The notes beneath the pieces are model-generated. The model did not search any database, was not told where the DNA came from, and saw nothing but the letters and a program-made list of their open reading frames with translations. A DNA stretch of 64,000 nucleotides from Terriglobia bacterium (lineage in GTDB: Bacteria > Acidobacteriota > Terriglobia > Bryobacterales > UBA6623): NCBI GenBank assembly GCA_009841225.1, contig VXMF01000009.1, positions 124,001-188,000 of the forward strand, written 5' to 3'. A program made the translations under genes and the position numbers. This document shows, one piece after another, positions 1 through 64,000 of this stretch. How positions within the stretch are numbered: position 1 is the stretch's first letter; every line of letters begins with the position of its first letter.

Positions 1-1016
1 CCGAATCCGAGCGCTGCTGAGCTTTCCGGCTCGAACTGGAAGGAGCGGTCGTTGAGCTGCAGCTTTTCCAAGGCGTCGCGCAACACGTCGTGCTGGTGGG
101 ATTCGACCGGGTACAGCCCCGCGAACACCATCGGCTTGGATTCTTCGAAGCCAGGCAGAGGCTCGTCCGGCAGGTTGCGCTCATCGCAGATCGTATCCCC
201 GATGTGGGTCTCTGTAACGTTCTTGATGTTGGCCACCACCCAGCCGACCTCGCCAGCCCAGAGCGTCTGGCAGGCAACCGGCTTCGGCGTGCGGAAGCCA
301 AGCTCTTCGACATCGTATGTCCGCCCAGTCGACCACAAACGGATCTTCATGCCCTTCGAGAGCGAGCCATCCACCACGCGCACCAGCATCACGACCCCGC
401 GGTAAGAGTCGTACCAAGAGTCGAACAACAGGGCGCGCAACGGCGCCGCCGGCCGCGAGCGCGGGGGCGGCACGCGCCTGACAACAGCCTCGAGCACACC
501 CTCCACCCCGAGCCCAGTCTTGGCGCTGATCCGAAGCGCGTCGTGCGCTTCCAAGCCGATCGTGCTCTCGATCTCGTCCTGAACGCGGTCCGGCTCCGCG
601 GCCGGCAGGTCGATCTTGTTCAGCACAGGCACGATCTCCAGATCGTGCTCCAGCGCGAGATAAGCGTTCGCCATCGTCTGCGCCTCTACGCCCTGCGCGG
701 CGTCCACTACCAACAGGGCGCCCTCGCAGGCGGCTAGACTCCGCGACACCTCGTAGGCGAAATCGACGTGGCCCGGCGTGTCGATAAGATTGAGCTGGTA
801 AGTCTCGCCGTCAAGCGCTTGGTAGGCGATCCGGACCGCTTGGGCCTTGATCGTGATGCCGCGCTCGCGCTCGAGATCCATCGAATCCAGCACTTGCTCC
901 TGCATCTCCCGGCTGCTGAGCGCACCGGTGGACTCGAGCAGGCGATCCGCCAGCGTCGACTTGCCGTGGTCGATGTGGGCGATGATCGAGAAGTTGCGGA
1001 TCAAGGAGAGGTCCAT
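1..1016 (-). CDS. lepA: Elongation factor 4 (LepA), N-terminal 338 residues, cut by window edge
   Basis: LepA is a ribosome-associated translational GTPase that back-translocates or remodels stalled ribosomes at the cytoplasmic membrane. The first residues read [20 protein letters not shown], with the G1 loop AHIDHGKS, the G3 motif DTPGH and the G4 motif NKID all visible in order. Domain II follows, and the frame leaves the window at a LepA-typical stretch around [11 protein letters not shown]. About 260 C-terminal residues lie outside the window. The ATG at 1016 is chosen because the family begins just before this motif. The gene lies 241 nt downstream of mfd on the same strand. On the minus strand a TACAAT hexamer (1077-1082) could be its -10 element, but no convincing -35 lies at normal spacing. 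Confidence 0.96.
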
Positions 1017-1182
1017 GCGGCTATGGAAGGCTCGCCCGGCGGCAAGTCCGGCCGCCGAGCACTCTCCCCTGCTCCAATTGTAGCTATCCGCCTGCGGTGC
1101 AAGCGGTCCGCGACGTGTCGCTAGGTGCCCCGGCGGCCCTGGAGGCAGGCCGAACTACAGGTCTGTAACGGTTTGGCGACAA

Positions 1183-1210
1183 GATCGGGGCGAGCGATTG
1201 AACCCCGACC
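1183..1210 (-). terminator. Possible terminator hairpin after mfd
   Basis: Read on the minus strand, an 8-bp stem with one G-U pair (GGTCGGGG with CCCCGATC) closes a 12-nt loop about 50 nt past the mfd stop codon. The following bases begin TTGTC, so there is no real U-tract. If it works, it separates mfd from lepA. Confidence 0.3.
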
Positions 1211-1257
1211 AGACGCATGTGCCCGCAGCCATTGCGCACCCGGCCAAGCGCGTGGGT

Positions 1258-4200
1258 CTAATTCGACTCGTGGGAAGCGATGTCTTCCAAGAGGCGCCGA
1301 GCGCGGCTGAACGTGTCGGTGCCGCCACCTTCGAATCCCGGCCATTCAAGCGTTCCATCCGGCTCGAAGCGGACACTCTTCGTGGCAGCCACGATGCGCA
1401 TCAGACGCTCCGCGCTGACCTTGGAGTCCTCTCGCAGCTTGATGACCAAGCGGTCACCGTGCCGCTCGATCAACGGGATACGCATAGCTTCCGCCCGGTG
1501 CTTGAGCAAGGCATGCGCCAACAGGTTATCGACTGCAGGCGGAAGCGGGCCATAGCGGTCTCGCAGTTCCGCCACGGCACGATCGCGATCGGCGTCGTCC
1601 CGCACCGCGGCAAGCCGCTTGTACAGCTGCAGCCGCTGTGTCTCTTCCGGCACGTAGCTGGCTGGGATGTGAAAGTCCAGGCGCAGCTTGACCTGGGTCC
1701 GAACTACGTCTTCAACCCGCTCGCCCCGCAGCTTGCGCACGGCCTCTTCGAGCAACTGCGTGTAAGTTTCGAAACCAACCGCCGCGACCTGGCCGCTCTG
1801 CTCCCCCCCGAGCAAGTTGCCGGCCCCCCGCAACTCTAGGTCGAGCGCGGCCATCTTGAAGCCTGCGCCCAGCTCGCTGAACTCCCGCAGGGCGGCCAGC
1901 CGCTTGCGGGCAACGTCGCTCAGTTCGCGCTCCGGCGGCACTAACAAGTACGCGTACGCACGCCGATTGGAGCGCCCCACGCGCCCGCGCAGCTGGTACA
2001 GCTCTGACAGCCCATAGAGATCTGCCCGGTCGACGACGATCGTGTTGGCCAGCGGAATGTCCAATCCATTCTCGACAATGGTCGTGGCCACCAGCACGTC
2101 GAAATCGTGGCGCATGAAGCCGAGCATGACTCGTTCGAGCTCGCGCTCGGCCATCTGGCCGTGCCCGACCCGAAAGCGCACGTCGGGAAGCGCAGCTGCC
2201 AGCCGGTCGGCCCTGGCTTGGATTGACTCCACGCGATTGTGGAGGAAATAGACCTGACCGCCGCGCCGGACCTCCCGCTGAATCGCAGTCGTCACCATGC
2301 GCTCGTCGTACTTGGACACGACCGTCTGGATCGCCAGGCGGTCCTGCGGCGGTGTCTTGATCACGGACACGTCGCGCAGGCCCATCAGCGACATGTAGAG
2401 CGTGCGCGGGATCGGAGTCGCCGTCATGGCCAGCACGTCGACGCTTTGACGAACCTGCTTGAGACGTTCCTTGTGGCGAACTCCGAAGCGCTGCTCCTCG
2501 TCAATGACGAGCAAGCCGAGGTCGCGGAACTCGACATCTTTGGACAGCAGCCGGTGCGTGCCGATGACGATGTCCACCGTGCCCTCGCGCAGGCGCCGAA
2601 TCGTCGACCGAATCTCCTTCGGTGTGCGAAACCGCGAGAGCATGTCAATCTCGACCGGGAACGCCGCGAAACGCTGTCGGAACGTCTCCAGGTGCTGGTA
2701 CGCCAGCACCGTGGTCGGCACCAGCACCGCGACCTGCTTGTCATCGCCCAACGCCTTGAACGCGGCCCGCATTGCCACCTCGGTCTTGCCGAAGCCCACG
2801 TCGCCGCATACCAAGCGGTCCATGATGCGGCTCGATTCCATGTCGTGCTTGATCTCTTTAGTGGCCGTCAACTGGTCTTCCGTCGGCTCGAACAAGAAGG
2901 AGTCCTCAAACTCCCTCTGCCAATTGCTGTCGGGCGAATATGCGAAATCCCGGCCCAGCTCGCGCTTGGCGTATAGCTCTAGCAGGTCATCAGCCATGTC
3001 GAGCAGGCGCGCCTTGACGCGCCGCTTGGTCTTCTCCCAGGTCTGGCCGCCCAGACGATCCAGCTGGGGCTTCGGACCTCCCGCTCCGTGATACTTGTGG
3101 ACCAAGTCCAAGCGCGTGAGCGGTACGTACAAGCGCGCCCCCTGGGCGTATTCGAGCAGCAGAAAATCTTCACTCCGGCCACCCGCCTCGACCTGCTGGA
3201 CGCCCAGGTACTGTCCCACGCCGTGCTGTGCGTGAACCACGGGGTCCCCCGCGCGCAAGTCCTCCAAGTCCGTGAGGAAGGCCGCGCTTGCGGCCTTGCG
3301 CGGGCCCGGCCGCGGAAGGCTCTCGGTGCTTCCAAAGACATCTTGGGTGCCGTAGATCGAAAGCCCCGATTCTGGCAGCAGGCAGCCGTGCGGGATCGAC
3401 GCCTTGACGATGATCGCCGACGCCACGTCGTCCGAGATGCCGGCCTTTTCCTCGAGTTGTCGGCTGAGACCCTCCGGCCGCTCCCGCAGCACGAGCTGGA
3501 AGGGCACCTCGTGCTCGCCGAACAGGTCGGCGAGACGCTCGAGGTCGCCGAGGGACGAAGCCGCCACCAGCACGCTGGAACGTTCCGCTATCTGGCCCCG
3601 GATCTCCTGCAGGCAATGGCCGATGTCGCCCTCAAAGCGCGGGACGGGCCGCGAGCGAACGTGCCAGGCCGCTTCCGCTTGGCCGAAAATCTCCGAACCT
3701 AGGTCCAGATCGTTCAGAACGACGAGCTTCCGCTGCCGTGCGGCATCCCGGAAGCCCTCGAATCCGAAGTAGTACGCGTCCGCGGGTTGCGCCTCCTCCG
3801 CGGGTTGCGCCTCCGCCGCGCGAGCCTCGTCCAAGCGCTCCCACAAAGCATCCGCTTCGCGCTCCAACGCTTGGGGCTGGTACGCGAGGACAGCGGCTCC
3901 GGGAAGCAGATCAAGCAATGAGGCCGACCGCCACTGCGGGCCGATCGCGCTGAATTCCCATCCGGGCGGCAACAAGCCCAGCCCGGAGCCGCCGGCAGGG
4001 TACTCCTGCATGGGAAGGACGTCGACCAGGTCGCGTGGTCGGATCGACTGCTGCGTGCGCGGGTCGAACTCGCGGAGCGACTCCACAGTGTCGCCAAGGA
4101 GCTGGAGCCTGCACGGATAGTCGGAGCCGGGGACGAACAAGTCGACGATGCCGCCCCGAACGGCGAACTGCCCAACCATCTCAACCGGCTCGTGCCGGCT

Positions 4201-4725
4201 GTAGCCGACCTCTGCTAACCGCTGGACAAGCTTCTCCAGAGGCCATTCCCCTCCGACCCGCACTTGCCAGGCCAGGCGACGGTACGAGTCGGGCGGGGCC
4301 ACCCGTTGCATCGCGGCGGCGATCGGCACGACAAGGATCGACACCCGCCGCTGGGCCATGCGCCACAACGCGATCGCACGGCTCTGCGCGATGTCAGGAT
4401 GTGGCGAGAGCCCGTCAAACGGGGTCACGTCATGGGCCGGCAACAAGCACGGGGCGAAGTCGCTCTCGTCGGCCCCGACCATCTCGAACCAGGCCGTGAT
4501 CGCCTCGTGCAAGGACTCGGCGTCCGCCTGGCTGCCGGTGACGACGAGCAGCGGCCGCCCGGCCTGCAGGCGCAAGACAACGGCATGGGCGGCGCAGGCG
4601 ACCTGGGACAGGCCCGAGATCTGCTGCAGGCAAGCTCCCCGCCGGCGCAGCGCCGCGACCACCTCCCGGACAGCCTGGTGCTGCCCCAGTCGTGCGAATC
4701 GGTCGCGCAGGCCGCGGGGTGTCAA
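1258..4725 (-). CDS. mfd: Transcription-repair coupling factor Mfd
   Basis: Mfd is an ATP-dependent DNA translocase that removes RNA polymerase stalled at lesions and recruits UvrA. At 1155 residues it is full length. A UvrB-like N-terminal module is followed by the RNA-polymerase-interacting region near residue 500 (VQHGVGQYLG), then the RecG-like motor with Walker A GDVGFGKTE near residue 642, DEEQRFGVRHKE near 742 and motif VI QLRGRVGRS. The C-terminal TRCF domain closes the protein. The apparent start is TTG at 4725, overlapping the TGA of the upstream rfaE2-like gene, so the two are probably translationally coupled; no Shine-Dalgarno is seen there. An 18-bp tandem duplication lies in the N-terminal half. 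Confidence 0.97.
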   Translation of the reverse strand: MTPRGLRDRFARLGQHQAVREVVAALRRRGACLQQISGLSQVACAAHAVVLRLQAGRPLLVVTGSQADAESLHEAITAWFEMVGADESDFAPCLLPAHDVTPFDGLSPHPDIAQSRAIALWRMAQRRVSILVVPIAAAMQRVAPPDSYRRLAWQVRVGGEWPLEKLVQRLAEVGYSRHEPVEMVGQFAVRGGIVDLFVPGSDYPCRLQLLGDTVESLREFDPRTQQSIRPRDLVDVLPMQEYPAGGSGLGLLPPGWEFSAIGPQWRSASLLDLLPGAAVLAYQPQALEREADALWERLDEARAAEAQPAEEAQPADAYYFGFEGFRDAARQRKLVVLNDLDLGSEIFGQAEAAWHVRSRPVPRFEGDIGHCLQEIRGQIAERSSVLVAASSLGDLERLADLFGEHEVPFQLVLRERPEGLSRQLEEKAGISDDVASAIIVKASIPHGCLLPESGLSIYGTQDVFGSTESLPRPGPRKAASAAFLTDLEDLRAGDPVVHAQHGVGQYLGVQQVEAGGRSEDFLLLEYAQGARLYVPLTRLDLVHKYHGAGGPKPQLDRLGGQTWEKTKRRVKARLLDMADDLLELYAKRELGRDFAYSPDSNWQREFEDSFLFEPTEDQLTATKEIKHDMESSRIMDRLVCGDVGFGKTEVAMRAAFKALGDDKQVAVLVPTTVLAYQHLETFRQRFAAFPVEIDMLSRFRTPKEIRSTIRRLREGTVDIVIGTHRLLSKDVEFRDLGLLVIDEEQRFGVRHKERLKQVRQSVDVLAMTATPIPRTLYMSLMGLRDVSVIKTPPQDRLAIQTVVSKYDERMVTTAIQREVRRGGQVYFLHNRVESIQARADRLAAALPDVRFRVGHGQMAERELERVMLGFMRHDFDVLVATTIVENGLDIPLANTIVVDRADLYGLSELYQLRGRVGRSNRRAYAYLLVPPERELSDVARKRLAALREFSELGAGFKMAALDLELRGAGNLLGGEQSGQVAAVGFETYTQLLEEAVRKLRGERVEDVVRTQVKLRLDFHIPASYVPEETQRLQLYKRLAAVRDDADRDRAVAELRDRYGPLPPAVDNLLAHALLKHRAEAMRIPLIERHGDRLVIKLREDSKVSAERLMRIVAATKSVRFEPDGTLEWPGFEGGGTDTFSRARRLLEDIASHESN
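3781..3816. repeat. 18-bp imperfect tandem duplication inside mfd
   Basis: Two adjacent 18-bp units (3781-3798 and 3799-3816) differ at one position. They keep the mfd frame and add an alanine/glutamate/glutamine/proline-rich repeat (AQPAEEAQPAD) in a linker of the UvrB-like N-terminal part. It looks like replication slippage tolerated in a non-conserved loop. Confidence 0.8.
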
Positions 4726-5198
4726 GTCGGGCGCATCCGGAGTATGTTGGCCACGAGATCAGTCGTCGAATACCCCGCCTCGACCGGAATCGCGAGCACC
4801 TGTCCGCCATGGCCCTCGACGATCTCTCGCCCGGCGATCCAGTGCGCCCAGTCCGCGCCCTTGACGAGCACATCCGGCAACAGCAGGCGTAGCAGCGCGT
4901 GCGGCGTCTCCTCGCCGAAGATCGTGACGGCATCGACGCAGGCGAATCCCGCCAGCGTGGCCGCGCGGTCCGCCTCCGACAGCACCGGCCGCGCCGCCCC
5001 TTTCAGGTCGCGCACGCTCCGGTCGGAGTTGATCGCCACGATCAACCGGTCGCCGTGCTCGCTGGCGCGCTCGAGCAGGCGCACGTGCCCAGGGTGCAGC
5101 AGGTCGAAACAGCCGTTGGTGAACACCACCCGCTCGCCGCTCGCCTTCCACTGCCGGCACAGCCGCACTGCGGCCTGCCGGTCCAGCACGACGCCCAT
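4722..5198 (-). CDS. rfaE2: D-glycero-beta-D-manno-heptose 1-phosphate adenylyltransferase (stand-alone RfaE domain II)
   Basis: This enzyme transfers AMP to heptose 1-phosphate in ADP-heptose synthesis for the LPS inner core. The 158-residue protein is only the nucleotidyltransferase half of HldE. It has the family signature TNGCFDLLHPGHVRLL near residue 27, the substrate loop LPDVLVKGADW near 108 and the tail YSTTDLVANI. The kinase half must be encoded elsewhere. The ATG at 5198 is preceded by the thpR stop 20 nt away, and the gene overlaps the mfd start. Together with kdsA and lolA it shows that this organism makes an LPS-type outer membrane. Confidence 0.93.
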   Translation of the reverse strand: MGVVLDRQAAVRLCRQWKASGERVVFTNGCFDLLHPGHVRLLERASEHGDRLIVAINSDRSVRDLKGAARPVLSEADRAATLAGFACVDAVTIFGEETPHALLRLLLPDVLVKGADWAHWIAGREIVEGHGGQVLAIPVEAGYSTTDLVANILRMRPT

Positions 5199-5217
5199 CC
5201 GGCCGGGCCCGCCTCGC

Positions 5218-5811
5218 CTAGGCCCTCACTGCCACGCGCGAAGCGTAGTCCTTCGAGACCGGCATCTGATAGGGAAACTCCTCGATCTTGCGGTGGATCG
5301 GGCCGCTCTCGGTCAGTGAACTCCCGTACAGCGAGAATGAGTCCGGCTCGATGGCTCCGAAGTCGCGGGTGGGCAATTCCTCGATTGCCTCGTGCATTTC
5401 GGTCAGGTCGCACTCGCCACGCAAGCGTCCCAGGGTCAGGTGGGGCACGTAGGGCCGCACCTCTGGTGCGATGCCCAGGCGCGACAGGCGCGAGTCGACG
5501 TTGCTGGCCAGTTGGCGCAGTGGCGGCGTGTTCTCGGCGATCACCCAAAAGACCCGCGGGCTGCGCGGGTACGGGAAGAAACCGAGCCCGGCCAGCGGCA
5601 CCTTCACCTTGGCCTGGATCCGCACGCGGCTGAGCGTGTCGACCACCTCGTCGAGGCGGTCCTCGTCCCACTCGCCTATATACTTCAGCGTCACGTGCAT
5701 GTTGCGCGGATGGACCCAATGGATGGGGGCCATCGGCGCGAGACGACGCACCAATTCCGTCAGGTTGGCGACAACCTTCGTGTTCAGGTCGAGTGCAACA
5801 AACAAGCGCAT
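5218..5811 (-). CDS. thpR: RNA 2',3'-cyclic phosphodiesterase (LigT/ThpR family)
   Basis: This is a 2H-phosphoesterase that opens 2',3'-cyclic phosphates on RNA; some members were described as 2'-5' RNA ligases. The two HxTx catalytic motifs are present: HVTLKYIGE near residue 39 and HLTLGR near residue 132. The start MRLFVALDL is typical of the family and the length of 197 residues is normal. It sits between a small secreted protein gene and rfaE2 on the same strand with short gaps, probably as a passenger in the operon headed by the GWxTD gene. Confidence 0.92.
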   Translation of the reverse strand: MRLFVALDLNTKVVANLTELVRRLAPMAPIHWVHPRNMHVTLKYIGEWDEDRLDEVVDTLSRVRIQAKVKVPLAGLGFFPYPRSPRVFWVIAENTPPLRQLASNVDSRLSRLGIAPEVRPYVPHLTLGRLRGECDLTEMHEAIEELPTRDFGAIEPDSFSLYGSSLTESGPIHRKIEEFPYQMPVSKDYASRVAVRA

Positions 5812-5848
5812 GCTTAGCTCCAGAGGCTACGGGGAAGCGGCCTGCCCC

Positions 5849-6265
5849 CTATTCCTTGTGGACTGAGATCTGGTCCGAAGGGGGCTTCAAGATGATGGTT
5901 TCGGTTTGCTCGGGCTCGGTAAGCGCGACTTCTGCGCCGTGCGTCCGAAATCCCTTGCTGATGACTTGGATCAAGATCGGCCCGCGTGGAAGCGGCGGCA
6001 CCGGCGTGCTGCCCTCGTTGCTCGTTTTCAGCTCGAGGGCGGGGCTCTTCCGCTTCAGCTTCTTCTGCTTTCCCTTCAGCTGGCGGACGATCACGCTGGC
6101 GCGGGGCACCGGGCGGCCCCGCTCGTCCCTGACTAGGATCCGCAGGGTCGTCCATTCCTTGGCGGCTTGCAGCAGCCCCGCTCCCGGCAGGGCCGCAGCC
6201 AAGGCTGCCAAGGCACCTCGCCGGCTCAGCGAGCGCGCGAGGACAGAGTTCCGGAGTACAGACAC
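5849..6265 (-). CDS. Small exported protein with Tat-like signal and carboxypeptidase-regulatory-like fold
   Basis: This 138-residue protein starts with GTG at 6265, only 5 nt after the stop of the upstream barrel gene. Its N-terminus has a twin-arginine-like motif (LSRRGAL) followed by a hydrophobic Ala/Leu stretch ending near residue 34, so export as a folded protein is possible. The remainder contains RILVRDERGRPVPRASVIV, which resembles the first strands of the CarboxypepD_reg/CNA-B fold, then a lysine-rich insert and a second beta-rich half. I do not recognise a specific function. Tight spacing suggests it works with the barrel and the GWxTD protein. Confidence 0.72.
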   Translation of the reverse strand: MSVLRNSVLARSLSRRGALAALAAALPGAGLLQAAKEWTTLRILVRDERGRPVPRASVIVRQLKGKQKKLKRKSPALELKTSNEGSTPVPPLPRGPILIQVISKGFRTHGAEVALTEPEQTETIILKPPSDQISVHKE

Positions 6266-6270
6266 GGCGA

Positions 6271-8070
6271 TCAGAATATGTAACTCAGCGCTCCGGAATA
6301 GGTCCGGATCGCCTGCAATAGGTTCAGCACCCGCCCGTCGGGAACCTGCAGCGGCACATAGCCGGTCTTGAGCAGGTTGCGGAAGTCGGCGCTGGCCTCG
6401 AACTTGCCCGGCATACCCGCGACGCTGGGCAGCGGCTGGCGAAAGACCAGATTCAGCCCTGGGGCCGAGCGCGAGGCGAAATCATTGAACGGGTCGGCCG
6501 GCAAGACGGATTCCCGGCTGGACCACTGGTAGGAGCCCGTCATCACGGTTCTCGCGCCGGGCAACTCGGCCGACACGGAGGCCACCAGCATGTGGGCGCC
6601 CTGCGCCTCCAACACCTGCCGCAGCTCGTCTGACACGGCCGAGCGCAGCTGCGCCCGCGTGGGCGCCAGCACGCCGCCATAGCCGTACCCCAGTGCTGCC
6701 TGCAGGCGGTCGCGGATCTTGCGCGAGTACGAGACGCGCACGCCCGGAGTGCTGTAGTTGCCGCCATTGAGCGTCGCCGCTGACGAGTACAGGTCCGGCA
6801 CGACCTCGCCCTCCCCGAACAAGCCTTCGGGCACCGCCGCCGAGATGGCCGCGTCGCGGATCGAGTCGCGGTACACGGCAGCCTCCACCATGTTGTCCCC
6901 GAAGGTCTCTCGATATGCCACCTCGACGTGCTCGGAGCGCTGCACGGTCGGGCGCCCCTGCACAACCGCCACGCGCGGGAACATGCCGAGCTGGCGCACA
7001 TTGCTGCGCAGCGCCGCATCCTGGCCGAGCCGCGTCGCGGTCGGCGGAGGCACGCCAGAGGCGTAGCTGAAGGCCAGCTCGCGCTTCTGACCCAGCTTGT
7101 AGACCGCCTTGCCGTACGGGCTGGCGAAGTGCAGCCGATTGACGAAATTTACCGACTCGAAAAGCACCCCGTACTCAACCCGCAGCGAATCGGTCAATTC
7201 CACCGAGTCGCCGAATTCCAGCGAGAAGGTTTCCAAGCGCGGGATCCCCTGGCCGTCGTGCTGGGATCCGAACAAGCCCCGCGTGGCCGCCGAGGAAGCC
7301 TGCAGCTGGCGCACGGTCAGCGCCACCTCGGGCTTGGCCAAGCCGATCTCCTTGGCGTAGGTGGTGCGAAACGCGGTCGACCCGCCAGAAATGTCAGGCC
7401 TGCCAGCCCCGCTGCTGCCGCTCACCGTCAGGTCGTGGCTGCCAAACAGCGACGTCGCCACGGCGAAGGCGCTGCCCAGGTCCTGCTGGGCGTGCAGGCC
7501 ATTCGAGCGATTGCCCTGTCCGGCACTGAGCTCTGCGTAGGCGTGGGTGTCCTCGAAGGGGCCTTCGAGCTTGCGCAGGAAGCGCTCGCGCTCGTCATGC
7601 TCGGCGGGCGCCATGCGCAACACGTTCCGCCGGGAATGCTTGGCGCGCAACACCCATTTCCAGCGCTCGGACATGTCTCGGACCTGGCTGCCGTAGGCCA
7701 GCTGCAGGCTGGCGAACACGCCGCGCAGCGAAACGTCCAAGAAGGTCCGCTCGCCAGGCTCCACCGCCAGCTCGGCTTGGCGCACGAGCGAGAAATTGGC
7801 CTGGCGCACCTCGATCGCATACACGCCGGGGAAAAGGTCAACGAACTGGAACCAGCCCCGATAGTCGCTCTCAATGGTCTGCACGACACGGCCGTCGGCC
7901 GCAAGCAGGCTGACCGCAGCGCCCATCTGGGCGGTGCCGCCCTCGTCGCGGACCAGCCCGGCGATGCTCCCACCCACCTGGGCCGCAGCGGGCAGGCACA
8001 GCAGCCAGACTGCCAGGAGCCCGGCTCCGGCGAGGCGCGCTAGACCGAGCTGACGCATGGTGACTGGCAA
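6271..8070 (-). CDS. Outer-membrane beta-barrel protein with N-terminal carboxypeptidase-like domain and no TonB plug
   Basis: The 599-residue protein has a signal peptide ending near AAAQV, then a CarboxypepD_reg-like domain (about residues 34-115, GSIAGLVRDEGGTAQMGAAV). The rest is rich in alternating beta strands and ends in GALSYIF, with the terminal Phe typical of outer-membrane barrels. A TonB plug domain, as present in the two Oar-like receptors of this window, is not recognisable, and the protein is about half their size. The start is TTG at 8070 with an upstream AGGA, or ATG at 8058. It follows the GWxTD gene by 7 nt and precedes the Tat-like gene by 5 nt, so all three are probably co-transcribed. 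Confidence 0.78.
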   Translation of the reverse strand: MPVTMRQLGLARLAGAGLLAVWLLCLPAAAQVGGSIAGLVRDEGGTAQMGAAVSLLAADGRVVQTIESDYRGWFQFVDLFPGVYAIEVRQANFSLVRQAELAVEPGERTFLDVSLRGVFASLQLAYGSQVRDMSERWKWVLRAKHSRRNVLRMAPAEHDERERFLRKLEGPFEDTHAYAELSAGQGNRSNGLHAQQDLGSAFAVATSLFGSHDLTVSGSSGAGRPDISGGSTAFRTTYAKEIGLAKPEVALTVRQLQASSAATRGLFGSQHDGQGIPRLETFSLEFGDSVELTDSLRVEYGVLFESVNFVNRLHFASPYGKAVYKLGQKRELAFSYASGVPPPTATRLGQDAALRSNVRQLGMFPRVAVVQGRPTVQRSEHVEVAYRETFGDNMVEAAVYRDSIRDAAISAAVPEGLFGEGEVVPDLYSSAATLNGGNYSTPGVRVSYSRKIRDRLQAALGYGYGGVLAPTRAQLRSAVSDELRQVLEAQGAHMLVASVSAELPGARTVMTGSYQWSSRESVLPADPFNDFASRSAPGLNLVFRQPLPSVAGMPGKFEASADFRNLLKTGYVPLQVPDGRVLNLLQAIRTYSGALSYIF

Positions 8071-8077
8071 GACGTCC

Positions 8078-9727
8078 TCAGAGAACCTTGAACGTAGCGG
8101 TAGGCGCTAGGGATTCATTCTTAATGTCATCTTGCACAAGCAGGCTCAGGCGGTATTCGCCCGGCTCCAAGCTTTGCAAGGGCAGCAGCTTCTCGATCAC
8201 CACCTGTCGCGACGAAGCTCCGCGGATGGAGTTGACGTCCTCGGTGAAGTTGAGCAGCAGTTCGTCCGGGCTGTCGAGCCGGGCGATCTGATAGGTCACG
8301 TTGCCTGCTGGGCGACTGGTCTCCTCGCTCTGCCCGAGGTTGTAGATCTGCATGTAGATGCCCATCTTTTCGTCGCGCTTGAACGAATCGTCGATGCGCG
8401 GACGGACCTTGGAACTGCCGATCACGAACTGGCCGGTGCCCAGCGATCGGATCGGCACTCGCTCGATCTTGTCCGCGATGATCAGGGACGACGTTGCCAG
8501 AGCCTCGTCGTCGAACTCCGGCACCCGCAGCGCGGTGCGATACGTGCCCATCGTCTCGCCAACCAAGTCCTTGACCACCAGTTCCAGGCGGTACATGCCG
8601 GGCGCTAGCGGCACGGACTTGTTATAGACAGACGAGCGGCCCACCTCCTGATGCATGCGCTCGGCAGTGGTCTGGATGCTGACGGTCTCCTCGAAGGTCG
8701 ACTGCACCCGGCGCGTCATGGTGGTGATGCGGCCGAAAATGTTCGCGACCGCCTTGTGCAGGCCGCTCTCTTCCTTGAACAGCAGGTCCTCGTTGCGCAG
8801 CAGAACCGTGATGCCCGTCAAGACCGAGCTGTTGGTCACTCGAACGAAGTGGACATCGACGTCATACGACAGCGTGTTGTAGTCGATCGTGGAGTTGACG
8901 ATCGCCTCGAGATCCTTGAACTTCACCGCCGGGGGCTTGAAGATGTTGGCGTACAGCTGCAAGCGCTCGAACTGGTTGTAGCGGATCGACTGGGCACCGC
9001 CGATCGGGGTACCCATGCGCGTGCCGTCGGTGCGCCGGAACCGGTCGGCCTTGGTGGTCAGGCCCATCTGTTCCGACAGCGTCAGGCCCGCGCCCGGCAC
9101 GTTCAGCAGGGCGTCCTTCTCAGACGGGTCCATGGTGAGCCGGTACTCGCCGGTCATCGTCGGGTCGACGAATTCGAGCAAGATGTCGCTGCCGATCCCC
9201 TCGATCCAGCGGTAGCGCCAGATTTCGAACGGATAGGTCGAGGTGAAGCCGCCGCCCTCGTCGTAGGGCCGCTGGTACTGGCCCCCTGACGGATGGGACT
9301 CGATCTCGTCGGCCGGTCCGTACGCGATGTAGATGCGGCCGCGATCCGTCTTCCAGCCGGGAATGCCCGACGCGTACCGGTCATTGGCGTAAGCGATGCG
9401 TCGGTAGTGCTCTTCCTTGTACTCGTTCTCCATCGAGTCCGGGGTGGGGTCGCGCCGCATCCAGAACGATTCGATGAAGTTCTCGCGCTCCTCGTCGGTC
9501 GCCATCTGCACGAAGGCCTTGCGCTCCTCGGGCGTGATGATGTAGCGCACATCCTCGTCCAGCCAACGCTTGAACGGCCCGCGGAGCTCCTTGCGCAGCC
9601 TCTCGAGACGGCGCCGTTCCTGCTTGGCCGTGAGCTTGGCCGGTTCAGCAGCGTCCTGGGCAATCAGAGGAACCCCCAGCAGGCCCACTAGCAGGACCGC
9701 GATCCACGGTGAGATTCGGCTTCGCAT
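8078..9727 (-). CDS. GWxTD domain-containing secreted protein
   Basis: The GWxTD family is of unknown function and is common in Acidobacteriota. The 549-residue protein starts with a signal peptide (MRSRISPWIAVLLVGLLG) and then a charged Lys/Arg/Glu-rich helix. The defining motif is GIPGWKTDRGRIYIAYG near residue 145, followed by a long beta-rich C-terminal half. ATG 9727 is preferred over the upstream in-frame start at 9793 because it has AGGAGAA six bases upstream and begins directly with the signal peptide. A near-consensus sigma-70 promoter lies about 100 nt upstream. It is the first gene of a run of closely spaced genes on this strand. Confidence 0.88.
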   Translation of the reverse strand: MRSRISPWIAVLLVGLLGVPLIAQDAAEPAKLTAKQERRRLERLRKELRGPFKRWLDEDVRYIITPEERKAFVQMATDEERENFIESFWMRRDPTPDSMENEYKEEHYRRIAYANDRYASGIPGWKTDRGRIYIAYGPADEIESHPSGGQYQRPYDEGGGFTSTYPFEIWRYRWIEGIGSDILLEFVDPTMTGEYRLTMDPSEKDALLNVPGAGLTLSEQMGLTTKADRFRRTDGTRMGTPIGGAQSIRYNQFERLQLYANIFKPPAVKFKDLEAIVNSTIDYNTLSYDVDVHFVRVTNSSVLTGITVLLRNEDLLFKEESGLHKAVANIFGRITTMTRRVQSTFEETVSIQTTAERMHQEVGRSSVYNKSVPLAPGMYRLELVVKDLVGETMGTYRTALRVPEFDDEALATSSLIIADKIERVPIRSLGTGQFVIGSSKVRPRIDDSFKRDEKMGIYMQIYNLGQSEETSRPAGNVTYQIARLDSPDELLLNFTEDVNSIRGASSRQVVIEKLLPLQSLEPGEYRLSLLVQDDIKNESLAPTATFKVL

Positions 9728-9820
9728 CGATTCTCCTGCACTGTCCGGTCGAGTCCGCTCAGGTTGCTCGTAGAGCAATCCCGCCGGACGCAACGGCCTC
9801 CATATTCTGTCTCAGGATCA

Positions 9821-9849
9821 ATTCTAGTGCCTTCCTTGACGTTGGTCAA
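9821..9849 (-). promoter_or_regulatory. Sigma-70 promoter for the GWxTD operon
   Basis: On the minus strand TTGACC (9844-9849) and TAGAAT (9821-9826) are separated by 17 nt. An 8-bp palindrome TTCGCGAA (9856-9863), embedded in two GCGAATT direct repeats, lies immediately upstream of the -35 and could be an operator. The region 9728-9981 has no other gene. Confidence 0.7.
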
Positions 9850-9981
9850 GCGAATTTCGCGAATTGTCCGAGACGGTCCGGCGGGAGCGCGGCTGGGAGC
9901 GCGCTCCGAACTTGTCCGGTCCCAGAACGCCAGGGAATCCTGCGGCGCAGGGGCCTGGACTGCGCGTCGCGGCCGATCTTC

Positions 9982-11661
9982 TCAAGGCCCGGGCGGGCCC
10001 CCGAAACCGAGCACAAGGACGGTCAGGTCGTCCGCCCGTGAGGCATCGCGCCCAAATTCGGCCACCCGGGCGAGCAGAGCGTCGAAGAAGTCGCCTGTGT
10101 CCAGCCCCGCAAGCTGGGAAACGGCCTCGATCAGCCGCTGCTCTCCGTACAGCTCGGAGCGGCTGTTGCGCAGCTCAGTGACTCCGTCGCTGTACATGAC
10201 CAGCTTGTCTCCCGGCTCCAGACGACAGACGCTCTCGGGGAACTCGGCATCCTCGAACAGCCCGATCGGCTGACTGGTCGGAGCCAGCAGCTGGCAGCGC
10301 CCGGTCGGACGCACCAAGATCGCGGGGCAATGTCCGGCGCTGCTCCAGCGCATCGTCGCGTCCTCGGCGATGGTGGCTGCGAACACGGTCGCAAAGTGTG
10401 CCCGATCCGACCGCTCGCAGAGATAGCGGTTGATGCGCCGCAGCGTGCCGGACAGCGAAACGTCCGGACCCGATCCAAGGAAGAAGGCTCCCTGTAGCGA
10501 CGAGGCCAGGATCGAAGCCGAAGCGCCCTTTCCGGAGACATCGGCCAGCACAGCCGCCCAGCGTCCCGGCGCGACCTGCATCAGGTCATAGTAGTCGCCC
10601 CCCAGTTGCGAGCTGGCCTCGCTGTGCCCCTTGGCCACCAACCAGCCCTCGCTGGGAAGCGTTCTCGGCAGCAGGGAGCGCTGGATGCCGCGAGCCATGT
10701 CGAGCTCGTGCTCGAGGCGGCGCTTCTGGCGCTCCTCCTCGATCAGCCGGGCGTTCTCGACGCTGGTCGAGATCTCGATCGCCAAGGCGTGCAATAGCGC
10801 CTGGTTGCCCTCCGCCAGCCGGAGTTCGGGGTTCGCCGCGTCCATGTACAGCACGCCCAATGTGTCGTCCTTCGCCGAGATCACGCTCGTTTCGTGGTCC
10901 AGCCCGATCCGCATGCGCAAGATCGGAATGCACAGCGAAGCATGCAAAGCGTCCCCGGCGCTACCGCCTCCCTGCGTCAGATCGACACTCATTGCGAACA
11001 GGTCTGAACGTCGCTCAAGCGCGTCGGCAATACGCGCCAGCGGCAGCTCCGGCTGTGCGGGGCTGTCGCGCTCCCCGGACGCCTGGCGTGCCACCTTGAC
11101 CTCCAACCGGCCGCTGGGGTCGCGCAGCAGCAGGAAGGCACGGTCGGCGTGGGCGATCGACAGCGCGGCCTCCACGACCGCCTCGAAGACCTCTTCCACG
11201 CCGCTGGCGAGCTCCATCGTGCGAGCGACTTCCAGCACCGCCGAGAGCCGCCCCAACGCCCCGGTCCGGCGGGGCCCCGCACCGATCTCGGAAACCTGTT
11301 TGAGCAGCCTCGTCTGCGGGCTCCGGGCCTCGCAGACCGTGATCACGTAGGAGCCCTCGATCCCGAAGCCGATGCGGTCGCCGACGGCCAGCCGGCTGTG
11401 CCGCACGGACTCGCCGTTGACGACGGTCCCGTGGCGGCTGCCGAGGTCTTCTATGGCGAAGCCGCCCTGCTCCAGGCACAACTGGGCGTGGCGGCGAGAT
11501 ATCCGCTTGTCGGCCAGCGTCAGATCGCAGTCATTCAGGCGCCCTATGACGAACGGGCTGCGCTTGACCGGAATCTGCAGGCACTCTCCGGAGGGCGGCT
11601 CCACAAGCAACGACAGGGGCGGAAGTGAATCGCCCGCGTCTGCGCCTTGGGATGCGTCCAT
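9982..11661 (-). CDS. FHA-GAF-PP2C (SpoIIE-type) serine/threonine phosphatase
   Basis: This is a cytoplasmic signalling phosphatase of 559 residues in three parts. The FHA phosphothreonine-binding domain spans roughly residues 30-110 (IGRLNDCDLTLADKRISRRH and GSRHGT). A GAF sensor domain follows at about 145-320. The C-terminal PP2C/SpoIIE domain (about 340-555) has the metal ligands in GGDYYD and ADVSGKG, plus SSAGHCPA and YSDGVTELRN. It usually opposes a serine kinase acting on an anti-sigma-factor antagonist or another FHA ligand, but no partner kinase or STAS protein is in the window. It lies 18 nt downstream of the Fur-type gene on the same strand. ATG 11661 has no clear Shine-Dalgarno. 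Confidence 0.9.
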   Translation of the reverse strand: MDASQGADAGDSLPPLSLLVEPPSGECLQIPVKRSPFVIGRLNDCDLTLADKRISRRHAQLCLEQGGFAIEDLGSRHGTVVNGESVRHSRLAVGDRIGFGIEGSYVITVCEARSPQTRLLKQVSEIGAGPRRTGALGRLSAVLEVARTMELASGVEEVFEAVVEAALSIAHADRAFLLLRDPSGRLEVKVARQASGERDSPAQPELPLARIADALERRSDLFAMSVDLTQGGGSAGDALHASLCIPILRMRIGLDHETSVISAKDDTLGVLYMDAANPELRLAEGNQALLHALAIEISTSVENARLIEEERQKRRLEHELDMARGIQRSLLPRTLPSEGWLVAKGHSEASSQLGGDYYDLMQVAPGRWAAVLADVSGKGASASILASSLQGAFFLGSGPDVSLSGTLRRINRYLCERSDRAHFATVFAATIAEDATMRWSSAGHCPAILVRPTGRCQLLAPTSQPIGLFEDAEFPESVCRLEPGDKLVMYSDGVTELRNSRSELYGEQRLIEAVSQLAGLDTGDFFDALLARVAEFGRDASRADDLTVLVLGFGGPPGP

Positions 11662-11679
11662 TGCCTTGACAGGCAGGCG

Positions 11680-12192
11680 TTAGAGTGCTTCGGCCGCGCT
11701 GGCCGCCCCAGCTCGCGACGCGACCGCCGGGGCCTCGCCGAGGCCGCTCTTCTGGCAGTCCGCGCAATACCCGCCGACCTCGGTGCGTGCGACCGCGACC
11801 TTGAAGCCGAACTGCGTCTCGATTTGGGCCCTCATTTCCCGGAGCGGATCGCCGAAGTATTCCGACACCGCGCCGCAGCTCATGCAGACGAGGTGGGCGT
11901 GCTCGCGCTTGAGGCGAGTTTCGTAATAGTGCTGCTCGCCCTCATAGTGCATCAGGTCCAGCTCGTCGACCAAGCCCTGCTCCTTGAGCACCTTGAGGGT
12001 GCGATAGACCGTGACTTGATTGATCTTGGGGTCTTCCTTGGCGGCCAGTTCATAGATCTCGTGCGCGTTCAGATGCGTGCGCGAATTGTGGATCAGGCGG
12101 AAGACCAACTCCCTCTGGCGCGTGAGCCGCAGGCCCCGACGACGCAAGGTCTCGAGTGGGTTCGATTCGAGCTGCTCGCGGGCCACAGGCAT
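11680..12192 (-). CDS. Fur-family metal- or peroxide-responsive transcriptional regulator
   Basis: This is a winged-helix repressor. LRLTRQRELVFRLI and HLNAHEIYELA form the DNA-binding domain, with the recognition-helix segment INQVTVYRTLKVL. The dimerisation domain carries REHAHLVC and two CxxC pairs (CMSC and CADC) that build the structural zinc site. With 170 residues it is slightly longer than E. coli Fur because of an alanine-rich tail. Sequence alone does not separate Fur, PerR and Zur. The start is taken as ATG 12192; an in-frame TTG at 12195 is also possible. It is followed by the phosphatase gene. Confidence 0.9.
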   Translation of the reverse strand: MPVAREQLESNPLETLRRRGLRLTRQRELVFRLIHNSRTHLNAHEIYELAAKEDPKINQVTVYRTLKVLKEQGLVDELDLMHYEGEQHYYETRLKREHAHLVCMSCGAVSEYFGDPLREMRAQIETQFGFKVAVARTEVGGYCADCQKSGLGEAPAVASRAGAASAAEAL

Positions 12193-12284
12193 CAATCTAG
12201 CACACAGTCAGGCCGCGCGAGCCCAAGCGGTCGAAGTTCGAAAAGACTTCGGGCTAGACTAAAGGAACCACCCGTTCTTGACGT

Positions 12285-12361
12285 CGGGCCGTGGCGCAGC
12301 CTGGTAGCGCGCTTCCTTGGGGTGGAAGAGGTCCCGAGTTCAAATCTCGGCGGCCCGACCA
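12285..12361 (+). tRNA. tRNA-Pro (anticodon GGG), CCA encoded
   Basis: The acceptor stem CGGGCCG/CGGCCCG, the anticodon arm CTTCC-TTGGGGT-GGAAG with anticodon GGG, and the T arm CCGAG-TTCAAAT-CTCGG all pair. Discriminator A and an encoded CCA end the gene. A TAGACT hexamer at 12255-12260 could be its -10. The accessory island with sulfatases begins right after this tRNA. Confidence 0.97.
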
Positions 12362-12553
12362 ATCTCGCGAACCGAACTGATGCTGACATGGCCGGGCAGG
12401 CCGGCCCTGACTCGCAGCAAGCGGGCCCAGCCTGAGGCCGCAGGCCCGGACTTACCGAGCGCTCCGCCATCTTCTGGGGCAGCGCTTGTGCGACGATTTG
12501 ATCTAGCACCCGCCAGACGCTGGTGCGTCCCCGAAACCATGCGGAGAACTTCC

Positions 12554-14329
12554 ATGCGCGCGATCGTTGCATTTCCCGTCCTTGCCACAGCGGCACTGCT
12601 CTGCTCCGGCTGCAGCTCCGGCGAGCGCCGCTCCGAGCAGCCGCCGAACGTCGTCGTGATTCTGGCCGACGACCAGGGCTGGGGTGACCTCAGCCTGCAC
12701 GGCAACACGAACCTGTCCACTCCGAACATCGACTCGCTGGCGCATGACGGCGCGATGTTCGAGCACTTCTACGTCAACTCTGTGTGCGCGCCGACGCGAG
12801 CAGAGTTCCTGACCGGGCGCTACCACGGGCGCGGCGGGGTGCGGGGAGTTTCCACGGGGCAAGAACGGCTCAACGCCGACGAGCACACGATCGCCCAGAC
12901 CTTCCAAGCCGCCGGCTATGCCACCGGCGCGTTCGGCAAATGGCACAACGGAACGCAGCACCCGTACCATCCCAACGCGCGCGGGTTCGAGGAGTTCTAC
13001 GGATTCACGGAAGGGCACTGGGGCCACTATTTCGACTACGAGCTGGACCACAACGGCAAGCTGGTGCGCGGGGAGGGGTACGTAATCGACGACTTCACCA
13101 ACAAGGCGATGAACTTCATGGAGCAGAACCGCGACCGCCCGTTCTTCGCCTACCTGCCCTACAACACGCCGCACTCTCCCATGCAGGTGCCGGACGAGTA
13201 CTGGCAGCGCTTCGAATCCAAGGAATTGGCCATGCGCAACCGCGACCCCGAATCCGAGGACGTGCCCAAGACGCGCGCAGCCCTAGCCATGGTGGAGAAC
13301 ATCGACTGGAATGTCGGGCGGGTGCTGTCGAAGCTGGACGAGCTAGGCATCGCCGAGAACACCGTCGTGCTCTATTTCAGCGACAACGGCCCCAACAGCT
13401 GGCGCTGGAACGCGGGCATGAAGGGGCGCAAGGGATCCGTTGACGAGGGCGGCCTGCGCTCGCCGCTGCTGGTCCGGTGGCCGGGGCAGATCCCGGCCGG
13501 GCAGCGCATCTCCAACGTGGCCGGGGCGATCGATCTGCTCCCCACCCTGTCGGACCTGGCCGGAATCGAGGTCGGAGCCACGAAGCCGCTTGACGGGCGC
13601 AGCCTGGTGCCGTTGCTGCGCGGGCAGGAGGGCCAGTGGGAAGACCGGATGCTGTTCTCGCTGCGCAGTGCGCGCGGCCAGCTGCAGCTCAGCATTCGCA
13701 CCCAGCGCTTCCGGCTCGACTCCGAAGGGCGACTGTTCGATATCGAGAACGATCCCGGGCAGCATAGCGATGCGGCGGATCAGTTCCCCGAGGAGGCAGA
13801 ACGGCTCCGCGCGGCCGCCAAGGAGTGGCTGGCGGAGGTCGCCCCCAACGTAGGACCGGATGACCGACCCTTCCCGGTTGGCCATGCGCCGATGACGCTG
13901 CTGCCAGCCCGCGACGGCGTGCCGCACGGCGGGGTCAAGCGCAGCGGGCGCGCGCCGAACTGCTCGTACTTCACGAACTGGACGAGCACCTCCGACAGCA
14001 TCACCTGGGACATCGAGGTCGCCGAACCCGGCGAGTACGAACTCGCGGTCTACTATGCGGCACCCACCGCCGGCTCGACCATCGAGGCATCGTTTGGGGA
14101 CGTCACCATCCGGGGACAGGTAATCGAGGCCCACGATCCGCCGGCCTACGGCTCTGAGGCCGACCGCGTTTGGCGCGGCCTGGGCGAGTCTCTTGTGAAG
14201 GACTTCCGCATGCAGTCCCTAGGCACGGCGGAATTCCCAGCCGCTCGAGGCGCGCTGACGCTGCGAGCGCTCGATGTGGCGGGAGAGCAAGTCGCCGAGA
14301 TTCGCTACGCCGTGCTCAACCGGCTGTAG
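12554..14329 (+). CDS. Sulfatase lipoprotein with extra C-terminal beta-sandwich-like domain
   Basis: This is a type I (formylglycine) sulfatase that hydrolyses sulfate esters, probably from a polysaccharide. The 591-residue protein has a lipoprotein signal (LLCSGC, lipidated Cys near residue 20), the metal site VVVILADDQGWGD and the formylglycine signature CAPTR with Cys78 followed by LTGR. GKWH, SPMQ and FSDNGPN complete the active site. After about residue 450 there are some 130 extra residues (NWTSTSDSITWDIEVAEPGE), resembling a carbohydrate-binding beta-sandwich. Start: ATG 12554 has GGAGA seven bases upstream; ATG 12539 is in frame but lacks one. It converges on the CRTAC1 gene with a 35-nt gap. 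Confidence 0.92.
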   Translation: MRAIVAFPVLATAALLCSGCSSGERRSEQPPNVVVILADDQGWGDLSLHGNTNLSTPNIDSLAHDGAMFEHFYVNSVCAPTRAEFLTGRYHGRGGVRGVSTGQERLNADEHTIAQTFQAAGYATGAFGKWHNGTQHPYHPNARGFEEFYGFTEGHWGHYFDYELDHNGKLVRGEGYVIDDFTNKAMNFMEQNRDRPFFAYLPYNTPHSPMQVPDEYWQRFESKELAMRNRDPESEDVPKTRAALAMVENIDWNVGRVLSKLDELGIAENTVVLYFSDNGPNSWRWNAGMKGRKGSVDEGGLRSPLLVRWPGQIPAGQRISNVAGAIDLLPTLSDLAGIEVGATKPLDGRSLVPLLRGQEGQWEDRMLFSLRSARGQLQLSIRTQRFRLDSEGRLFDIENDPGQHSDAADQFPEEAERLRAAAKEWLAEVAPNVGPDDRPFPVGHAPMTLLPARDGVPHGGVKRSGRAPNCSYFTNWTSTSDSITWDIEVAEPGEYELAVYYAAPTAGSTIEASFGDVTIRGQVIEAHDPPAYGSEADRVWRGLGESLVKDFRMQSLGTAEFPAARGALTLRALDVAGEQVAEIRYAVLNRL

Positions 14330-14364
14330 CCGATGCGCGGCCGCGCCAGTAGGACTGCCGACAA

Positions 14365-16023
14365 TCAGGGCAGCGGCTCGCGCGCTTCCAATACCTGGTT
14401 CGTCGATACGCGCCCGAGATCTTGAACAATGCCGCTGGGCCACGTGACCTGCACGGCAGTATCTTCGGATTCCCTTAAGCCGAAGTGCACCCCGTCGTGG
14501 CTAGACGAGGCGTAGCCGACCGCGCTGGTCATCACGTTGAACTGCCCGCCTGCGCGGACCGTCGCTCCCATCCCGTCGCGGTTCGACTTCGTCCCCAAGA
14601 GCCGTACGTTCAGCCATGCTCGCTGCCCGGGGCTGGTGTTGTGCCACAACTCAGCCGCCCCACCCAGTGACGACACCACCACATCGACGCGGCCGTCGCG
14701 GTCGAAATCCGCGAACGCACAACCGCGGTGGGCCCTTGCCGTGCTCGCGAAGTCCCTGCCGGCGGCAGCTGTGACCTCCTCAAACGACCCGTCCGCACGA
14801 TTGGCGTACACGCTGTTGGTCTCGAGATACGGCGTCGTGGGCTCGAACTCACGGATGATGTCGTTGACGTGAGAGTTGGCGGTGAACAGATCCTTCCAGC
14901 CATCGTTGTCGAAGTCGTACAGCCCATTGCCCCAGCCACTGTGGCGGTTGGAATGCAGCGCCAAGCCGGACGGGCCGGTCACGTCCTCGAAAAAGCCGTC
15001 ACCGAAATTGCGGAACAGCGGGAACGTCTCGGCGATCAGGGCAGTGACCGCCACGTCCGGCAAGCCGTCGTTGTCGTAGTCGCGGAAGTCGACGCCCATG
15101 CTGGCCACGGGGTCCCCATGCTGTAGCAGGGCCGTGCCCGACAGCAGTCCTGCTTCTTCGAAGCCCTCTCCAGCTTGATTGAGGAACAGGAAGTTCGGCA
15201 GATTGTCATTCGTGACCAACGCGTCAGTCCAGCCATCGCCGTTAGCGTCGGCGAAGGCCACGCTCATGCCGCGCCCGGAGTGGTCGCTGATACCAGTCGC
15301 CGCACTTACGTCCTCAAACGTGCCGTCGCCGGCGTTGCGATACAGGCGATTCGGTATCGGAGTCAGCTGCATCGGATCGCAGTAGGCGCGCAGCCCGCGC
15401 CTCTGGTCGCCGCAGTATGTGTCGAAGTCCAAGCTCCAGTGGGCATAGTTGACCACGAACAGATCGAGGTGCCCGTCGGCATCGTAGTCGAACCACCCTG
15501 CAGCCACGGACCACTGGCCACCTTGCAGGCCGGAGGCTGCGGTGACATCCTCGAACGAGCCATCGCCACGATTGCGCAGCAAGGTCAGGCGGAAAACTCC
15601 AGCAATCAGCAGGTCGACGTCGCCATCGTTGTCATAGTCGGCCGCAGCCGCGCCCATGTCATAGCCGCTGCCGGCAACGCCGGCCTCGGCTGTCACGTCG
15701 CGAAAGCGCAGCCCGCCATTGTTTCGGTACAGGCGATTCCAATACTTAGGCGACTCCTTGCTCAAGGACGGGATCGCGGCGCCGTTTGTGAAGTAGATGT
15801 CGGGCAGGCCATCGCCGTCGTAGTCAAAGACGGCGACACCGCCCGCCATCGTCTCGATCATGTGCTTTTCGGGCGTCGGGTGATTGTGCAACACGAAGTC
15901 AATTCCCGCCATGCCTGCGACGTCTCGGAATTGAATCGCGCCCGGCAGGGCCGGCAACACCGTCCCGCCAACCAGCACGCATGCCAGAGCGGGAGCGATC
16001 CGGGCTACTCGCTCTTGATCCAT
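14365..16023 (-). CDS. CRTAC1-family protein: FG-GAP/VCBS propeller with ASPIC/UnbV C-terminus
   Basis: The 552-residue exported protein has a hydrophobic N-terminal signal, then at least six calcium-binding FG-GAP/VCBS blades with DxDxDG cores (DYDGDGLPD, DYDNDGDVD, DYDADGHLD, DANGDGWTD, DYDNDGLPD, DFDNDGWKD, DFDRDGRVD). The last ~70 residues form an ASPIC/UnbV domain (GMGATVRAGG, VTWPSGIVQD). Such proteins are extracellular or surface beta-propellers, often linked to carbohydrate metabolism, but without a known reaction. Its ATG overlaps the end of the TPR gene by 19 nt, so translation is probably coupled. It is the third gene of the receptor-TPR-CRTAC1 operon. Confidence 0.9.
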   Translation of the reverse strand: MDQERVARIAPALACVLVGGTVLPALPGAIQFRDVAGMAGIDFVLHNHPTPEKHMIETMAGGVAVFDYDGDGLPDIYFTNGAAIPSLSKESPKYWNRLYRNNGGLRFRDVTAEAGVAGSGYDMGAAAADYDNDGDVDLLIAGVFRLTLLRNRGDGSFEDVTAASGLQGGQWSVAAGWFDYDADGHLDLFVVNYAHWSLDFDTYCGDQRRGLRAYCDPMQLTPIPNRLYRNAGDGTFEDVSAATGISDHSGRGMSVAFADANGDGWTDALVTNDNLPNFLFLNQAGEGFEEAGLLSGTALLQHGDPVASMGVDFRDYDNDGLPDVAVTALIAETFPLFRNFGDGFFEDVTGPSGLALHSNRHSGWGNGLYDFDNDGWKDLFTANSHVNDIIREFEPTTPYLETNSVYANRADGSFEEVTAAAGRDFASTARAHRGCAFADFDRDGRVDVVVSSLGGAAELWHNTSPGQRAWLNVRLLGTKSNRDGMGATVRAGGQFNVMTSAVGYASSSHDGVHFGLRESEDTAVQVTWPSGIVQDLGRVSTNQVLEAREPLP

Positions 16024-17948
16024 CGCTCGAACTTGGTGCGGTCGCGGGCGAACGATCGCTTGCGCATCTCGGTGGACTTGGCCAGCGCCTGCCTGGCCCG
16101 CTCCATGTTGCCCAGCCGGCGGTGGGCTTGGAAGAGCGAGTAGTGGATATCGCCGTAGTAGTCGAGGATCAGGGCCTGCTCGAGCTGCGCCGCGGCCTCT
16201 TCCGCGCGCCCGACCCGCAGGTACGCCCGGCCCAGGCTTGGGCGGGCCTCGACCAAGTTAGGGTCAAGCTGCAGGGCGGTCTCCAAGTACGGGATGGCCT
16301 CGGGATGCTGTTGCCTGGCCACGAACAACCGGCCCGTCACGTATAGCGAGCGCGGGTTCGCACCGTCTAGATCGAGGGCCTTCTCGAGGGCTTGCTCGGC
16401 TTCGTCGTAGGCGTTGTTGAGCAAGTAGATCAGTCCCAAGCTGCGGTGCAACTCGGCCGCGTCTGGTTTGAGCTCGATCGCGCGTAGGTACTCGGCAATC
16501 GCCTGCTCGTCAGCTTGCCGCTGGCGGTGGGCCTCCGCCCGCAATTGATGTACGCGCCAGGACTGCGGGGCCAGCTTCTCGACCTGCTCGAAGCACAAGT
16601 CCGCCAGTGACCGGAGCGTGCCGACCGTCCAATAGACGGCTTCAGGCTGTGGCTCGTCCGTCCCGCGCATAGCGTGCGTGAACGCGATCACTGCCCGTTC
16701 GTGCTGGCCGAGAGCAAGGTAGGCCCTGCCCAGCAGCAACAGCTCCGCCCGCGTCATCGAAGGCCGCGACACCAGCGCCCGGGCGCAGGCCGAATAAAGA
16801 TGGTCGGCGCACAGAGCGACAGCTTCGGAGACCCCGCCGGAGCGTATGGGAGCGGCTTGGACGGCACGTTCGAATCGCGCTCGCGCGGCGGCGGCAGTTG
16901 CCGCGTCGCCGGCAGTGGCGGAGAGAGCCCAAGCCAAGAACGCCGCCGGTCCCGCCTCGGAGTGTCCCAGCGACTGCAGGAGCTTGGCCGCAGATTCGGG
17001 CGCGATGGCCCCGGACTCGAACGCTGGCTGGGATCCCAGCCATTGCGGAAACGAATCCCAGACCGCAGCCACTCGTTCAAGAGCGGAGGCAGCATCTCCC
17101 CGGGCCAAGCTGATCTCGGCCAGCCCGAGCAATGCCTCCTCGGAACGCGGATCGGTGCGCAGCTCGTCTTCGAAACTGGCGGCGGCCTCGCCTAACTGCC
17201 CGAGCCGCAAGCGCGCGGATCCCAGGGCCGAGTGCAAACCGGGAAGGTCGGATCGCTTGGCAACCGCGGTCGCGTAGTAGTTGGCCGCGGCCTCCCAAGC
17301 CTCGCTAAGCGCCAGCATGTCCGCCCCGAGCCGGGCGGCCCAGACCGAATCCGGCTGCTCGACGACCAAACGTCCGGCCAGATCGCTCATCAGGCCCATG
17401 TAGTCGCGCCCGAGCAGGTACCATGCCTCGGTCCGGTCCGGGCTGTGTGAGAACGCAGCCTGAAATTCCTGCACCGCGCTGGCGTAGTCCCCCTTCGCCA
17501 GGTGACACGCCGCCAGCGCCCGGTGCGCTTCGAGGTTGGCCGGGTCCAGTTCCAAGCTGCGCGAGAGCGCAGCGATAGCTTGGTCGGAGGCGCCTAGCTT
17601 GAGGTGGCCAAGGCCTAGGAACAAATGCGCGGCGGGCAGGTCCGGCAGGGCACGAGCCGCCTGCTCCAGCTCGTCAACCGACTGCTCGTACTTCCCTTGC
17701 AAGAACAGGGCCAAGCCCAGATTCACGCGCGCTTCGGAAAGCCCCGGCTCAGAATCGAGGGCGGCGCGGAACTCAGTCTCGGCTTGGGCGAAGCGCCCGG
17801 CTTGCAGCGCCGTCTGACCGGCTTGGAAGCGAGTCCGGACATCGGCTTGCTCGAGCGCTGGCTGGGCCCACAGGACGGCTGGCAGCAGCAGCAACGTTGC
17901 AGCGGCTGCGCGAAGCCTAGCGGCCGATCCGAGCGTTGTCCGAGCCAT
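16005..17948 (-). CDS. Secreted tetratricopeptide-repeat protein
   Basis: The 647-residue protein begins with a signal peptide (LLLLPAVLWAQ). It then consists almost entirely of TPR units: an N-terminal block of about six repeats (RFAQAETEFRAALDSEPGLS, ANLEAHRALAACHLAKGDY), a more divergent centre, and a C-terminal block of five or six (DAAELHRSLGLIYLLNNAYD, PNLVEARPSLGRAYLRVGR). TPR solenoids bind proteins, and SusD-type glycan-binding proteins are also built on a TPR scaffold. It lies 100 nt downstream of the Oar-like receptor and overlaps the CRTAC1 start, so a role as the receptor's surface partner is plausible but unproven. Confidence 0.9.
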   Translation of the reverse strand: MARTTLGSAARLRAAAATLLLLPAVLWAQPALEQADVRTRFQAGQTALQAGRFAQAETEFRAALDSEPGLSEARVNLGLALFLQGKYEQSVDELEQAARALPDLPAAHLFLGLGHLKLGASDQAIAALSRSLELDPANLEAHRALAACHLAKGDYASAVQEFQAAFSHSPDRTEAWYLLGRDYMGLMSDLAGRLVVEQPDSVWAARLGADMLALSEAWEAAANYYATAVAKRSDLPGLHSALGSARLRLGQLGEAAASFEDELRTDPRSEEALLGLAEISLARGDAASALERVAAVWDSFPQWLGSQPAFESGAIAPESAAKLLQSLGHSEAGPAAFLAWALSATAGDAATAAAARARFERAVQAAPIRSGGVSEAVALCADHLYSACARALVSRPSMTRAELLLLGRAYLALGQHERAVIAFTHAMRGTDEPQPEAVYWTVGTLRSLADLCFEQVEKLAPQSWRVHQLRAEAHRQRQADEQAIAEYLRAIELKPDAAELHRSLGLIYLLNNAYDEAEQALEKALDLDGANPRSLYVTGRLFVARQQHPEAIPYLETALQLDPNLVEARPSLGRAYLRVGRAEEAAAQLEQALILDYYGDIHYSLFQAHRRLGNMERARQALAKSTEMRKRSFARDRTKFERWIKSE

Positions 17949-18048
17949 GGAAGCCGGATTCGATTATCGCCAGTTCTTGGAGCGCAAGAGAAACCGGCGG
18001 GCGGCTGGGCCGCCCGCCGGTTCGATTCGCCAAGCCTGCGCGATCCGC

Positions 18049-21000
18049 CTAGAAGATCAGTCGCAGCCCGAACTGCACAAGTCGAGGCACGCCTCGAGTG
18101 CCGCTGATCACTCCGAACTGAGGAGTGCCCAACGCTGTTCCCGGATGCCGGAAGACGGGCGTGTTGAACAGGTTGAAGAACTCCGTGCGGAACTCCAGGC
18201 CCACGCTCTCACCCAACTGAGTACGCTTGAACAGCGCGAAGTCCCACTGTGCAATGCCGGGCCCGCGCACGTCCGGCAGGACTCGGGATGTGTTGCCGAA
18301 GGTAAACGCCGCCGGCTGGCTGAACACGTCTGTCCTGAAGTACTTGTTGAGTCGCGTCTGCGGGTCGCCGGAGAGTTCCGCGCTGGTGCCGTTGTTGTCC
18401 ACGAACTGAGATCCTCCGTAAGAGTTGGAGAGGTTCTGGGAAGGCGACACGCCGAGCGGAAATCCGGTCTGGACGGTGGTCACACCGTTGATGCCCCAGC
18501 CTCCAAGGATGGCGTTGGCAGCCCCCGAAAGATCGCCGAGGAAGGGCTTGCCCTTGCCGAACGGCAGATCGAGGACATAGCTCAGCACGAAACGCTGCGA
18601 GACGTCGAACGCCGCCAGCGACTTCAGCGAACGGAGATCGTTGTTGTTGCCGCCAGTGGCCCAGCCCTGCGCACTGAAGCCCTCGAGGCCATCGAGCCAT
18701 CCGGTCAGCGTGCCAGCGTCCGTGATCAGCTTGCCAGCGGTATAGGATGCCAGCAAGCTCGCTCCGCCCCTGAACCGCCGCTCAACCTTGGCCTGGAACG
18801 AATGGTAGGTCGAGCTGCGGTTGGTCGGCCCTGCCATGGAAACGTCGGTAAATTGCGGATAGGGCCGCAGCAATTGCCCGCGTGAGACGGTCGGCTGCGA
18901 GAGCGGCCCGGCGGTAATGGAGGTGCCGTGGAACGGATTCGGCACCTGCTCGCTGAGCGCTCGGCCGAGGCTCAGGTGCTGGTCCGGCAACTGATTGATG
19001 GTCTGAGCATTGACCGGCAAGCTCGTTCCCTTCGATCCGGCGTAGGCTAGGTCAATCAGCGTACCGTCGCCGAGCTGCCGCTGGATGTTGAAGTTCCACT
19101 GCTGCATGTAGCCGAGCGGCTGGTCGGGCACCGCCGAACGGATACCGAGACCGCCAACCAAGGTGTTGAAGAACGTGGTGTCCCGCCCTGGCGGCTGCAG
19201 GACACCATCTGGGAAGGGGTCCGCCAACCGGCGAAACGGGGTGACGCCGCTATCGAGCGAGGTCACCCAAGGAGTGTTGATTGTATTGATGAAGTCGATG
19301 TTCGGCGCGGTCGCGAACGCAACGTCGTTAGGCAGCCAGAAGATGCCGTAGCCAGTACGGATCACAGTCTTGTCGTCTAGGCGGTACGCGATGCCAAGGC
19401 GAGGCGCGAAGGAATTTCGATCATCTATACCCGTCCGCGCGGACCGCAAATCGGTGTTCACGAGCGCTAATTGCCCTCGCAAGTCCAAGCCTGTCTCGGA
19501 TGACAAGGGATTGACCGAGTCGAGCGAAAGCGAAGTCATGCGATCGAAGCGCTCAGAGAAGTTCCCCGAGCGCTCCCAGCGCAACCCGATGTTCACGGTC
19601 AGCTTGTCATTGACCTGCCACTGGTCATTGATATAGGCAGCCCGGTAGATCATTTGCCCGGCCACCAAGCTGGGCGTCGAGATTCCGCCGCCAGTGCCCG
19701 TACCGAGCAGGAACGAAGCGAAGCCCCAACCACCCATCGGGTTGAACGGATCATCGGCGGTGAAGTTACTGTTGAAGCTGAAGATCCCGCTTGGGGTGTT
19801 GCTCTGGGCGTAGTTGTGCGTCAGCCTGCGCACATCGCCTCCGATCTTGAGCGTGTGTCGCCCGCGGATCAAGGTCAGGCTCGGCAGGAAGGCTACGTTG
19901 TCTTGGCGGGCAATGATGATACTGCCAGTTCCCTGGGCGCAGAACAGACCGTAGCTTTCGACGCAAGGTGTCGGAATGTGACGGAAATTTTCCGGAATCT
20001 GGCCCACTAGTGACGAAGGCCACGCGAATTGAGTCAGATCGGTCCCTTGGCTCGCAGGGGAACGGTCGTAACGGAAGCGCGTCCACGACGCCCGCAGGTC
20101 AAGAATCGTTGTCGGAGAAATCAACCACGTATCTCCGAGCACCCATTGGTTGGTGGTGAAGGTTTCCGGGCCTGCGTCAATGTGGGCACCAGTGCCGTAG
20201 GGATCCACGCCGAACGTGAGGTTGTCCCACCATGTCCAGCGCCCCATAAAGCGGTGCTTATCGCTGGCACTCCAATCTACGCGGTTGTTGAACTGGGTGT
20301 TGTTGCCGCCATCGCTGGCGTTGGTGGCATAGTTGTTGTTCAATCCGGGCTGGTTGGGCTGATCCCAAAGATGGCTCAGAGACCTTGCCGTGGCATCCTG
20401 CATCGCAGCCGGAACTACATCATTCTGGAATCGCGTGCGAGGCAGGTCGCCTGCGCTCGATACCGAGAACGGATCGTGGACGGCCCGCCCCACCTCCGAG
20501 AAATCGCCCTGCTGCTGCAGCGGGGTCGGCGAGTCGAGCAGCAGCGAGCGGCCCTGTCGCTGGCGATAACTCTCATAGGAGGAGAAGAAGAAGACGCGGT
20601 CCCGAACAATCGGGCCGCCGACGTTGGCACCCCACTGGTTCTGGACGAACGGCGGTGTTCCGATGCCGCTGGCGTTGTTAAAGAAAGTGTTGGAATTGAG
20701 GACCTTGTTCCGCAGAAACTCGTAGGCGGAGCCATGAAATTCGTTGCTGCCAGACTTCGTGGTCATGTTGATGACGCCGCCTGCGAAGCGGCCGAACTCC
20801 GCGCCGAGGTTGTTGGTCTGGATCTTGAACTCCTGCACCGCGTCCTGAGTGGGGATCAAGGAGGTGAGGTTGATGTAGGCCATGTTGACGGGCGCTCCAT
20901 CGAGCGTCGTGGCGCTCTGATTCGACTGGCCGCCGCCGATCTGGTAGTTGCCCCAGGCGAAGATGTTGACCCCGGTGGGACTCTGCATGGACTGCCCCTG

Positions 21001-21495
21001 CGGCACGACACCCGGAGCGAGAGCGACCAAGTTCAGCACATTGCGGCCGTTGAGCGGCATCTCGGTGACCTTGCGGGACTCGACGACCTGGCCGAGCGAG
21101 GATGTCTGCGACTGCAGCAGGGGCGTGCTGGAAACGACCTCGACTACTTCGGTGACCTCTCCGATTTCCAGCACTGGGTCGATGCGGATGCTCGCGTCGA
21201 CCTCGATCGTGATCGGCTCTTGCGCGAACTGCTTGAAGCCCTCAGAGCGCGCTTCCAAGCGGTACTGGCCCGGAACTAGGTTCACGAAGCGATACAGGCC
21301 GGCCGCTTCGGTCTCCTGCGCGCGCTGTTCGCCGGTCGCGAGACTCGTCACGGTGACGCTCGCTCCCGGAATCACGGCGCCCGTCGAGTCCTGAACGGAC
21401 CCGACCAAGCTGCCGTAGAAGGTCTGGCCGAACGCGGCGCCAGCGACAAGCGCCAAGCACGCTAGGAGCCATCCCAATCTCCTCAAATGGATCAT
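18049..21495 (-). CDS. Oar-like TonB-dependent outer-membrane receptor with carboxypeptidase regulatory-like domain
   Basis: The 1148-residue protein has a signal peptide (LACLALVAGAAFG), an N-terminal CarboxypepD_reg domain (GSVQDSTGAVIPGASVTVTS) and a plug with NGRNVLNLVALAPGVV and GAEFGRFAGGVINMTTKSG. A large barrel of about 900 residues follows and ends in FGLRLIF. This is the large acidobacterial Oar/SusC-like type thought to import oligosaccharides or peptides. ATG 21495 is preferred over 21546 because GGGAGGGA precedes it and the signal peptide follows directly. A promoter lies at 21551-21580. It heads the operon with the TPR and CRTAC1 genes. Confidence 0.93.
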   Translation of the reverse strand: MIHLRRLGWLLACLALVAGAAFGQTFYGSLVGSVQDSTGAVIPGASVTVTSLATGEQRAQETEAAGLYRFVNLVPGQYRLEARSEGFKQFAQEPITIEVDASIRIDPVLEIGEVTEVVEVVSSTPLLQSQTSSLGQVVESRKVTEMPLNGRNVLNLVALAPGVVPQGQSMQSPTGVNIFAWGNYQIGGGQSNQSATTLDGAPVNMAYINLTSLIPTQDAVQEFKIQTNNLGAEFGRFAGGVINMTTKSGSNEFHGSAYEFLRNKVLNSNTFFNNASGIGTPPFVQNQWGANVGGPIVRDRVFFFSSYESYRQRQGRSLLLDSPTPLQQQGDFSEVGRAVHDPFSVSSAGDLPRTRFQNDVVPAAMQDATARSLSHLWDQPNQPGLNNNYATNASDGGNNTQFNNRVDWSASDKHRFMGRWTWWDNLTFGVDPYGTGAHIDAGPETFTTNQWVLGDTWLISPTTILDLRASWTRFRYDRSPASQGTDLTQFAWPSSLVGQIPENFRHIPTPCVESYGLFCAQGTGSIIIARQDNVAFLPSLTLIRGRHTLKIGGDVRRLTHNYAQSNTPSGIFSFNSNFTADDPFNPMGGWGFASFLLGTGTGGGISTPSLVAGQMIYRAAYINDQWQVNDKLTVNIGLRWERSGNFSERFDRMTSLSLDSVNPLSSETGLDLRGQLALVNTDLRSARTGIDDRNSFAPRLGIAYRLDDKTVIRTGYGIFWLPNDVAFATAPNIDFINTINTPWVTSLDSGVTPFRRLADPFPDGVLQPPGRDTTFFNTLVGGLGIRSAVPDQPLGYMQQWNFNIQRQLGDGTLIDLAYAGSKGTSLPVNAQTINQLPDQHLSLGRALSEQVPNPFHGTSITAGPLSQPTVSRGQLLRPYPQFTDVSMAGPTNRSSTYHSFQAKVERRFRGGASLLASYTAGKLITDAGTLTGWLDGLEGFSAQGWATGGNNNDLRSLKSLAAFDVSQRFVLSYVLDLPFGKGKPFLGDLSGAANAILGGWGINGVTTVQTGFPLGVSPSQNLSNSYGGSQFVDNNGTSAELSGDPQTRLNKYFRTDVFSQPAAFTFGNTSRVLPDVRGPGIAQWDFALFKRTQLGESVGLEFRTEFFNLFNTPVFRHPGTALGTPQFGVISGTRGVPRLVQFGLRLIF

Positions 21496-21550
21496 GTTTC
21501 CCTCCCAAAGCCGCGGCCGGATACATGCAAGCAGGCCGTGCGGCACCGAT

Positions 21551-21580
21551 AGAATATCGCACGTTTCGGGACTAGTGCAA
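21551..21580 (-). promoter_or_regulatory. Sigma-70 promoter for the Oar-like receptor/TPR/CRTAC1 operon
   Basis: On the minus strand TTGCAC (21575-21580) and TATTCT (21551-21556) are separated by 18 nt, ending 55 nt before the receptor ATG. The gap 21496-21823 contains only this promoter, direct-repeat copy A and the vapB control region. Confidence 0.6.
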
Positions 21581-21600
21581 CGGGCAGATGAGTTCTCATA

Positions 21601-21768
21601 GCGCGCACACGGGGCGACATTGGGTCGCTATCCGCGCAGCCCGTCACCAACGCAACGAGCCGAGACGATTGTCGGCCTTGCGCGCAGGAAATCGGTCTTG
21701 GCATGGCGGAGACGCAGCCCAGCCGCACACGTTGTTACAGAACTCACGCGATTCTCAAATTGAACTGC
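21601..21768 (+). repeat. Direct repeat copy A (~165 nt), upstream of vapB
   Basis: This non-coding segment is a diverged duplicate of 22625-22789, in the same orientation about 1.02 kb apart, roughly 75-80 percent identical by eye. The best block is 32 identical bases, 21715-21746 against 22736-22767. Short hairpins GCGAC...GTCGC and AGAA...TTCT are kept in both copies. It ends in TTGAAC, a -35-like hexamer, about 60 nt before vapB. Confidence 0.85.
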
Positions 21769-21775
21769 GCAGTAC

Positions 21776-21820
21776 CTCCGGATGCCGGAGACTGTGATAC
21801 CCTAGAACTGTGAGACTGTG
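21776..21820 (+). promoter_or_regulatory. Putative vapB operator: inverted repeat plus ACTGTG direct repeats
   Basis: CTCCGG-ATG-CCGGAG forms a perfect 6-bp inverted repeat (21776-21790). It is followed by three ACTGTG copies at 21791, 21807 and 21815, directly before the antitoxin start. Ribbon-helix-helix antitoxins commonly autoregulate through such repeats; that it is an operator here is inference. Confidence 0.45.
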
Positions 21821-21823
21821 CCG

Positions 21824-22099
21824 ATGAGGAACATCACGGTATCCGTTGACGACGACACCTACCGGTTTGCCCGCATTCGAGCGGCGGAGTTGGATACTTC
21901 GGTCTCCGCAATGGTGCGCGACTTTCTCGAGCGCCTCGTCGAGGGCCAGACCGGGAGGCACGGCGCAGAAACGGAGCGAGAGCGTCGCCAGCGTCTGCTG
22001 AATGCTGTGTTTGAGGATATTCGCCAGACACGGGGCAGCTTCAGAGCCGCGGACAGTCTGACCCGAGACGCCCTGTACGAGCGCGATGCGATTCGTTGA
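21824..22099 (+). CDS. vapB: Antitoxin, ribbon-helix-helix VapB-like
   Basis: The 91-residue protein begins MRNITVSVDDDTYRFARIRA, the beta strand and first helix of a ribbon-helix-helix DNA-binding domain, and continues VSAMVRDFLERLV. The charged C-terminal half probably wraps the toxin. ATG 21824 is preferred over GTG 21818, which would only add two residues; neither has a strong Shine-Dalgarno. It overlaps the PIN-domain toxin gene by 14 nt, the usual antitoxin-first arrangement. Confidence 0.85.
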   Translation: MRNITVSVDDDTYRFARIRAAELDTSVSAMVRDFLERLVEGQTGRHGAETERERRQRLLNAVFEDIRQTRGSFRAADSLTRDALYERDAIR

Positions 22100-22511
22100 C
22101 ACCAACGTCCTGATCTACGCGATCAGCCCGGACACCGAGGAGGCCGAGAAACGGCACCGGGCACAGGATCTGCTGCTGGATGGGGATCTGGCCGTATCAG
22201 TCCAGGTGCTGCAGGAGTTCTACTGGCAGGCCACGCGGCCCAGCCGCAGGGGGGCGCTGAGCCCGGAACAGGCACTGCGGTTCATCGATTCCATCCGCGA
22301 GTTTCCGGTCCAAGACGTGTCGCTGGCCCCGTTCCGAGCTGCGGTTTCGCTTAGTCGGAGCTTCGGTTTGTCGTACTGGGACGGCGCGATTCTGGCCGCT
22401 GCGCGCGCGTGCGGCTGCGACGCGGTGTACTCCGAGGATATGAGCGATCAGCAGGACTACGACGGACTGCGAGTGATCAATCCATTCAGGGAGCAAGATG
22501 TGCGGGGATAG
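22086..22511 (+). CDS. vapC: VapC-like PIN-domain ribonuclease toxin
   Basis: The 141-residue protein has the PIN acidic residues: the N-terminal Asp in FVDTNVLIYAI, the Glu in VQVLQEFYWQ, and Asp residues in YWDGAILAAA and YSEDMSD. PIN toxins cleave tRNA or rRNA with Mg2+. The gene starts inside the end of vapB and is followed by a long non-coding stretch holding repeat copy B. The whole TA pair lies between the two ~165-nt direct repeats, which suggests insertion or duplication of this segment. Confidence 0.9.
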   Translation: MRFVDTNVLIYAISPDTEEAEKRHRAQDLLLDGDLAVSVQVLQEFYWQATRPSRRGALSPEQALRFIDSIREFPVQDVSLAPFRAAVSLSRSFGLSYWDGAILAAARACGCDAVYSEDMSDQQDYDGLRVINPFREQDVRG

Positions 22512-22624
22512 CTTCCGGGAGCTCGGAGTTCGGCCTTCGCTGCCACCTACTGCAATTGGGCTCAATCCGCGACGAGGCGCAAGGACTCAGCAGCAAGATC
22601 CTGCTCGAAACCATACTCGACATC

Positions 22625-22789
22625 GCGCGCACGAGGCGACATCGGTCGCTATACATTCAAGCCGAGACCAATGCAACGAGCGGAGACGATCACCGGCCTT
22701 GCGCGCACGAAATCGGCCTTGGCGGGGCTGAGACACAGCCCAGCCGCACACGTTGTTACAGAACTCATACAATTCTCTAATTGACACTC
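22625..22789 (+). repeat. Direct repeat copy B (~165 nt), upstream of the FecA-like receptor
   Basis: This is the second copy of the element at 21601-21768, in the same orientation; together they bracket vapBC. It occupies most of the 367-nt gap between vapC and the receptor gene (22512-22879), where I see no other gene. It ends at a perfect TTGACA hexamer (22781-22786) reading toward the receptor. Confidence 0.85.
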
Positions 22790-22810
22790 GATTGCATTAT
22801 TGGATAGGTT
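22781..22810 (+). promoter_or_regulatory. Possible promoter of the FecA-like receptor
   Basis: A consensus -35 TTGACA (22781-22786) is followed after 17-18 nt by a poor -10 (ATAGGT or TAGGTT, 22804-22810). A weak -10 with a strong -35 would fit a regulated promoter. I see no recognisable Fur box. Confidence 0.4.
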
Positions 22811-22879
22811 GGGAATTCCGTGGGCTGCGGTGGTTCCCGCCCGCAGTCGAATCACCGATACCGGCAAGGATACCCAGCA

Positions 22880-25240
22880 ATGATCAAGCCTCTTCGACGT
22901 GCGGGCTGCGCAACCGTCGCGCTGTTTTTGTGCACAAGCCTGCAAGCCCGGGACATCAGCGGGCAGGTGACTGGCCTCGGCGGCTTCCCCGTAGCCACAG
23001 CCTCAGTAGAAGCTGTTGAACCGGGCATAGTTACGCGCACTGACAGCCTAGGGAACTTCACTCTTTCCGGACTCCCGGAAGGACCTCTCACCGTCCGCGT
23101 AGTTGCCCCGGACTTTGAACCAGTCGAAGTGACGGGCTCGGCCGAAACGTCTGAACTCGCCGTCGAGCTGACGGAACTGAAACGCAATGCCGCCACGATT
23201 GAAGTGGTCGCGACGGTCGAAGATCTCCGCACGGCAATTCCAGGATCGTTGCATATCGTTAGCAAGGCGGAACTCGAAGCGGCCAAGCCGCTCGATGCTA
23301 ACGAGATGCTGCGCCGCGTGCCTGGCATCAACCTGCGCGAGGATTCCGGGCCGGTCGCCATGCGGCTAAACATCGGCATGCGGGGCCTAAACCCCAACCG
23401 CAGCCGCAAAGTGCTGGTCTTGGAGGACGGCATTCCGATTGCGCTAGCGCCCTATGGCGAGCCGGACATGTACTACTCGCCACCCATCGAGCGCATGAGC
23501 AGGGTCGAGATCCTCAAGGGCAGCGGCCAGATCGTCCACGGCCCGCAGACCGTGGGCGGAGTGGTGAACTTCGTCACGCCGGATCCGCCATCAAGATTCC
23601 ACGGCGAAGTCGACGTCGAGGGCGGTCAACGCGGAGTGTTCGTGGGCGAGGCCTCGCTGGGCGCGAGCAAACGCGACCAGTCGATCGGCTGGATCACCAA
23701 CTATCTGCACAAACAAGGCGATGGCTGGCGCAGTTTCTTCTACGACATCGAGGACGTGCAGACGAAATTCAGCTTCCGTCCTAGCGAGCGACACACCCTC
23801 GCGGTCAAGGCCGGTGTCTACGACGAAATTTCAAACTCGACCTACGTGGGCCTGACGCAGCCAATGTTCGATCGGGACCCGAACTTGAACGCCGTCCCAT
23901 CCGACGCGCTCGATGTGGAGCGCCAGAGCGCGTCCCTCTCTCACGCCGTCACGATCAGTCCTACCTCTACCCTGAGCAGTTCGGCCTTCCTTTGCAGCAC
24001 CAAGCGGTACTGGGGCCGCCAAGACTTTGACCGCAGCGACAAGGGGCGCGACTACTTGGGTGTGGTCGGAGACCCGAGCCGAAGCGGCGGCGCCTTGTAC
24101 TTGCGCAACTCGGCCGGCAATCGCAACCGAGAATTCGACGTCTACGGTGCACAGTCGAACTTCAGCCGACAGCACAGGTACGGCCAGCTCGACCTTGGCG
24201 CGCGCTACATCTACGAGAAGGCTCGCGACCGGCGGGTCAACGGCGACGTGTTCGACGCCCGCGCGGGGGTGACTAGAGACGACGAGTTCCGCTATGGCCG
24301 AGCCTTGGCAGGCTACGTTCAGAATCTCTTCAAGATCGGTTCTCGCATCTCGTTCACGCCCGGCGCGCGCTTCGTGCGGTACAAGCAAGAGCGTCATATC
24401 GTGCGCAAGCGCGTGCAGGGAGTTCCGACCGATGTCAATATCCGCGAGGAAAACGGTGTCACGACCGTCATCCCAGGGCTGGGCTTCTCGATCCGCGCTG
24501 TCGACGACGTGACCTTCTTCGCGGGTGTCCACCGGGGTTTCGCCCCTCCTGGAACCAAGATCGCCATCACTAGCAACGGCGAGAACCTCAACCTCGATTC
24601 GGAGCTGTCGTGGAACTACGAGGCCGGGGTCCGCCTTGCCGGCCAGCGCGCGGTATCGGGTGAGTTCACCCTCTTCCGGATGGACTTCTCGAACCAGATC
24701 ATCACCGCGGCCGAATCGGGCGGCGCCACGACCACGGTGACCAACGGCGGGGCGACCATGCACCAAGGCTTCGAGAGTTCGGCCAAGATCCACTGGAACC
24801 GGGTCGCGGACTTGTCAGGCTGGAGTGTCTACACGGACTTCCGGCACATGTACCTGCCGGTCGCAGAGTTCAGGGACAACGAATTGTACGGCGGCAACCG
24901 CCTGCCGTATGCTCCCAGGCAGACGTTCGGCGTACTGTTCGGCGTCAAGCAATTCGGCGGGTTGAGCTTCCAACTCGATCTCAACGCTGTGGCCAGTCAG
25001 TTCGGGGACAACCGCGAGACGCTGGAGCCGTCCAATGACGGAACGGTCGGCCAACTTCCGGGCTACCAGGTCGCCAACTTGGCGGTCAGCTACGAGATCC
25101 GACGGGAGGTCTGGATGTTCGAGCCGTACTTCACGATCAAGAACGCGTTCGACGAGCTCTACATTTCATCACGGGCTCCGCAAGGAATTCAGCCTGGGCT
25201 GTTCCGGCAGGTCAACGGAGGACTGCGGATCAGCTTCTAA
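22880..25240 (+). CDS. FecA-like TonB-dependent receptor
   Basis: The 786-residue protein has a signal peptide (ATVALFLCTSLQA) and a short CarboxypepD_reg-like domain (ISGQVTGLGGFPVATASVEA). The plug contains IPGSLHIVSKAELE, LRRVPGINLREDSGP and VEILKGSGQIVHGPQTVGG. A 22-strand-type barrel ends in VNGGLRISF. The plug run GIPIALAPYGEPDMYYSPP resembles ferric-dicitrate receptor FecA, so an iron chelate is one candidate substrate; nickel, cobalt or sugars cannot be excluded. ATG 22880 is chosen because the signal peptide starts there and AAGGA lies about 10 nt upstream. No TonB, ABC transporter or FecIR-like gene is in the window. Confidence 0.9.
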   Translation: MIKPLRRAGCATVALFLCTSLQARDISGQVTGLGGFPVATASVEAVEPGIVTRTDSLGNFTLSGLPEGPLTVRVVAPDFEPVEVTGSAETSELAVELTELKRNAATIEVVATVEDLRTAIPGSLHIVSKAELEAAKPLDANEMLRRVPGINLREDSGPVAMRLNIGMRGLNPNRSRKVLVLEDGIPIALAPYGEPDMYYSPPIERMSRVEILKGSGQIVHGPQTVGGVVNFVTPDPPSRFHGEVDVEGGQRGVFVGEASLGASKRDQSIGWITNYLHKQGDGWRSFFYDIEDVQTKFSFRPSERHTLAVKAGVYDEISNSTYVGLTQPMFDRDPNLNAVPSDALDVERQSASLSHAVTISPTSTLSSSAFLCSTKRYWGRQDFDRSDKGRDYLGVVGDPSRSGGALYLRNSAGNRNREFDVYGAQSNFSRQHRYGQLDLGARYIYEKARDRRVNGDVFDARAGVTRDDEFRYGRALAGYVQNLFKIGSRISFTPGARFVRYKQERHIVRKRVQGVPTDVNIREENGVTTVIPGLGFSIRAVDDVTFFAGVHRGFAPPGTKIAITSNGENLNLDSELSWNYEAGVRLAGQRAVSGEFTLFRMDFSNQIITAAESGGATTTVTNGGATMHQGFESSAKIHWNRVADLSGWSVYTDFRHMYLPVAEFRDNELYGGNRLPYAPRQTFGVLFGVKQFGGLSFQLDLNAVASQFGDNRETLEPSNDGTVGQLPGYQVANLAVSYEIRREVWMFEPYFTIKNAFDELYISSRAPQGIQPGLFRQVNGGLRISF

Positions 25241-25295
25241 GCACAGGACCGCGGTCGGACGATCCCTCCAGAAGATCCCTGATTCGACCGCACTA

Positions 25296-25349
25296 GGGCT
25301 AGGATCCCGGCCTAGAAAGGCAGCCTCCTCCCCGCCGGGATCCTAGCCC
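25296..25349 (+). terminator. Perfect 16-bp inverted repeat after the FecA-like gene
   Basis: GGGCTAGGATCCCGGC (25296-25311) is repeated exactly in inverse at 25334-25349, with a 22-nt loop. It starts 55 nt after the receptor stop codon. No T-tract follows, so it may act as a Rho-influenced terminator, an mRNA 3' stabiliser or a protein site. The rest of the 305-nt gap 25241-25545 holds no gene I can support. Confidence 0.55.
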
Positions 25350-25545
25350 GCCTCTGTTCGGGCCGCAGCTTCAGTCTCGCAATCGTGAAGGCGAGCATGA
25401 TCAGGGCAGAGGATGCACCGATGTGATCGCTGCTGCCGGCCCATCCCAGGATTGTCGCCACCTGACTCACCCGCCCGAAACAAGCCGTAGCGACGGGCCT
25501 AGAGAAGCTCGCGCCACGAGAGAGCTGAACTAGAATGGGCGCGCC

Positions 25546-27027
25546 ATGCCCGCTCCACGATCCGCGTCAGTCGCCGCCAGTCGGCGCGAGTTCTTCACAG
25601 CCACTGCTGCCGGGGCGGCCGCTCTGCTTGCTTGTCGCGACGCGGCCCTAACGCCTGGAGGCAGCACAGCGCGACCGCCCAACATCGTGTTCATCATGGC
25701 CGACGATCTCGGCTACGGCGAGCTCGGGTGCTACGGACAGACAAAGATCCGCACTCCCAACATCGATCGCCTCGCCGCCGAGGGCATGCAGTTCTCGAAC
25801 GCGTACTCCGGCTGCTCGGTGTGCGCTCCGGCGCGAAGCGTGCTAATGACCGGAATGCATATGGGGCACACCTCGGTCCGCTCCAACCCCGGTGGCGTGC
25901 CGATCTTGGCGGAAGACGTGACCGTTGCGGAGCTGCTGACGGAGCGCGGCTACGCCACGGGCTGCTTCGGCAAGTGGGGCTTGGGCGACATCGGCACAGA
26001 GGGCGTGCCTTGGAAACAGGGCTTCGACGAGTTCGTAGGCTATTTGCACCAAGCCCACGCGCACTACTTCTATCCCCACTACATCTATGACAACGACCAG
26101 AAACTGCCGCTTGACGGCAACGAGGGCAGCGGGCGTGGCACATATTCCCATGACGTCATCGCGGATCGCGCTCTGGAGTTCATCACAAGGAACAAGGACC
26201 AGCCTTTCTTCTGCTACGTGCCGTTCACCATTCCACATGCGGAATATGTTGTGCCCGAGGACGAGATCTACGCCCAATACGCCGGCACATTCGAGGAAGT
26301 CGAGCTGTCGGAGAACCCGAACCGGCCCGGGCGCTTGATTCGACCTCCGGAACCGCACGCAACTCTAGCGGCGATGATCACTCGAATGGACCGCGACGTG
26401 GGTCGGATCATGCAGCTCATCGCCGAGCTGGGCTTGGACGAGAACACGATCGTGTTCTTTACCTCCGATAACGGCGCGGCAGCCGCCACTTGGACGGACT
26501 ACTTCCGAAGCAGCGGGGATCTACGCGGTGCGAAACGGGACTTCTACGAAGGTGGTATCCGCGTGCCGATGCTAGTGAGGTGGCCGGAGCGGATCGTGGC
26601 AGGTTCGAGCAGCGACCACATTTGGGGTTTCCACGATTTCCTAGCGACGGCACTGGAACTTGCGGGAAACGAGGCCCCGGCAGGCACTGACGGGATCTCG
26701 GTGGTTCCGACCCTGCTGGCCCGCGGCGAGCAAGCCGAACACGAATACATGTACTGGGAGTTGCCGCGCTACGAGGGCGGGTCGGGAACGTTCCGCAACG
26801 AGATCCCTTCCCAAGCCTTGCGCATGGGCAAGTGGAAGGCGGTGCGGCCCGCTCCTGACGCCGCACTCGAACTCTACGATCTCGACGCCGATCCGAGCGA
26901 GACACAGGACCTGGCAGCGGACGAGCCCGCCATTATGGCGACGATTCAAGCTCTCCTCGACCACGCCCGGCAGCCGCCGAGACCGCAGAAGGAGCCGGAT
27001 CACATCTGGTGGGTCAGCAAAGGCTGA
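25546..27027 (+). CDS. Arylsulfatase-type sulfatase with Tat-like signal
   Basis: The 493-residue type I sulfatase has a twin-arginine-like leader (ASRREFFTATAAGAAALLAC) that could also be lipidated at Cys30. The metal-binding NIVFIMADDLGYGELGCYG is followed by the formylglycine signature CAPARS at Cys93. Further active-site parts are FGKWGLGD, IPHAEYVVP and FFTSDNGAAAA. The protein ends at the core sulfatase domain without an added module. It converges on another sulfatase at 27058 with 30 nt between the stops. Its substrate is unknown; GKWGLGD in place of the GKWHLG of two others suggests a different subfamily. Confidence 0.93.
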   Translation: MPAPRSASVAASRREFFTATAAGAAALLACRDAALTPGGSTARPPNIVFIMADDLGYGELGCYGQTKIRTPNIDRLAAEGMQFSNAYSGCSVCAPARSVLMTGMHMGHTSVRSNPGGVPILAEDVTVAELLTERGYATGCFGKWGLGDIGTEGVPWKQGFDEFVGYLHQAHAHYFYPHYIYDNDQKLPLDGNEGSGRGTYSHDVIADRALEFITRNKDQPFFCYVPFTIPHAEYVVPEDEIYAQYAGTFEEVELSENPNRPGRLIRPPEPHATLAAMITRMDRDVGRIMQLIAELGLDENTIVFFTSDNGAAAATWTDYFRSSGDLRGAKRDFYEGGIRVPMLVRWPERIVAGSSSDHIWGFHDFLATALELAGNEAPAGTDGISVVPTLLARGEQAEHEYMYWELPRYEGGSGTFRNEIPSQALRMGKWKAVRPAPDAALELYDLDADPSETQDLAADEPAIMATIQALLDHARQPPRPQKEPDHIWWVSKG

Positions 27028-27057
27028 ACGACTCTCTACAGGCAGCGGCGCGCGAAC

Positions 27058-28605
27058 CTACAGCGCCCTGCTGTGCCCTTGTACCTTGTAGCGCTCCAGC
27101 ACAGCCTTGAGCCTCTCCACCACTTCGGGGTTCTCGCTAAAGAGGTTGTTGTCCTCGTGGCGGTCGGCTTCGATGTCGTACAGTTGCGCGGGCGGGTCGC
27201 CCGGCTGGGGACCGTCCCACTGCTGCGAACCCGGGCCTTGCCCGTCAATGTACTTCCACTTGCCTTGGCGGATGGCGAATGTGCCGTCAACCGAGTGATG
27301 CACCGTGGCTTCGCGCAGAGGACCGCTGTCAGTTCCGAGCAGCGCGGGCAGGATGCTGACACTGTCCTGCCCGGCATGGGCGGGCAGCTCGTACCCCGCG
27401 ATGTCCGCGGCGGTCGCCATCAGGTCGGTGAGGCAGATCGTCTGATCGCTGGTTGATCCCGCCGCGACCCTAGCTGGCCACGAGGCAATGAATGGCATGC
27501 GGTGCCCGCCCTCCCAGGCGTCCCGCTTCTTGCCGCGGAGGCTGGCGTGGTTGGCATAGTGGCCGAACTCCTCGATGTGACTCGGATCCCACTCTGCGCC
27601 GTTGTCGCTGGTAACGATAAAGAGCGTGTTCTCGAACTGGCCGGTCGCCTTGAGGGCATCTACGACCATCCCAATGCTGGCGTCGACCTGCGTCACGAAG
27701 TCGCCGTACTTGCCAGCGCCACTGCGTCCAATGAACTCCTCGGTTGGGACCCAGGGCCAGTGCGGGGCTGGCAGCGGGAAGTAGAGGAAAAACGGCTGGT
27801 CTGGACTCTCGGCCCGGCGTTCGATGTAATCCACGACGTGCCGGGTCAGGTTGGGCAGCACGTCGAAGAAGTCAAAGCCCTCCGCGGCCTCGCCGGGACG
27901 CCAAAAGACCGGGCCGTCGAACCGGCCCGGCTCATGCACGGTAGCGGGTTTCTCGCAGGCATTGTCTTCCAAGTAGACATACGGTGCCATGTCGAGCGAA
28001 GCCGGGATGATATAGGAGTAGTCGAAACCGAGAGTGGCCGGGCCGTTGGTGACTGGCAAGGTGAAATCGATCTCCAAGCCCTCCGGCTTGGAGAAGTCGG
28101 AAGCAGCTTGGAATGCGGCAGACGTGTCGCCCTCCTCCCAGCTCGCGGGCTCCGACAGCGTCGCCCAGTCCAGCCCAAGATGCCACTTGCCCACCACCGC
28201 CGTGTGGTAGCCCTGCTCGCGCAGCATGCTGCCGACCGTCATCCGGTCCGGCTCGATGAGCGCGCGCGAGTATCCCGAAAGGACTCCCCGCTTGAGCGGC
28301 GTGCGCCAAGCATAGCGACCTGTCACCACTCCGTAGCGCGTCGGCGTGCAAACGGCCGAACCCGAATGCGCGTCGGTGAACCTCATGCCACCGGCCGCCA
28401 AGCCGTCCATCTCTGGGGTCGGGATCTTCGAATCCTCGTTGAAGCTGCCGAGGTCTCCATACCCCATGTCGTCCGCCATCAGGAAGATGATGTTCGGCCT
28501 GCGCTCTTCCGGCGGCGGCTGGGACGAGCAGGCAGCAAGCACCACCAGAGAGGCGAGAGCGACCACCGGAAGCAATGGACTGAACCGTAAGTTGCGGGAA
28601 ATCAT
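27058..28605 (-). CDS. Sulfatase lipoprotein
   Basis: The 515-residue protein has a lipoprotein signal (VVLAAC, lipidated Cys near residue 26) and the metal site NIIFLMADDMGYGDLGSFN. Its formylglycine signature is CTPTR at Cys86 within SAVCTPTRYGVVTGRYAWR, and VVGKWHLGL and IVTSDNGAEWDP complete the site. The family resembles bacterial arylsulfatase A and N-acetylgalactosamine-6-sulfatase types. ATG 28605 starts the lipoprotein leader; the in-frame upstream start would add eight residues. It is convergent with the preceding sulfatase and divergent from the START-like gene. Residues 190-260 hold an insertion around YLEDNACEKPATVHEPGRFD. Confidence 0.92.
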   Translation of the reverse strand: MISRNLRFSPLLPVVALASLVVLAACSSQPPPEERRPNIIFLMADDMGYGDLGSFNEDSKIPTPEMDGLAAGGMRFTDAHSGSAVCTPTRYGVVTGRYAWRTPLKRGVLSGYSRALIEPDRMTVGSMLREQGYHTAVVGKWHLGLDWATLSEPASWEEGDTSAAFQAASDFSKPEGLEIDFTLPVTNGPATLGFDYSYIIPASLDMAPYVYLEDNACEKPATVHEPGRFDGPVFWRPGEAAEGFDFFDVLPNLTRHVVDYIERRAESPDQPFFLYFPLPAPHWPWVPTEEFIGRSGAGKYGDFVTQVDASIGMVVDALKATGQFENTLFIVTSDNGAEWDPSHIEEFGHYANHASLRGKKRDAWEGGHRMPFIASWPARVAAGSTSDQTICLTDLMATAADIAGYELPAHAGQDSVSILPALLGTDSGPLREATVHHSVDGTFAIRQGKWKYIDGQGPGSQQWDGPQPGDPPAQLYDIEADRHEDNNLFSENPEVVERLKAVLERYKVQGHSRAL

Positions 28606-28891
28606 GGCACTTCGCCAATTGTACGGCACGCGGCCAGACTTGGAGGCAAGAACTGGCCGCCCGTCCGACCCTCCCAGTGCGGCAGGTCGAGGACTGCCTT
28701 CGGTGGTTCCGACATGCCCCTACGGAGAAGCCCGTAGCGGCCATTTCTGCCCTTGCCAGACGATGGGCGAGAAGCGGATGGTCCTCGCAGGCGGCAGCAC
28801 GATGGACGGCCAACCTCCGAGCGAATCCCCGCTCCGAGCCTAGAGGCCGTGAAAGCCGAGGCGATTCGATTGATGCCGCTACCCTAAGAGC

Positions 28892-29869
28892 GTGCCGCTG
28901 GGCTACGAGGCGGTTGCACCAATGGCGCTGCAGCCGGGATGGATGGCCCGATTCGCCAGTCGGAGCCGAGCTTCGTTTAGCCAACTGGCTGATTCAGGCC
29001 TCAACTACGTAATCCAGACCGAGCATTCGGTGTCTCACTCCGCCCGCCCGGCACAAGCGCTCTATCGAGCACTCTGGATCGTCGCCGCACTGAGTGCGGC
29101 GCAAGCGCCAACACTCCAAGCATTCCAGTTCGGTGTGGTCCGGATGGGCGAGGATGTGGCTGCGGCGTTCGCTGACTACGTAGCTGCCGCCGACACGCAA
29201 TTCGAGCGCCGCCTCGCCGGGGACTCACCGTTCCTGTGGGGCAAACAAGACCAAGCGAGAGCCAAAGCACTGGCTCGCGGGAATGTCGTCGTTGATCCAA
29301 CGCCGATCCCCAACACACGGGAAACGCCGGGCGGACTGATTCACGATTGGACTGGTGCCCTGCTGGTGCCGCATGCGGATGCAGAGCGGCTTGTTGCGGT
29401 CGTGTCGGCCTACGACACCCACGCGGACACTTACGGACCGGGAGTGGTGCATTCCCGGATTCTCGAGCGCGATGGTACGAAAATGCGAGTCGCGATGCGC
29501 CTGTTGAAGAAGAACGTTCTCACCGCAGTTCTTGAGACCGAGCACGCAGTAGAGTTTGACCGGCTGGACAGTGAGAGATGGTGGGGCCGTGCCGCAAGCA
29601 CCAGCATCCGGGAGGTCGTGAGGGGCGGGAAGCCCGATGAGTCGCTCAGACCACCGGGTCATGACAGGGGCTTCCTGTGGCAGATGGTGGTGTACTGGAG
29701 ATTCGCCGACACACCGGAGGGAGCCGTTGTCGAGCACCGCTCGATCAGCTTGACTCGCAGTCCGCCAAAGGGGCTTCGCTGGGTGCTGCGGCCAGTGCTT
29801 GACGGATTGCCCCGGCGGTCGCTTGCCAACATCTTGGGCACTACCAGCGACGCGGCGCTCGTGCCATGA
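28892..29869 (+). CDS. Secreted protein of unknown function, possibly START/SRPBCC-like
   Basis: This 325-residue frame is coding by context, but its start is unclear. GTG 28892, ATG 28922 or 28943, and GTG 29030 are all in frame; the last gives a 279-residue protein with an immediate signal peptide (YRALWIVAALSAAQAPTLQA). The mature part alternates helices and strands: LLVPHADAERLVAVVSAYD, then HSRILERDGTKMRVAMRLL, and GFLWQMVVYWRFADTPEGAV before VEHRSISLTRSPPKG. That pattern resembles START/SRPBCC hydrophobic-pocket proteins, but I do not recognise a named family. It stands between two sulfatase genes on a region with no other features (28606-28891 shows nothing). Confidence 0.65.
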   Translation: MPLGYEAVAPMALQPGWMARFASRSRASFSQLADSGLNYVIQTEHSVSHSARPAQALYRALWIVAALSAAQAPTLQAFQFGVVRMGEDVAAAFADYVAAADTQFERRLAGDSPFLWGKQDQARAKALARGNVVVDPTPIPNTRETPGGLIHDWTGALLVPHADAERLVAVVSAYDTHADTYGPGVVHSRILERDGTKMRVAMRLLKKNVLTAVLETEHAVEFDRLDSERWWGRAASTSIREVVRGGKPDESLRPPGHDRGFLWQMVVYWRFADTPEGAVVEHRSISLTRSPPKGLRWVLRPVLDGLPRRSLANILGTTSDAALVP

Positions 29870-30021
29870 TCCCTCGCCATGGGCAATTCACGCAGGGCAA
29901 TCTAGACCTAGGCCCACGGGAGCGCATTCCAAAATGCAGGGCAGGTCACAGCGCTCCCAAGTCCGCCCCGCGCTGCCGCTGCCCAGGTGATCGCTGAAGA
30001 TCCGCTAGACTCTCCATCGTC

Positions 30022-31503
30022 ATGTTCCGGCTCACAATCCGATCCCTGCTGCTGCACCTTGGCTTGCTGCCGCTTGGGTTGGCGGCGCAAGAGCGACCCA
30101 ATTTCATCGTCATCTTTGCCGACGACCTGGGGTACGGCGACCTGTCGTCCTATGGAGCGACGGCTCACGAGACACCGCGCCTCGACCGCATGGCGCAAGA
30201 GGGGATCCGCCTAACCAACTTCTATGTCTCGGTGCCGTTCTGCGGACCGTCCAGAGCCACCCTGCTAACAGGCCGCTATCCGTTCCGAACCGGCTTGGTG
30301 GTCAATCCGTCCCCGGACATCGGTCGCAACGAAATCGGGCTCCCGCCCTCGGAGATCACCATCGCCGAAGCGCTCAAGCCGCTGGGATATGCGACCTCGG
30401 CGATCGGCAAGTGGCACCTCGGACATATCGAGAAGTACCTGCCCCGCAAACAAGGATTCGACGAATACTACGGCATCCTCTACTCGAACGACATGCGCCC
30501 CGTCCAGCTCGTGCAAGACGAGTCCGTCGTTCAATACCCGGTACTGCAATCCGAGCTGACCAAGGACTACACGCAACGAGCGATCGATTTCATCGAGCGC
30601 CACCGCAACGAACCGTTCTTCTTGTACCTCCCGCACGCGATGCCGCACAAGCCGCTTGCGGCGTCGGAAGACTTCTACACCCCTGAGACGCCCGATGACC
30701 TCTACAGCGATGCGATGCGGGAGCTTGACTGGTCGGTCGGACAAATCCTGGACAAGCTGCGCGAGAGTTCGCTGGACGACAAGACCTTTGTGTTCTTCAC
30801 GTCAGACAACGGAGCGACGTACGGAGGCTACAACGGCGGCCTGCGCTCGTCCAAGGCGTCCAACTTCGACGGCGGCTTGCGAGTGCCGGCCATTGCGCGC
30901 TGGCCGGGCACGATCCCGCCCGGCCAGGTCTCGGGCGCAGTGCTCGCCTCGATCGACATCTTCCCGACGATCGTCGCAGCCGCCGGGGGCGAGCTTCCCG
31001 GAGACCGGACGATCGATGGCCGCGACATCCTGCCGCTGCTATCTGGGCGCGCCAGCGAATCTCCGCACGAGGCAATCTTCGCAATGGGAGCGGAGGAGTT
31101 GAAAATGATCCGCTCGGGCCGCTGGAAGCTGCACGTCCGGGCGCCGGAGCCGGGCTTCCCCTGTCTGGACGACCCGAACGCCTATGTAGATCCACGGCGT
31201 CCGGACGGAATAACGATCATCGCCCAATTCGAACAGGCCAATCGCACCCAGTGCCCGGGCGTAGTCACCGGACCGGCTCCAAAGCCGCTGATGCTCTTCG
31301 ACATGGAGACGGATCAAGCCGAACAGCACGATGTCGCCACCGAGCATCCCGAAATCGTCGCCCGGCTGAAGGCGATCTTCGAACAGTTCGATGCAGAAGT
31401 GCCGGACGAGTTCCACAGCGGCGATCGATCACCGAAGATCCTCTGGATCGAAGGCGGCGAACTACGCTACGACCGGCAGATCAAGCCCCTGCCGCACGAC
31501 TGA
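30022..31503 (+). CDS. Sulfatase, secreted
   Basis: The 493-residue type I sulfatase has a short signal peptide ending at LGLAAQ, the metal site NFIVIFADDLGYGDLSSYG and formylglycine signature CGPSR at Cys74 in FCGPSRATLLTGRYPFR. AIGKWHLGH, MPHKPL and FFTSDNGATYGG follow. The C-terminal region contains an extra segment (PCLDDPNAYVDPRRPDG) and ends without an added domain. Family resemblance is to arylsulfatase A and N-acetylgalactosamine-6-sulfatase types. It converges with aroA at a 13-nt gap and is the last of the four sulfatases in this island. Confidence 0.93.
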   Translation: MFRLTIRSLLLHLGLLPLGLAAQERPNFIVIFADDLGYGDLSSYGATAHETPRLDRMAQEGIRLTNFYVSVPFCGPSRATLLTGRYPFRTGLVVNPSPDIGRNEIGLPPSEITIAEALKPLGYATSAIGKWHLGHIEKYLPRKQGFDEYYGILYSNDMRPVQLVQDESVVQYPVLQSELTKDYTQRAIDFIERHRNEPFFLYLPHAMPHKPLAASEDFYTPETPDDLYSDAMRELDWSVGQILDKLRESSLDDKTFVFFTSDNGATYGGYNGGLRSSKASNFDGGLRVPAIARWPGTIPPGQVSGAVLASIDIFPTIVAAAGGELPGDRTIDGRDILPLLSGRASESPHEAIFAMGAEELKMIRSGRWKLHVRAPEPGFPCLDDPNAYVDPRRPDGITIIAQFEQANRTQCPGVVTGPAPKPLMLFDMETDQAEQHDVATEHPEIVARLKAIFEQFDAEVPDEFHSGDRSPKILWIEGGELRYDRQIKPLPHD

Positions 31504-31516
31504 ACGGCCGTGCCCG

Positions 31517-32815
31517 CTAGCCGCGGGTGACCGAGGCTAGCACGTCGAAGAACTCCGGAAACGACACCGCCGCCGCCGCCGCCCCCTCAAGGACCGACTC
31601 GCCGTCCGCCGCTAGCGCCCCTACGGCGAAGGCCATTGCAATACGGTGGTCGCCGCAGGAGTCGAGCTCCGCGGCGCGCAGCTTGCAGCCCCCCTGGATG
31701 TCCATGCCGCTTTCGTGCTCGGTGACCTCCACGCCCATCTGGCGCAGGTTCGCGGCCACGGTAGCGATTCGGTCCGTTTCCTTGACGCGCAGTTCGCCTG
31801 CATCCCGTATGCACAATCCGCGCTCGGATGCGGCTCCGAGCACGGCAAGCATGGGAATCTCGTCGATGACCGCGGCCGTGGTCTCCCCTGAAATCACCCC
31901 TCCCTCAAGCCTGCCTGTGCCACGTACTCGGAGCGTGCCGCTGGCCTCGCCGCCAGAGTCGGACTCGGGGTGGACTTCGATGTGGGCTCCCATGCGGCGA
32001 AGCACTCTCAGCACGGCCGAACGGGTCGGATTCAACCCGACGCCATCGATGAGCAGGTCCGAGTCCGGCAGCAGCAAGGCAGCTGCGAGAAAAAAGACTG
32101 CCGAAGAGAGATCACTCGGCACTCGCAGGGCGCATCCTGCCAGAGCGGGATAGCCTACTACCGATCTCGAACTTCCATCCACACGGAGGTCGGCCCCGAA
32201 CCGCAGGAGGGCGATCTCGGTGTGATCGCGCGTCTCCATCGGCTCTACAACTTCCGTCATGCCACGGGCGTAGAGGCCAGCAAGCAAGACGCAGCTCTTG
32301 ACCTGTGCGCTTGCAACAGGCAATTCGTAGCGAATGGGCTGCAGGGGCCGGCCCCGGATGACCAGCGGGGGAAACTGACCGCCGTCAGCCTCGATTTCAG
32401 CGCCCATCCTCCGGAGTGGCGTCATGATTCGCCGCATAGGGCGCTTGGACAGCGACTCGTCACCCTGGATTACGGACTCAAACGCCTGGCCGGCGAGGAT
32501 GCCGGACAGCATTCGGATCGTCGACCCGGAATTCCCGGCATCCAAAGGCGCTCGGGGCGCGCTCAAGCCTTGCAGCCCGCAGCCCTCGATCTCGACTCGG
32601 TTGCCTTCGCGCTCCCAACGCACGCCAAGCGAGCCCAGGCAAGCGAGCGTCGACGCGCAATCTGCGCCGGTCGAATAGTTGGTCAGTGTGCTGCGCCCGC
32701 GAGCCAGAGCCGCGAGCATCGCATAGCGGTGCGAAATCGACTTATCGCCCGGCAGCGAGAGCGTGCCGGCGATCCCCGAAACGGGGCGAATGGTTCGGGG
32801 CATTAGCGCTTCCAT
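31517..32815 (-). CDS. aroA: 3-phosphoshikimate 1-carboxyvinyltransferase (EPSP synthase)
   Basis: The enzyme condenses shikimate 3-phosphate with phosphoenolpyruvate in chorismate synthesis. The 432-residue protein has LSLPGDKSISHRYAML near the N-terminus, the LDAGNSGSTIRML motif near residue 92 and RVKETDRIA near 340. The start is ATG 32815, or ATG 32803 in the same frame, four residues later. It is divergent from the amidase gene, the two sharing an AT-rich control region. Confidence 0.96.
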   Translation of the reverse strand: MEALMPRTIRPVSGIAGTLSLPGDKSISHRYAMLAALARGRSTLTNYSTGADCASTLACLGSLGVRWEREGNRVEIEGCGLQGLSAPRAPLDAGNSGSTIRMLSGILAGQAFESVIQGDESLSKRPMRRIMTPLRRMGAEIEADGGQFPPLVIRGRPLQPIRYELPVASAQVKSCVLLAGLYARGMTEVVEPMETRDHTEIALLRFGADLRVDGSSRSVVGYPALAGCALRVPSDLSSAVFFLAAALLLPDSDLLIDGVGLNPTRSAVLRVLRRMGAHIEVHPESDSGGEASGTLRVRGTGRLEGGVISGETTAAVIDEIPMLAVLGAASERGLCIRDAGELRVKETDRIATVAANLRQMGVEVTEHESGMDIQGGCKLRAAELDSCGDHRIAMAFAVGALAADGESVLEGAAAAAVSFPEFFDVLASVTRG

Positions 32816-32901
32816 TATCCAAGGGACACATCGCCCGACCCGACGCGAATCCGCTGCGATGGAGAATCGATTCGATGCTGTTCAGCTACGACGGCACCAC
32901 T

Positions 32902-32920
32902 ACATTATTTGTGCTAATGT
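32902..32920. promoter_or_regulatory. AT-rich inverted repeat between aroA and the amidase gene
   Basis: ACATTA-TTTGTGC-TAATGT forms a perfect 6-bp inverted repeat, followed by TTTTTATGATACAG. It lies in the only clearly AT-rich patch of this divergent intergenic region and probably marks promoter or operator DNA; I cannot place -35/-10 pairs with confidence. Confidence 0.35.
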
Positions 32921-33015
32921 TTTTATGATACAGAGTGTGCCCCACGCCGGATCGCGATCGGCCGCCTAGGTCTAGGCGCACAATGACCCGGCGGGGGGAC
33001 CTGAGTGGCTTGCCA

Positions 33016-34743
33016 ATGATTCGACAGAATCGTTTCCGAGTGGCGCTAGCGCTGGGATTGGCTGCCTTGTTGAGTACGGTCGCGGCCGAATCCGCTTCCA
33101 AGCGGGACACCGCCGCCAAGCATTACCGCAAGGCTGCTGAGCTATACGAAGACCTGCAGAGCGTCCCCGCGCCCGAACTGGGCCTTCGCCAATACCAGTT
33201 AGTGGTCAACTCGCTGCGCAAGGTCCATCTCACCGATCCCTCCAGCGGGTATTGCGACGACTCCCTGCTGCGTCTGGCCGAGGTCTATCACAAGATGGCC
33301 GAGCGTTTCGGGGAGGACCAATACCGCGATCGTGCGATCGAGACGTATGTATTCCTAGCCAGGGAATACCCACACAGCAAGCACAGCCAGGCGGCCCGCG
33401 CGATGGCCGCCAAGCTAGGGGCGGGGCCAGAAACGTCTCCGGCACTCGCCAGCCAGCCACCCGATAGCGCTCCCCCTGCCCCGCTAGCGGCCGCTGGGAC
33501 TCCGGCGCTTTCCGACGAAGAACACGCTGCGGGCAAGGTCGTCGACACTTCCGGTTCTCGCTCTGCGAGACGCGTCGCTGCGATTTCAGGGATTCGCCAT
33601 CACAGCTACGCGGATGGTACTCGGGTGGTTCTGGAGATGGACGGCAAGGCCGCGCTCAAATACGACCGGCTCAAGCGGCCGGACCGACTCTACATCGATT
33701 TGTTTGGCAGTCGGCTGGCAGATTCACTAATCAAGGGCCGACAGCTCGAGATCAACGACAGGCTCCTGTCCAAGGCGCGGCTCGCCCAGAATCGCAACAA
33801 CAAATCGCGCATCGTCCTAGACTTGCGCACCGCGGTGTTGTTCGACGCCTTCTGGCTGGAGGGCCCCGTTCGGCTCGTCATCGATGTCCGGGCTGCGGGC
33901 ACTCCGCGGGCGCAACGGACCGTGCTCGCCCTCAGTCCGACGCAAGCGCAATCCCCCGCAGCGCCGCGCGCGGCAGACGCAACCGCGGCCGGAAGGCTCA
34001 GCCTGACTCGGGCGCTGGGGCTGAAGCTGGAAAGAGTCTTGATCGACGCTGGCCACGGAGGCCACGACACAGGATCGGTCGGCCAAGGCGGACTCCAAGA
34101 AAAGGAAGTCGTGCTCGACATCGCACTGCGCTTGGGCAGGCTGGTCGAAGAGCGCCTAGGTGCCGAGGTGATCCAGACTCGGACAGCGGATACATTCGTG
34201 CCGCTGGAAGAGCGGACCCAGATCGCCAACGAGCGCAAGGCCGACCTTATGATCTCGATCCACTGCAACTCAGCGCCAAGCAGCAGGGTCCGCGGCATCG
34301 AGACCTATTACCTCAACTTCACGTCCGACTCGTGGGAACTAGGAGTGGCGTCCTTCGAAAACGCGGCCGCCAGCCGGTCCATCCACGAGTTGGAAGACCT
34401 AGTCTCGAAGATCGCCCTTGAAGAGAAGATCGAGGAGTCCCGCGATTTCGCCACGAAAGTGCAGGATAATCTGCACAGCGGGATGTCGAAGCACTCTTCC
34501 AGCATCCGCAACCGAGGTATCCGTAAGGCCCCGTTTGTAGTCCTGATCGGAGCCGAGATGCCCGCCGTCCTAGCTGAGATCGGATTCATCAGCAATCGAT
34601 CTGACGAGGCCCTGCTGGGCAAGGCTTCTTTTCGCCAAGAGGTCGCCGAGTACCTCTATAGCGGGATCGCCGACTACGCCAGCAGCCTGGGAACCCTGAC
34701 TGTCACGCGCTCGCTGGCGGCCGGTTCTGCGCAGCGAGATTGA
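33016..34743 (+). CDS. N-acetylmuramoyl-L-alanine amidase with TPR-like and AMIN domains
   Basis: This zinc amidase cleaves the MurNAc-L-Ala bond during septal splitting and cell-wall turnover. The 575-residue protein has a signal peptide (VALALGLAALLSTVAA), two TPR-like helices (KHYRKAAELYEDLQ, RAIETYVFLAREYPHSKH) and a low-complexity linker. An AMIN localisation domain follows (about 175-285, VVLEMDGKAALKYDRL). The C-terminal Amidase_3 domain has VLIDAGHGGHD, SIHCNS and AEIGFISN with the zinc His/Glu/His ligands. ATG 33016 is taken because the signal peptide starts there; an in-frame ATG 32983 is possible. Its stop directly abuts the mutY stop. Confidence 0.92.
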   Translation: MIRQNRFRVALALGLAALLSTVAAESASKRDTAAKHYRKAAELYEDLQSVPAPELGLRQYQLVVNSLRKVHLTDPSSGYCDDSLLRLAEVYHKMAERFGEDQYRDRAIETYVFLAREYPHSKHSQAARAMAAKLGAGPETSPALASQPPDSAPPAPLAAAGTPALSDEEHAAGKVVDTSGSRSARRVAAISGIRHHSYADGTRVVLEMDGKAALKYDRLKRPDRLYIDLFGSRLADSLIKGRQLEINDRLLSKARLAQNRNNKSRIVLDLRTAVLFDAFWLEGPVRLVIDVRAAGTPRAQRTVLALSPTQAQSPAAPRAADATAAGRLSLTRALGLKLERVLIDAGHGGHDTGSVGQGGLQEKEVVLDIALRLGRLVEERLGAEVIQTRTADTFVPLEERTQIANERKADLMISIHCNSAPSSRVRGIETYYLNFTSDSWELGVASFENAAASRSIHELEDLVSKIALEEKIEESRDFATKVQDNLHSGMSKHSSSIRNRGIRKAPFVVLIGAEMPAVLAEIGFISNRSDEALLGKASFRQEVAEYLYSGIADYASSLGTLTVTRSLAAGSAQRD

Positions 34744-35823
34744 TCAGGCTGCCCCGGCCGCACCGCCGCAATCGGTTGACACACCGGAGTCTCGGGCCAC
34801 TCGCAGCGCCTTGCGACTGATGGTGGACAAGGGCAGCCCGGACATTTCGCGCACCGAGACCCAACGCTGGTCCTGCCTCAAGCTGACTTCGAACTCGGCC
34901 AGATAGACTCGCACGGCGTACCGGGTGTTCGTTATGGAATGCGCGAACGACCCCAACTCCTCGCCCTCGACGCAACCCGGAAACCCTAGTGCACACAGCG
35001 CCGAGGCGTCGCCGCTGGCCATGGGAAGCTCCCAGAATCCAGGCATGACCGAGGCATCCGAAGGACGCTGGCGCATCAGGACGCGCTGATCACGGATAGC
35101 CAAAGCAACTGACAAGTTGACTCTTTGCGGAACACTGCGCGCGCCCTTGACCGGCAGGTGAGGCGCGCTTCCAGCAGCCAGTCCGGAACACTCCGCACTC
35201 CAGGGACATCGCTCGCACCGTGGTGAGCGGGGAACGCAAACCACAGCGCCGAGCTCGATCAGGGCCTGCGTGAGGTCCCCTCGCGAACCGCGAGGTACGG
35301 CATCCATCAGATCCTGGGCCGCGCCCCCGAGGGCGCGCCGCGTGGCGCCTGCGGCGATGTCGCGACGCTCGTCGGCCATCCGTGACAGGACCCTCAGAGC
35401 GTTGCCGTCCAGGGCGGGTCGAGGCTCGTCGAAAGCGATGCTCGCAATGGCAGCTGCAGTGTAGTCGCCTATGCCAGGCAGTGCGCGCATTTCTGAATAG
35501 GAGCGCGGCCACTCACCGCGATGGTCGGAGACCACGCGCTTGCTCGCAACGTGGAGCATCCGGGCACGGCGGTAGTAGCCGAGCCCTGCCCAGCTCGCGA
35601 GCACGGCCTCTTCGCGCGCCTGGGCCAAGGAGGCCAATGTAGGATAGCGCCGGAGGAACGTCTCGTAGTGCGGGATGACTGCCTCGACGCGGGTCTGCTG
35701 TAGCATGACCTCCGAGACCCAGATCCGGTATGGATCCCGCGTCAGCCGCCACGGAAGGGCGCGGTGGTCGGCCCGGTACCACGCCAGAAGGCGGGCGGCT
35801 AGGAGGTCGGGCGCTGCCTTCAC
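34744..35823 (-). CDS. mutY: A/G-specific adenine DNA glycosylase MutY
   Basis: MutY removes adenine mispaired with 8-oxoguanine. The 359-residue protein has the catalytic Glu in WVSEVMLQQTRVEAVIP, the helix-hairpin-helix ALPGIGDYTAAAIAS and the catalytic Asp in PALDGNALRVLSR. The [4Fe-4S] cluster motif is C-x6-C-x2-C-x5-C (CVPRSPRCERCPWSAEC). The C-terminal Nudix-like 8-oxoG recognition domain follows. The start is GTG 35823; this GTG overlaps the TGA of the upstream sdhB-like remnant (GTGA) and has AAGGG as Shine-Dalgarno within that remnant. Confidence 0.95.
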   Translation of the reverse strand: MKAAPDLLAARLLAWYRADHRALPWRLTRDPYRIWVSEVMLQQTRVEAVIPHYETFLRRYPTLASLAQAREEAVLASWAGLGYYRRARMLHVASKRVVSDHRGEWPRSYSEMRALPGIGDYTAAAIASIAFDEPRPALDGNALRVLSRMADERRDIAAGATRRALGGAAQDLMDAVPRGSRGDLTQALIELGAVVCVPRSPRCERCPWSAECSGLAAGSAPHLPVKGARSVPQRVNLSVALAIRDQRVLMRQRPSDASVMPGFWELPMASGDASALCALGFPGCVEGEELGSFAHSITNTRYAVRVYLAEFEVSLRQDQRWVSVREMSGLPLSTISRKALRVARDSGVSTDCGGAAGAA

Positions 35824-36002
35824 GCGCCCTTCAGCGCAGCGCGGAAGTAGTCGGCGCTCATCTCGGAGCTAAAGTCCACGCTGATTTCCCTGGGACATGC
35901 AGCTTCGCAGTCCGAGGTGTTGGTGCATTCGCCGGACCCCTCGGCGTCCATTTCGTGGACCATCGTCCGAGCTCCAGGTGCTTCGCCTCGTGCGGGCCCG
36001 TG
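35820..36002 (-). pseudogene. C-terminal remnant of an sdhB/frdB-type iron-sulfur subunit
   Basis: About 60 codons translate to a C-terminus matching the second ferredoxin domain of type-B succinate dehydrogenase/fumarate reductase iron-sulfur subunits. The core is MDAEGSGECTNTSDCEAACP and then REIS, where functional relatives read MDAEGFGNCTNTxxCEAxCPKEIS. The rest of the gene is missing: upstream lie a hairpin terminator and unrelated sequence, although the frame itself stays open to 36116. The Sdh1-type sdhB at 36813 has a different C-terminus (CCTNVCPEHITI), so this came from a second enzyme. Its last codons supply the ribosome site and stop-start overlap of mutY. Confidence 0.7.
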
Positions 36003-36022
36003 CGTTAGCCAGAAAACACACT

Positions 36023-36050
36023 GCGCGGGGGATATATACAACCCCCGCGC
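36023..36050 (-). terminator. Rho-independent-like terminator of the small secreted-protein gene
   Basis: A perfect 9-bp stem GCGCGGGGG/CCCCCGCGC with a 10-nt AT-rich loop is followed on the minus strand by GTGTGTTTTCTGG. It lies about 90 nt past the stop codon at 36138 and would separate that gene from mutY. Confidence 0.7.
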
Positions 36051-36137
36051 AGGCTTCCGGCCACAGCAGCGACCGGAGACTTGGTTGATTGGACGAGCGG
36101 CTGCTCCGACCGGCAAGACCGGCCGGCGTGCAACGCT

Positions 36138-36449
36138 CTAGCTCGGCATCGTGACCTTGTCGATCGACGTGACCTTCATGCCCTCGACCTTGCCCTCGAC
36201 CATGACTTTGTGTCCGGCGTGGTCCTTGAGCTTGGCCGAGTCGGCGACCTGGTAGATCTTGCCATCCTCGGTCACTAGCACGATGGTCGCTCCGCCACCG
36301 ATACAACCGGCGGCGCACTTGGCGTGGGCCTCTCCGTGCTTGCCCTGATTCGCGCACTTCTCGTCCGTCACGTAGCCCGTGACAGAGCCTGCGAAGCATA
36401 GCGACGCGACAAGCAGTGTCAGCGCCAACAGAGTGATGAGTCTTTTCAT
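36138..36449 (-). CDS. Small secreted Cys-containing protein, paralog of 40427-40729
   Basis: The 103-residue protein has a clean signal peptide (MKRLITLLALTLLVASLCFA, cleavage after Ala20) followed by GSVTGYVTDEKCANQG. Three cysteines stand in the mature part as C32 plus CAAGC (C45, C49), and a beta-rich stretch reads GKIYQVADSAKL...VMVEGKVEGMKVTSI. A second copy with the same first ten residues and the same Cys pattern lies at 40427-40729. Acidobacteria encode many such small periplasmic proteins (DUF5818-like), of unknown function. The start has AGAAGGGA nine bases upstream, and a strong promoter precedes it. Confidence 0.82.
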   Translation of the reverse strand: MKRLITLLALTLLVASLCFAGSVTGYVTDEKCANQGKHGEAHAKCAAGCIGGGATIVLVTEDGKIYQVADSAKLKDHAGHKVMVEGKVEGMKVTSIDKVTMPS

Positions 36450-36493
36450 TTCGCTTTTCCCTTCTTGCAGCCGATTCGCGACCACAAGCCGGT

Positions 36494-36522
36494 AGTATAG
36501 CCCGGCCCGCCATATGTGTCAA
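36494..36522 (-). promoter_or_regulatory. Near-perfect sigma-70 promoter of the small secreted-protein gene
   Basis: On the minus strand TTGACA (36517-36522) and TATACT (36494-36499) are separated by exactly 17 nt, about 45 nt before the ATG. It is the best promoter match in the window and implies strong constitutive expression. Confidence 0.85.
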
Positions 36523-36812
36523 GCACAAATTTGGCGCAGGGTCGAGTCGCCCGAGGGAGTCTCAGCCTCGGCCGTTCTTCGGTCCCTCGAGATCCAACGA
36601 GCGTGGGTCGTAGTAGACGTTCGGCGAGAGTGTCCCGGCCAATCGCGGCGCTAGAAGCGACTCGCGAAGTTCTGCACGAGATTACTGGCCTTCGTGGTGA
36701 AACGCCTGCCTCGCTCGATGTTCCGAAGCAGCGTCACGTGCAACCTTGGATCGCTGCCCGATCGCCTCGCGAGGTTGCCAAACCGTTCGAGGCCGGCGAA
36801 GAAAGCAGAGTC
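36523..36812. other. Non-coding gap between sdhB and the small secreted-protein promoter
   Basis: The 363-nt interval 36450-36812 contains the promoter above and the leader. I see no gene, RNA structure or terminator in the remainder; open frames crossing it are antisense continuations of sdhB. Confidence 0.5.
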
Positions 36813-37553
36813 CTACTTCCGGAACACCCGGAAGATCTTCCGCAGCGGGTCGTAGAACTCATCGACCACGCGCTCCTTGAGCGGAATGATCGCATTGTCG
36901 GTGATCGTGATGTGTTCCGGGCAGACATTCGTGCAGCACTTGGTGATGTTGCAGTACCCGATGCCGTCGGCCTCCCGGAGTTGGCCCACACGGTCTTCGC
37001 TGTCCAAGGGGTGCATTTCAAGCGCGGCCGCATGCACCAAGAAGCGCGGCCCGATGAAGCGGTCGTGGAAGTGATGCTCGCGAAGGACATGGCACACGTC
37101 CTGGCAGAGAAAGCACTCGATGCACTTGCGGAATTCCTGCACGCGATCGACATCGCGCTGCAGCACGCGCCACGACCCGTCCTCGGCATCCGGCGGCCTC
37201 GGGGAGAACGGCTTGAGCTGCTTCTTCACCTCGAAGTTCCAGCTGACATCGCACACCAAGTCCTTGACCACCGGGAAGGTCTGCATGGGCTCGATCTTGA
37301 CGGGCTTGTCCAAGGGGACCTGGCTCAGGCGCGCCATGCACATCAGCCGCGGGGAACCGTTGATTTCCGCTGAACAAGACCCACACTTGCCGGCCTTGCA
37401 GTTCCAGCGGACAGCCAGGTCGTTGGCCTGTTCCGCTTGGATCTTGTGCACGGCATCGAGGACGACCATGCCCTCGGAAATCTCGCAGTCGTAGTCCTGA
37501 AAGCTCCCCGAGCCGGCCTTGCCCCGCCAAATCCGGAATGTCGCCGTTGGCAT
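36813..37553 (-). CDS. sdhB: Succinate dehydrogenase iron-sulfur subunit (Sdh1-like)
   Basis: The subunit passes electrons from FAD to quinone. The 246-residue protein has the [2Fe-2S] motif CKAGKCGSCSAEING near residue 50 and the later cluster motifs CIECFLCQDVC near 145 and CCTNVCPEHITI near 220. Its closest family is the Sdh1 type of mycobacteria rather than the E. coli or Bacteroidetes forms. ATG 37553 is chosen (MPTATFRIW); the upstream in-frame start would add five residues. It lies 11 nt after sdhA and closes the sdhCAB operon. Confidence 0.95.
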   Translation of the reverse strand: MPTATFRIWRGKAGSGSFQDYDCEISEGMVVLDAVHKIQAEQANDLAVRWNCKAGKCGSCSAEINGSPRLMCMARLSQVPLDKPVKIEPMQTFPVVKDLVCDVSWNFEVKKQLKPFSPRPPDAEDGSWRVLQRDVDRVQEFRKCIECFLCQDVCHVLREHHFHDRFIGPRFLVHAAALEMHPLDSEDRVGQLREADGIGYCNITKCCTNVCPEHITITDNAIIPLKERVVDEFYDPLRKIFRVFRK

Positions 37554-37564
37554 ATCTGCCCTCC

Positions 37565-39385
37565 TCACTTCCTTGCGTCAATGATCCGCTGCAGTTCCTC
37601 GGGGATGTCCGGGATCGGCTCCCATGAAACCTCAAGATCGCCGTCCGGGTTCTTGCAAATCACGACGCTCAGCTTTCCGAGTCTCTCGTCCTTGTCAGGG
37701 TAGTCGAGGCGTGTGTGCGCACCGCGACTCTCCCTCCGTGCCAGAGCCGATCGTGCGATCGCTTCTGAATAGGCCAGTAGATTCCGCAGGTCCAGCGCAG
37801 TGTGCCAGCCCGGGTTGTACTCGCGGTTGCCGCCAACGGCGACCCGCTCCGCTCGCTCCCGCAAGCGGCCGATGGCCTCCACTGCTGCCTGCATGTCAGG
37901 CTCGTTGCGGACGATTCCCACCTGGTCCTGCATCATCTGCTGCAGGTCCTGCTGAATCTCGTACGGGTTCTCGGCACTGTCCGCGTCGACGCCGCGGTCG
38001 AACGGCTCAAGCGCTGCACGCGCGACACGGGCAGCGTGATCTTGCGAAATCTCGCCGGCCGCGTTCTCCTGGGCGAAGCGAGCAGCGTACTCGCCGGCGC
38101 GCTTGCCGAATACGAGCAGGTCGGAGAGGGAGTTGCCACCCAAGCGATTGGCCCCGTGCAGGCCCGCAGCGCACTCTCCTGCTGCGAACAGCCCGGGAAC
38201 GTCCGTCATTTGCGAGTCCGCGTCGACGCGCACACCGCCCATCACGTAGTGAGTGGTCGGGCCGACCTCCATCGGCTCCTCGGTGATGTCGATGTCGGCG
38301 AGCTCTTTGAACTGATGGTACATGCTGGGCAGCTTGCGCTTGATGTGTTCCGCAGCATTGGGAAGCCTCTCCTTGATCCAGGCGATGTCTAGGAACACAC
38401 CGCCATGAGGGCTTCCCCTGCCTTCCTTGACTTCCCGCACGATGCAGCGCGCCACGTGGTCGCGGGTCAGCAATTCCGGGGGCCGCCGCGCATCCTTGTC
38501 GCCTTGGGTGTACCGCCAACCCTCCTCCTCGTTGTCGGCCGTCTGGTTGCGGTATGCAGGCGGGATGTCGCCAAACATGAAACGCTCGCCCTGCGAGTTC
38601 CGCAAGACGCCGCCCTCGCCCCGCACTCCCTCGGTCACCAAGATGCCCGCGACGCTCGGGGGCCAGACCATGCCCGTCGGGTGGAACTGGACGAATTCCA
38701 TATCGATCAGCGCAGCTCCCGCGCGGTAGGCCAGAGCATGGCCGTCCCCCGTGTATTCCCAGCTGTTGCTGGTGATGCGGTACGCCTTGCCGATGCCGCC
38801 GGTCGCCAGCACGACGGCCTTGGCGCGAAACACCTTGAAGGTGCCGCGATCCCGGTCGAACGCAAATGCGCCGACCACGCGCTCCCCGTCTGTCAGGATC
38901 TCGATCACGGCGCATTCCATGTGCACGTCGATCTCCTGGTGGACGGCGTAGTCCTGGAGCGTGCGGATCATCTCCAGGCCGGTTCTGTCGCCTACGTGCG
39001 CGAGCCGCGGGTAGGCGTGCCCGCCGAAATTGCGCTGCAGAATGCGCCCGTCGGGCGAGCGGTCAAAGACCGCCCCCCATGCTTCGAGTTCGCGAACCCG
39101 CGCGGGAGCCTCCTTGGCATGCAGCTCTGCCATCCGGCAGTTGTTCAGGTACTGCCCCCCGCGCATCGTGTCGGCGAAGTGCACTTCCCAGTTGTCACGG
39201 TCATCGACGTTCGACAACGCGGCGGCTACGCCCCCCTCGGCCATCACCGTGTGCGCCTTGCCGAGAAGGGACTTGCAGACGAGACCGACCGAAGCACCCA
39301 TAGCCCGGGCTTCGATCGCCGCTCGCAGGCCTGCCCCGCCGGCGCCGATGACAAGAACGTCGTACTGAATCGGCTGTTCGATCAC
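37565..39385 (-). CDS. sdhA: Succinate dehydrogenase flavoprotein subunit (Sdh1-like)
   Basis: The flavoprotein oxidises succinate to fumarate. The 606-residue protein has the FAD-binding VLVIGAGGAGLRAAIEA, the His for covalent FAD in KAHTVMAEGG near residue 45, and the active-site region FHPTGMVWPPSVAGILVTEG. HGANRLGGNSLSDLLVFG follows near 410. The closest match I recall is mycobacterial SdhA of the Sdh1 operon (Rv0248c). It begins with GTG 39385, sharing one base with the sdhC TAG. Confidence 0.96.
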   Translation of the reverse strand: MIEQPIQYDVLVIGAGGAGLRAAIEARAMGASVGLVCKSLLGKAHTVMAEGGVAAALSNVDDRDNWEVHFADTMRGGQYLNNCRMAELHAKEAPARVRELEAWGAVFDRSPDGRILQRNFGGHAYPRLAHVGDRTGLEMIRTLQDYAVHQEIDVHMECAVIEILTDGERVVGAFAFDRDRGTFKVFRAKAVVLATGGIGKAYRITSNSWEYTGDGHALAYRAGAALIDMEFVQFHPTGMVWPPSVAGILVTEGVRGEGGVLRNSQGERFMFGDIPPAYRNQTADNEEEGWRYTQGDKDARRPPELLTRDHVARCIVREVKEGRGSPHGGVFLDIAWIKERLPNAAEHIKRKLPSMYHQFKELADIDITEEPMEVGPTTHYVMGGVRVDADSQMTDVPGLFAAGECAAGLHGANRLGGNSLSDLLVFGKRAGEYAARFAQENAAGEISQDHAARVARAALEPFDRGVDADSAENPYEIQQDLQQMMQDQVGIVRNEPDMQAAVEAIGRLRERAERVAVGGNREYNPGWHTALDLRNLLAYSEAIARSALARRESRGAHTRLDYPDKDERLGKLSVVICKNPDGDLEVSWEPIPDIPEELQRIIDARK

Positions 39386-40188
39386 TACAGGATTCTCCAG
39401 TCAGTCCATACGCCCATGGAGCAGAGGCGGATGTAGAGATCGGAGAATCCGACCGAGAACAGGCTGAACCAAGCCCAGCGCATGTGCTGGCGGTTCAGGC
39501 AGCTTACGCAATCGTAGGTCTTTCCCAGCGCGGGCGACCCGGAAAGCACGTCCCTGCGTCCTCCCAACAAGTGGCGCAGGGAATGGCAGCCGAATGCGTA
39601 GCAGGAAAGCAGCGCCACGTTGACGATCAGCACGATGCTGCCCACGCCCACCCCGAACGCGACCGAGCCTGTGGTCGGATCGGCAAACCACAGCGCCTTC
39701 CAAGCGTCATAGGAAAGCATGACGATGAATCCGAGCGCTATGTAAAGGAAGTAGCGATGCACGTTCTGGATGATCAGAGGGAACGAACGCTCGCCCCGGT
39801 AGCCGGATCGCGGTTCCCCCACGGCGCAGGACGGCGGATCGGCCCAGAAGGCCTTGTAATAGGCACCGCGGTAGTAATAGCAGGTCATGCGAAATCCCAG
39901 CGGGGCCCAGAGAATCAGGAATGCCGGCGAGAACGGCAACCACAGCGGCCACCAGCCGGGCTTGGGTCCGAACCAGCTATGCTCGCTCGACCCGAAGATC
40001 TCCGGCGAGTAGAACGGCGAGAGGTACGGCCCGGCCGTGTAGTGCTCCGCCTGGAAGATCGCCCAAGTGGTATAGACGATGAACGTGGAGAACCCGAGGA
40101 ATATCGCCAGCGGTTGCACCCACCAAGCGTCCGGCCGCGAGGATTGGCCGAATCCACGCTTGCCAAGGGGAACATCAATGGTCGCCAT
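39385..40188 (-). CDS. sdhC: Succinate dehydrogenase membrane subunit (Sdh1 type)
   Basis: The 267-residue membrane protein anchors SdhAB and carries the quinone site. Hydrophobic segments occur near residues 25-45, 83-105, 145-162, 176-200 and 238-256. It is much longer than E. coli SdhC or SdhD and resembles the single membrane subunit of mycobacterial Sdh1 (Rv0249c type). The C-terminal half has a Cys/His cluster: CYAFGCHSLRH (C196, C201, H202, H206), DCVSC (C227, C230) and H235. ATG 40188 begins the conserved part; the open frame upstream to 40269 crosses the promoter. Confidence 0.9.
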   Translation of the reverse strand: MATIDVPLGKRGFGQSSRPDAWWVQPLAIFLGFSTFIVYTTWAIFQAEHYTAGPYLSPFYSPEIFGSSEHSWFGPKPGWWPLWLPFSPAFLILWAPLGFRMTCYYYRGAYYKAFWADPPSCAVGEPRSGYRGERSFPLIIQNVHRYFLYIALGFIVMLSYDAWKALWFADPTTGSVAFGVGVGSIVLIVNVALLSCYAFGCHSLRHLLGGRRDVLSGSPALGKTYDCVSCLNRQHMRWAWFSLFSVGFSDLYIRLCSMGVWTDWRIL

Positions 40189-40221
40189 GGTCTCTTCAGT
40201 CTGCCCCAGACAGAATTTAGA

Positions 40222-40251
40222 ATTGTAACGAGGCCATTGGCGGCATTTCAA
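40222..40251 (-). promoter_or_regulatory. Sigma-70 promoter of sdhCAB
   Basis: On the minus strand TTGAAA (40246-40251) and TACAAT (40222-40227) are 18 nt apart, ending 34 nt before the sdhC ATG. Confidence 0.7.
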
Positions 40252-40426
40252 CTTGGGAGAACGCCCCAACGCACCGGGCGCAGGACAGCGTCTCGTGGCG
40301 AGCCATCGATGGAGTGCGCGCAGCCATCTCGCCCGTTCTGTTCAGATGCGGCCAGCTTCGTGGAACGGGACGGGCGCACCGCGCCACTGAGCGCCGCGGG
40401 CGCGTCTGCGCTGGATCAGAACCGGC

Positions 40427-40729
40427 TTAGCTGGCCTTTTCGACCTTTTCCACCGAAGTGATCTTCATGCCTTCGATGGTGCCGGTCACCGTAACCTTCG
40501 TGCCAGCATGCTCCACCAGCTTGGCTTGCTCGGCAACCTCGTAGATCTTGCCATCGGCCGTTACGACCGCAGCGGTTGCCCCGCTCTTGATGCAGTTCAC
40601 GGCACAGGCCAAGTCGACGTGACCGGCCTTCGCGCAGTTTAGGTCCAGCACATGGCCGGTAACCGACCCTGCCAAGCAAAGCGGCGCAGCCAACATGGCG
40701 AGCGCCAGCAGCGTGATCAGTCTCTTCAT
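40427..40729 (-). CDS. Small secreted Cys-containing protein, paralog of 36138-36449
   Basis: The 100-residue protein has the signal peptide MKRLITLLALAMLAAPLCLA and a mature part GSVTGHVLDLNCAKAGHVDL, with C32 and a CAVNC motif (C42, C46). The tail reads GKIYEVAEQAKLVEHAG and TGTIEGMKITSVEKV, matching the paralog at 36138 along its length; the spacing between the first Cys and the CxxxC is shorter by three residues. Function is unknown. It lies 238 nt upstream of sdhC and has its own promoter, so the pair brackets the sdh operon on the same strand. Confidence 0.82.
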   Translation of the reverse strand: MKRLITLLALAMLAAPLCLAGSVTGHVLDLNCAKAGHVDLACAVNCIKSGATAAVVTADGKIYEVAEQAKLVEHAGTKVTVTGTIEGMKITSVEKVEKAS

Positions 40730-40772
40730 TTGGATGTTCCTCTCTTGCGGTCGAAAACGCGACCGAAACCGA

Positions 40773-40802
40773 ACTCTAGCGTTGCAGCGGCCACTTCGTC
40801 AA
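40773..40802 (-). promoter_or_regulatory. Probable promoter of the second small secreted-protein gene
   Basis: On the minus strand TTGACG (40797-40802) and TAGAGT (40773-40778) are 18 nt apart, about 45 nt before the ATG at 40729. AAGAGAGGAA just upstream of the start is a good ribosome site. Confidence 0.55.
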
Positions 40803-40839
40803 GGCCAAGAGCCCGCGCGCCGCGACCATGCCCCGCGGG

Positions 40840-43043
<2,204 letters not shown>

Positions 43044-43256
43044 AGCGCTTGCGGTGCTCGGAGAGGCTCGCGGCTCGGAACGTTGCTGTCGAGCCCGGAA
43101 ACCGGGCAGAGCATCCCGGTCGGCCCCAAATCCAAGCATATCATTGGGCGCTTCCAGGCGACAACGCCTGCCGCGGCGGAGGGCGGACGGCTCGGGCCAT
43201 CGGCTCTGGCAGAATAAGATGAAGGTCCGGCCTCCAAGCGCGGCTCGAATTCTCCC

Positions 43257-44051
43257 ATGCAAGCGAACCCAGCCAAGACTGCGAAGCCCGATGATGAGGC
43301 CCCGCAGGAGGCCGTCCAGCCGTCGCGCGGCATCATCGCCGAGTGGACCGTCACGATCCTGCTCCTGCTATTCGGCACGACCACTCTCGTCCAGGCGTTC
43401 GTGATTCCGACCGGCTCGATGGAGGACTCGCTGCTGATCGGTGACCACTTGCTGGTAGACAAGCTTGCCTATGCGCCAGCCGGCGCCATCAGTCAATACC
43501 TGCTGCCGTATCAAGAGGTCGAGCGCGGCGACATCATCGTCTTCCGCTATCCGATGGACCTCGAGCAGACCTTCGTCAAGCGCGTCGTAGGGGTCCCGGG
43601 GGACCGCATTCGCATCGTCGACAAGGAACTGTGGATCAACGGCAAGAAGGCGGACGAACCCTACGTCGTGTACAAGAGCGATTTCATCGACTCTTACCGC
43701 GACAACTTCCCTACCATGCCAACGTCGATGCAGATCTACGAGCCGGCCCTGCGCATGCTCAAGGAACATGTCAAGGACGGGGAGCTGGTCGTACCAGAAG
43801 GGAACTACTTCGCGATGGGCGACAACCGCGACCAGTCGCTCGACAGCCGCTACTGGGGTTTCGTGCCGCGGGCGCACATCGTTGGCAAGCCCCTGATCAT
43901 CTACTGGTCGTACGACGCCCCCACTGCACACCTGCAAGACCCAGGCGTCTCGCTCGAGCACCTGCGCGACCTGGCCCTGAACTTCTTCACGAAAACGCGC
44001 TGGTCTCGGACCCTGAAGTTGATTCGCGGCTACGAGTGGTCAGGGGCCTGA
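43257..44051 (+). CDS. lepB: Signal peptidase I
   Basis: LepB removes signal peptides from exported proteins at the cytoplasmic membrane. The 264-residue protein has one N-terminal membrane segment ([20 protein letters not shown]). The catalytic Ser lies in [14 protein letters not shown] and the catalytic Lys in [13 protein letters not shown]. The late box is [20 protein letters not shown]. The extra ~70 residues between boxes D and E are common in Gram-negative enzymes. manC follows 11 nt after the stop. Confidence 0.95.
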
Positions 44052-44062
44052 GGTCTCGGCCC

Positions 44063-45133
44063 ATGGGACGCGGGCCGCAGCGCCATGCAGTCATCATCGC
44101 CGGCGGCCGCGGGGTGCGCTTTTGGCCTCGCAGCCGCATCGACAGGCCGAAGCAACTGCTTGCACCGCTGGGCGGCCCTACCCTGCTTCGGCAGACGTTT
44201 GAACGGCTGCGCGGCTCGTTTCCGGCCGAGAATATCTGGGTCGTGACGGCCCAGCGCCTGCTAGAGGCGGTTTCGTCCGAGCTGCCAGAACTGCCTTCCG
44301 GGCACCTGATCGGCGAGCCGGTGGCAAGGGGAACTGCTCCGGCGGCTGGCCTGGCCGCTGCGCTGATCCTCCGCCACGACCCCGACGCCCTCATGGGAGT
44401 GTTTCCGGCCGACCATCACATCGGCGATGCGCAGCAATACGGCGGGTTGCTCGAGTCGGCCCTGACGGCGGCTGAAGCGGATCGGCTAGTCGTGCTGGGA
44501 GTCCGGCCGCAACGGCCCGAAACCGGCTTCGGCTATATCGAATTCGCGGATCCGATTCAGCCGGGTCACGGCCGAGCGGTGCCGGTGACGCGCTTTCGCG
44601 AGAAGCCCGACCGCCGCACTGCGGAAGAGTTCGTCCGGAGCGGGCGGCTCTATTGGAACAGCGGCCAGTTCTTCTGGAGGGCCGCGGTCCTCGCGGAGGA
44701 GATGCTGCGACACTTGCCGGATACTTGGACCGCGCTAGCGGCGATCGCAGGCGGCGACGCGGACAGCCTCGGCGAGCGCTACGGGGAGTGCGCGAACGTC
44801 TCGGTGGATACCGGAATCTTGGAGCGCTCGGACCGGGTGTGGGGCCTGGCCGCCCCGGACATCGGCTGGAGCGATCTGGGCAGCTGGGAGTCTCTCCGAG
44901 CGCTGCTCCCGCAGGACGCCGCTGGCAACTGCGCGCCCACGCCAGGCACGCTGGTGCGGTCGTCGGGAAACTATCTGGACGTGCCGAGCAAGCACGTAGC
45001 ACTGCTCGGCGTAAGCGACCTAGTGATCGTCGAGACTCCGGACGCGCTCTTGGTCTGCCCTCGGCACGAGGCTCAGAATCTGTCCGAAGTCACTTCGGCT
45101 CTCGCAGCCGACGATCACGAGCACTTGCTATGA
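44063..45133 (+). CDS. manC: Mannose-1-phosphate guanylyltransferase
   Basis: The enzyme makes GDP-mannose for surface polysaccharides. The 356-residue protein has the nucleotide-binding AVIIAGGRGVRFWPRSR followed by PKQLLAP, the FPADHHI motif near residue 115 and REKPD near 180. GYIEF is also present. It lacks the C-terminal isomerase domain of bifunctional ManC/AlgA. ATG 44063 is preceded by GAGG and lies 11 nt after lepB; the frame open upstream to 43631 overlaps lepB and is not expected to be used. It converges with the DUF2064 gene by 6 nt of overlap. Confidence 0.94.
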   Translation: MGRGPQRHAVIIAGGRGVRFWPRSRIDRPKQLLAPLGGPTLLRQTFERLRGSFPAENIWVVTAQRLLEAVSSELPELPSGHLIGEPVARGTAPAAGLAAALILRHDPDALMGVFPADHHIGDAQQYGGLLESALTAAEADRLVVLGVRPQRPETGFGYIEFADPIQPGHGRAVPVTRFREKPDRRTAEEFVRSGRLYWNSGQFFWRAAVLAEEMLRHLPDTWTALAAIAGGDADSLGERYGECANVSVDTGILERSDRVWGLAAPDIGWSDLGSWESLRALLPQDAAGNCAPTPGTLVRSSGNYLDVPSKHVALLGVSDLVIVETPDALLVCPRHEAQNLSEVTSALAADDHEHLL

Positions 45134-45796
45134 CCGCGGCTCGCGGTATGGGAGCAGCCAAGATTCCAAGCTGGCAGGCAGGCCGACATCTCGCGCCAGC
45201 CGCCTGAGGCCCGGCAAGGTATCCACGTCATAGCCCTTCGCTCGCGTTTCCACGGCCTTGAGGCCAGCGCCTTGCATAGCCGCCAGGCACACGCTGCGTG
45301 TATCCGGGCGCGACCAAGCCACGCCTCGAAACATCGCCGCGGCAACGCGGGTCGCGCCGATGAGCGTAAAACCCCCGTCCTCCGAAGGTCCCAAGACCAC
45401 ATCGGCCGAATCGAGCGCGTCCGCAGCCTCGCCGAGCTGCGCCAATGGCAGCGTGGGCGCATCACTGCCCACGATCAGGGCCTTGCCGTACCCTTCGCCC
45501 AGCAACTCTTCCAAGCAGAGCCGCATGCGCTCGCCCAAGTCGCTGCCGCGCTGCAAACGAAAGCGACCGCCGTCGGCTTCAGCCTCGAATTCGGCCCACC
45601 GCACGTCGCAATAGAGGAAGGCCTCGTGGGCCGGCAAGTCGACTAGGCGAGCCCACATCGCCAGGGTGCTGAGACGATGAAACTCCGCCGCGGCCTCGGG
45701 CGAAAGGTCCCGGGCGAGGCGGGTCTTGACCATGCCGGCCCGCGGTGCCTTGGCGAAGAGCGCGACTGCGATGGCCGGAGATGGGGGCATGCCCAT
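45128..45796 (-). CDS. TIGR04282/DUF2064 family glycosyltransferase-like protein
   Basis: The 222-residue protein has the GT-A-like start AVALFAKAPRAGMVKTRLAR, the Asp motif VGSDAPTLPLAQL near residue 110 and LGPSEDGGFTLIG near 135. These match the TIGR04282 family, which includes arsenosugar glycosyltransferases and many members of unknown substrate. The start is taken as ATG 45796; ATG 45790 is equally possible. It overlaps the end of manC on the other strand. Confidence 0.9.
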   Translation of the reverse strand: MGMPPSPAIAVALFAKAPRAGMVKTRLARDLSPEAAAEFHRLSTLAMWARLVDLPAHEAFLYCDVRWAEFEAEADGGRFRLQRGSDLGERMRLCLEELLGEGYGKALIVGSDAPTLPLAQLGEAADALDSADVVLGPSEDGGFTLIGATRVAAAMFRGVAWSRPDTRSVCLAAMQGAGLKAVETRAKGYDVDTLPGLRRLARDVGLPASLESWLLPYREPRS

Positions 45797-45800
45797 CCAA

Positions 45801-45809
45801 TGCTACACT
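45801..45809 (+). promoter_or_regulatory. Extended -10 promoter candidate for the LytTR gene
   Basis: TGC-TACACT reads toward the response-regulator gene. The TGn extension can replace a -35, and none of good quality is seen upstream. Distance to ATG 45860 is about 50 nt. Confidence 0.4.
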
Positions 45810-45859
45810 CGCCCTAGGATCGATCGCCGATGTCGGCAGATTCCCGCGCAGGCGGAAGC

Positions 45860-46624
45860 ATGACGGCCTTGCTCGTTGACGACGAGGCCTTGGCCCGCGA
45901 GGAACTGGGTTTCTTGCTGCAGTCGTTTCCCGAGATCGAGGTCGTCGGCGAGGCGGCGGATGGCCACAGGGCGATCGATCAAGTCGCCGACCTAGAGCCT
46001 GACATCGTCTTCCTTGACGTCCAAATGCCGGGCCGCAACGGGCTCGAAGTGGCACGCGAGCTGCTCGCGCGCGGGGGCAAGATCCCCTATATCGTGTTCG
46101 CCACGGCCTTTGATCAGTACGCCGTCGAGGCGTTCGACGTCAACGCCGCGGACTACCTGCTCAAACCCGTTGAGAAGGACCGCTTGGGTCGGGCGATTCG
46201 CCGGGCGCAACAACAGATCCTCTCCCCGGAACGCGAGTCCGAGCGCTTGGCCCGTCTCCTGGCGACGATTCGCAACCAGCCCGCGCCTCCGACCAAGGTC
46301 CTGATCCGGGGGGGCGACCGCATGATGCTGGTCGACGCTGCGGATGTGATCTTCGCCACTGTCGATTCCGGCGCGATTCGCATCGTGGCAACCGAATTGG
46401 ACGGGCACAGCAACTACAAGACGCTCGACGAACTGCACGCGACCCTGGAGGATCTGCGATTCTGGAGGCCCCACCGTTCATACATCGTCAACATCAACCG
46501 CATCAAAGAGGTACTGCCTTGGTTCAAGTCGAACTATCAGCTGCGCATGAGCGATCCGGACAGGACCGAAGTTCCCGTGAGCCGCGGCCAAACCAAGCGG
46601 CTGCGCGAACTGTTCAAGCTCTAG
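45860..46624 (+). CDS. LytTR-family response regulator (AlgR/LytR type)
   Basis: The 254-residue protein has a receiver domain (LLVDDEALAREELGFLLQSF, phosphoacceptor Asp in VFLDVQMPGRNGLE near residue 52, Lys in YLLKPVEKDRL) and a C-terminal LytTR DNA-binding domain (LIRGGDRMMLVDAADVIFA, RFWRPHRSYIVNINRIKEV). Starting at ATG 45860 puts the receiver strand at residue 3 and has GCGGAAG upstream; ATG 45830 is in frame. No histidine kinase is nearby, so it is an orphan. Directly downstream are the Oar-like receptor and the pilus-like genes, possible targets. Confidence 0.92.
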   Translation: MTALLVDDEALAREELGFLLQSFPEIEVVGEAADGHRAIDQVADLEPDIVFLDVQMPGRNGLEVARELLARGGKIPYIVFATAFDQYAVEAFDVNAADYLLKPVEKDRLGRAIRRAQQQILSPERESERLARLLATIRNQPAPPTKVLIRGGDRMMLVDAADVIFATVDSGAIRIVATELDGHSNYKTLDELHATLEDLRFWRPHRSYIVNINRIKEVLPWFKSNYQLRMSDPDRTEVPVSRGQTKRLRELFKL

Positions 46625-46679
46625 GTTGGCGCAGGAGTGCGAGGCACAGCGGCGCCGGCCAAGCACAAGCCGATGACGT

Positions 46680-46695
46680 CCTATATCTGTATAGG
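46680..46695. promoter_or_regulatory. Palindrome abutting the Oar-like receptor start codon
   Basis: CCTATA-TCTG-TATAGG is a perfect 6-bp inverted repeat ending one base before the ATG at 46696. Its position would let a bound protein or an mRNA hairpin block translation or transcription of the receptor gene. The central TATA-like bases could also form a -10. Confidence 0.4.
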
Positions 46696-49600
46696 ATGTG
46701 CCGCCTTGCCTGCACAGTCGCGATAGCGTTCTTCGCGGCGTCACTGGTCACACTCCCGGCCCAGGTCGTGAGTGGCAGCATTTCCGGCACGGTCACAGGG
46801 CCGTCAGGCGGTCGCGTGCCGGCGGAAGTCGTCGCGGCGCACGTCGAAACGGGCCGCCAGCACAGCTCGCCATCGACGCCGGACGGCACGTTCGTCTTCC
46901 CCTTACTGCCGCCTGGAACGTACGACCTCACGCCAAGCGCCAACGGGCTGTCCGCACCGGTCGCTCGGGTCGCGGTGCGGGTCGGCACCAGCGTGCAAGT
47001 GCGGCTCGAAATGGTGCTCGAAGCGCTCCAGACCAGCGTTGACGTGGTGGACTCCACCCCGCTGATCGAGGCCGAGACCGCAGCACTGGGCACGGTGATC
47101 GAGCGCGGCAGGATGCGCAACCTGCCTCTCAACCAACGGGTGTTCCTGCCGCTGACGCTGCTGGCGGGTGGGGCTCACTCCAGTGCTCCGGGCTCCGAGC
47201 TCTCATCCCAGAACGACAGCGGCTTCCATGTGTCGGGCGGGCGCGAGACAGCCAACAACTTCCTGCTCGACGGCATCGACAACAACGACATCTATATCAA
47301 CCGGATCGTCGTCAGCCCGCCTCTCGACAGCGTCCGCGAGTTCCGGCTCCATGCTTCCGGCTACAAGGCCGAGTTCGGTCGCAGCTCGGGTGGGCAGGTG
47401 AACGTTGTGAGCCGCTCGGGCACTCGTGAGCTGCACGGATCGGCCTACCACTATCTGCGCAACGAGACGCTAGACGAGCCGAACTACTTCGACCCGGAGG
47501 ACGAGCCGAAGCCGACCTACCGGCGCGGGCAGTTTGGCGGCGCTCTGGGCGGACCGCTGCCTGGCGAGCGCACGTTCTTCTTCGCCGGCTTCGAGGGCAC
47601 CCGCATCGACGATGCCGCGACGCGCACGGCGTCTGTGCCGACCCCGGCACAACGCACCGGCGATTTCTCCGACCTTCCGGCGCCGGTGATAGACCCCTTC
47701 GCAGCAGCGCCGTTCCCCGACAACCGCGTTCCCCTGGACAGGCAGGATCCGGCCGGCGCGGGCGCGTCGCGCTACTGGCCCGACCCCAACCGGCGGGATC
47801 CCGTGCAAAACTTCGTTTCGACGCCGGACGGGGACGTCCTCGTGAATCAATTCACGGGGCGCCTGGACCACGATCCGGCCGCCGAGAGCCGCGTCTTCGC
47901 GCGCTTCAACTCCGGCCACTTGCGCTCCTTCAGCCCATTCGCGGACTCGGACGTGCCGGGCTTTGGGAGCTTTACTCTCGACCGAGGCCAGCACTTGGCC
48001 GCAGCCTATTCACAGGCGTTCTCGGCGCTGACCCTGCTAGAGATCCGGGCGGGGTTCAACCGCCTGCGCCGCGCGGTCACGCACCAGAACGCGGGCCGCG
48101 ACATTTCCAGCGAGCTGGGCATCAAGGGCTTGACAACCGATCCCCGCTTCGTGGGATTTCCCAGTATCAACGTGGGCGGCTACGCCAGCCTGTCGGATGA
48201 CACCGCACTCCCTATCGTGCGCACAAGCACCACGAGGCACGTCGCTGCCAATCTCACGCGCGCAACGTCAAGGCACCGGCTCAAGTGGGGTGGCGAACTG
48301 CGCAGCGTCAGCATTGACGGCACTCAAGGCCTGTTCGGGCGCGGCCAGTTCAATTTCTTGGGCGTGATTTCGCAACACCCCGTGTCGGACCTGCTGCTCG
48401 GCTTTCCCACGTACAGCATCCAGACCGTCGTTGACAACGACTTCCGCCAGCGCGCGCAATTCTGGAGCGTGTTTGGCCAGGACGACTGGACGCTGGCCCC
48501 GGAACTGACGCTAAGCGTCGGGCTGCGCTACGAATACAATGCGCCCGTTCACGACGCCGATGACCGCTTCTCACAGTTCGACCTCAGCACGCTCCAACTC
48601 GTCGACGCGGCCACGTCGCCATTGGGCAGGGCCGGCTACGCCGCGGACCGCAACAATTTCGCGCCACGCATCGGACTTGCTTGGAATCCCCGCGACTCGC
48701 TAGTGCTGAGGGCCGCCTACGGCCTCTACTACGACGTGACCATGCTGGAAGCCAATTCCGGCCTGTACTTCAATCCCCCGTACTTTGACCTAAGGCTGTT
48801 CTTCCCGTCGCAAGTCTCTCTGCCGCGATTGTCGGACCCGTTCTCCGGGCCGGGCTTCGCCCCTCCGGCATCCGTCAACACCCTGCAGCCTGACTACCGT
48901 ACGGGCTACGCCCAGCACTGGCACCTCGGGCTCGAGCGCGCGCTGCCCGCCAAGCTGGTGGCGCGGGTAGCCTACGTCGGCTCGAAAGCGGCCAAGCTCT
49001 TGCGGCGACGCAACCTGAACCAGCCCCCGCCGGGCGAGGGCGAGGTCGACTCGCGGCGCCCGACCCCCGGCTTCGCCAACATCGTCCTGTTCGAGTCCGG
49101 CGCGGCCTCGAGCTACCACTCCGGCGTGGCCACCCTAGAACGGCGCTTCGGCCAGCTTGTCGGCTTTCGCGCGGCCTATACTTGGGCCAAGTCCATCGAC
49201 GATGTTTCGGCGTTCCTGAGTTCTTCAGGGGACCAATCGTTTCCGCAGAACAGCCACGACTTCCGGGCCGAGAAGGGGCTTTCCAATTTCGACCAGCGCC
49301 ACCGATTGGCGCTGTCCCTGCAACTGGCGTCACCGCTCCGGCACCGGCTGCTCGGTGGCTGGCGCGCCTACGCCATCGCCACAGCCGGAAGCGGCCGCCC
49401 GCTGACTCCGCAGCTGGCCATTGACAACTCCAATACCGGCAACACCGGCGGCATCTTCGGCACCGATCGACCCGACCTGACCGGCGATCTCTCGACCGGT
49501 CTTCGCGGTTCGGGCCAGTTCTTCGACGCGGCGGCCTTCGCCGTGCCTGCGCCGCTCAGGTTCGGAAACGCCGGGCGCAACATCCTGGCCGGTCCGGGCT

Positions 49601-49803
49601 TCGGCTCCCTGGACGTGGCAGTCGTGCGATCCCTGCGGCTGTCCGAGCAAGGCACGGTCGAACTGCGCCTGGAGGCCTTCAACGTTGCGAACCGCGCCAA
49701 CTTCGACCTGCCGGAGCGGACGTTCGGCCAACCCACTTTCGGGCGGTCGCTGTCAGCGGGGCAGGCGCGGCAGCTGCAGCTGGGACTGCGATTTTCATTT
49801 TGA
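46696..49803 (+). CDS. Second Oar-like TonB-dependent receptor
   Basis: The 1035-residue protein has a signal peptide (ACTVAIAFFAASLVTLPAQ), a CarboxypepD_reg domain (GTVTGPSGGRVPAEVVAAH) and a plug region with FHVSGGRETANNFLLDGIDN and GYKAEFGRSSGGQVNVVSRS. A long barrel with PRIGLAWNPRDSLVLRAAYG ends in LQLGLRFSF. It belongs to the same type as 18049-21495 but is clearly diverged. Start: ATG 46696 opens the signal peptide; the open frame upstream overlaps the LytTR gene. It lies 72 nt after that gene and 52 nt before gspF-like, all on one strand. Confidence 0.92.
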   Translation: MCRLACTVAIAFFAASLVTLPAQVVSGSISGTVTGPSGGRVPAEVVAAHVETGRQHSSPSTPDGTFVFPLLPPGTYDLTPSANGLSAPVARVAVRVGTSVQVRLEMVLEALQTSVDVVDSTPLIEAETAALGTVIERGRMRNLPLNQRVFLPLTLLAGGAHSSAPGSELSSQNDSGFHVSGGRETANNFLLDGIDNNDIYINRIVVSPPLDSVREFRLHASGYKAEFGRSSGGQVNVVSRSGTRELHGSAYHYLRNETLDEPNYFDPEDEPKPTYRRGQFGGALGGPLPGERTFFFAGFEGTRIDDAATRTASVPTPAQRTGDFSDLPAPVIDPFAAAPFPDNRVPLDRQDPAGAGASRYWPDPNRRDPVQNFVSTPDGDVLVNQFTGRLDHDPAAESRVFARFNSGHLRSFSPFADSDVPGFGSFTLDRGQHLAAAYSQAFSALTLLEIRAGFNRLRRAVTHQNAGRDISSELGIKGLTTDPRFVGFPSINVGGYASLSDDTALPIVRTSTTRHVAANLTRATSRHRLKWGGELRSVSIDGTQGLFGRGQFNFLGVISQHPVSDLLLGFPTYSIQTVVDNDFRQRAQFWSVFGQDDWTLAPELTLSVGLRYEYNAPVHDADDRFSQFDLSTLQLVDAATSPLGRAGYAADRNNFAPRIGLAWNPRDSLVLRAAYGLYYDVTMLEANSGLYFNPPYFDLRLFFPSQVSLPRLSDPFSGPGFAPPASVNTLQPDYRTGYAQHWHLGLERALPAKLVARVAYVGSKAAKLLRRRNLNQPPPGEGEVDSRRPTPGFANIVLFESGAASSYHSGVATLERRFGQLVGFRAAYTWAKSIDDVSAFLSSSGDQSFPQNSHDFRAEKGLSNFDQRHRLALSLQLASPLRHRLLGGWRAYAIATAGSGRPLTPQLAIDNSNTGNTGGIFGTDRPDLTGDLSTGLRGSGQFFDAAAFAVPAPLRFGNAGRNILAGPGFGSLDVAVVRSLRLSEQGTVELRLEAFNVANRANFDLPERTFGQPTFGRSLSAGQARQLQLGLRFSF

Positions 49804-49855
49804 TGCGCTGCACGCCAAGGGTCGACCCAGCGTCCTAGCCTCTAGGGCCGGCGCG

Positions 49856-51058
49856 ATGCCTGAGTTCACGGTCAGCTACACGGACCAGCAGGGCGGGGTC
49901 CACGAGGACGTCGCGGCCGCCTCCTCCGCCCAAGCAGCCCGCCGGCAATTCACCTCGCGCGGCCTGCTAGTGCGTTCGGTGCGCACGCGAGGCGAGATCC
50001 AGACGTCCCGGCCCAGCGGTAGTCGCGCGCGTCTCGACCTGCAGCAGTTCGTGGTGTTCAACGCGCAATTCCTCGCGATGATTCGAGCGGGCATGCCCAT
50101 CCCGCAGTCTCTGGAGCTACTGGCGGGGAACATCCGCAACAAGGCCCTGGCCGCGCACATTGCCGCCGTCCGCAACGATGTCAGAGTCGGCGTGCCGCTC
50201 TCGGACGCGTTTGCCAAGCGCGAGGCATTCCCGCCCATCTATGTCACGTCGCTGCTCGCCGGCGAGCGCTCCGGAGCGCTCGATTCAGTGCTCGAGCGCT
50301 ACGTGGAGTACCAAAAGCTCGCGCTGGCGGTTCGCAAGAAGATCCTCGTGTCGCTGATCTATCCAACGGTGCTGATCGCGTTGGTGCTCACGCTGGTGGT
50401 GTTTCTGGTGACCTACGTGGTGCCGGAGTTCGCGCAACTCTACGAAACCATGGACGCAAACCTGCCCGTGTCGACACAATTGCTGGTCGCTTTCGGCGGT
50501 GCCGCGCGCGACAACGCTCTCCTGCTCGTCGCGGCCGTGGCGGCCGTGGCCGCTGGGGGAGTCTGGACTCTGCGCCGGGAGGGCGCGCGGGCCGGTCTCG
50601 AGCGCCTGCTGTTGCGCGCACCAATGGTCGGCCAGCTCTGGATTCGCTACCAAGTGGCCCAGCTGGCGCGACTGTTGGGCACGCTCCTTACCGGAGGCGT
50701 GCCGCTGTTACACGCCCTCGAGACCGCGAGCGAATCGCTCGGCTCGGGGTTGCTGCGGGAAAGGCTGGGCGTGGTCCGGGAGAGAGTCCGCGAGGGGCAG
50801 ACCTTGGCAGCCAGCATGCTGCAAGCCGACCTGTTTCCGACCCTGGCGGTCGAGATGGTGCGTGTAGGGGAGTCGACGGGCGCGCTGCCACAGATGCTGA
50901 CATCGGTCGCAGAGTTCTTCGACGACGAGGTCCAGACCAAGACCGCCGCGCTCCTGAACCTAATCGAGCCGGCCATCATGATCTTCATGGGGATCTTTGT
51001 CGCTTTCGTGCTGATCTCCTTGTACCTGCCGATCTTCAGCCTTGCGGAGCAGTTCTGA
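49856..51058 (+). CDS. Type II secretion/type IV pilus inner-membrane platform protein (GspF/PilC)
   Basis: The 400-residue protein has two repeated cytoplasmic T2SSF domains (FVVFNAQFLAMIRAGMPIPQ and VAQLARLLGTLLTGGVPLLH). Membrane segments lie near residues 165-190, 220-240 and 375-395, the last ending IFSLAEQF. It anchors the ATPase and moves pilin subunits in or out of the membrane. ATG 49856 is preferred; upstream in-frame codons lie inside the receptor gene. The ATPase gene follows. Confidence 0.93.
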   Translation: MPEFTVSYTDQQGGVHEDVAAASSAQAARRQFTSRGLLVRSVRTRGEIQTSRPSGSRARLDLQQFVVFNAQFLAMIRAGMPIPQSLELLAGNIRNKALAAHIAAVRNDVRVGVPLSDAFAKREAFPPIYVTSLLAGERSGALDSVLERYVEYQKLALAVRKKILVSLIYPTVLIALVLTLVVFLVTYVVPEFAQLYETMDANLPVSTQLLVAFGGAARDNALLLVAAVAAVAAGGVWTLRREGARAGLERLLLRAPMVGQLWIRYQVAQLARLLGTLLTGGVPLLHALETASESLGSGLLRERLGVVRERVREGQTLAASMLQADLFPTLAVEMVRVGESTGALPQMLTSVAEFFDDEVQTKTAALLNLIEPAIMIFMGIFVAFVLISLYLPIFSLAEQF

Positions 51059-51144
51059 AGGCCGGCCGCCCCAACGGGCGGCTGCACGCTGCCTCGGACT
51101 TGTGCGTCTAGATCTATTGCACGGCGCGATCCCAGCGCCCGTCT

Positions 51145-52761
51145 ATGTCCACGCCCGAGGAAGCGACTGAAACCAGGTTCGAGGCGGCCGAGCATGACGC
51201 TCGCCAGCTGGCGCAGCGCTACCGCTATCCGTTCGTCGATCTCACATCGGTCCACATCGATAGCGACCTGTTCCGCTCGATTCCGGTCGATCTGATGTTC
51301 CGGCACAACTTCGTGCCGATAACAGAGCGGAACGGCTCGCTAGAAATCGCCATCGCAGATCCAAGACGACTGCCCGAACTCGACGAGATCGCCTCCCTGC
51401 TCGGCAAGAAGCTGCGGATCGCCATCGCCACCTTGCCCCAGATCAACGAGCTGCTGGACAAGACTGAGCAATCTCAGAGAGTGCTGGAAGAGGTCACCGA
51501 GGAGTTCACCCTGGACGTGAGCGCGGGTGAGGATCCGGACGAGACGCTGTCGATCGACAAGCTGACCCGGGCCAGCGGTATCGCACCGGTCATCAAGCTG
51601 ATCGACACCACCGTGTTCAACGCTCTGGAGCGGCGGGCCAGCGACATCCACATCGAGACCCGCAACGCCGACGTAGCGATCAAGTACCGCATCGATGGCG
51701 TGTTGCACTACGCCATGTCGCCGATCGCCAAGGACTGGCACGAAACGATCCTGTCGCGCATCAAGGTGATGAGCGAACTCGACATCGCCGAGCGGCGCGT
51801 GCCTCAAGACGGCCGCTTCCGGGTGCGCTACAAGGGGCGGCAAATCGACTTCCGGGTGTCCATCATGCCCACTGTCTTCGGCGAGGACGCTGTGCTGCGC
51901 ATCTTGGACAAGCAGTCCATGAGCGAGAAGTTCAAGAAGCTGTCCTTGGACGTGGTCGGATTCAGCGCGGAGGACCAGCAGCGCTTCGGGCGCTACATCC
52001 GAGAGCCATACGGGATGGTTCTGGTGACCGGCCCGACTGGCTCGGGCAAGACGACCACGCTCTATGCAGCGCTGAGCGAGATCCAGAGCGACGAAGACAA
52101 GATCGTCACCATCGAAGACCCGGTCGAGTACCAATTGCACGGGATCACGCAGATTCCCATCAACGAAAAGAAGGGGCTGACATTCGCGCGCGGCCTCCGC
52201 TCGATCCTGCGCCACGATCCAGACAAGATCATGGTCGGCGAGATCCGCGACCCCGAGACAGCCCAGATCGCCATCCAATCGGCCCTCACCGGCCACTTGG
52301 TGTTCACGACCGTACACGCCAACAACGTGGTAGACGTGCTGGGGAGGTTCCTGAACATGGGCGTGGAAGCCTATAACTTCGTCTCCGCACTGAATTGCAT
52401 ACTGGCCCAGCGCCTCGTGCGCTTGATTTGCCCCCACTGCCACGTGACGCGGCGGTATTCCCGCGAGCGGCTGGCGGCCTCGCGGCTGCCCCTGGAGGAA
52501 TGGGAGGGCTTCGAATTTACCGAGGGCGAGGGCTGCATCGAATGCTCGGGAACGGGATTCAGAGGCCGATCCGCGATCCACGAGCTACTCGACATGTCCG
52601 ACAACATCCGCGAGCTGATTCTGGCCAAGCGACCAAGTTCCGAAATTGCCCGCGCTGCGCGGGCAGAGGGCATGCAGACGCTCCGGGAGTCCGCTGTCGA
52701 GCGAGTCCGCGCGGGCCTGACCACGTTGCGCGAGATCGACAAGGTCACTTTCATCGATTGA
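51145..52761 (+). CDS. GspE/PilB assembly ATPase
   Basis: This hexameric ATPase drives pilus or pseudopilus assembly. The 538-residue protein has the N-terminal PilB/GspE domain. Walker A VLVTGPTGSGKTTTLYAAL is near residue 290, the Asp box follows, and Walker B is GEIRDPETAQIA near 370. The His box is TGHLVFTTVHANN. Near the C-terminus two CxxC pairs (CPHC and CIEC) build the zinc site common to GspE and PilB. pilM-like starts 8 nt later. No PilT or GspE paralog is present. Confidence 0.95.
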   Translation: MSTPEEATETRFEAAEHDARQLAQRYRYPFVDLTSVHIDSDLFRSIPVDLMFRHNFVPITERNGSLEIAIADPRRLPELDEIASLLGKKLRIAIATLPQINELLDKTEQSQRVLEEVTEEFTLDVSAGEDPDETLSIDKLTRASGIAPVIKLIDTTVFNALERRASDIHIETRNADVAIKYRIDGVLHYAMSPIAKDWHETILSRIKVMSELDIAERRVPQDGRFRVRYKGRQIDFRVSIMPTVFGEDAVLRILDKQSMSEKFKKLSLDVVGFSAEDQQRFGRYIREPYGMVLVTGPTGSGKTTTLYAALSEIQSDEDKIVTIEDPVEYQLHGITQIPINEKKGLTFARGLRSILRHDPDKIMVGEIRDPETAQIAIQSALTGHLVFTTVHANNVVDVLGRFLNMGVEAYNFVSALNCILAQRLVRLICPHCHVTRRYSRERLAASRLPLEEWEGFEFTEGEGCIECSGTGFRGRSAIHELLDMSDNIRELILAKRPSSEIARAARAEGMQTLRESAVERVRAGLTTLREIDKVTFID

Positions 52762-52769
52762 TCGTGGGA

Positions 52770-53657
52770 ATGCTGCTCCAAGCCCTCAACCGGGTGTGGC
52801 CGGACCCCCAGCCGGCGTTGGTTTTCGAACTCGGCGGAGGCGTGCTCATGGGGGTGCGCCGGGCAGGTTCGGCCGTGCTCGCCCGCGCCGAAAGCGAACT
52901 GCCGGAAACCGATCCGGCGAGCGCCGAGCCCCAGCCGCCGGACGGACTGCAAGACGCGATCCAGGCGGTGCTCGGCGAGCTACAACCCGTCCCTAGCCCG
53001 CATGCGGCAGTGCTGCTTCCGGACGAGGCGGTCCGGCTGGCTCTGTTCGAGTTCGACAGCCTGCCGCGCAGGGCCCAGGACCTGCGCAACGCGGTTGAAG
53101 AACGCTTTCGCAACAGCCTGCCCTTCGACTCGCGCCTAGCCCGCATCACCTTCCGGGCGCAACATGGCGGTGAGCGGCCGTCGGTATTCGCCGCGGCGGT
53201 AGCCACCGAATATGTGCTGCGCTGCGAAAGCGCGTTTGAGGCCGCAGGGCTGTGTCCTGGATTCGTAGGTTCGTCGTGCGCCGCCGCCCTCAATCTGGTC
53301 GACGACGACGCCATGGCAGTGCTGCTCAAGCATAGCGACCAAGCGATGACGATCACGGCGGTTGACGGCGGCACTGTGCGACTGCTGCGGCGCATCGCAC
53401 TACCGAACCTCCACGGCGCAGATGCAGCCACCGGCGTGCGGGAAGTCTTGGCCGATGTCTTCCCCACCCTCGTCTATATCGAGGAGAATCTCGGGCGCGC
53501 TGTGGAGCACCTCCTGGTTGCTGGCTTCGGCGAGATACAGGCGGCGCTCGTGGAGGCGCTACCCGGAGAATCGGGATCTCCGGCGAGGCCCCTATTGGAG
53601 CCCCGGTTTGCCAGCGCAAGCTGCGGCGCGGGCCTGATGGGGTACGTGCATGGCTGA
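52770..53657 (+). CDS. PilM-like cytoplasmic pilus assembly protein
   Basis: The 295-residue protein has an actin-like fold. FELGGGVLMGVRRAGSA at the start, VLLPDEAVRLALFEFDSLP near residue 76 and FVGSSCAAALNLV near 168 match the PilM family, which binds the N-terminus of PilN. ATG 52770 is taken; GTG 52764 adds two residues. It overlaps the pilN-like gene by 8 nt. Similarity is to the family as a whole and I judge the assignment by both motif and operon order. Confidence 0.8.
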   Translation: MLLQALNRVWPDPQPALVFELGGGVLMGVRRAGSAVLARAESELPETDPASAEPQPPDGLQDAIQAVLGELQPVPSPHAAVLLPDEAVRLALFEFDSLPRRAQDLRNAVEERFRNSLPFDSRLARITFRAQHGGERPSVFAAAVATEYVLRCESAFEAAGLCPGFVGSSCAAALNLVDDDAMAVLLKHSDQAMTITAVDGGTVRLLRRIALPNLHGADAATGVREVLADVFPTLVYIEENLGRAVEHLLVAGFGEIQAALVEALPGESGSPARPLLEPRFASASCGAGLMGYVHG

Positions 53658-54264
53658 TCGAGCGGTCCGCACGGCGTGGGCGATGCGCATCCAGAGTCCG
53701 GCGGCGGGGCTGAACCTAGCCACGCATCCGGCAGGCGGATACCGGGCCTTCTTCGCGCTAGCGTGCGCCGCGGCACTGGCCCTGCTAGTCGTGACTGCGT
53801 GGCTGGTGGTCGGATTCCTGCGCATCGAGGGCACACCGGAGCAACTGCTCGGTCGGCAACAAGACTTGCTAGCGGAGCAGCGCCGCTTGGACACTCTGGC
53901 CGCGGCCGCATCGCGGCAGCTGCGAAGCGAGAGCACCAGCGAGACCCTCGAGCGCACAGCATTTTTCAACGGGCTGCTGGTGCGCAAGAGCGTATCTTGG
54001 ACCCGCACGTTCCTAGATCTGGAGGTCGTCCTGCCTCCCAACGTCAGGATGCTCACGATCAAGCCGGAGGTGGCCCGAGGAGACACGATCCGCCTCGACA
54101 TGACGCTCGGCGCCAAGGCACCGGCGGACTTTATCGGCTTCCTGAAGACGCTTGAGGAATCCGACCTCTTCCGAGCTCCGGCGCTGCGCGGGAGCGTGCC
54201 GCCCAGCGATGGCGATCCTACCTTCCGCTACCAGCTCACGGTGGAGTATGACCAGCAACTCTGA
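53650..54264 (+). CDS. PilN-like membrane pilus assembly protein
   Basis: The 204-residue protein has the PilN pattern: a short cytoplasmic start with the conserved NLATHP motif (LNLATHPAGGYR, cf. NLLPWR/NLAT in relatives), one membrane helix near residues 35-53, a coiled segment (LLGRQQDLLAEQRRLDTLAA) and a periplasmic ferredoxin-like domain. The gene overlaps both pilM-like and pilO-like neighbours, so all three are translationally coupled. Confidence 0.83.
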   Translation: MADRAVRTAWAMRIQSPAAGLNLATHPAGGYRAFFALACAAALALLVVTAWLVVGFLRIEGTPEQLLGRQQDLLAEQRRLDTLAAAASRQLRSESTSETLERTAFFNGLLVRKSVSWTRTFLDLEVVLPPNVRMLTIKPEVARGDTIRLDMTLGAKAPADFIGFLKTLEESDLFRAPALRGSVPPSDGDPTFRYQLTVEYDQQL

Positions 54265-54850
54265 TCGCACCGCCCGGCCGGTCGCGCCGCTGGAGTGGTA
54301 CCGCCGATTCGCGCCCAAGACCGTGCTGGCGGTGCTTGGCGCAGTGGCCGTGTGCAACTTGGGATTCTATCTGCTGGCAGTTCGCCCAGCCAAACTGGGA
54401 GAGCACGAACTCGAAGCCCGCAATGCGGCACTGGCCGCCCAAGTCCAGAATTCGCGAGCCTCCACGGAGGTCGTACAGGCCCGGGCGAAACTGATCGAGA
54501 CGGCCGAGGCCGATGGCAGCGCCCTGATCGAGGAGATCGCCCTGCCCCGCCAGAGCGCGTTCTCCGCTCTACTGACCGAACTGGGCGCGGCGGCGACGCA
54601 AGCTGGGATCGAGATCCGCGAAACGAGCTATGCCGTTGAGCCACTCGAAGGGAATGAGCAGTACGGTAGCCTCGCGGTGAACGCGAGCTTGCGCGGGCGC
54701 TACGACAACCTAGTGCAATTCCTGTACCAACTTGATCGTTCCAAGGTCTTCTTCGTGATCGACTCGCTTGGAGCGACACCCCGCAGCGATGGGAACATGA
54801 ACGAGCTGCAGATCAACATGCGCTTTGACACGCTGGTGAGGGGTCTCTAG
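54248..54850 (+). CDS. PilO-like membrane pilus assembly protein
   Basis: The 200-residue protein has a single membrane helix near residues 25-42 (TVLAVLGAVAVCNLGFYLL), a coiled coil (ELEARNAALAAQVQNSR) and a periplasmic domain with GIEIRETSY and the conserved LVQFLYQLDRSKVFFVIDSL. PilO dimerises with PilN to form the inner-membrane alignment ring. Its ATG lies 16 nt inside the end of the pilN-like gene. Confidence 0.85.
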   Translation: MTSNSDRTARPVAPLEWYRRFAPKTVLAVLGAVAVCNLGFYLLAVRPAKLGEHELEARNAALAAQVQNSRASTEVVQARAKLIETAEADGSALIEEIALPRQSAFSALLTELGAAATQAGIEIRETSYAVEPLEGNEQYGSLAVNASLRGRYDNLVQFLYQLDRSKVFFVIDSLGATPRSDGNMNELQINMRFDTLVRGL

Positions 54851-54859
54851 GAGAGCGCC

Positions 54860-55501
54860 GTGGAGCTCGGAGCGAATAAGCGATCGCTGATCCAGCTGGG
54901 AGTGGCACTGGCCGTGCTCGCAATCGTGGTGTACGTGCAGTTCTTCAGCGGGCCCGGCGAGCAGCCTGCGCCAGCCACGCAACGCCCAGCTGTATCCGCT
55001 GGCAGGACAACAAGCGAGCCTCCGACCGCCGATCCGCAGGCCCAGGACGAGCCCGATTTCGCTGTTGACGCAACGCTGCGCAAAGATCTCCTCGAGCGCG
55101 TCCGCGCTATCGAAACGCCGGTCGTGGACAGAGACATCTTCAACTTCGGCCGCCCGAAGCCGCGCGAAATCGCAGGGCCGACCAGAGAAGAGGCGCGGCT
55201 TGCCCAAGCCAAGCTGGAAGCCGCCGCCCGCAAGCCCGCGCCGAGACCCGCGCGACCGGCTCCAAGACCGGCACCGAAGACGGTGCGCCCACCAGACTGG
55301 AAGTACTACGGGCTCGCGAGCTCGGCACACTCGGAAGCTCGGCGAGCATTCCTGCTCGATGGCGACGAGATCTTGCTGGCTGCCGAAGGATCGCTGCTTC
55401 AGGATCGCTACCGGATCATGGAAATCGGACGGCAGGCGCTCACGCTCGAAGACACCCAGGAGGACCGGGAGTTCTCAATCCCGCTGGAGTTTCCGCAATG
55501 A
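54860..55501 (+). CDS. PilP-like protein (membrane-anchored, not a lipoprotein)
   Basis: The 213-residue protein begins with GTG (AGGAGAG upstream) and has a membrane helix (LGVALAVLAIVVYVQFF), a long Pro/Ala linker and a C-terminal beta domain (YYGLASSAHSEARRAFLLDG, DRYRIMEIGRQALTLED) resembling PilP/GspC homology regions. PilP normally is a lipoprotein that contacts the secretin PilQ; here there is no lipobox. Identification rests mainly on gene order after PilO. The stop overlaps the next start (ATGA). Confidence 0.7.
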   Translation: MELGANKRSLIQLGVALAVLAIVVYVQFFSGPGEQPAPATQRPAVSAGRTTSEPPTADPQAQDEPDFAVDATLRKDLLERVRAIETPVVDRDIFNFGRPKPREIAGPTREEARLAQAKLEAAARKPAPRPARPAPRPAPKTVRPPDWKYYGLASSAHSEARRAFLLDGDEILLAAEGSLLQDRYRIMEIGRQALTLEDTQEDREFSIPLEFPQ

Positions 55502-56688
55502 GGTCCGTTCGGAACGCCGCCAGCAGCGGCCAGGAAGGCTATGTCCTGCTGGCGCTGCTCGTAACGTCAGCCGTCTTGCTGATCGGCTTGGCCCTCTCGA
55601 TCCCGAGGATGGCGCTGCAGTCGCAGCGCCTGAAGGACGCGCAGCTCATCGAGCGCGGCGAGCAGTACCGGCGCGCGATCCAGCTCTACTACCGCGATCA
55701 CAACAAGTACCCCGAGGATCTCGACGACTTGGAAGACACAGATGGCGTGCGCTATCTGCGCAGACGCAGTACTGACCCAATCGGAGAAACGGGGGAGTGG
55801 CGCCTGATCCACATGGGGGAGGACGGACGCTTCGAGGACTCCCTGCTGTTCGACACGGCCAAGGACAGGCGCCAGGGCGGTCTCGGCCAAGCGCTTGGCC
55901 CTCAGATGGGGCCGGGGATGACCGGTCTGTTCGGATCGCAGGCGGATCCCGGCACCGGCGACCTTCCCGACACGAGGCCGGGTACGACCGATCCGCAAGA
56001 TCCATTCGCGCCGGAGGTGCCCGAACCGGTGGAACGCTTCCAAGCGGTGCGAGGCTCCTCCGCGCCAGACCTTGCTAGTGCAACCCGCTATGCCCAAGGG
56101 TTTGGGTTCAACACCGTCGAGGGTGAGCCCTCGCCAGATCCCGACGAGCCGCCGGACTACAGCCGAATGCTGCCCAGCCAGGTGCCGATGGACGAGAACG
56201 AGCGCCGCTTCGCTCAGCAAGACTTGGGTGTGGCTGCGGGTGGAATCGCACAGGGCCCTGGACAAAGCGTACCGCCACGCCCGGGGGCGCCCCGCCAGGG
56301 TCCCAGCGTCGCGCCTGGCCGAACGACTGGCGGGCTCCGAGGAACGGTGTCTGGTTCGGGCGCACCTGAGCTGATCAACCGCCTGCTGACCTCTCCGCGA
56401 CCCGGCGGAATCGCCGGGGTGTCCGCTCCCGCCCAGGCCGCCGCCACGGTGCAGAGGTTCGAACGCGGTATCGCAGGCGTCGCCAGCAAGAGCGAAGCCG
56501 CCGGCGTCAAGGTCTATAACGGCAAGAAAGCCTACAACGAGTGGGAGTTCGTTTACGACTATCGAGAAGACTCTGGCGCCGCGGATCGCGCGCCGGCGAA
56601 TGCCAGGCCCGGGCTTCCGAACCAACCGCGCAGCCAGCAGTCGGCACGACGGCCGAGCGCGGGTCGGCGCGGCCTGCCTGTGCGCTAG
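55498..56688 (+). CDS. Pseudopilin-like protein with long Pro/Gly-rich C-terminal extension
   Basis: The 396-residue protein has a type III signal: a short basic leader ending GQEG before YVLLALLVTSAVLLIGLAL, with cleavage expected after the Gly. A GspG-like stem follows (EQYRRAIQLYYRDHNKYPED, ...DPIGETGEWRLI). Pseudopilins usually end near residue 150; here about 250 further residues rich in Pro, Gly, Asp and Arg continue, with a patch near 320-355 that may be folded (VKVYNGKKAYNEWEFVYDYR). No prepilin peptidase is in the window. The ATG overlaps the pilP-like stop by one ATGA. Confidence 0.78.
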   Translation: MRSVRNAASSGQEGYVLLALLVTSAVLLIGLALSIPRMALQSQRLKDAQLIERGEQYRRAIQLYYRDHNKYPEDLDDLEDTDGVRYLRRRSTDPIGETGEWRLIHMGEDGRFEDSLLFDTAKDRRQGGLGQALGPQMGPGMTGLFGSQADPGTGDLPDTRPGTTDPQDPFAPEVPEPVERFQAVRGSSAPDLASATRYAQGFGFNTVEGEPSPDPDEPPDYSRMLPSQVPMDENERRFAQQDLGVAAGGIAQGPGQSVPPRPGAPRQGPSVAPGRTTGGLRGTVSGSGAPELINRLLTSPRPGGIAGVSAPAQAAATVQRFERGIAGVASKSEAAGVKVYNGKKAYNEWEFVYDYREDSGAADRAPANARPGLPNQPRSQQSARRPSAGRRGLPVR

Positions 56689-56691
56689 CCG

Positions 56692-57294
56692 CTACGCCGC
56701 CGAGCGGCGGTCGGCAACGGGCTCGGACAGGCGCAGTCCCGCACAGATCGCTCCGAAGACTTCCTCGATCGAGCGACTGGCGTCCACTCTCAAGAGCAAG
56801 TCCCGCTCTTCGAACAGCTTGAGCAGCGGCCGGGTCTTGAGGTGATATTCGGACAGCCTGTGCTGCAGCGCTTCAGGGTTGTCGTCAGCGCGCTTCGTAA
56901 AGCCCCCGCCCTGGCCGGCCTGAGCGCGCTTGAGCACGCGCTGGCTGACCGCGGCATCGGGCAGATCCAAGTAGATCGCACGGTCGAGATTCCAGTTCTC
57001 GAACAGGTAGCTGGCTTGGGATGGGGTCCGCGGGAAACCGTCCAAGACGAATCCATAGCGCCAGTCGTGCAGCTCCAAGCGCTCGCGCACGACCTCTTCG
57101 ACGATCTCATCGGACACCAGTCGGCCTTGAGCCGTGATGCGCGTCACACGCGAGCCGAGCTTGGTGTGGTTGTCCACGTGCCAGCGGAAGATCTCCCCGA
57201 TCGAAATGTGCACGAACCCGAATGTCTGAGAGAGCAGGATGGACTGGGTGCCCTTGCCGGCTCCCTGCGGGCCAATCATGATGTACTTGTTCAT
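56692..57294 (-). CDS. adk: Adenylate kinase
   Basis: The enzyme interconverts AMP, ADP and ATP. The 200-residue protein has the P-loop GPQGAGKGTQ near residue 8, DGFPRTPSQA near 86 and the lid region KRAQAGQGGGFTKRADDN, shorter than in E. coli. It converges on the pseudopilin gene with only 3 nt between stops and is divergent from the SDR gene. Confidence 0.94.
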   Translation of the reverse strand: MNKYIMIGPQGAGKGTQSILLSQTFGFVHISIGEIFRWHVDNHTKLGSRVTRITAQGRLVSDEIVEEVVRERLELHDWRYGFVLDGFPRTPSQASYLFENWNLDRAIYLDLPDAAVSQRVLKRAQAGQGGGFTKRADDNPEALQHRLSEYHLKTRPLLKLFEERDLLLRVDASRSIEEVFGAICAGLRLSEPVADRRSAA

Positions 57295-57404
57295 TGCTCG
57301 GTGAGAGCGCTGCTGCGGTCAACCAGTGCGCGGCGAACTTGTGCCTTATCGCTATCGTAGTACTCTCACAAACCGGCCGCCGATAACAGCCGGCGGGCTG
57401 CCCG

Positions 57405-58124
57405 ATGCACACACTGGAAGGCAAGGTCGTTGCCGTGACCGGCGCCGCGAAGCGGATCGGGCGCTGCATCGCGCTGCACCTCGCAAGCCGCGGCGCCAAG
57501 ATCGCGGTCCACTACAACACGTCCGAGACCGATGCCCTCGCCACGGCGGCTGCCTGTAGCGGCCGGGCTTTCCAGGCGGATCTGGCGAACGTCAGCGAGA
57601 TTGGGCGCTTGTTCGGGGAGATCGAAACGGCGTTCGGGCGCCTAGACTGCTTGGTGAACAATGCGGCGGTCTTCCGTGCCATCGACCCACTCGACGCCTC
57701 TGAACGCGACTGGGACGCCATTCACTCCGTCAATCTCAAGGCTGCGTTCTTCTGCTGCCAGCAGGCGGCCAAGATCATGCTCCGCGGAGGCGGGGGAAGA
57801 ATCGTCAACATTGCTTCGCTAGGCGGGTTGCGGCCCTGGGCCAAGCACGTGCCGTATTGCACGTCCAAGGCCGGCGTCGTGATGCTGACACATGGCCTAG
57901 CCAAGGCGCTCGCGCCGGAGATCACGGTCAACGCGATCGCGCCGGGTGTCATCCACTTCGGGGATCAGATGCCCGACGAGATCGACCGCCTCGTGCGCAA
58001 CACCCCGATGGGGCGCCACGGCACTGGCGAGGAGATCGCCGCAGCCGTCGGCATGCTGCTTGAAGGCTCGCCGTTTGTTACCGGCCAAGTCATCGCCGTG
58101 GACGGTGGCCTATCGCTGAAGTAG
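57405..58124 (+). CDS. Short-chain dehydrogenase/reductase
   Basis: The 239-residue protein has the NAD(P)-binding TGAAKRIGRCIA, NNAAVF, the catalytic Ser in NIASLGG and Tyr/Lys in YCTSKAG, and the C-terminal VTGQVIAVDGG. The Arg in GAAKRIG is frequent in NADP-preferring members such as pteridine reductases and 3-oxoacyl-ACP reductases. Exact substrate is unknown. It overlaps the end of kdsA by 35 nt on the other strand. Confidence 0.9.
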   Translation: MHTLEGKVVAVTGAAKRIGRCIALHLASRGAKIAVHYNTSETDALATAAACSGRAFQADLANVSEIGRLFGEIETAFGRLDCLVNNAAVFRAIDPLDASERDWDAIHSVNLKAAFFCCQQAAKIMLRGGGGRIVNIASLGGLRPWAKHVPYCTSKAGVVMLTHGLAKALAPEITVNAIAPGVIHFGDQMPDEIDRLVRNTPMGRHGTGEEIAAAVGMLLEGSPFVTGQVIAVDGGLSLK

Positions 58125-58965
58125 CTGAGCTCTCCGCAGAGCCGCGGCGCAAGTCGAAGCTGGACACCAGACGCCAGATCTCCGCCACCCGGACCAACAA
58201 GTCCGGCAGCAACTCCAGCCGCAACGCGGTGGCACCGTCAGAGAGCGCCTGGCCGGGCTCCTCGTGGACTTCAAGGAACAGCCCGTCGAATCCGGCAGCC
58301 GCGCCTGCCCTGGCCAGCAGTTCGATGAACTGGGGCTGCCCGCCGCTTGCACCGCCCGCCGCGCCAGGCTGCTGCAGGCTATGCGTGACGTCGAGCACGA
58401 CAGGGTAGCCCAGCGCGCTCATCTTGGCCGACGCCCGGAAGTCCACCACCAAGTCACGGTAGCCGAAGCTGGTGCCCCGCTCGGTCAAGAGGATCAGTCG
58501 ATTGCCGTAGGAGGCGACCTTATCTGCGGCGTACTGCATGTCTTCGGGTGCCATGAACTGACCCTTCTTGATGTTGACGACGCGACCGGTTCGTCCGGCC
58601 GCTACCAACAGATCGGTCTGACGGCACAGGAAGGCGGGGATCTGAAGGATGTCGCAGACCTCGGCCACCGCTGCCGCCTGGCTGGGCTCGTGGATGTCGG
58701 TGAGCACGGGCAGGCCGGTCTCCCTGCGGACATCGCGCAAGACCTCAAGGCCTTGTTGCACGCCAAGCCCGCGATATGACGACCGGCTGGTCCGGTTGGC
58801 TTTGTCGAAGGAAGCCTTGAATACTGCGGCCACCCCCGCCGTATCGGCCGCTTCTGCCACTGCGTGACCGATCTGGAGCGCATGCTCTGCGGATTCGATG
58901 ACGCAAGGGCCGCCAATTACGAACAGCCTGCGCTTGGCGAACAGGTGTGAGGTTCGATCATCCAT
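58090..58965 (-). CDS. kdsA: 3-deoxy-8-phosphooctulonate synthase (KDO-8-P synthase)
   Basis: The enzyme joins arabinose 5-phosphate and phosphoenolpyruvate to make KDO 8-phosphate for LPS. The 291-residue protein has IGGPCVIES near residue 18, FKASFDKANRTS near 50, VLTDIHEP, IPAFLCRQTDLL and NIKKGQFM. The C-terminal ~20 residues are extra and lie in the overlap with the SDR gene. No kdsB or kdsD is present in the window. Confidence 0.95.
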   Translation of the reverse strand: MDDRTSHLFAKRRLFVIGGPCVIESAEHALQIGHAVAEAADTAGVAAVFKASFDKANRTSRSSYRGLGVQQGLEVLRDVRRETGLPVLTDIHEPSQAAAVAEVCDILQIPAFLCRQTDLLVAAGRTGRVVNIKKGQFMAPEDMQYAADKVASYGNRLILLTERGTSFGYRDLVVDFRASAKMSALGYPVVLDVTHSLQQPGAAGGASGGQPQFIELLARAGAAAGFDGLFLEVHEEPGQALSDGATALRLELLPDLLVRVAEIWRLVSSFDLRRGSAESSATSAIGHRPRR

Positions 58966-59107
58966 TGCAATGTGCTGCGATCAACGACCCACGCTCCAGC
59001 GCGGGCCTTTAGTCTCCAGACTACCCTGCATATCTGGCACCTAGACACTAACAGGGTCATGCCTGACCGCTCCCAAGCCCGCGTCCCGCGTCTGAGAGAA
59101 TGAGCCA

Positions 59108-60295
59108 ATGGGGATCTTCGACGACGAGCCCTTCCATCGCATCGGCAGGCTCCCGACCTATGTCTTCGCGGAGATCAACACGATGCGCGCCAAGGCCCGC
59201 CGGGCCGGACTCGACGTGATCGATCTGGGCATGGGCAATCCCGACGGCGCGACGCCCGACTTGGTCGTGGAAAAACTGACCGAAGCGGCCCGCGACAAGC
59301 GCAACCACCGCTATTCGCTCTCGCGTGGCATCCCCCGCCTGCGGGAGGAAATCTGCAAGCGCTACCAAGCCAAGTTCGGGGTGGAGTTGGACCCCGAGAC
59401 GGAAGCGATCGCGACCATGGGGTCCAAGGACGCGCTCGCTCACCTGACGTTCGCCACGATCGGACCGGGCGATGGCGTCGCCATGCCAGATCCGTCCTAT
59501 CCCATCCACCAGTGGGGCGTGGTGATGGCCGATGGGTTGCAGATCGCTGTTGCGATGCCCTCTCCGGACGAATTCCTCACGCGCATCGAGGACATCTTCA
59601 GGAAGCCAGGAGTCAAGCCGGCGATGATCCTGACATCGTTTCCGCACAACCCCACGACTCAGTGCGTCGAACTGGAGTTCTTTCGCCCGCTTGTAGACTT
59701 GGCCCATAGGCACGGCACCATGCTCGTGCACGACTTCGCCTACGCTGACATCGTGTTCGACGGCTACCAAGCCCCGTCGATGATGCAAGTGCCGGGCGCG
59801 AAAGAGGTCGGCGTCGAGATCTTCTCGATGTCGAAGAGCTACAGCATGCCCGGCTGGCGCGTGGGCTTCTGCGTCGGCAACCCCAAGATGATCGACGCGC
59901 TAGCGCGCATCAAGAGCTATCTGGACTACGGAATGTTTCAACCCATCCAGATCGCCGCCATCATCGCTCTCCGCCATTGCGAGTCGGCAACGACCGAGAA
60001 TGCCGCGATGTACAAGAGCCGCCGCGACGCGCTGATCGACGGCCTGAGCAGCGGGGGCTGGGAGATCGAGCCGCCAAAGGCGACGATGTTCGTTTGGGGC
60101 AAGATCCCGGAGCGCTACGCATGGTCGGGATCGCTGGAATTCTCGAAACTGCTGCTGCACGAGGCACTGGTCGCCGTCTCGCCCGGAATCGGCTTCGGCC
60201 CCCATGGTGATGACTCGGTTCGCTTCGCATTAGTGGAAAACGAGCAGCGCATCCGCCAAGCGACTCGTGGCATACGCAAGCTGCTGCGGGATTGA
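59108..60295 (+). CDS. PLP-dependent class I/II aminotransferase, AlaC-like
   Basis: The 395-residue protein has LGMGNPDG near residue 40, the substrate-binding RYSLSRGIPRLREEICK, FPHNPTT near 178 and the PLP-Lys motif SMSKSYSMPGWR near 239. The RFALVENEQRIRQATRG stretch gives the C-terminal Arg. It fits the alanine/glutamate transaminase AlaC and LL-DAP aminotransferase branch; substrate cannot be fixed here. lolA follows 94 nt downstream on the same strand. Confidence 0.92.
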   Translation: MGIFDDEPFHRIGRLPTYVFAEINTMRAKARRAGLDVIDLGMGNPDGATPDLVVEKLTEAARDKRNHRYSLSRGIPRLREEICKRYQAKFGVELDPETEAIATMGSKDALAHLTFATIGPGDGVAMPDPSYPIHQWGVVMADGLQIAVAMPSPDEFLTRIEDIFRKPGVKPAMILTSFPHNPTTQCVELEFFRPLVDLAHRHGTMLVHDFAYADIVFDGYQAPSMMQVPGAKEVGVEIFSMSKSYSMPGWRVGFCVGNPKMIDALARIKSYLDYGMFQPIQIAAIIALRHCESATTENAAMYKSRRDALIDGLSSGGWEIEPPKATMFVWGKIPERYAWSGSLEFSKLLLHEALVAVSPGIGFGPHGDDSVRFALVENEQRIRQATRGIRKLLRD

Positions 60296-60389
60296 GCAGG
60301 ACCGACCGCTATACTGAGAGGAGCGCGGCCCGCACGGCGGAAATGATCGCCCCGCGCCGTACCCATCCGCTCCAACGCGGCCCTTGCCC

Positions 60390-61070
60390 ATGACCTCGAA
60401 ATCTGCCCTTGCCGGCGCATTGTTCGCCTTGGCCATCGTTAGCTCCGTCGCGACAGCACAGCCGCTGAACAAGACCATCGAGAGTATCGAGCGTCGCTAC
60501 AACGGCCTGAGCGGGCTGCAGATGCAGTTCGAACAGTCTATGGAGTATTCAGGGCAGCGGCGCATGGTCGAAACAGGCACGCTCTACCTGCAGCGCCCGG
60601 GCAAGATGCGCTGGGACTACACCAGCCCCGAGGGCAAGGTCGCGGTCAGCGACGGCAAGATATTTCGGATGTACAACCCGCATTCCAACCAAGTGCGGCA
60701 GGTGGAGTTGGAGGCGATGACCGATCTGCGCGCCCCGCTATCGTTCCTGCTGGGCCGGATGCGCCTGCGTAGGATGTTCCGCAATCTGCGCATCGAGGAG
60801 GCGGGCGGACAGCCAGTGCTGATCGGCGAGGGGCGCAACGCCCGGGATTTCTATTCCCGCGTAGAGTTCGACTTCGATCCGGCCGCGTACTCGATCACTG
60901 GCATTCGCATCGTGGGACGGGACGAGTCTGTGAACGTCTACCAGTTCTCCGCCGAGCAGGTCAATCCGGCCCTGAGTGAAGCGATGTTCGAGTTCAAGGC
61001 ACCCGAAGGCGCCGAAGTAGTGCCACTCACCCGGAACTTCAACGATGTTCCGCTAGATCTGGGCCAATAG
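60390..61070 (+). CDS. lolA: Outer-membrane lipoprotein carrier LolA
   Basis: LolA shuttles lipoproteins through the periplasm from LolCDE to the outer membrane. The 226-residue protein has a signal peptide (LAGALFALAIVSSVATA), the pattern LQMQFEQSMEYSGQRRMVE, and LYLQRPGKMRWDYTSPEGK followed by VAVSDGKIFRMYNP, all family hallmarks. ATG 60390 is used; the open frame upstream adds two residues from a TTG. TATACT at 60310-60315 may be its -10, without a clear -35. Confidence 0.93.
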   Translation: MTSKSALAGALFALAIVSSVATAQPLNKTIESIERRYNGLSGLQMQFEQSMEYSGQRRMVETGTLYLQRPGKMRWDYTSPEGKVAVSDGKIFRMYNPHSNQVRQVELEAMTDLRAPLSFLLGRMRLRRMFRNLRIEEAGGQPVLIGEGRNARDFYSRVEFDFDPAAYSITGIRIVGRDESVNVYQFSAEQVNPALSEAMFEFKAPEGAEVVPLTRNFNDVPLDLGQ

Positions 61071-61091
61071 GCGTCGCCGCCCGCCCCCTAA

Positions 61092-61652
61092 CTATTCAAC
61101 CCGGGCCGTTTCCAGAAACACCGGCAGGATGGGCACGTCGTGCATGCGGCCGCGCCGACTGGTCTGGACCCGCGAGATACGGTCCACGACGTCCATGCCC
61201 TCGATCACGCGGCCGAAGACCGTATAGCCGAATCGCAGCGCACCCCGGTCCAGCGTAGTGTTGGGCTTCAGATTGATGAAGAACTGCGAGCTCGCGGTGT
61301 CCTTGCCCATCTGGCGCGCCATGGCGACCGTACCGCGCTCGTTGCTCATGCCGTTCTTTGTCTCAATGCGCACGGGCTTGCGGGTGGGTTTAGGGATGAG
61401 TTCCGGAGTGAAGCCACCGCCTTGGACGACGAATCCTTCGATCACGCGGTGGAACACCGTGTCGTCATAGAAGCCGGAGTTTACGTAGACGAGGAAGTTG
61501 GCAACGGTCTTGGGCGCTACCTCTGGGTAGAGTTCTGCGCGCACGACGCCCATCGAGGTCTGCAGTGCCACAACCGGACGGGGTTCCTCAACCTGGGCCG
61601 ATAGGGAGAGAGCAACGCACGCCGCGAAGGCAAGCGGGCGTTTCACAGGCAT
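61092..61652 (-). CDS. Peptidyl-prolyl cis-trans isomerase, cyclophilin type, exported
   Basis: The 186-residue protein has a signal peptide (RPLAFAACVALSLSAQ) and a cyclophilin domain: TSMGVVRAELYPEVAPKTVA, FHRVIEGFVVQGGG with the catalytic Arg, SSQFFINL and FGYTVFGRVIEGMDVVD. It is a periplasmic foldase of the PpiA kind. ATG 61652 starts the signal peptide. It converges on lolA with 21 nt between stops. Confidence 0.94.
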   Translation of the reverse strand: MPVKRPLAFAACVALSLSAQVEEPRPVVALQTSMGVVRAELYPEVAPKTVANFLVYVNSGFYDDTVFHRVIEGFVVQGGGFTPELIPKPTRKPVRIETKNGMSNERGTVAMARQMGKDTASSQFFINLKPNTTLDRGALRFGYTVFGRVIEGMDVVDRISRVQTSRRGRMHDVPILPVFLETARVE

Positions 61653-61717
61653 GCGTACGAGGATACAGAATCCGCCCGCCCGACGCATGTTGCCAGGCCG
61701 CAACTGGGCGAGCGACC

Positions 61718-61982
61718 CGGGACATAGGTGACGATTCGTACCGGAGACATGGGTAACACGTTGTGCCGAACAGGCGCAAAGTGTCGATGCCGTGGAAGGA
61801 GACTTCGGCCATGAAAGAACGCTTGTGATTCGTGGCCCGCTCGCTGGACAGCGAGGGCATGGCAGGCACTACGATCTGGGTTCCGTTGACCTAGAGCAGA
61901 GGACACTGCGGACTATCGACACTCCGTTCGGAGCGGAGTTGTAACCCATGTGTCCGGAACGTTCTGTTACCTATGTGTCCGG
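61718..61982. mobile_element. IS481-family relic (~265 bp) with ~42-bp terminal inverted repeats
   Basis: The left end 61718-61758 and right end 61940-61982 are imperfect inverted repeats. Each carries two copies of an ACATAGGT/ACATGGGT-type motif (ACATAGGTGAC and ACATGGGTAAC on the left). Ends of this kind are typical of IS481-like elements. The ~180-nt core keeps only the start of a transposase frame. The intact element would be over 1 kb, so this is an internally deleted, MITE-like remnant. It lies between the cyclophilin and tRNA-Met genes. Confidence 0.75.
61811..61894 (+). pseudogene. Remnant of IS481 transposase N-terminus
   Basis: The frame reads MKERL, a TGA stop, then FVARSLDSEGMAG..., ending at TAG 61892. 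IS481-family transposases typically start MKERLKFV with a following ALxGE segment, so codon 6 has become a stop and the rest of the gene is deleted. Confidence 0.6.
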
Positions 61983-62000
61983 TCCGGACCCGCTTGAAGC

Positions 62001-62077
62001 TGGTGCCGGGGGGCGGACTTGAACCGCCGACCTACGGGTTATGAGTCCGTCGCTCTAACCAGCTGAGCTACCCCGGC
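62001..62077 (-). tRNA. tRNA-Met (anticodon CAT), CCA encoded
   Basis: On the minus strand the acceptor GCCGGGG/CCCCGGC, the D arm, the T arm GGCGG-TTCAAGT-CCGCC, discriminator A and an encoded CCA fit. The anticodon loop CTCATAA gives CAT. The anticodon stem ACGGA/CCCGT has one A-C mismatch at its base next to the loop. Elongator Met is most likely; a lysidine-modified Ile2 tRNA is the alternative. Between here and 62311 I see nothing. Confidence 0.95.
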
Positions 62078-62310
62078 CGCTCCTCTTATCCTAGCCGCTC
62101 GCATGAGGGCATCCAACCCGCGCAACCCAGCGCTGGTCATCTGCGGGAACGCGGTGAGTGTTCCGCGCAGAACGACATCAGTACGAGCGCGGCTCTGAAC
62201 GTTTCGGAGCCTGAAACGGTGACGTGGCTTCGCGGTCGAGGGTTGCAGCGGCAGGGCGGCGGTTTTCTCGAACTACGGCGAGGCTGGAACAATCCAGACC
62301 CTTTGGCGGC

Positions 62311-63873
62311 TCAGAGGGTCGGGCCGATCCTCCAGGTCATCATTTCTCGATGGCCCAACTTCTCGCTGCAGGTCTGGCGGCCGGACGCCACCTCCAGCAA
62401 CGTGTCGTACATTCTGCGTCCGAGACCGGCAATGTCCTCTTCGCCATCCGCGACGGTGCCGGCGTTGATATCCATGTCCTCGTCCATGTGCCTTGCGGTT
62501 GCGGAATTCGATGCGACCTTGATTACCGGCGCAGTGGCGAATCCGAAGCAACTTCCCCTGCCCGTGGTGAAGAGGCAGATGTTGCAACCTCCGGCAACCA
62601 TGCCGGTTACCGAGGCTGGGTCGTAGCCGGGGCTGTTCATGAACACGAAGCCGCTCTCGTCGATCCGCTCTGCATAGTCGTAGACCGCGCTGAGCGTGGC
62701 GTGGCCGCCCTTGGCAACCGCCCCGAGTGACTTTTCGGCGATGTTGGTGATCCCGCCTGCCATGTTGCCCGGCGAGGGGTTGCTGTTGAACGTGACAGGG
62801 TCCTTGAAACGACGCACGTAATCGAAGTACCAATCCAACATGTCCAGCAGCCGCCTGCCCACGGCTGGGCTGGCCGAGCGCCGCGTCAGCAGGTGCTCGG
62901 CGCCCCAGATCTCGGTCGTCTCGCCCAGGCAGGCCGTACCTCCCTGCTTGACGACAAGATCCGCGCAGTAGCCCACGCCAGGATTCGCCGTGATGCCAGA
63001 GAACGCATCCGAGCCCCCGCACTCGAGAGAGATGGCAATCTTGGACACCGGGCAAGGCTGGCGTTCCAATCGACCGGCAGACTCAATCATCTCCCGTACG
63101 GCTCTGACGCCATCCTCGACCGCGCGACGAGTGCCCCCGCTCTCCTGCAGGGTCAGCCCCCGGCGAGGCGCCATGCCCGGTTGAGCCGCCTCGTCGCGGA
63201 GGTAGTATCCGATCTGGTTCACCTCGCAGCCTAGCCCGACCACGACCGCGGCGGCGATGTTGGGGTGGTCGGCCAAGCCGTCTAACGTCTTGCGCAAGAG
63301 GTCCGAGTCAGCACCCTCGCCTTGGCCGCAGCCATCCGCATGAGGCAGCGCGACGACTCCATCCACACCGCTCCCGGCAAAGCTCTCGTCGCGAAACGCA
63401 GCGGCGATGCGTTCGGTCGCATAGGCGGAACAGTTGCTTGCCCCCACAATGGCGACGAAGTTCCGCGTGCCTGCCCGGCCGTCGGCGCGCGGATACCCCA
63501 TGAAAGTGCGGTGCTCCGGAATGGGGATGTCCGCTAAGTCGGACCGCGCCGTGCCGAATTCGTACTGGCGCTCGTTGATGTCGAACTCCAGGTTGTGGGT
63601 ATGCACCCAAGTGCCCGGCTGGAGGAGTTCTCCCGCGCGACCGATCTCTTCACCGTACTTGTACACGGTTTCGCCCGCCGCCACTTCGCGCAGGGCGATC
63701 TTGTGGCCTGGCGCGATCGGCTGGGAAGTCTGGATCAGCCCCCCCTCGAACTCCAGCTTGGCCCCCGCGGGGATGTGGACCCGCGCTACGGCGACGTTGT
63801 CGCTAGGGTGCAGGTGAATCCAAGGATTAGAAGGTAGTCGGGAGGGGTCGAGATTGACCAATTGCGTCGGCAT
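62311..63873 (-). CDS. UxaA-family dehydratase (altronate/galactarate dehydratase-like)
   Basis: The 520-residue protein has the SAF-like N-terminal domain (VAVARVHIPAGAKLEFEG) and then the large UxaA domain. Conserved parts include FMGYPRADGRAGTRNFVAIV, ALPHADGCGQ near residue 175, LECGGSDAFSGITANPGVGY and FTTGRGSCFGFATAPVIK. Such enzymes remove water from sugar acids such as altronate or galactarate using a metal. The start ATG 63873 follows the stop of an upstream gene by 6 nt, so they are co-transcribed. Confidence 0.93.
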   Translation of the reverse strand: MPTQLVNLDPSRLPSNPWIHLHPSDNVAVARVHIPAGAKLEFEGGLIQTSQPIAPGHKIALREVAAGETVYKYGEEIGRAGELLQPGTWVHTHNLEFDINERQYEFGTARSDLADIPIPEHRTFMGYPRADGRAGTRNFVAIVGASNCSAYATERIAAAFRDESFAGSGVDGVVALPHADGCGQGEGADSDLLRKTLDGLADHPNIAAAVVVGLGCEVNQIGYYLRDEAAQPGMAPRRGLTLQESGGTRRAVEDGVRAVREMIESAGRLERQPCPVSKIAISLECGGSDAFSGITANPGVGYCADLVVKQGGTACLGETTEIWGAEHLLTRRSASPAVGRRLLDMLDWYFDYVRRFKDPVTFNSNPSPGNMAGGITNIAEKSLGAVAKGGHATLSAVYDYAERIDESGFVFMNSPGYDPASVTGMVAGGCNICLFTTGRGSCFGFATAPVIKVASNSATARHMDEDMDINAGTVADGEEDIAGLGRRMYDTLLEVASGRQTCSEKLGHREMMTWRIGPTL

Positions 63874-63879
63874 GCCAGA

Positions 63880-64000
63880 TTACTCGCAGGTCTCGGCCAA
63901 GATCGCGCCGGCTTCCAAGAGCCAATCGGTTTCGGAGTCGCTGAAATCGCGCTCGCGCTCCACGGCAACGCCCAAGACTCCCACCAAGCGCGTACCCTTC
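63880..64000 (-). CDS. C-terminal end of an upstream gene, possibly a GAF-domain protein, cut by window edge
   Basis: The last 39 codons read GTRLVGVLGVAVERERDFSD and continue SETDWLLEAGAILAETCE before TAA. This resembles the end of a GAF domain (GVL.....R.FS..E..LL...A..LA). The start and most of the gene lie outside the window. It is probably translated together with the UxaA-family gene. Confidence 0.5.
   Translation of the reverse strand, partial: KGTRLVGVLGVAVERERDFSDSETDWLLEAGAILAETCE

Follow-up and report, generated by a model that had tools for sequence, protein, structure and literature searches.

Gene run and promoter

In the 64,000-nt stretch of DNA analysed here (the window), a run of minus-strand genes begins with a gene for a GWxTD protein and continues through genes for a predicted outer-membrane barrel, a small CarboxypepD_reg-like protein, ThpR, an RfaE2-like adenylyltransferase and Mfd (Table 1). 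The gaps of 7 and 5 nt given in the earlier note for the first three genes are both confirmed; the first applies to a TTG start of the barrel gene and becomes 19 nt if the barrel ATG at 8058 is used instead. The same note placed these three packed genes in one transcription unit. The packing is as described, but the run does not end there: ThpR, probably a downstream gene of the same run, follows after 37 nt with no terminator seen in that gap, the RfaE2-like gene follows ThpR after 19 nt, and the RfaE2-like and Mfd genes overlap by 4 nt. The RfaE2-like protein scores just below the TIGR02199 cut-off (176.2 versus 181.5).

Table 1. Features of the GWxTD gene run, numbered from the first position of the window
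Feature	Position	Strand	Basis
Sigma-70-type promoter, TTGACC-17-TAGAAT	9849-9821	-	10/12 consensus matches; footprint in relatives
GWxTD protein, 549 aa from ATG	8078..9727	-	Signal peptide and GWxTD domain, followed by two beta-sandwiches
Plugless outer-membrane barrel (predicted), 599 aa	6271..8070	-	PF13620, AlphaFold model, family profiles
Small secreted CarboxypepD_reg-like protein, twin-arginine-type leader	5849..6265	-	PF13620 below cut-off; family alignment
ThpR, RNA 2',3'-cyclic phosphodiesterase	5218..5811	-	TIGR02258, 4.4e-43
RfaE domain II / HldE C-terminal-like adenylyltransferase	4722..5198	-	TIGR02199, 3.2e-52
Mfd-like transcription-repair coupling factor	1258..4725	-	Named by sequence, not profile; orthologous group c7 in genus loci

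The GWxTD reading frame extends over 8078-9793 when opened at TTG, its first start codon. The ATG at 9727 is the likely start, because a GGAG kept in relatives lies upstream of it and the signal peptide begins there (MRSRISPWIAVLLVGLLGVPLIAQ).

A near-consensus promoter had been proposed for the run, and the proposal stands. A single site with 10/12 matches is not rare alone (one in a consensus scan of 7 kb against 0.6 expected), but sites of at least 10/12 stand 5' of GWxTD in 52 of 99 Terriglobia loci, where 0.8 would be expected, and the pattern TTGACN-17-TANNNT does so in 40 of the 99 against 0.1 expected. These loci are interrelated and include some duplicates, so the counts are not independent; the footprint is nonetheless clear. 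In aligned upstream regions of relatives, the hexamers are kept while the flanking sequence diverges. We regard the promoter as real because the same hexamers recur 5' of GWxTD in these loci, and a chance origin is ruled out by the footprint.

Directly upstream of the run are genes for an FHA-GAF-SpoIIE phosphatase (9982-11661, minus strand) and a Fur-family regulator (11680-12195, minus strand), and their synteny with the run is kept across the genus. Beyond them lie a tRNA-Pro (ggg; 12285-12361, plus strand) and a sulfatase-like ORF, named by eye from its sequence (12317-14329, plus strand), whose called start overlaps the tRNA, so that the true start must be further in.

The three encoded proteins

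The GWxTD protein is over the cut-off in both profile libraries (TIGR04514, E=1.4e-35, 122 bits versus 28; PF20094, E=1e-13, 51.9 bits versus 26.9). It contains the motif itself (GIPGWKTDRGRIYI), of which G124, W125 and D128 are invariant across 29 aligned proteins, and its full-length relatives share 38-49% identity phylum-wide. The domain family has no known function, and no paper in the literature collection searched mentions GWxTD; in the present case, its gene is fixed to a barrel gene. The predicted signal peptide fits the expectation for a periplasmic partner. An AlphaFold model (pLDDT 76) consists of a mixed N-terminal region and two beta-sandwiches, which match solved folds in VIA-align at Z about 9.5-10 over residues 270-549 only; the C-terminal sandwich is similar to RbmA and to the WzmWzt carrier domain (Z about 9.5). 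The GWxTD profile had no significant match by sequence among solved structures.

GWxTD proteins occur in 219 of the 297 phylum genomes sampled, with at least 15 per genome in G048, G064, G090, G144 and G212. There are also short proteins that have a signal peptide and the GWxTD domain only, ending near a common domain boundary (L062:11557-12267, minus strand; L064:5564-6496, plus strand; L002 from 1330, plus strand). Those of L062 and L064 are encoded just upstream of a full-length GWxTD gene, and the L002 protein is an additional copy within the genome that the window comes from.

The barrel protein comprises a signal peptide, a CarboxypepD_reg domain (aa 35-115), a linker (aa 120-169) and a predicted 18-strand barrel (aa 170-599). 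Its description in the earlier note, as a barrel that has a CarboxypepD_reg domain and lacks a TonB plug, is borne out by profiles and by structure prediction alike. PF13620 is over its cut-off, and the domain is kept in 32/32 aligned relatives. Plug-family matches were absent from the window's barrel protein (E up to 1) and from all 32 family members (E up to 0.01). The AlphaFold model (pLDDT 82) predicts 18 long strands after residue 170, running to the C-terminus, and contains no plug. Model confidence in the linker is very low, yet this stretch contains a conserved WKWxLR...RPxLR motif in which R142 is invariant and R148 is conserved across the phylum.

The nearest solved folds to the barrel model in VIA-align are the 18-strand Occ porins, Wzi and AlgE (Z 15-17, rmsd 4-5 over 250-300 residues, with the top-ranked ones at Z 16-17 and rmsd about 4-4.5); TonB receptors, Tom40 and VDAC also reach Z about 15. 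A Foldseek ranking that placed TonB receptors first was set aside in favour of VIA-align, since its TM-scores were only 0.3. Occ/OprD, AlgE and Wzi may share the predicted strand number and overall barrel with our protein, but it has no detectable sequence relation to them, carries an extra periplasmic domain and linker, and has no biosynthesis or capsule genes nearby. A profile search of the barrel part against solved structures gave no significant match.

Oar-type TonB-dependent receptors likewise have a periplasmic CarboxypepD_reg domain ahead of their outer-membrane barrel, and the protein could have arisen from such a receptor by loss of the plug. The CarboxypepD_reg domain in all members, weak matches to PF00593 in six of the 32 relatives and the Z-scores of TonB receptors speak for such an ancestry. 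We nevertheless consider it doubtful, as 18 strands rather than 22 are predicted. Our barrel is also about half as long and falls below the PF00593 cut-off (23.2 bits versus 27). Compared by profile with two CarboxypepD TonB-receptor-like proteins of the same phylum, it gave a probability of 2%, a value that is weak either way with an alignment of two receptors. This question concerns origin only and is compatible with any of the functions considered below.

The small third protein reaches 25.3 bits for PF13620 against a cut-off of 32.3 and begins with a twin-arginine-type leader (SRRGALAALAAALPGAGLLQA). The Tat-like character noted earlier holds for this protein and most members (leaders of the window's genus, L066 and L069 contain RR), but not for two genera, where the leader is Sec-type without RR (L067, L068). 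Conservation of all three genes across Acidobacteriota, which the earlier note had proposed to check, was not found: the third gene stands beside the other two only in the window's family.

Conservation and gene context of the GWxTD-barrel pair

The other two genes behave differently from the third. GWxTD and barrel adjoin on one strand, with GWxTD first, in 105 of 106 Terriglobia loci (102 with the barrel on the same strand and 3 with the barrel cut by a contig end and found by tblastn; some of the 106 are one genome present in two collections). The sole true exception has GWxTD without the barrel (L210), and in one locus the barrel is split over two frames (L150). Each of the 41 genomes of the order (41/41) has one full-length barrel orthologue, and related named records come from Bryobacterales and other Terriglobia MAGs. 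The expectation that the genes would be neighbours in other genomes is therefore correct for Terriglobia; outside this class, the two genes usually co-occur but are unlinked. Among 119 phylum genomes outside Terriglobia, 33 have both, 3 have only a long GWxTD protein, 0 have only the barrel and 83 have neither (thresholds E 1e-90 and 1e-40; 13 families with both; compiled by hand and uncorrected for phylogeny). This co-occurrence may partly reflect shared ancestry.

The link between the two genes is not absolute, because two genomes have GWxTD without the barrel and two have the barrel without GWxTD. In addition to L210, G312 keeps GWxTD and has purF (named by sequence) in place of the barrel, whereas G314 and G265 retain the barrel and the kinase with no GWxTD detected, G265 being 77% complete. 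An apparent joint loss in G152 was discarded as evidence, since its contig ends within the adaptor gene next to this position.

Could the pair consist of a general porin and an unrelated exported protein that simply share a transcript? Such a lack of shared function would fit the splitting of the pair in other classes, the single losses just described and the presence of the unrelated ThpR and Mfd in the same run. We consider it unlikely, since the adjacency persists class-wide while flanking genes change and the two genes co-occur even where they are unlinked.

A second association involves the barrel alone. Outside Terriglobia, the barrel gene lies directly upstream, on the same strand, of a PDZ histidine kinase gene in 44 genomes (diverged barrels included), and in most of the loci examined a sigma-54 response regulator then follows. 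The kinase contains PDZ, GAF, PAS, HisKA and HATPase domains and several predicted TM segments. This kinase-regulator pair neighbours the barrel gene in most of the other classes and the GWxTD-barrel pair in some Bryobacterales; in about 14 loci of the latter order, some duplicated between collections, it is divergent from GWxTD-barrel, and these loci tie the two gene contexts together. Across the order, 39 of 41 genomes have a single copy of the kinase; the genome that contains the window carries it on a different contig from GWxTD-barrel.

About 39% of the regions 5' of the kinase have sigma-54-like sites with at least 9/11 matches, compared with 2.5% in shuffles, which suggests that the kinase genes are autoregulated. 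Sites resembling TGGCAC-N5-TTGC occur 5' of the kinase in L092, L093, L095, L098, L100 and L101. There is no such enrichment 5' of GWxTD or the barrel, and a sigma-54 promoter for either gene was dropped from consideration.

Possible functions of the module

The GWxTD-barrel adjacency, together with the tie between barrel and kinase, points to a core, hitherto unstudied cell-envelope module. We give about an even chance to a model in which GWxTD and barrel are two parts of one such Acidobacteriota module, monitored by the PDZ kinase. The predicted 18-strand, plugless barrel would sit in the outer membrane, with its CarboxypepD_reg domain and arginine/tryptophan linker extending into the periplasmic space. 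There, the GWxTD protein, which is predicted to be exported, would bind the barrel through its strongly conserved GWKTDRGRIYI face and its beta-sandwich domains, and the kinase and sigma-54 regulator would read the state of the module across the periplasm. A fixed partner for GWxTD in one class and a kinase-linked barrel elsewhere provide the first testable handle on GWxTD function, and the module may likewise be a handle on how Acidobacteriota run their outer membrane.

The arrangement could instead be a secretion or assembly complex, as first suggested for this locus, with the barrel acting as an open exit pore and GWxTD as a periplasmic chaperone or adaptor feeding it, in a manner functionally like AlgE-type export. 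The likeness of the barrel model to Occ, AlgE and Wzi and of the C-terminal beta-sandwich to RbmA and the WzmWzt carrier domain are consistent with export, as are the HlyD/RND-type adaptor and ABC ATPase genes that lie divergent to the pair in the sister family (family f4, L079-L086). We nonetheless hold this function to be somewhat improbable. Fold likeness at such a level is common for beta-sandwiches and barrels, no biosynthesis genes accompany the pair, and the ABC neighbours are found in one family only.

Given the link between barrel and PDZ kinase, sensing is no less likely than secretion, and that link is a stronger clue than the fold likeness to AlgE, Wzi and Occ. In a purely sensory module, which we likewise hold to be somewhat improbable, the barrel would serve as a sentinel in the outer membrane, and the kinase would use its periplasmic PDZ domain to read the state or the C-terminus of the barrel, with GWxTD as a modulator. 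The adjacency in 44 genomes, the mostly single-copy kinase with its PDZ domain, the sigma-54-like sites before the kinase gene and the F or Y with which most barrels end all argue in this direction. A precedent is the outer-membrane lipoprotein QseG, which controls QseE in a system with a sigma-54 regulator (PMC6075780). As in QseE-QseG-QseF, the genes for a histidine kinase and a sigma-54 regulator are accompanied by one for an outer-membrane component, a functional likeness rather than homology. There are differences as well: QseG is a lipoprotein and not a barrel, the Qse system is not known to include a GWxTD protein, and the kinase in Acidobacteriota has a PDZ domain and several predicted TM segments. 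Weighing against sensing are the lack of sigma-54 enrichment before GWxTD or the barrel, the unlinked kinase in the window's genus and the many genomes that keep the kinase without a detected strong barrel; the periplasmic location of the PDZ domain is itself an inferred one. For the barrel module, we lean slightly toward a monitored conduit over a pure sensor.

Monitoring by the kinase could also be extended to a phylum-wide surveillance of the envelope, with the barrel as sentinel, GWxTD as periplasmic adaptor and the PDZ kinase as reader of the barrel, possibly of its C-terminus upon failed assembly, and as driver of a sigma-54 regulon. We think this extension quite improbable. If it were true, the module would do in this phylum what DegS-sigma-E does in E. 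coli.

A further gene neighbourhood concerns GWxTD without the barrel. In 9 of 20 loci outside Terriglobia (L212, L213, L218, L222, L223, L224, L225, L227 and L228), the GWxTD gene comes immediately after tatA-tatC in the same orientation (PF02416, PF00902).
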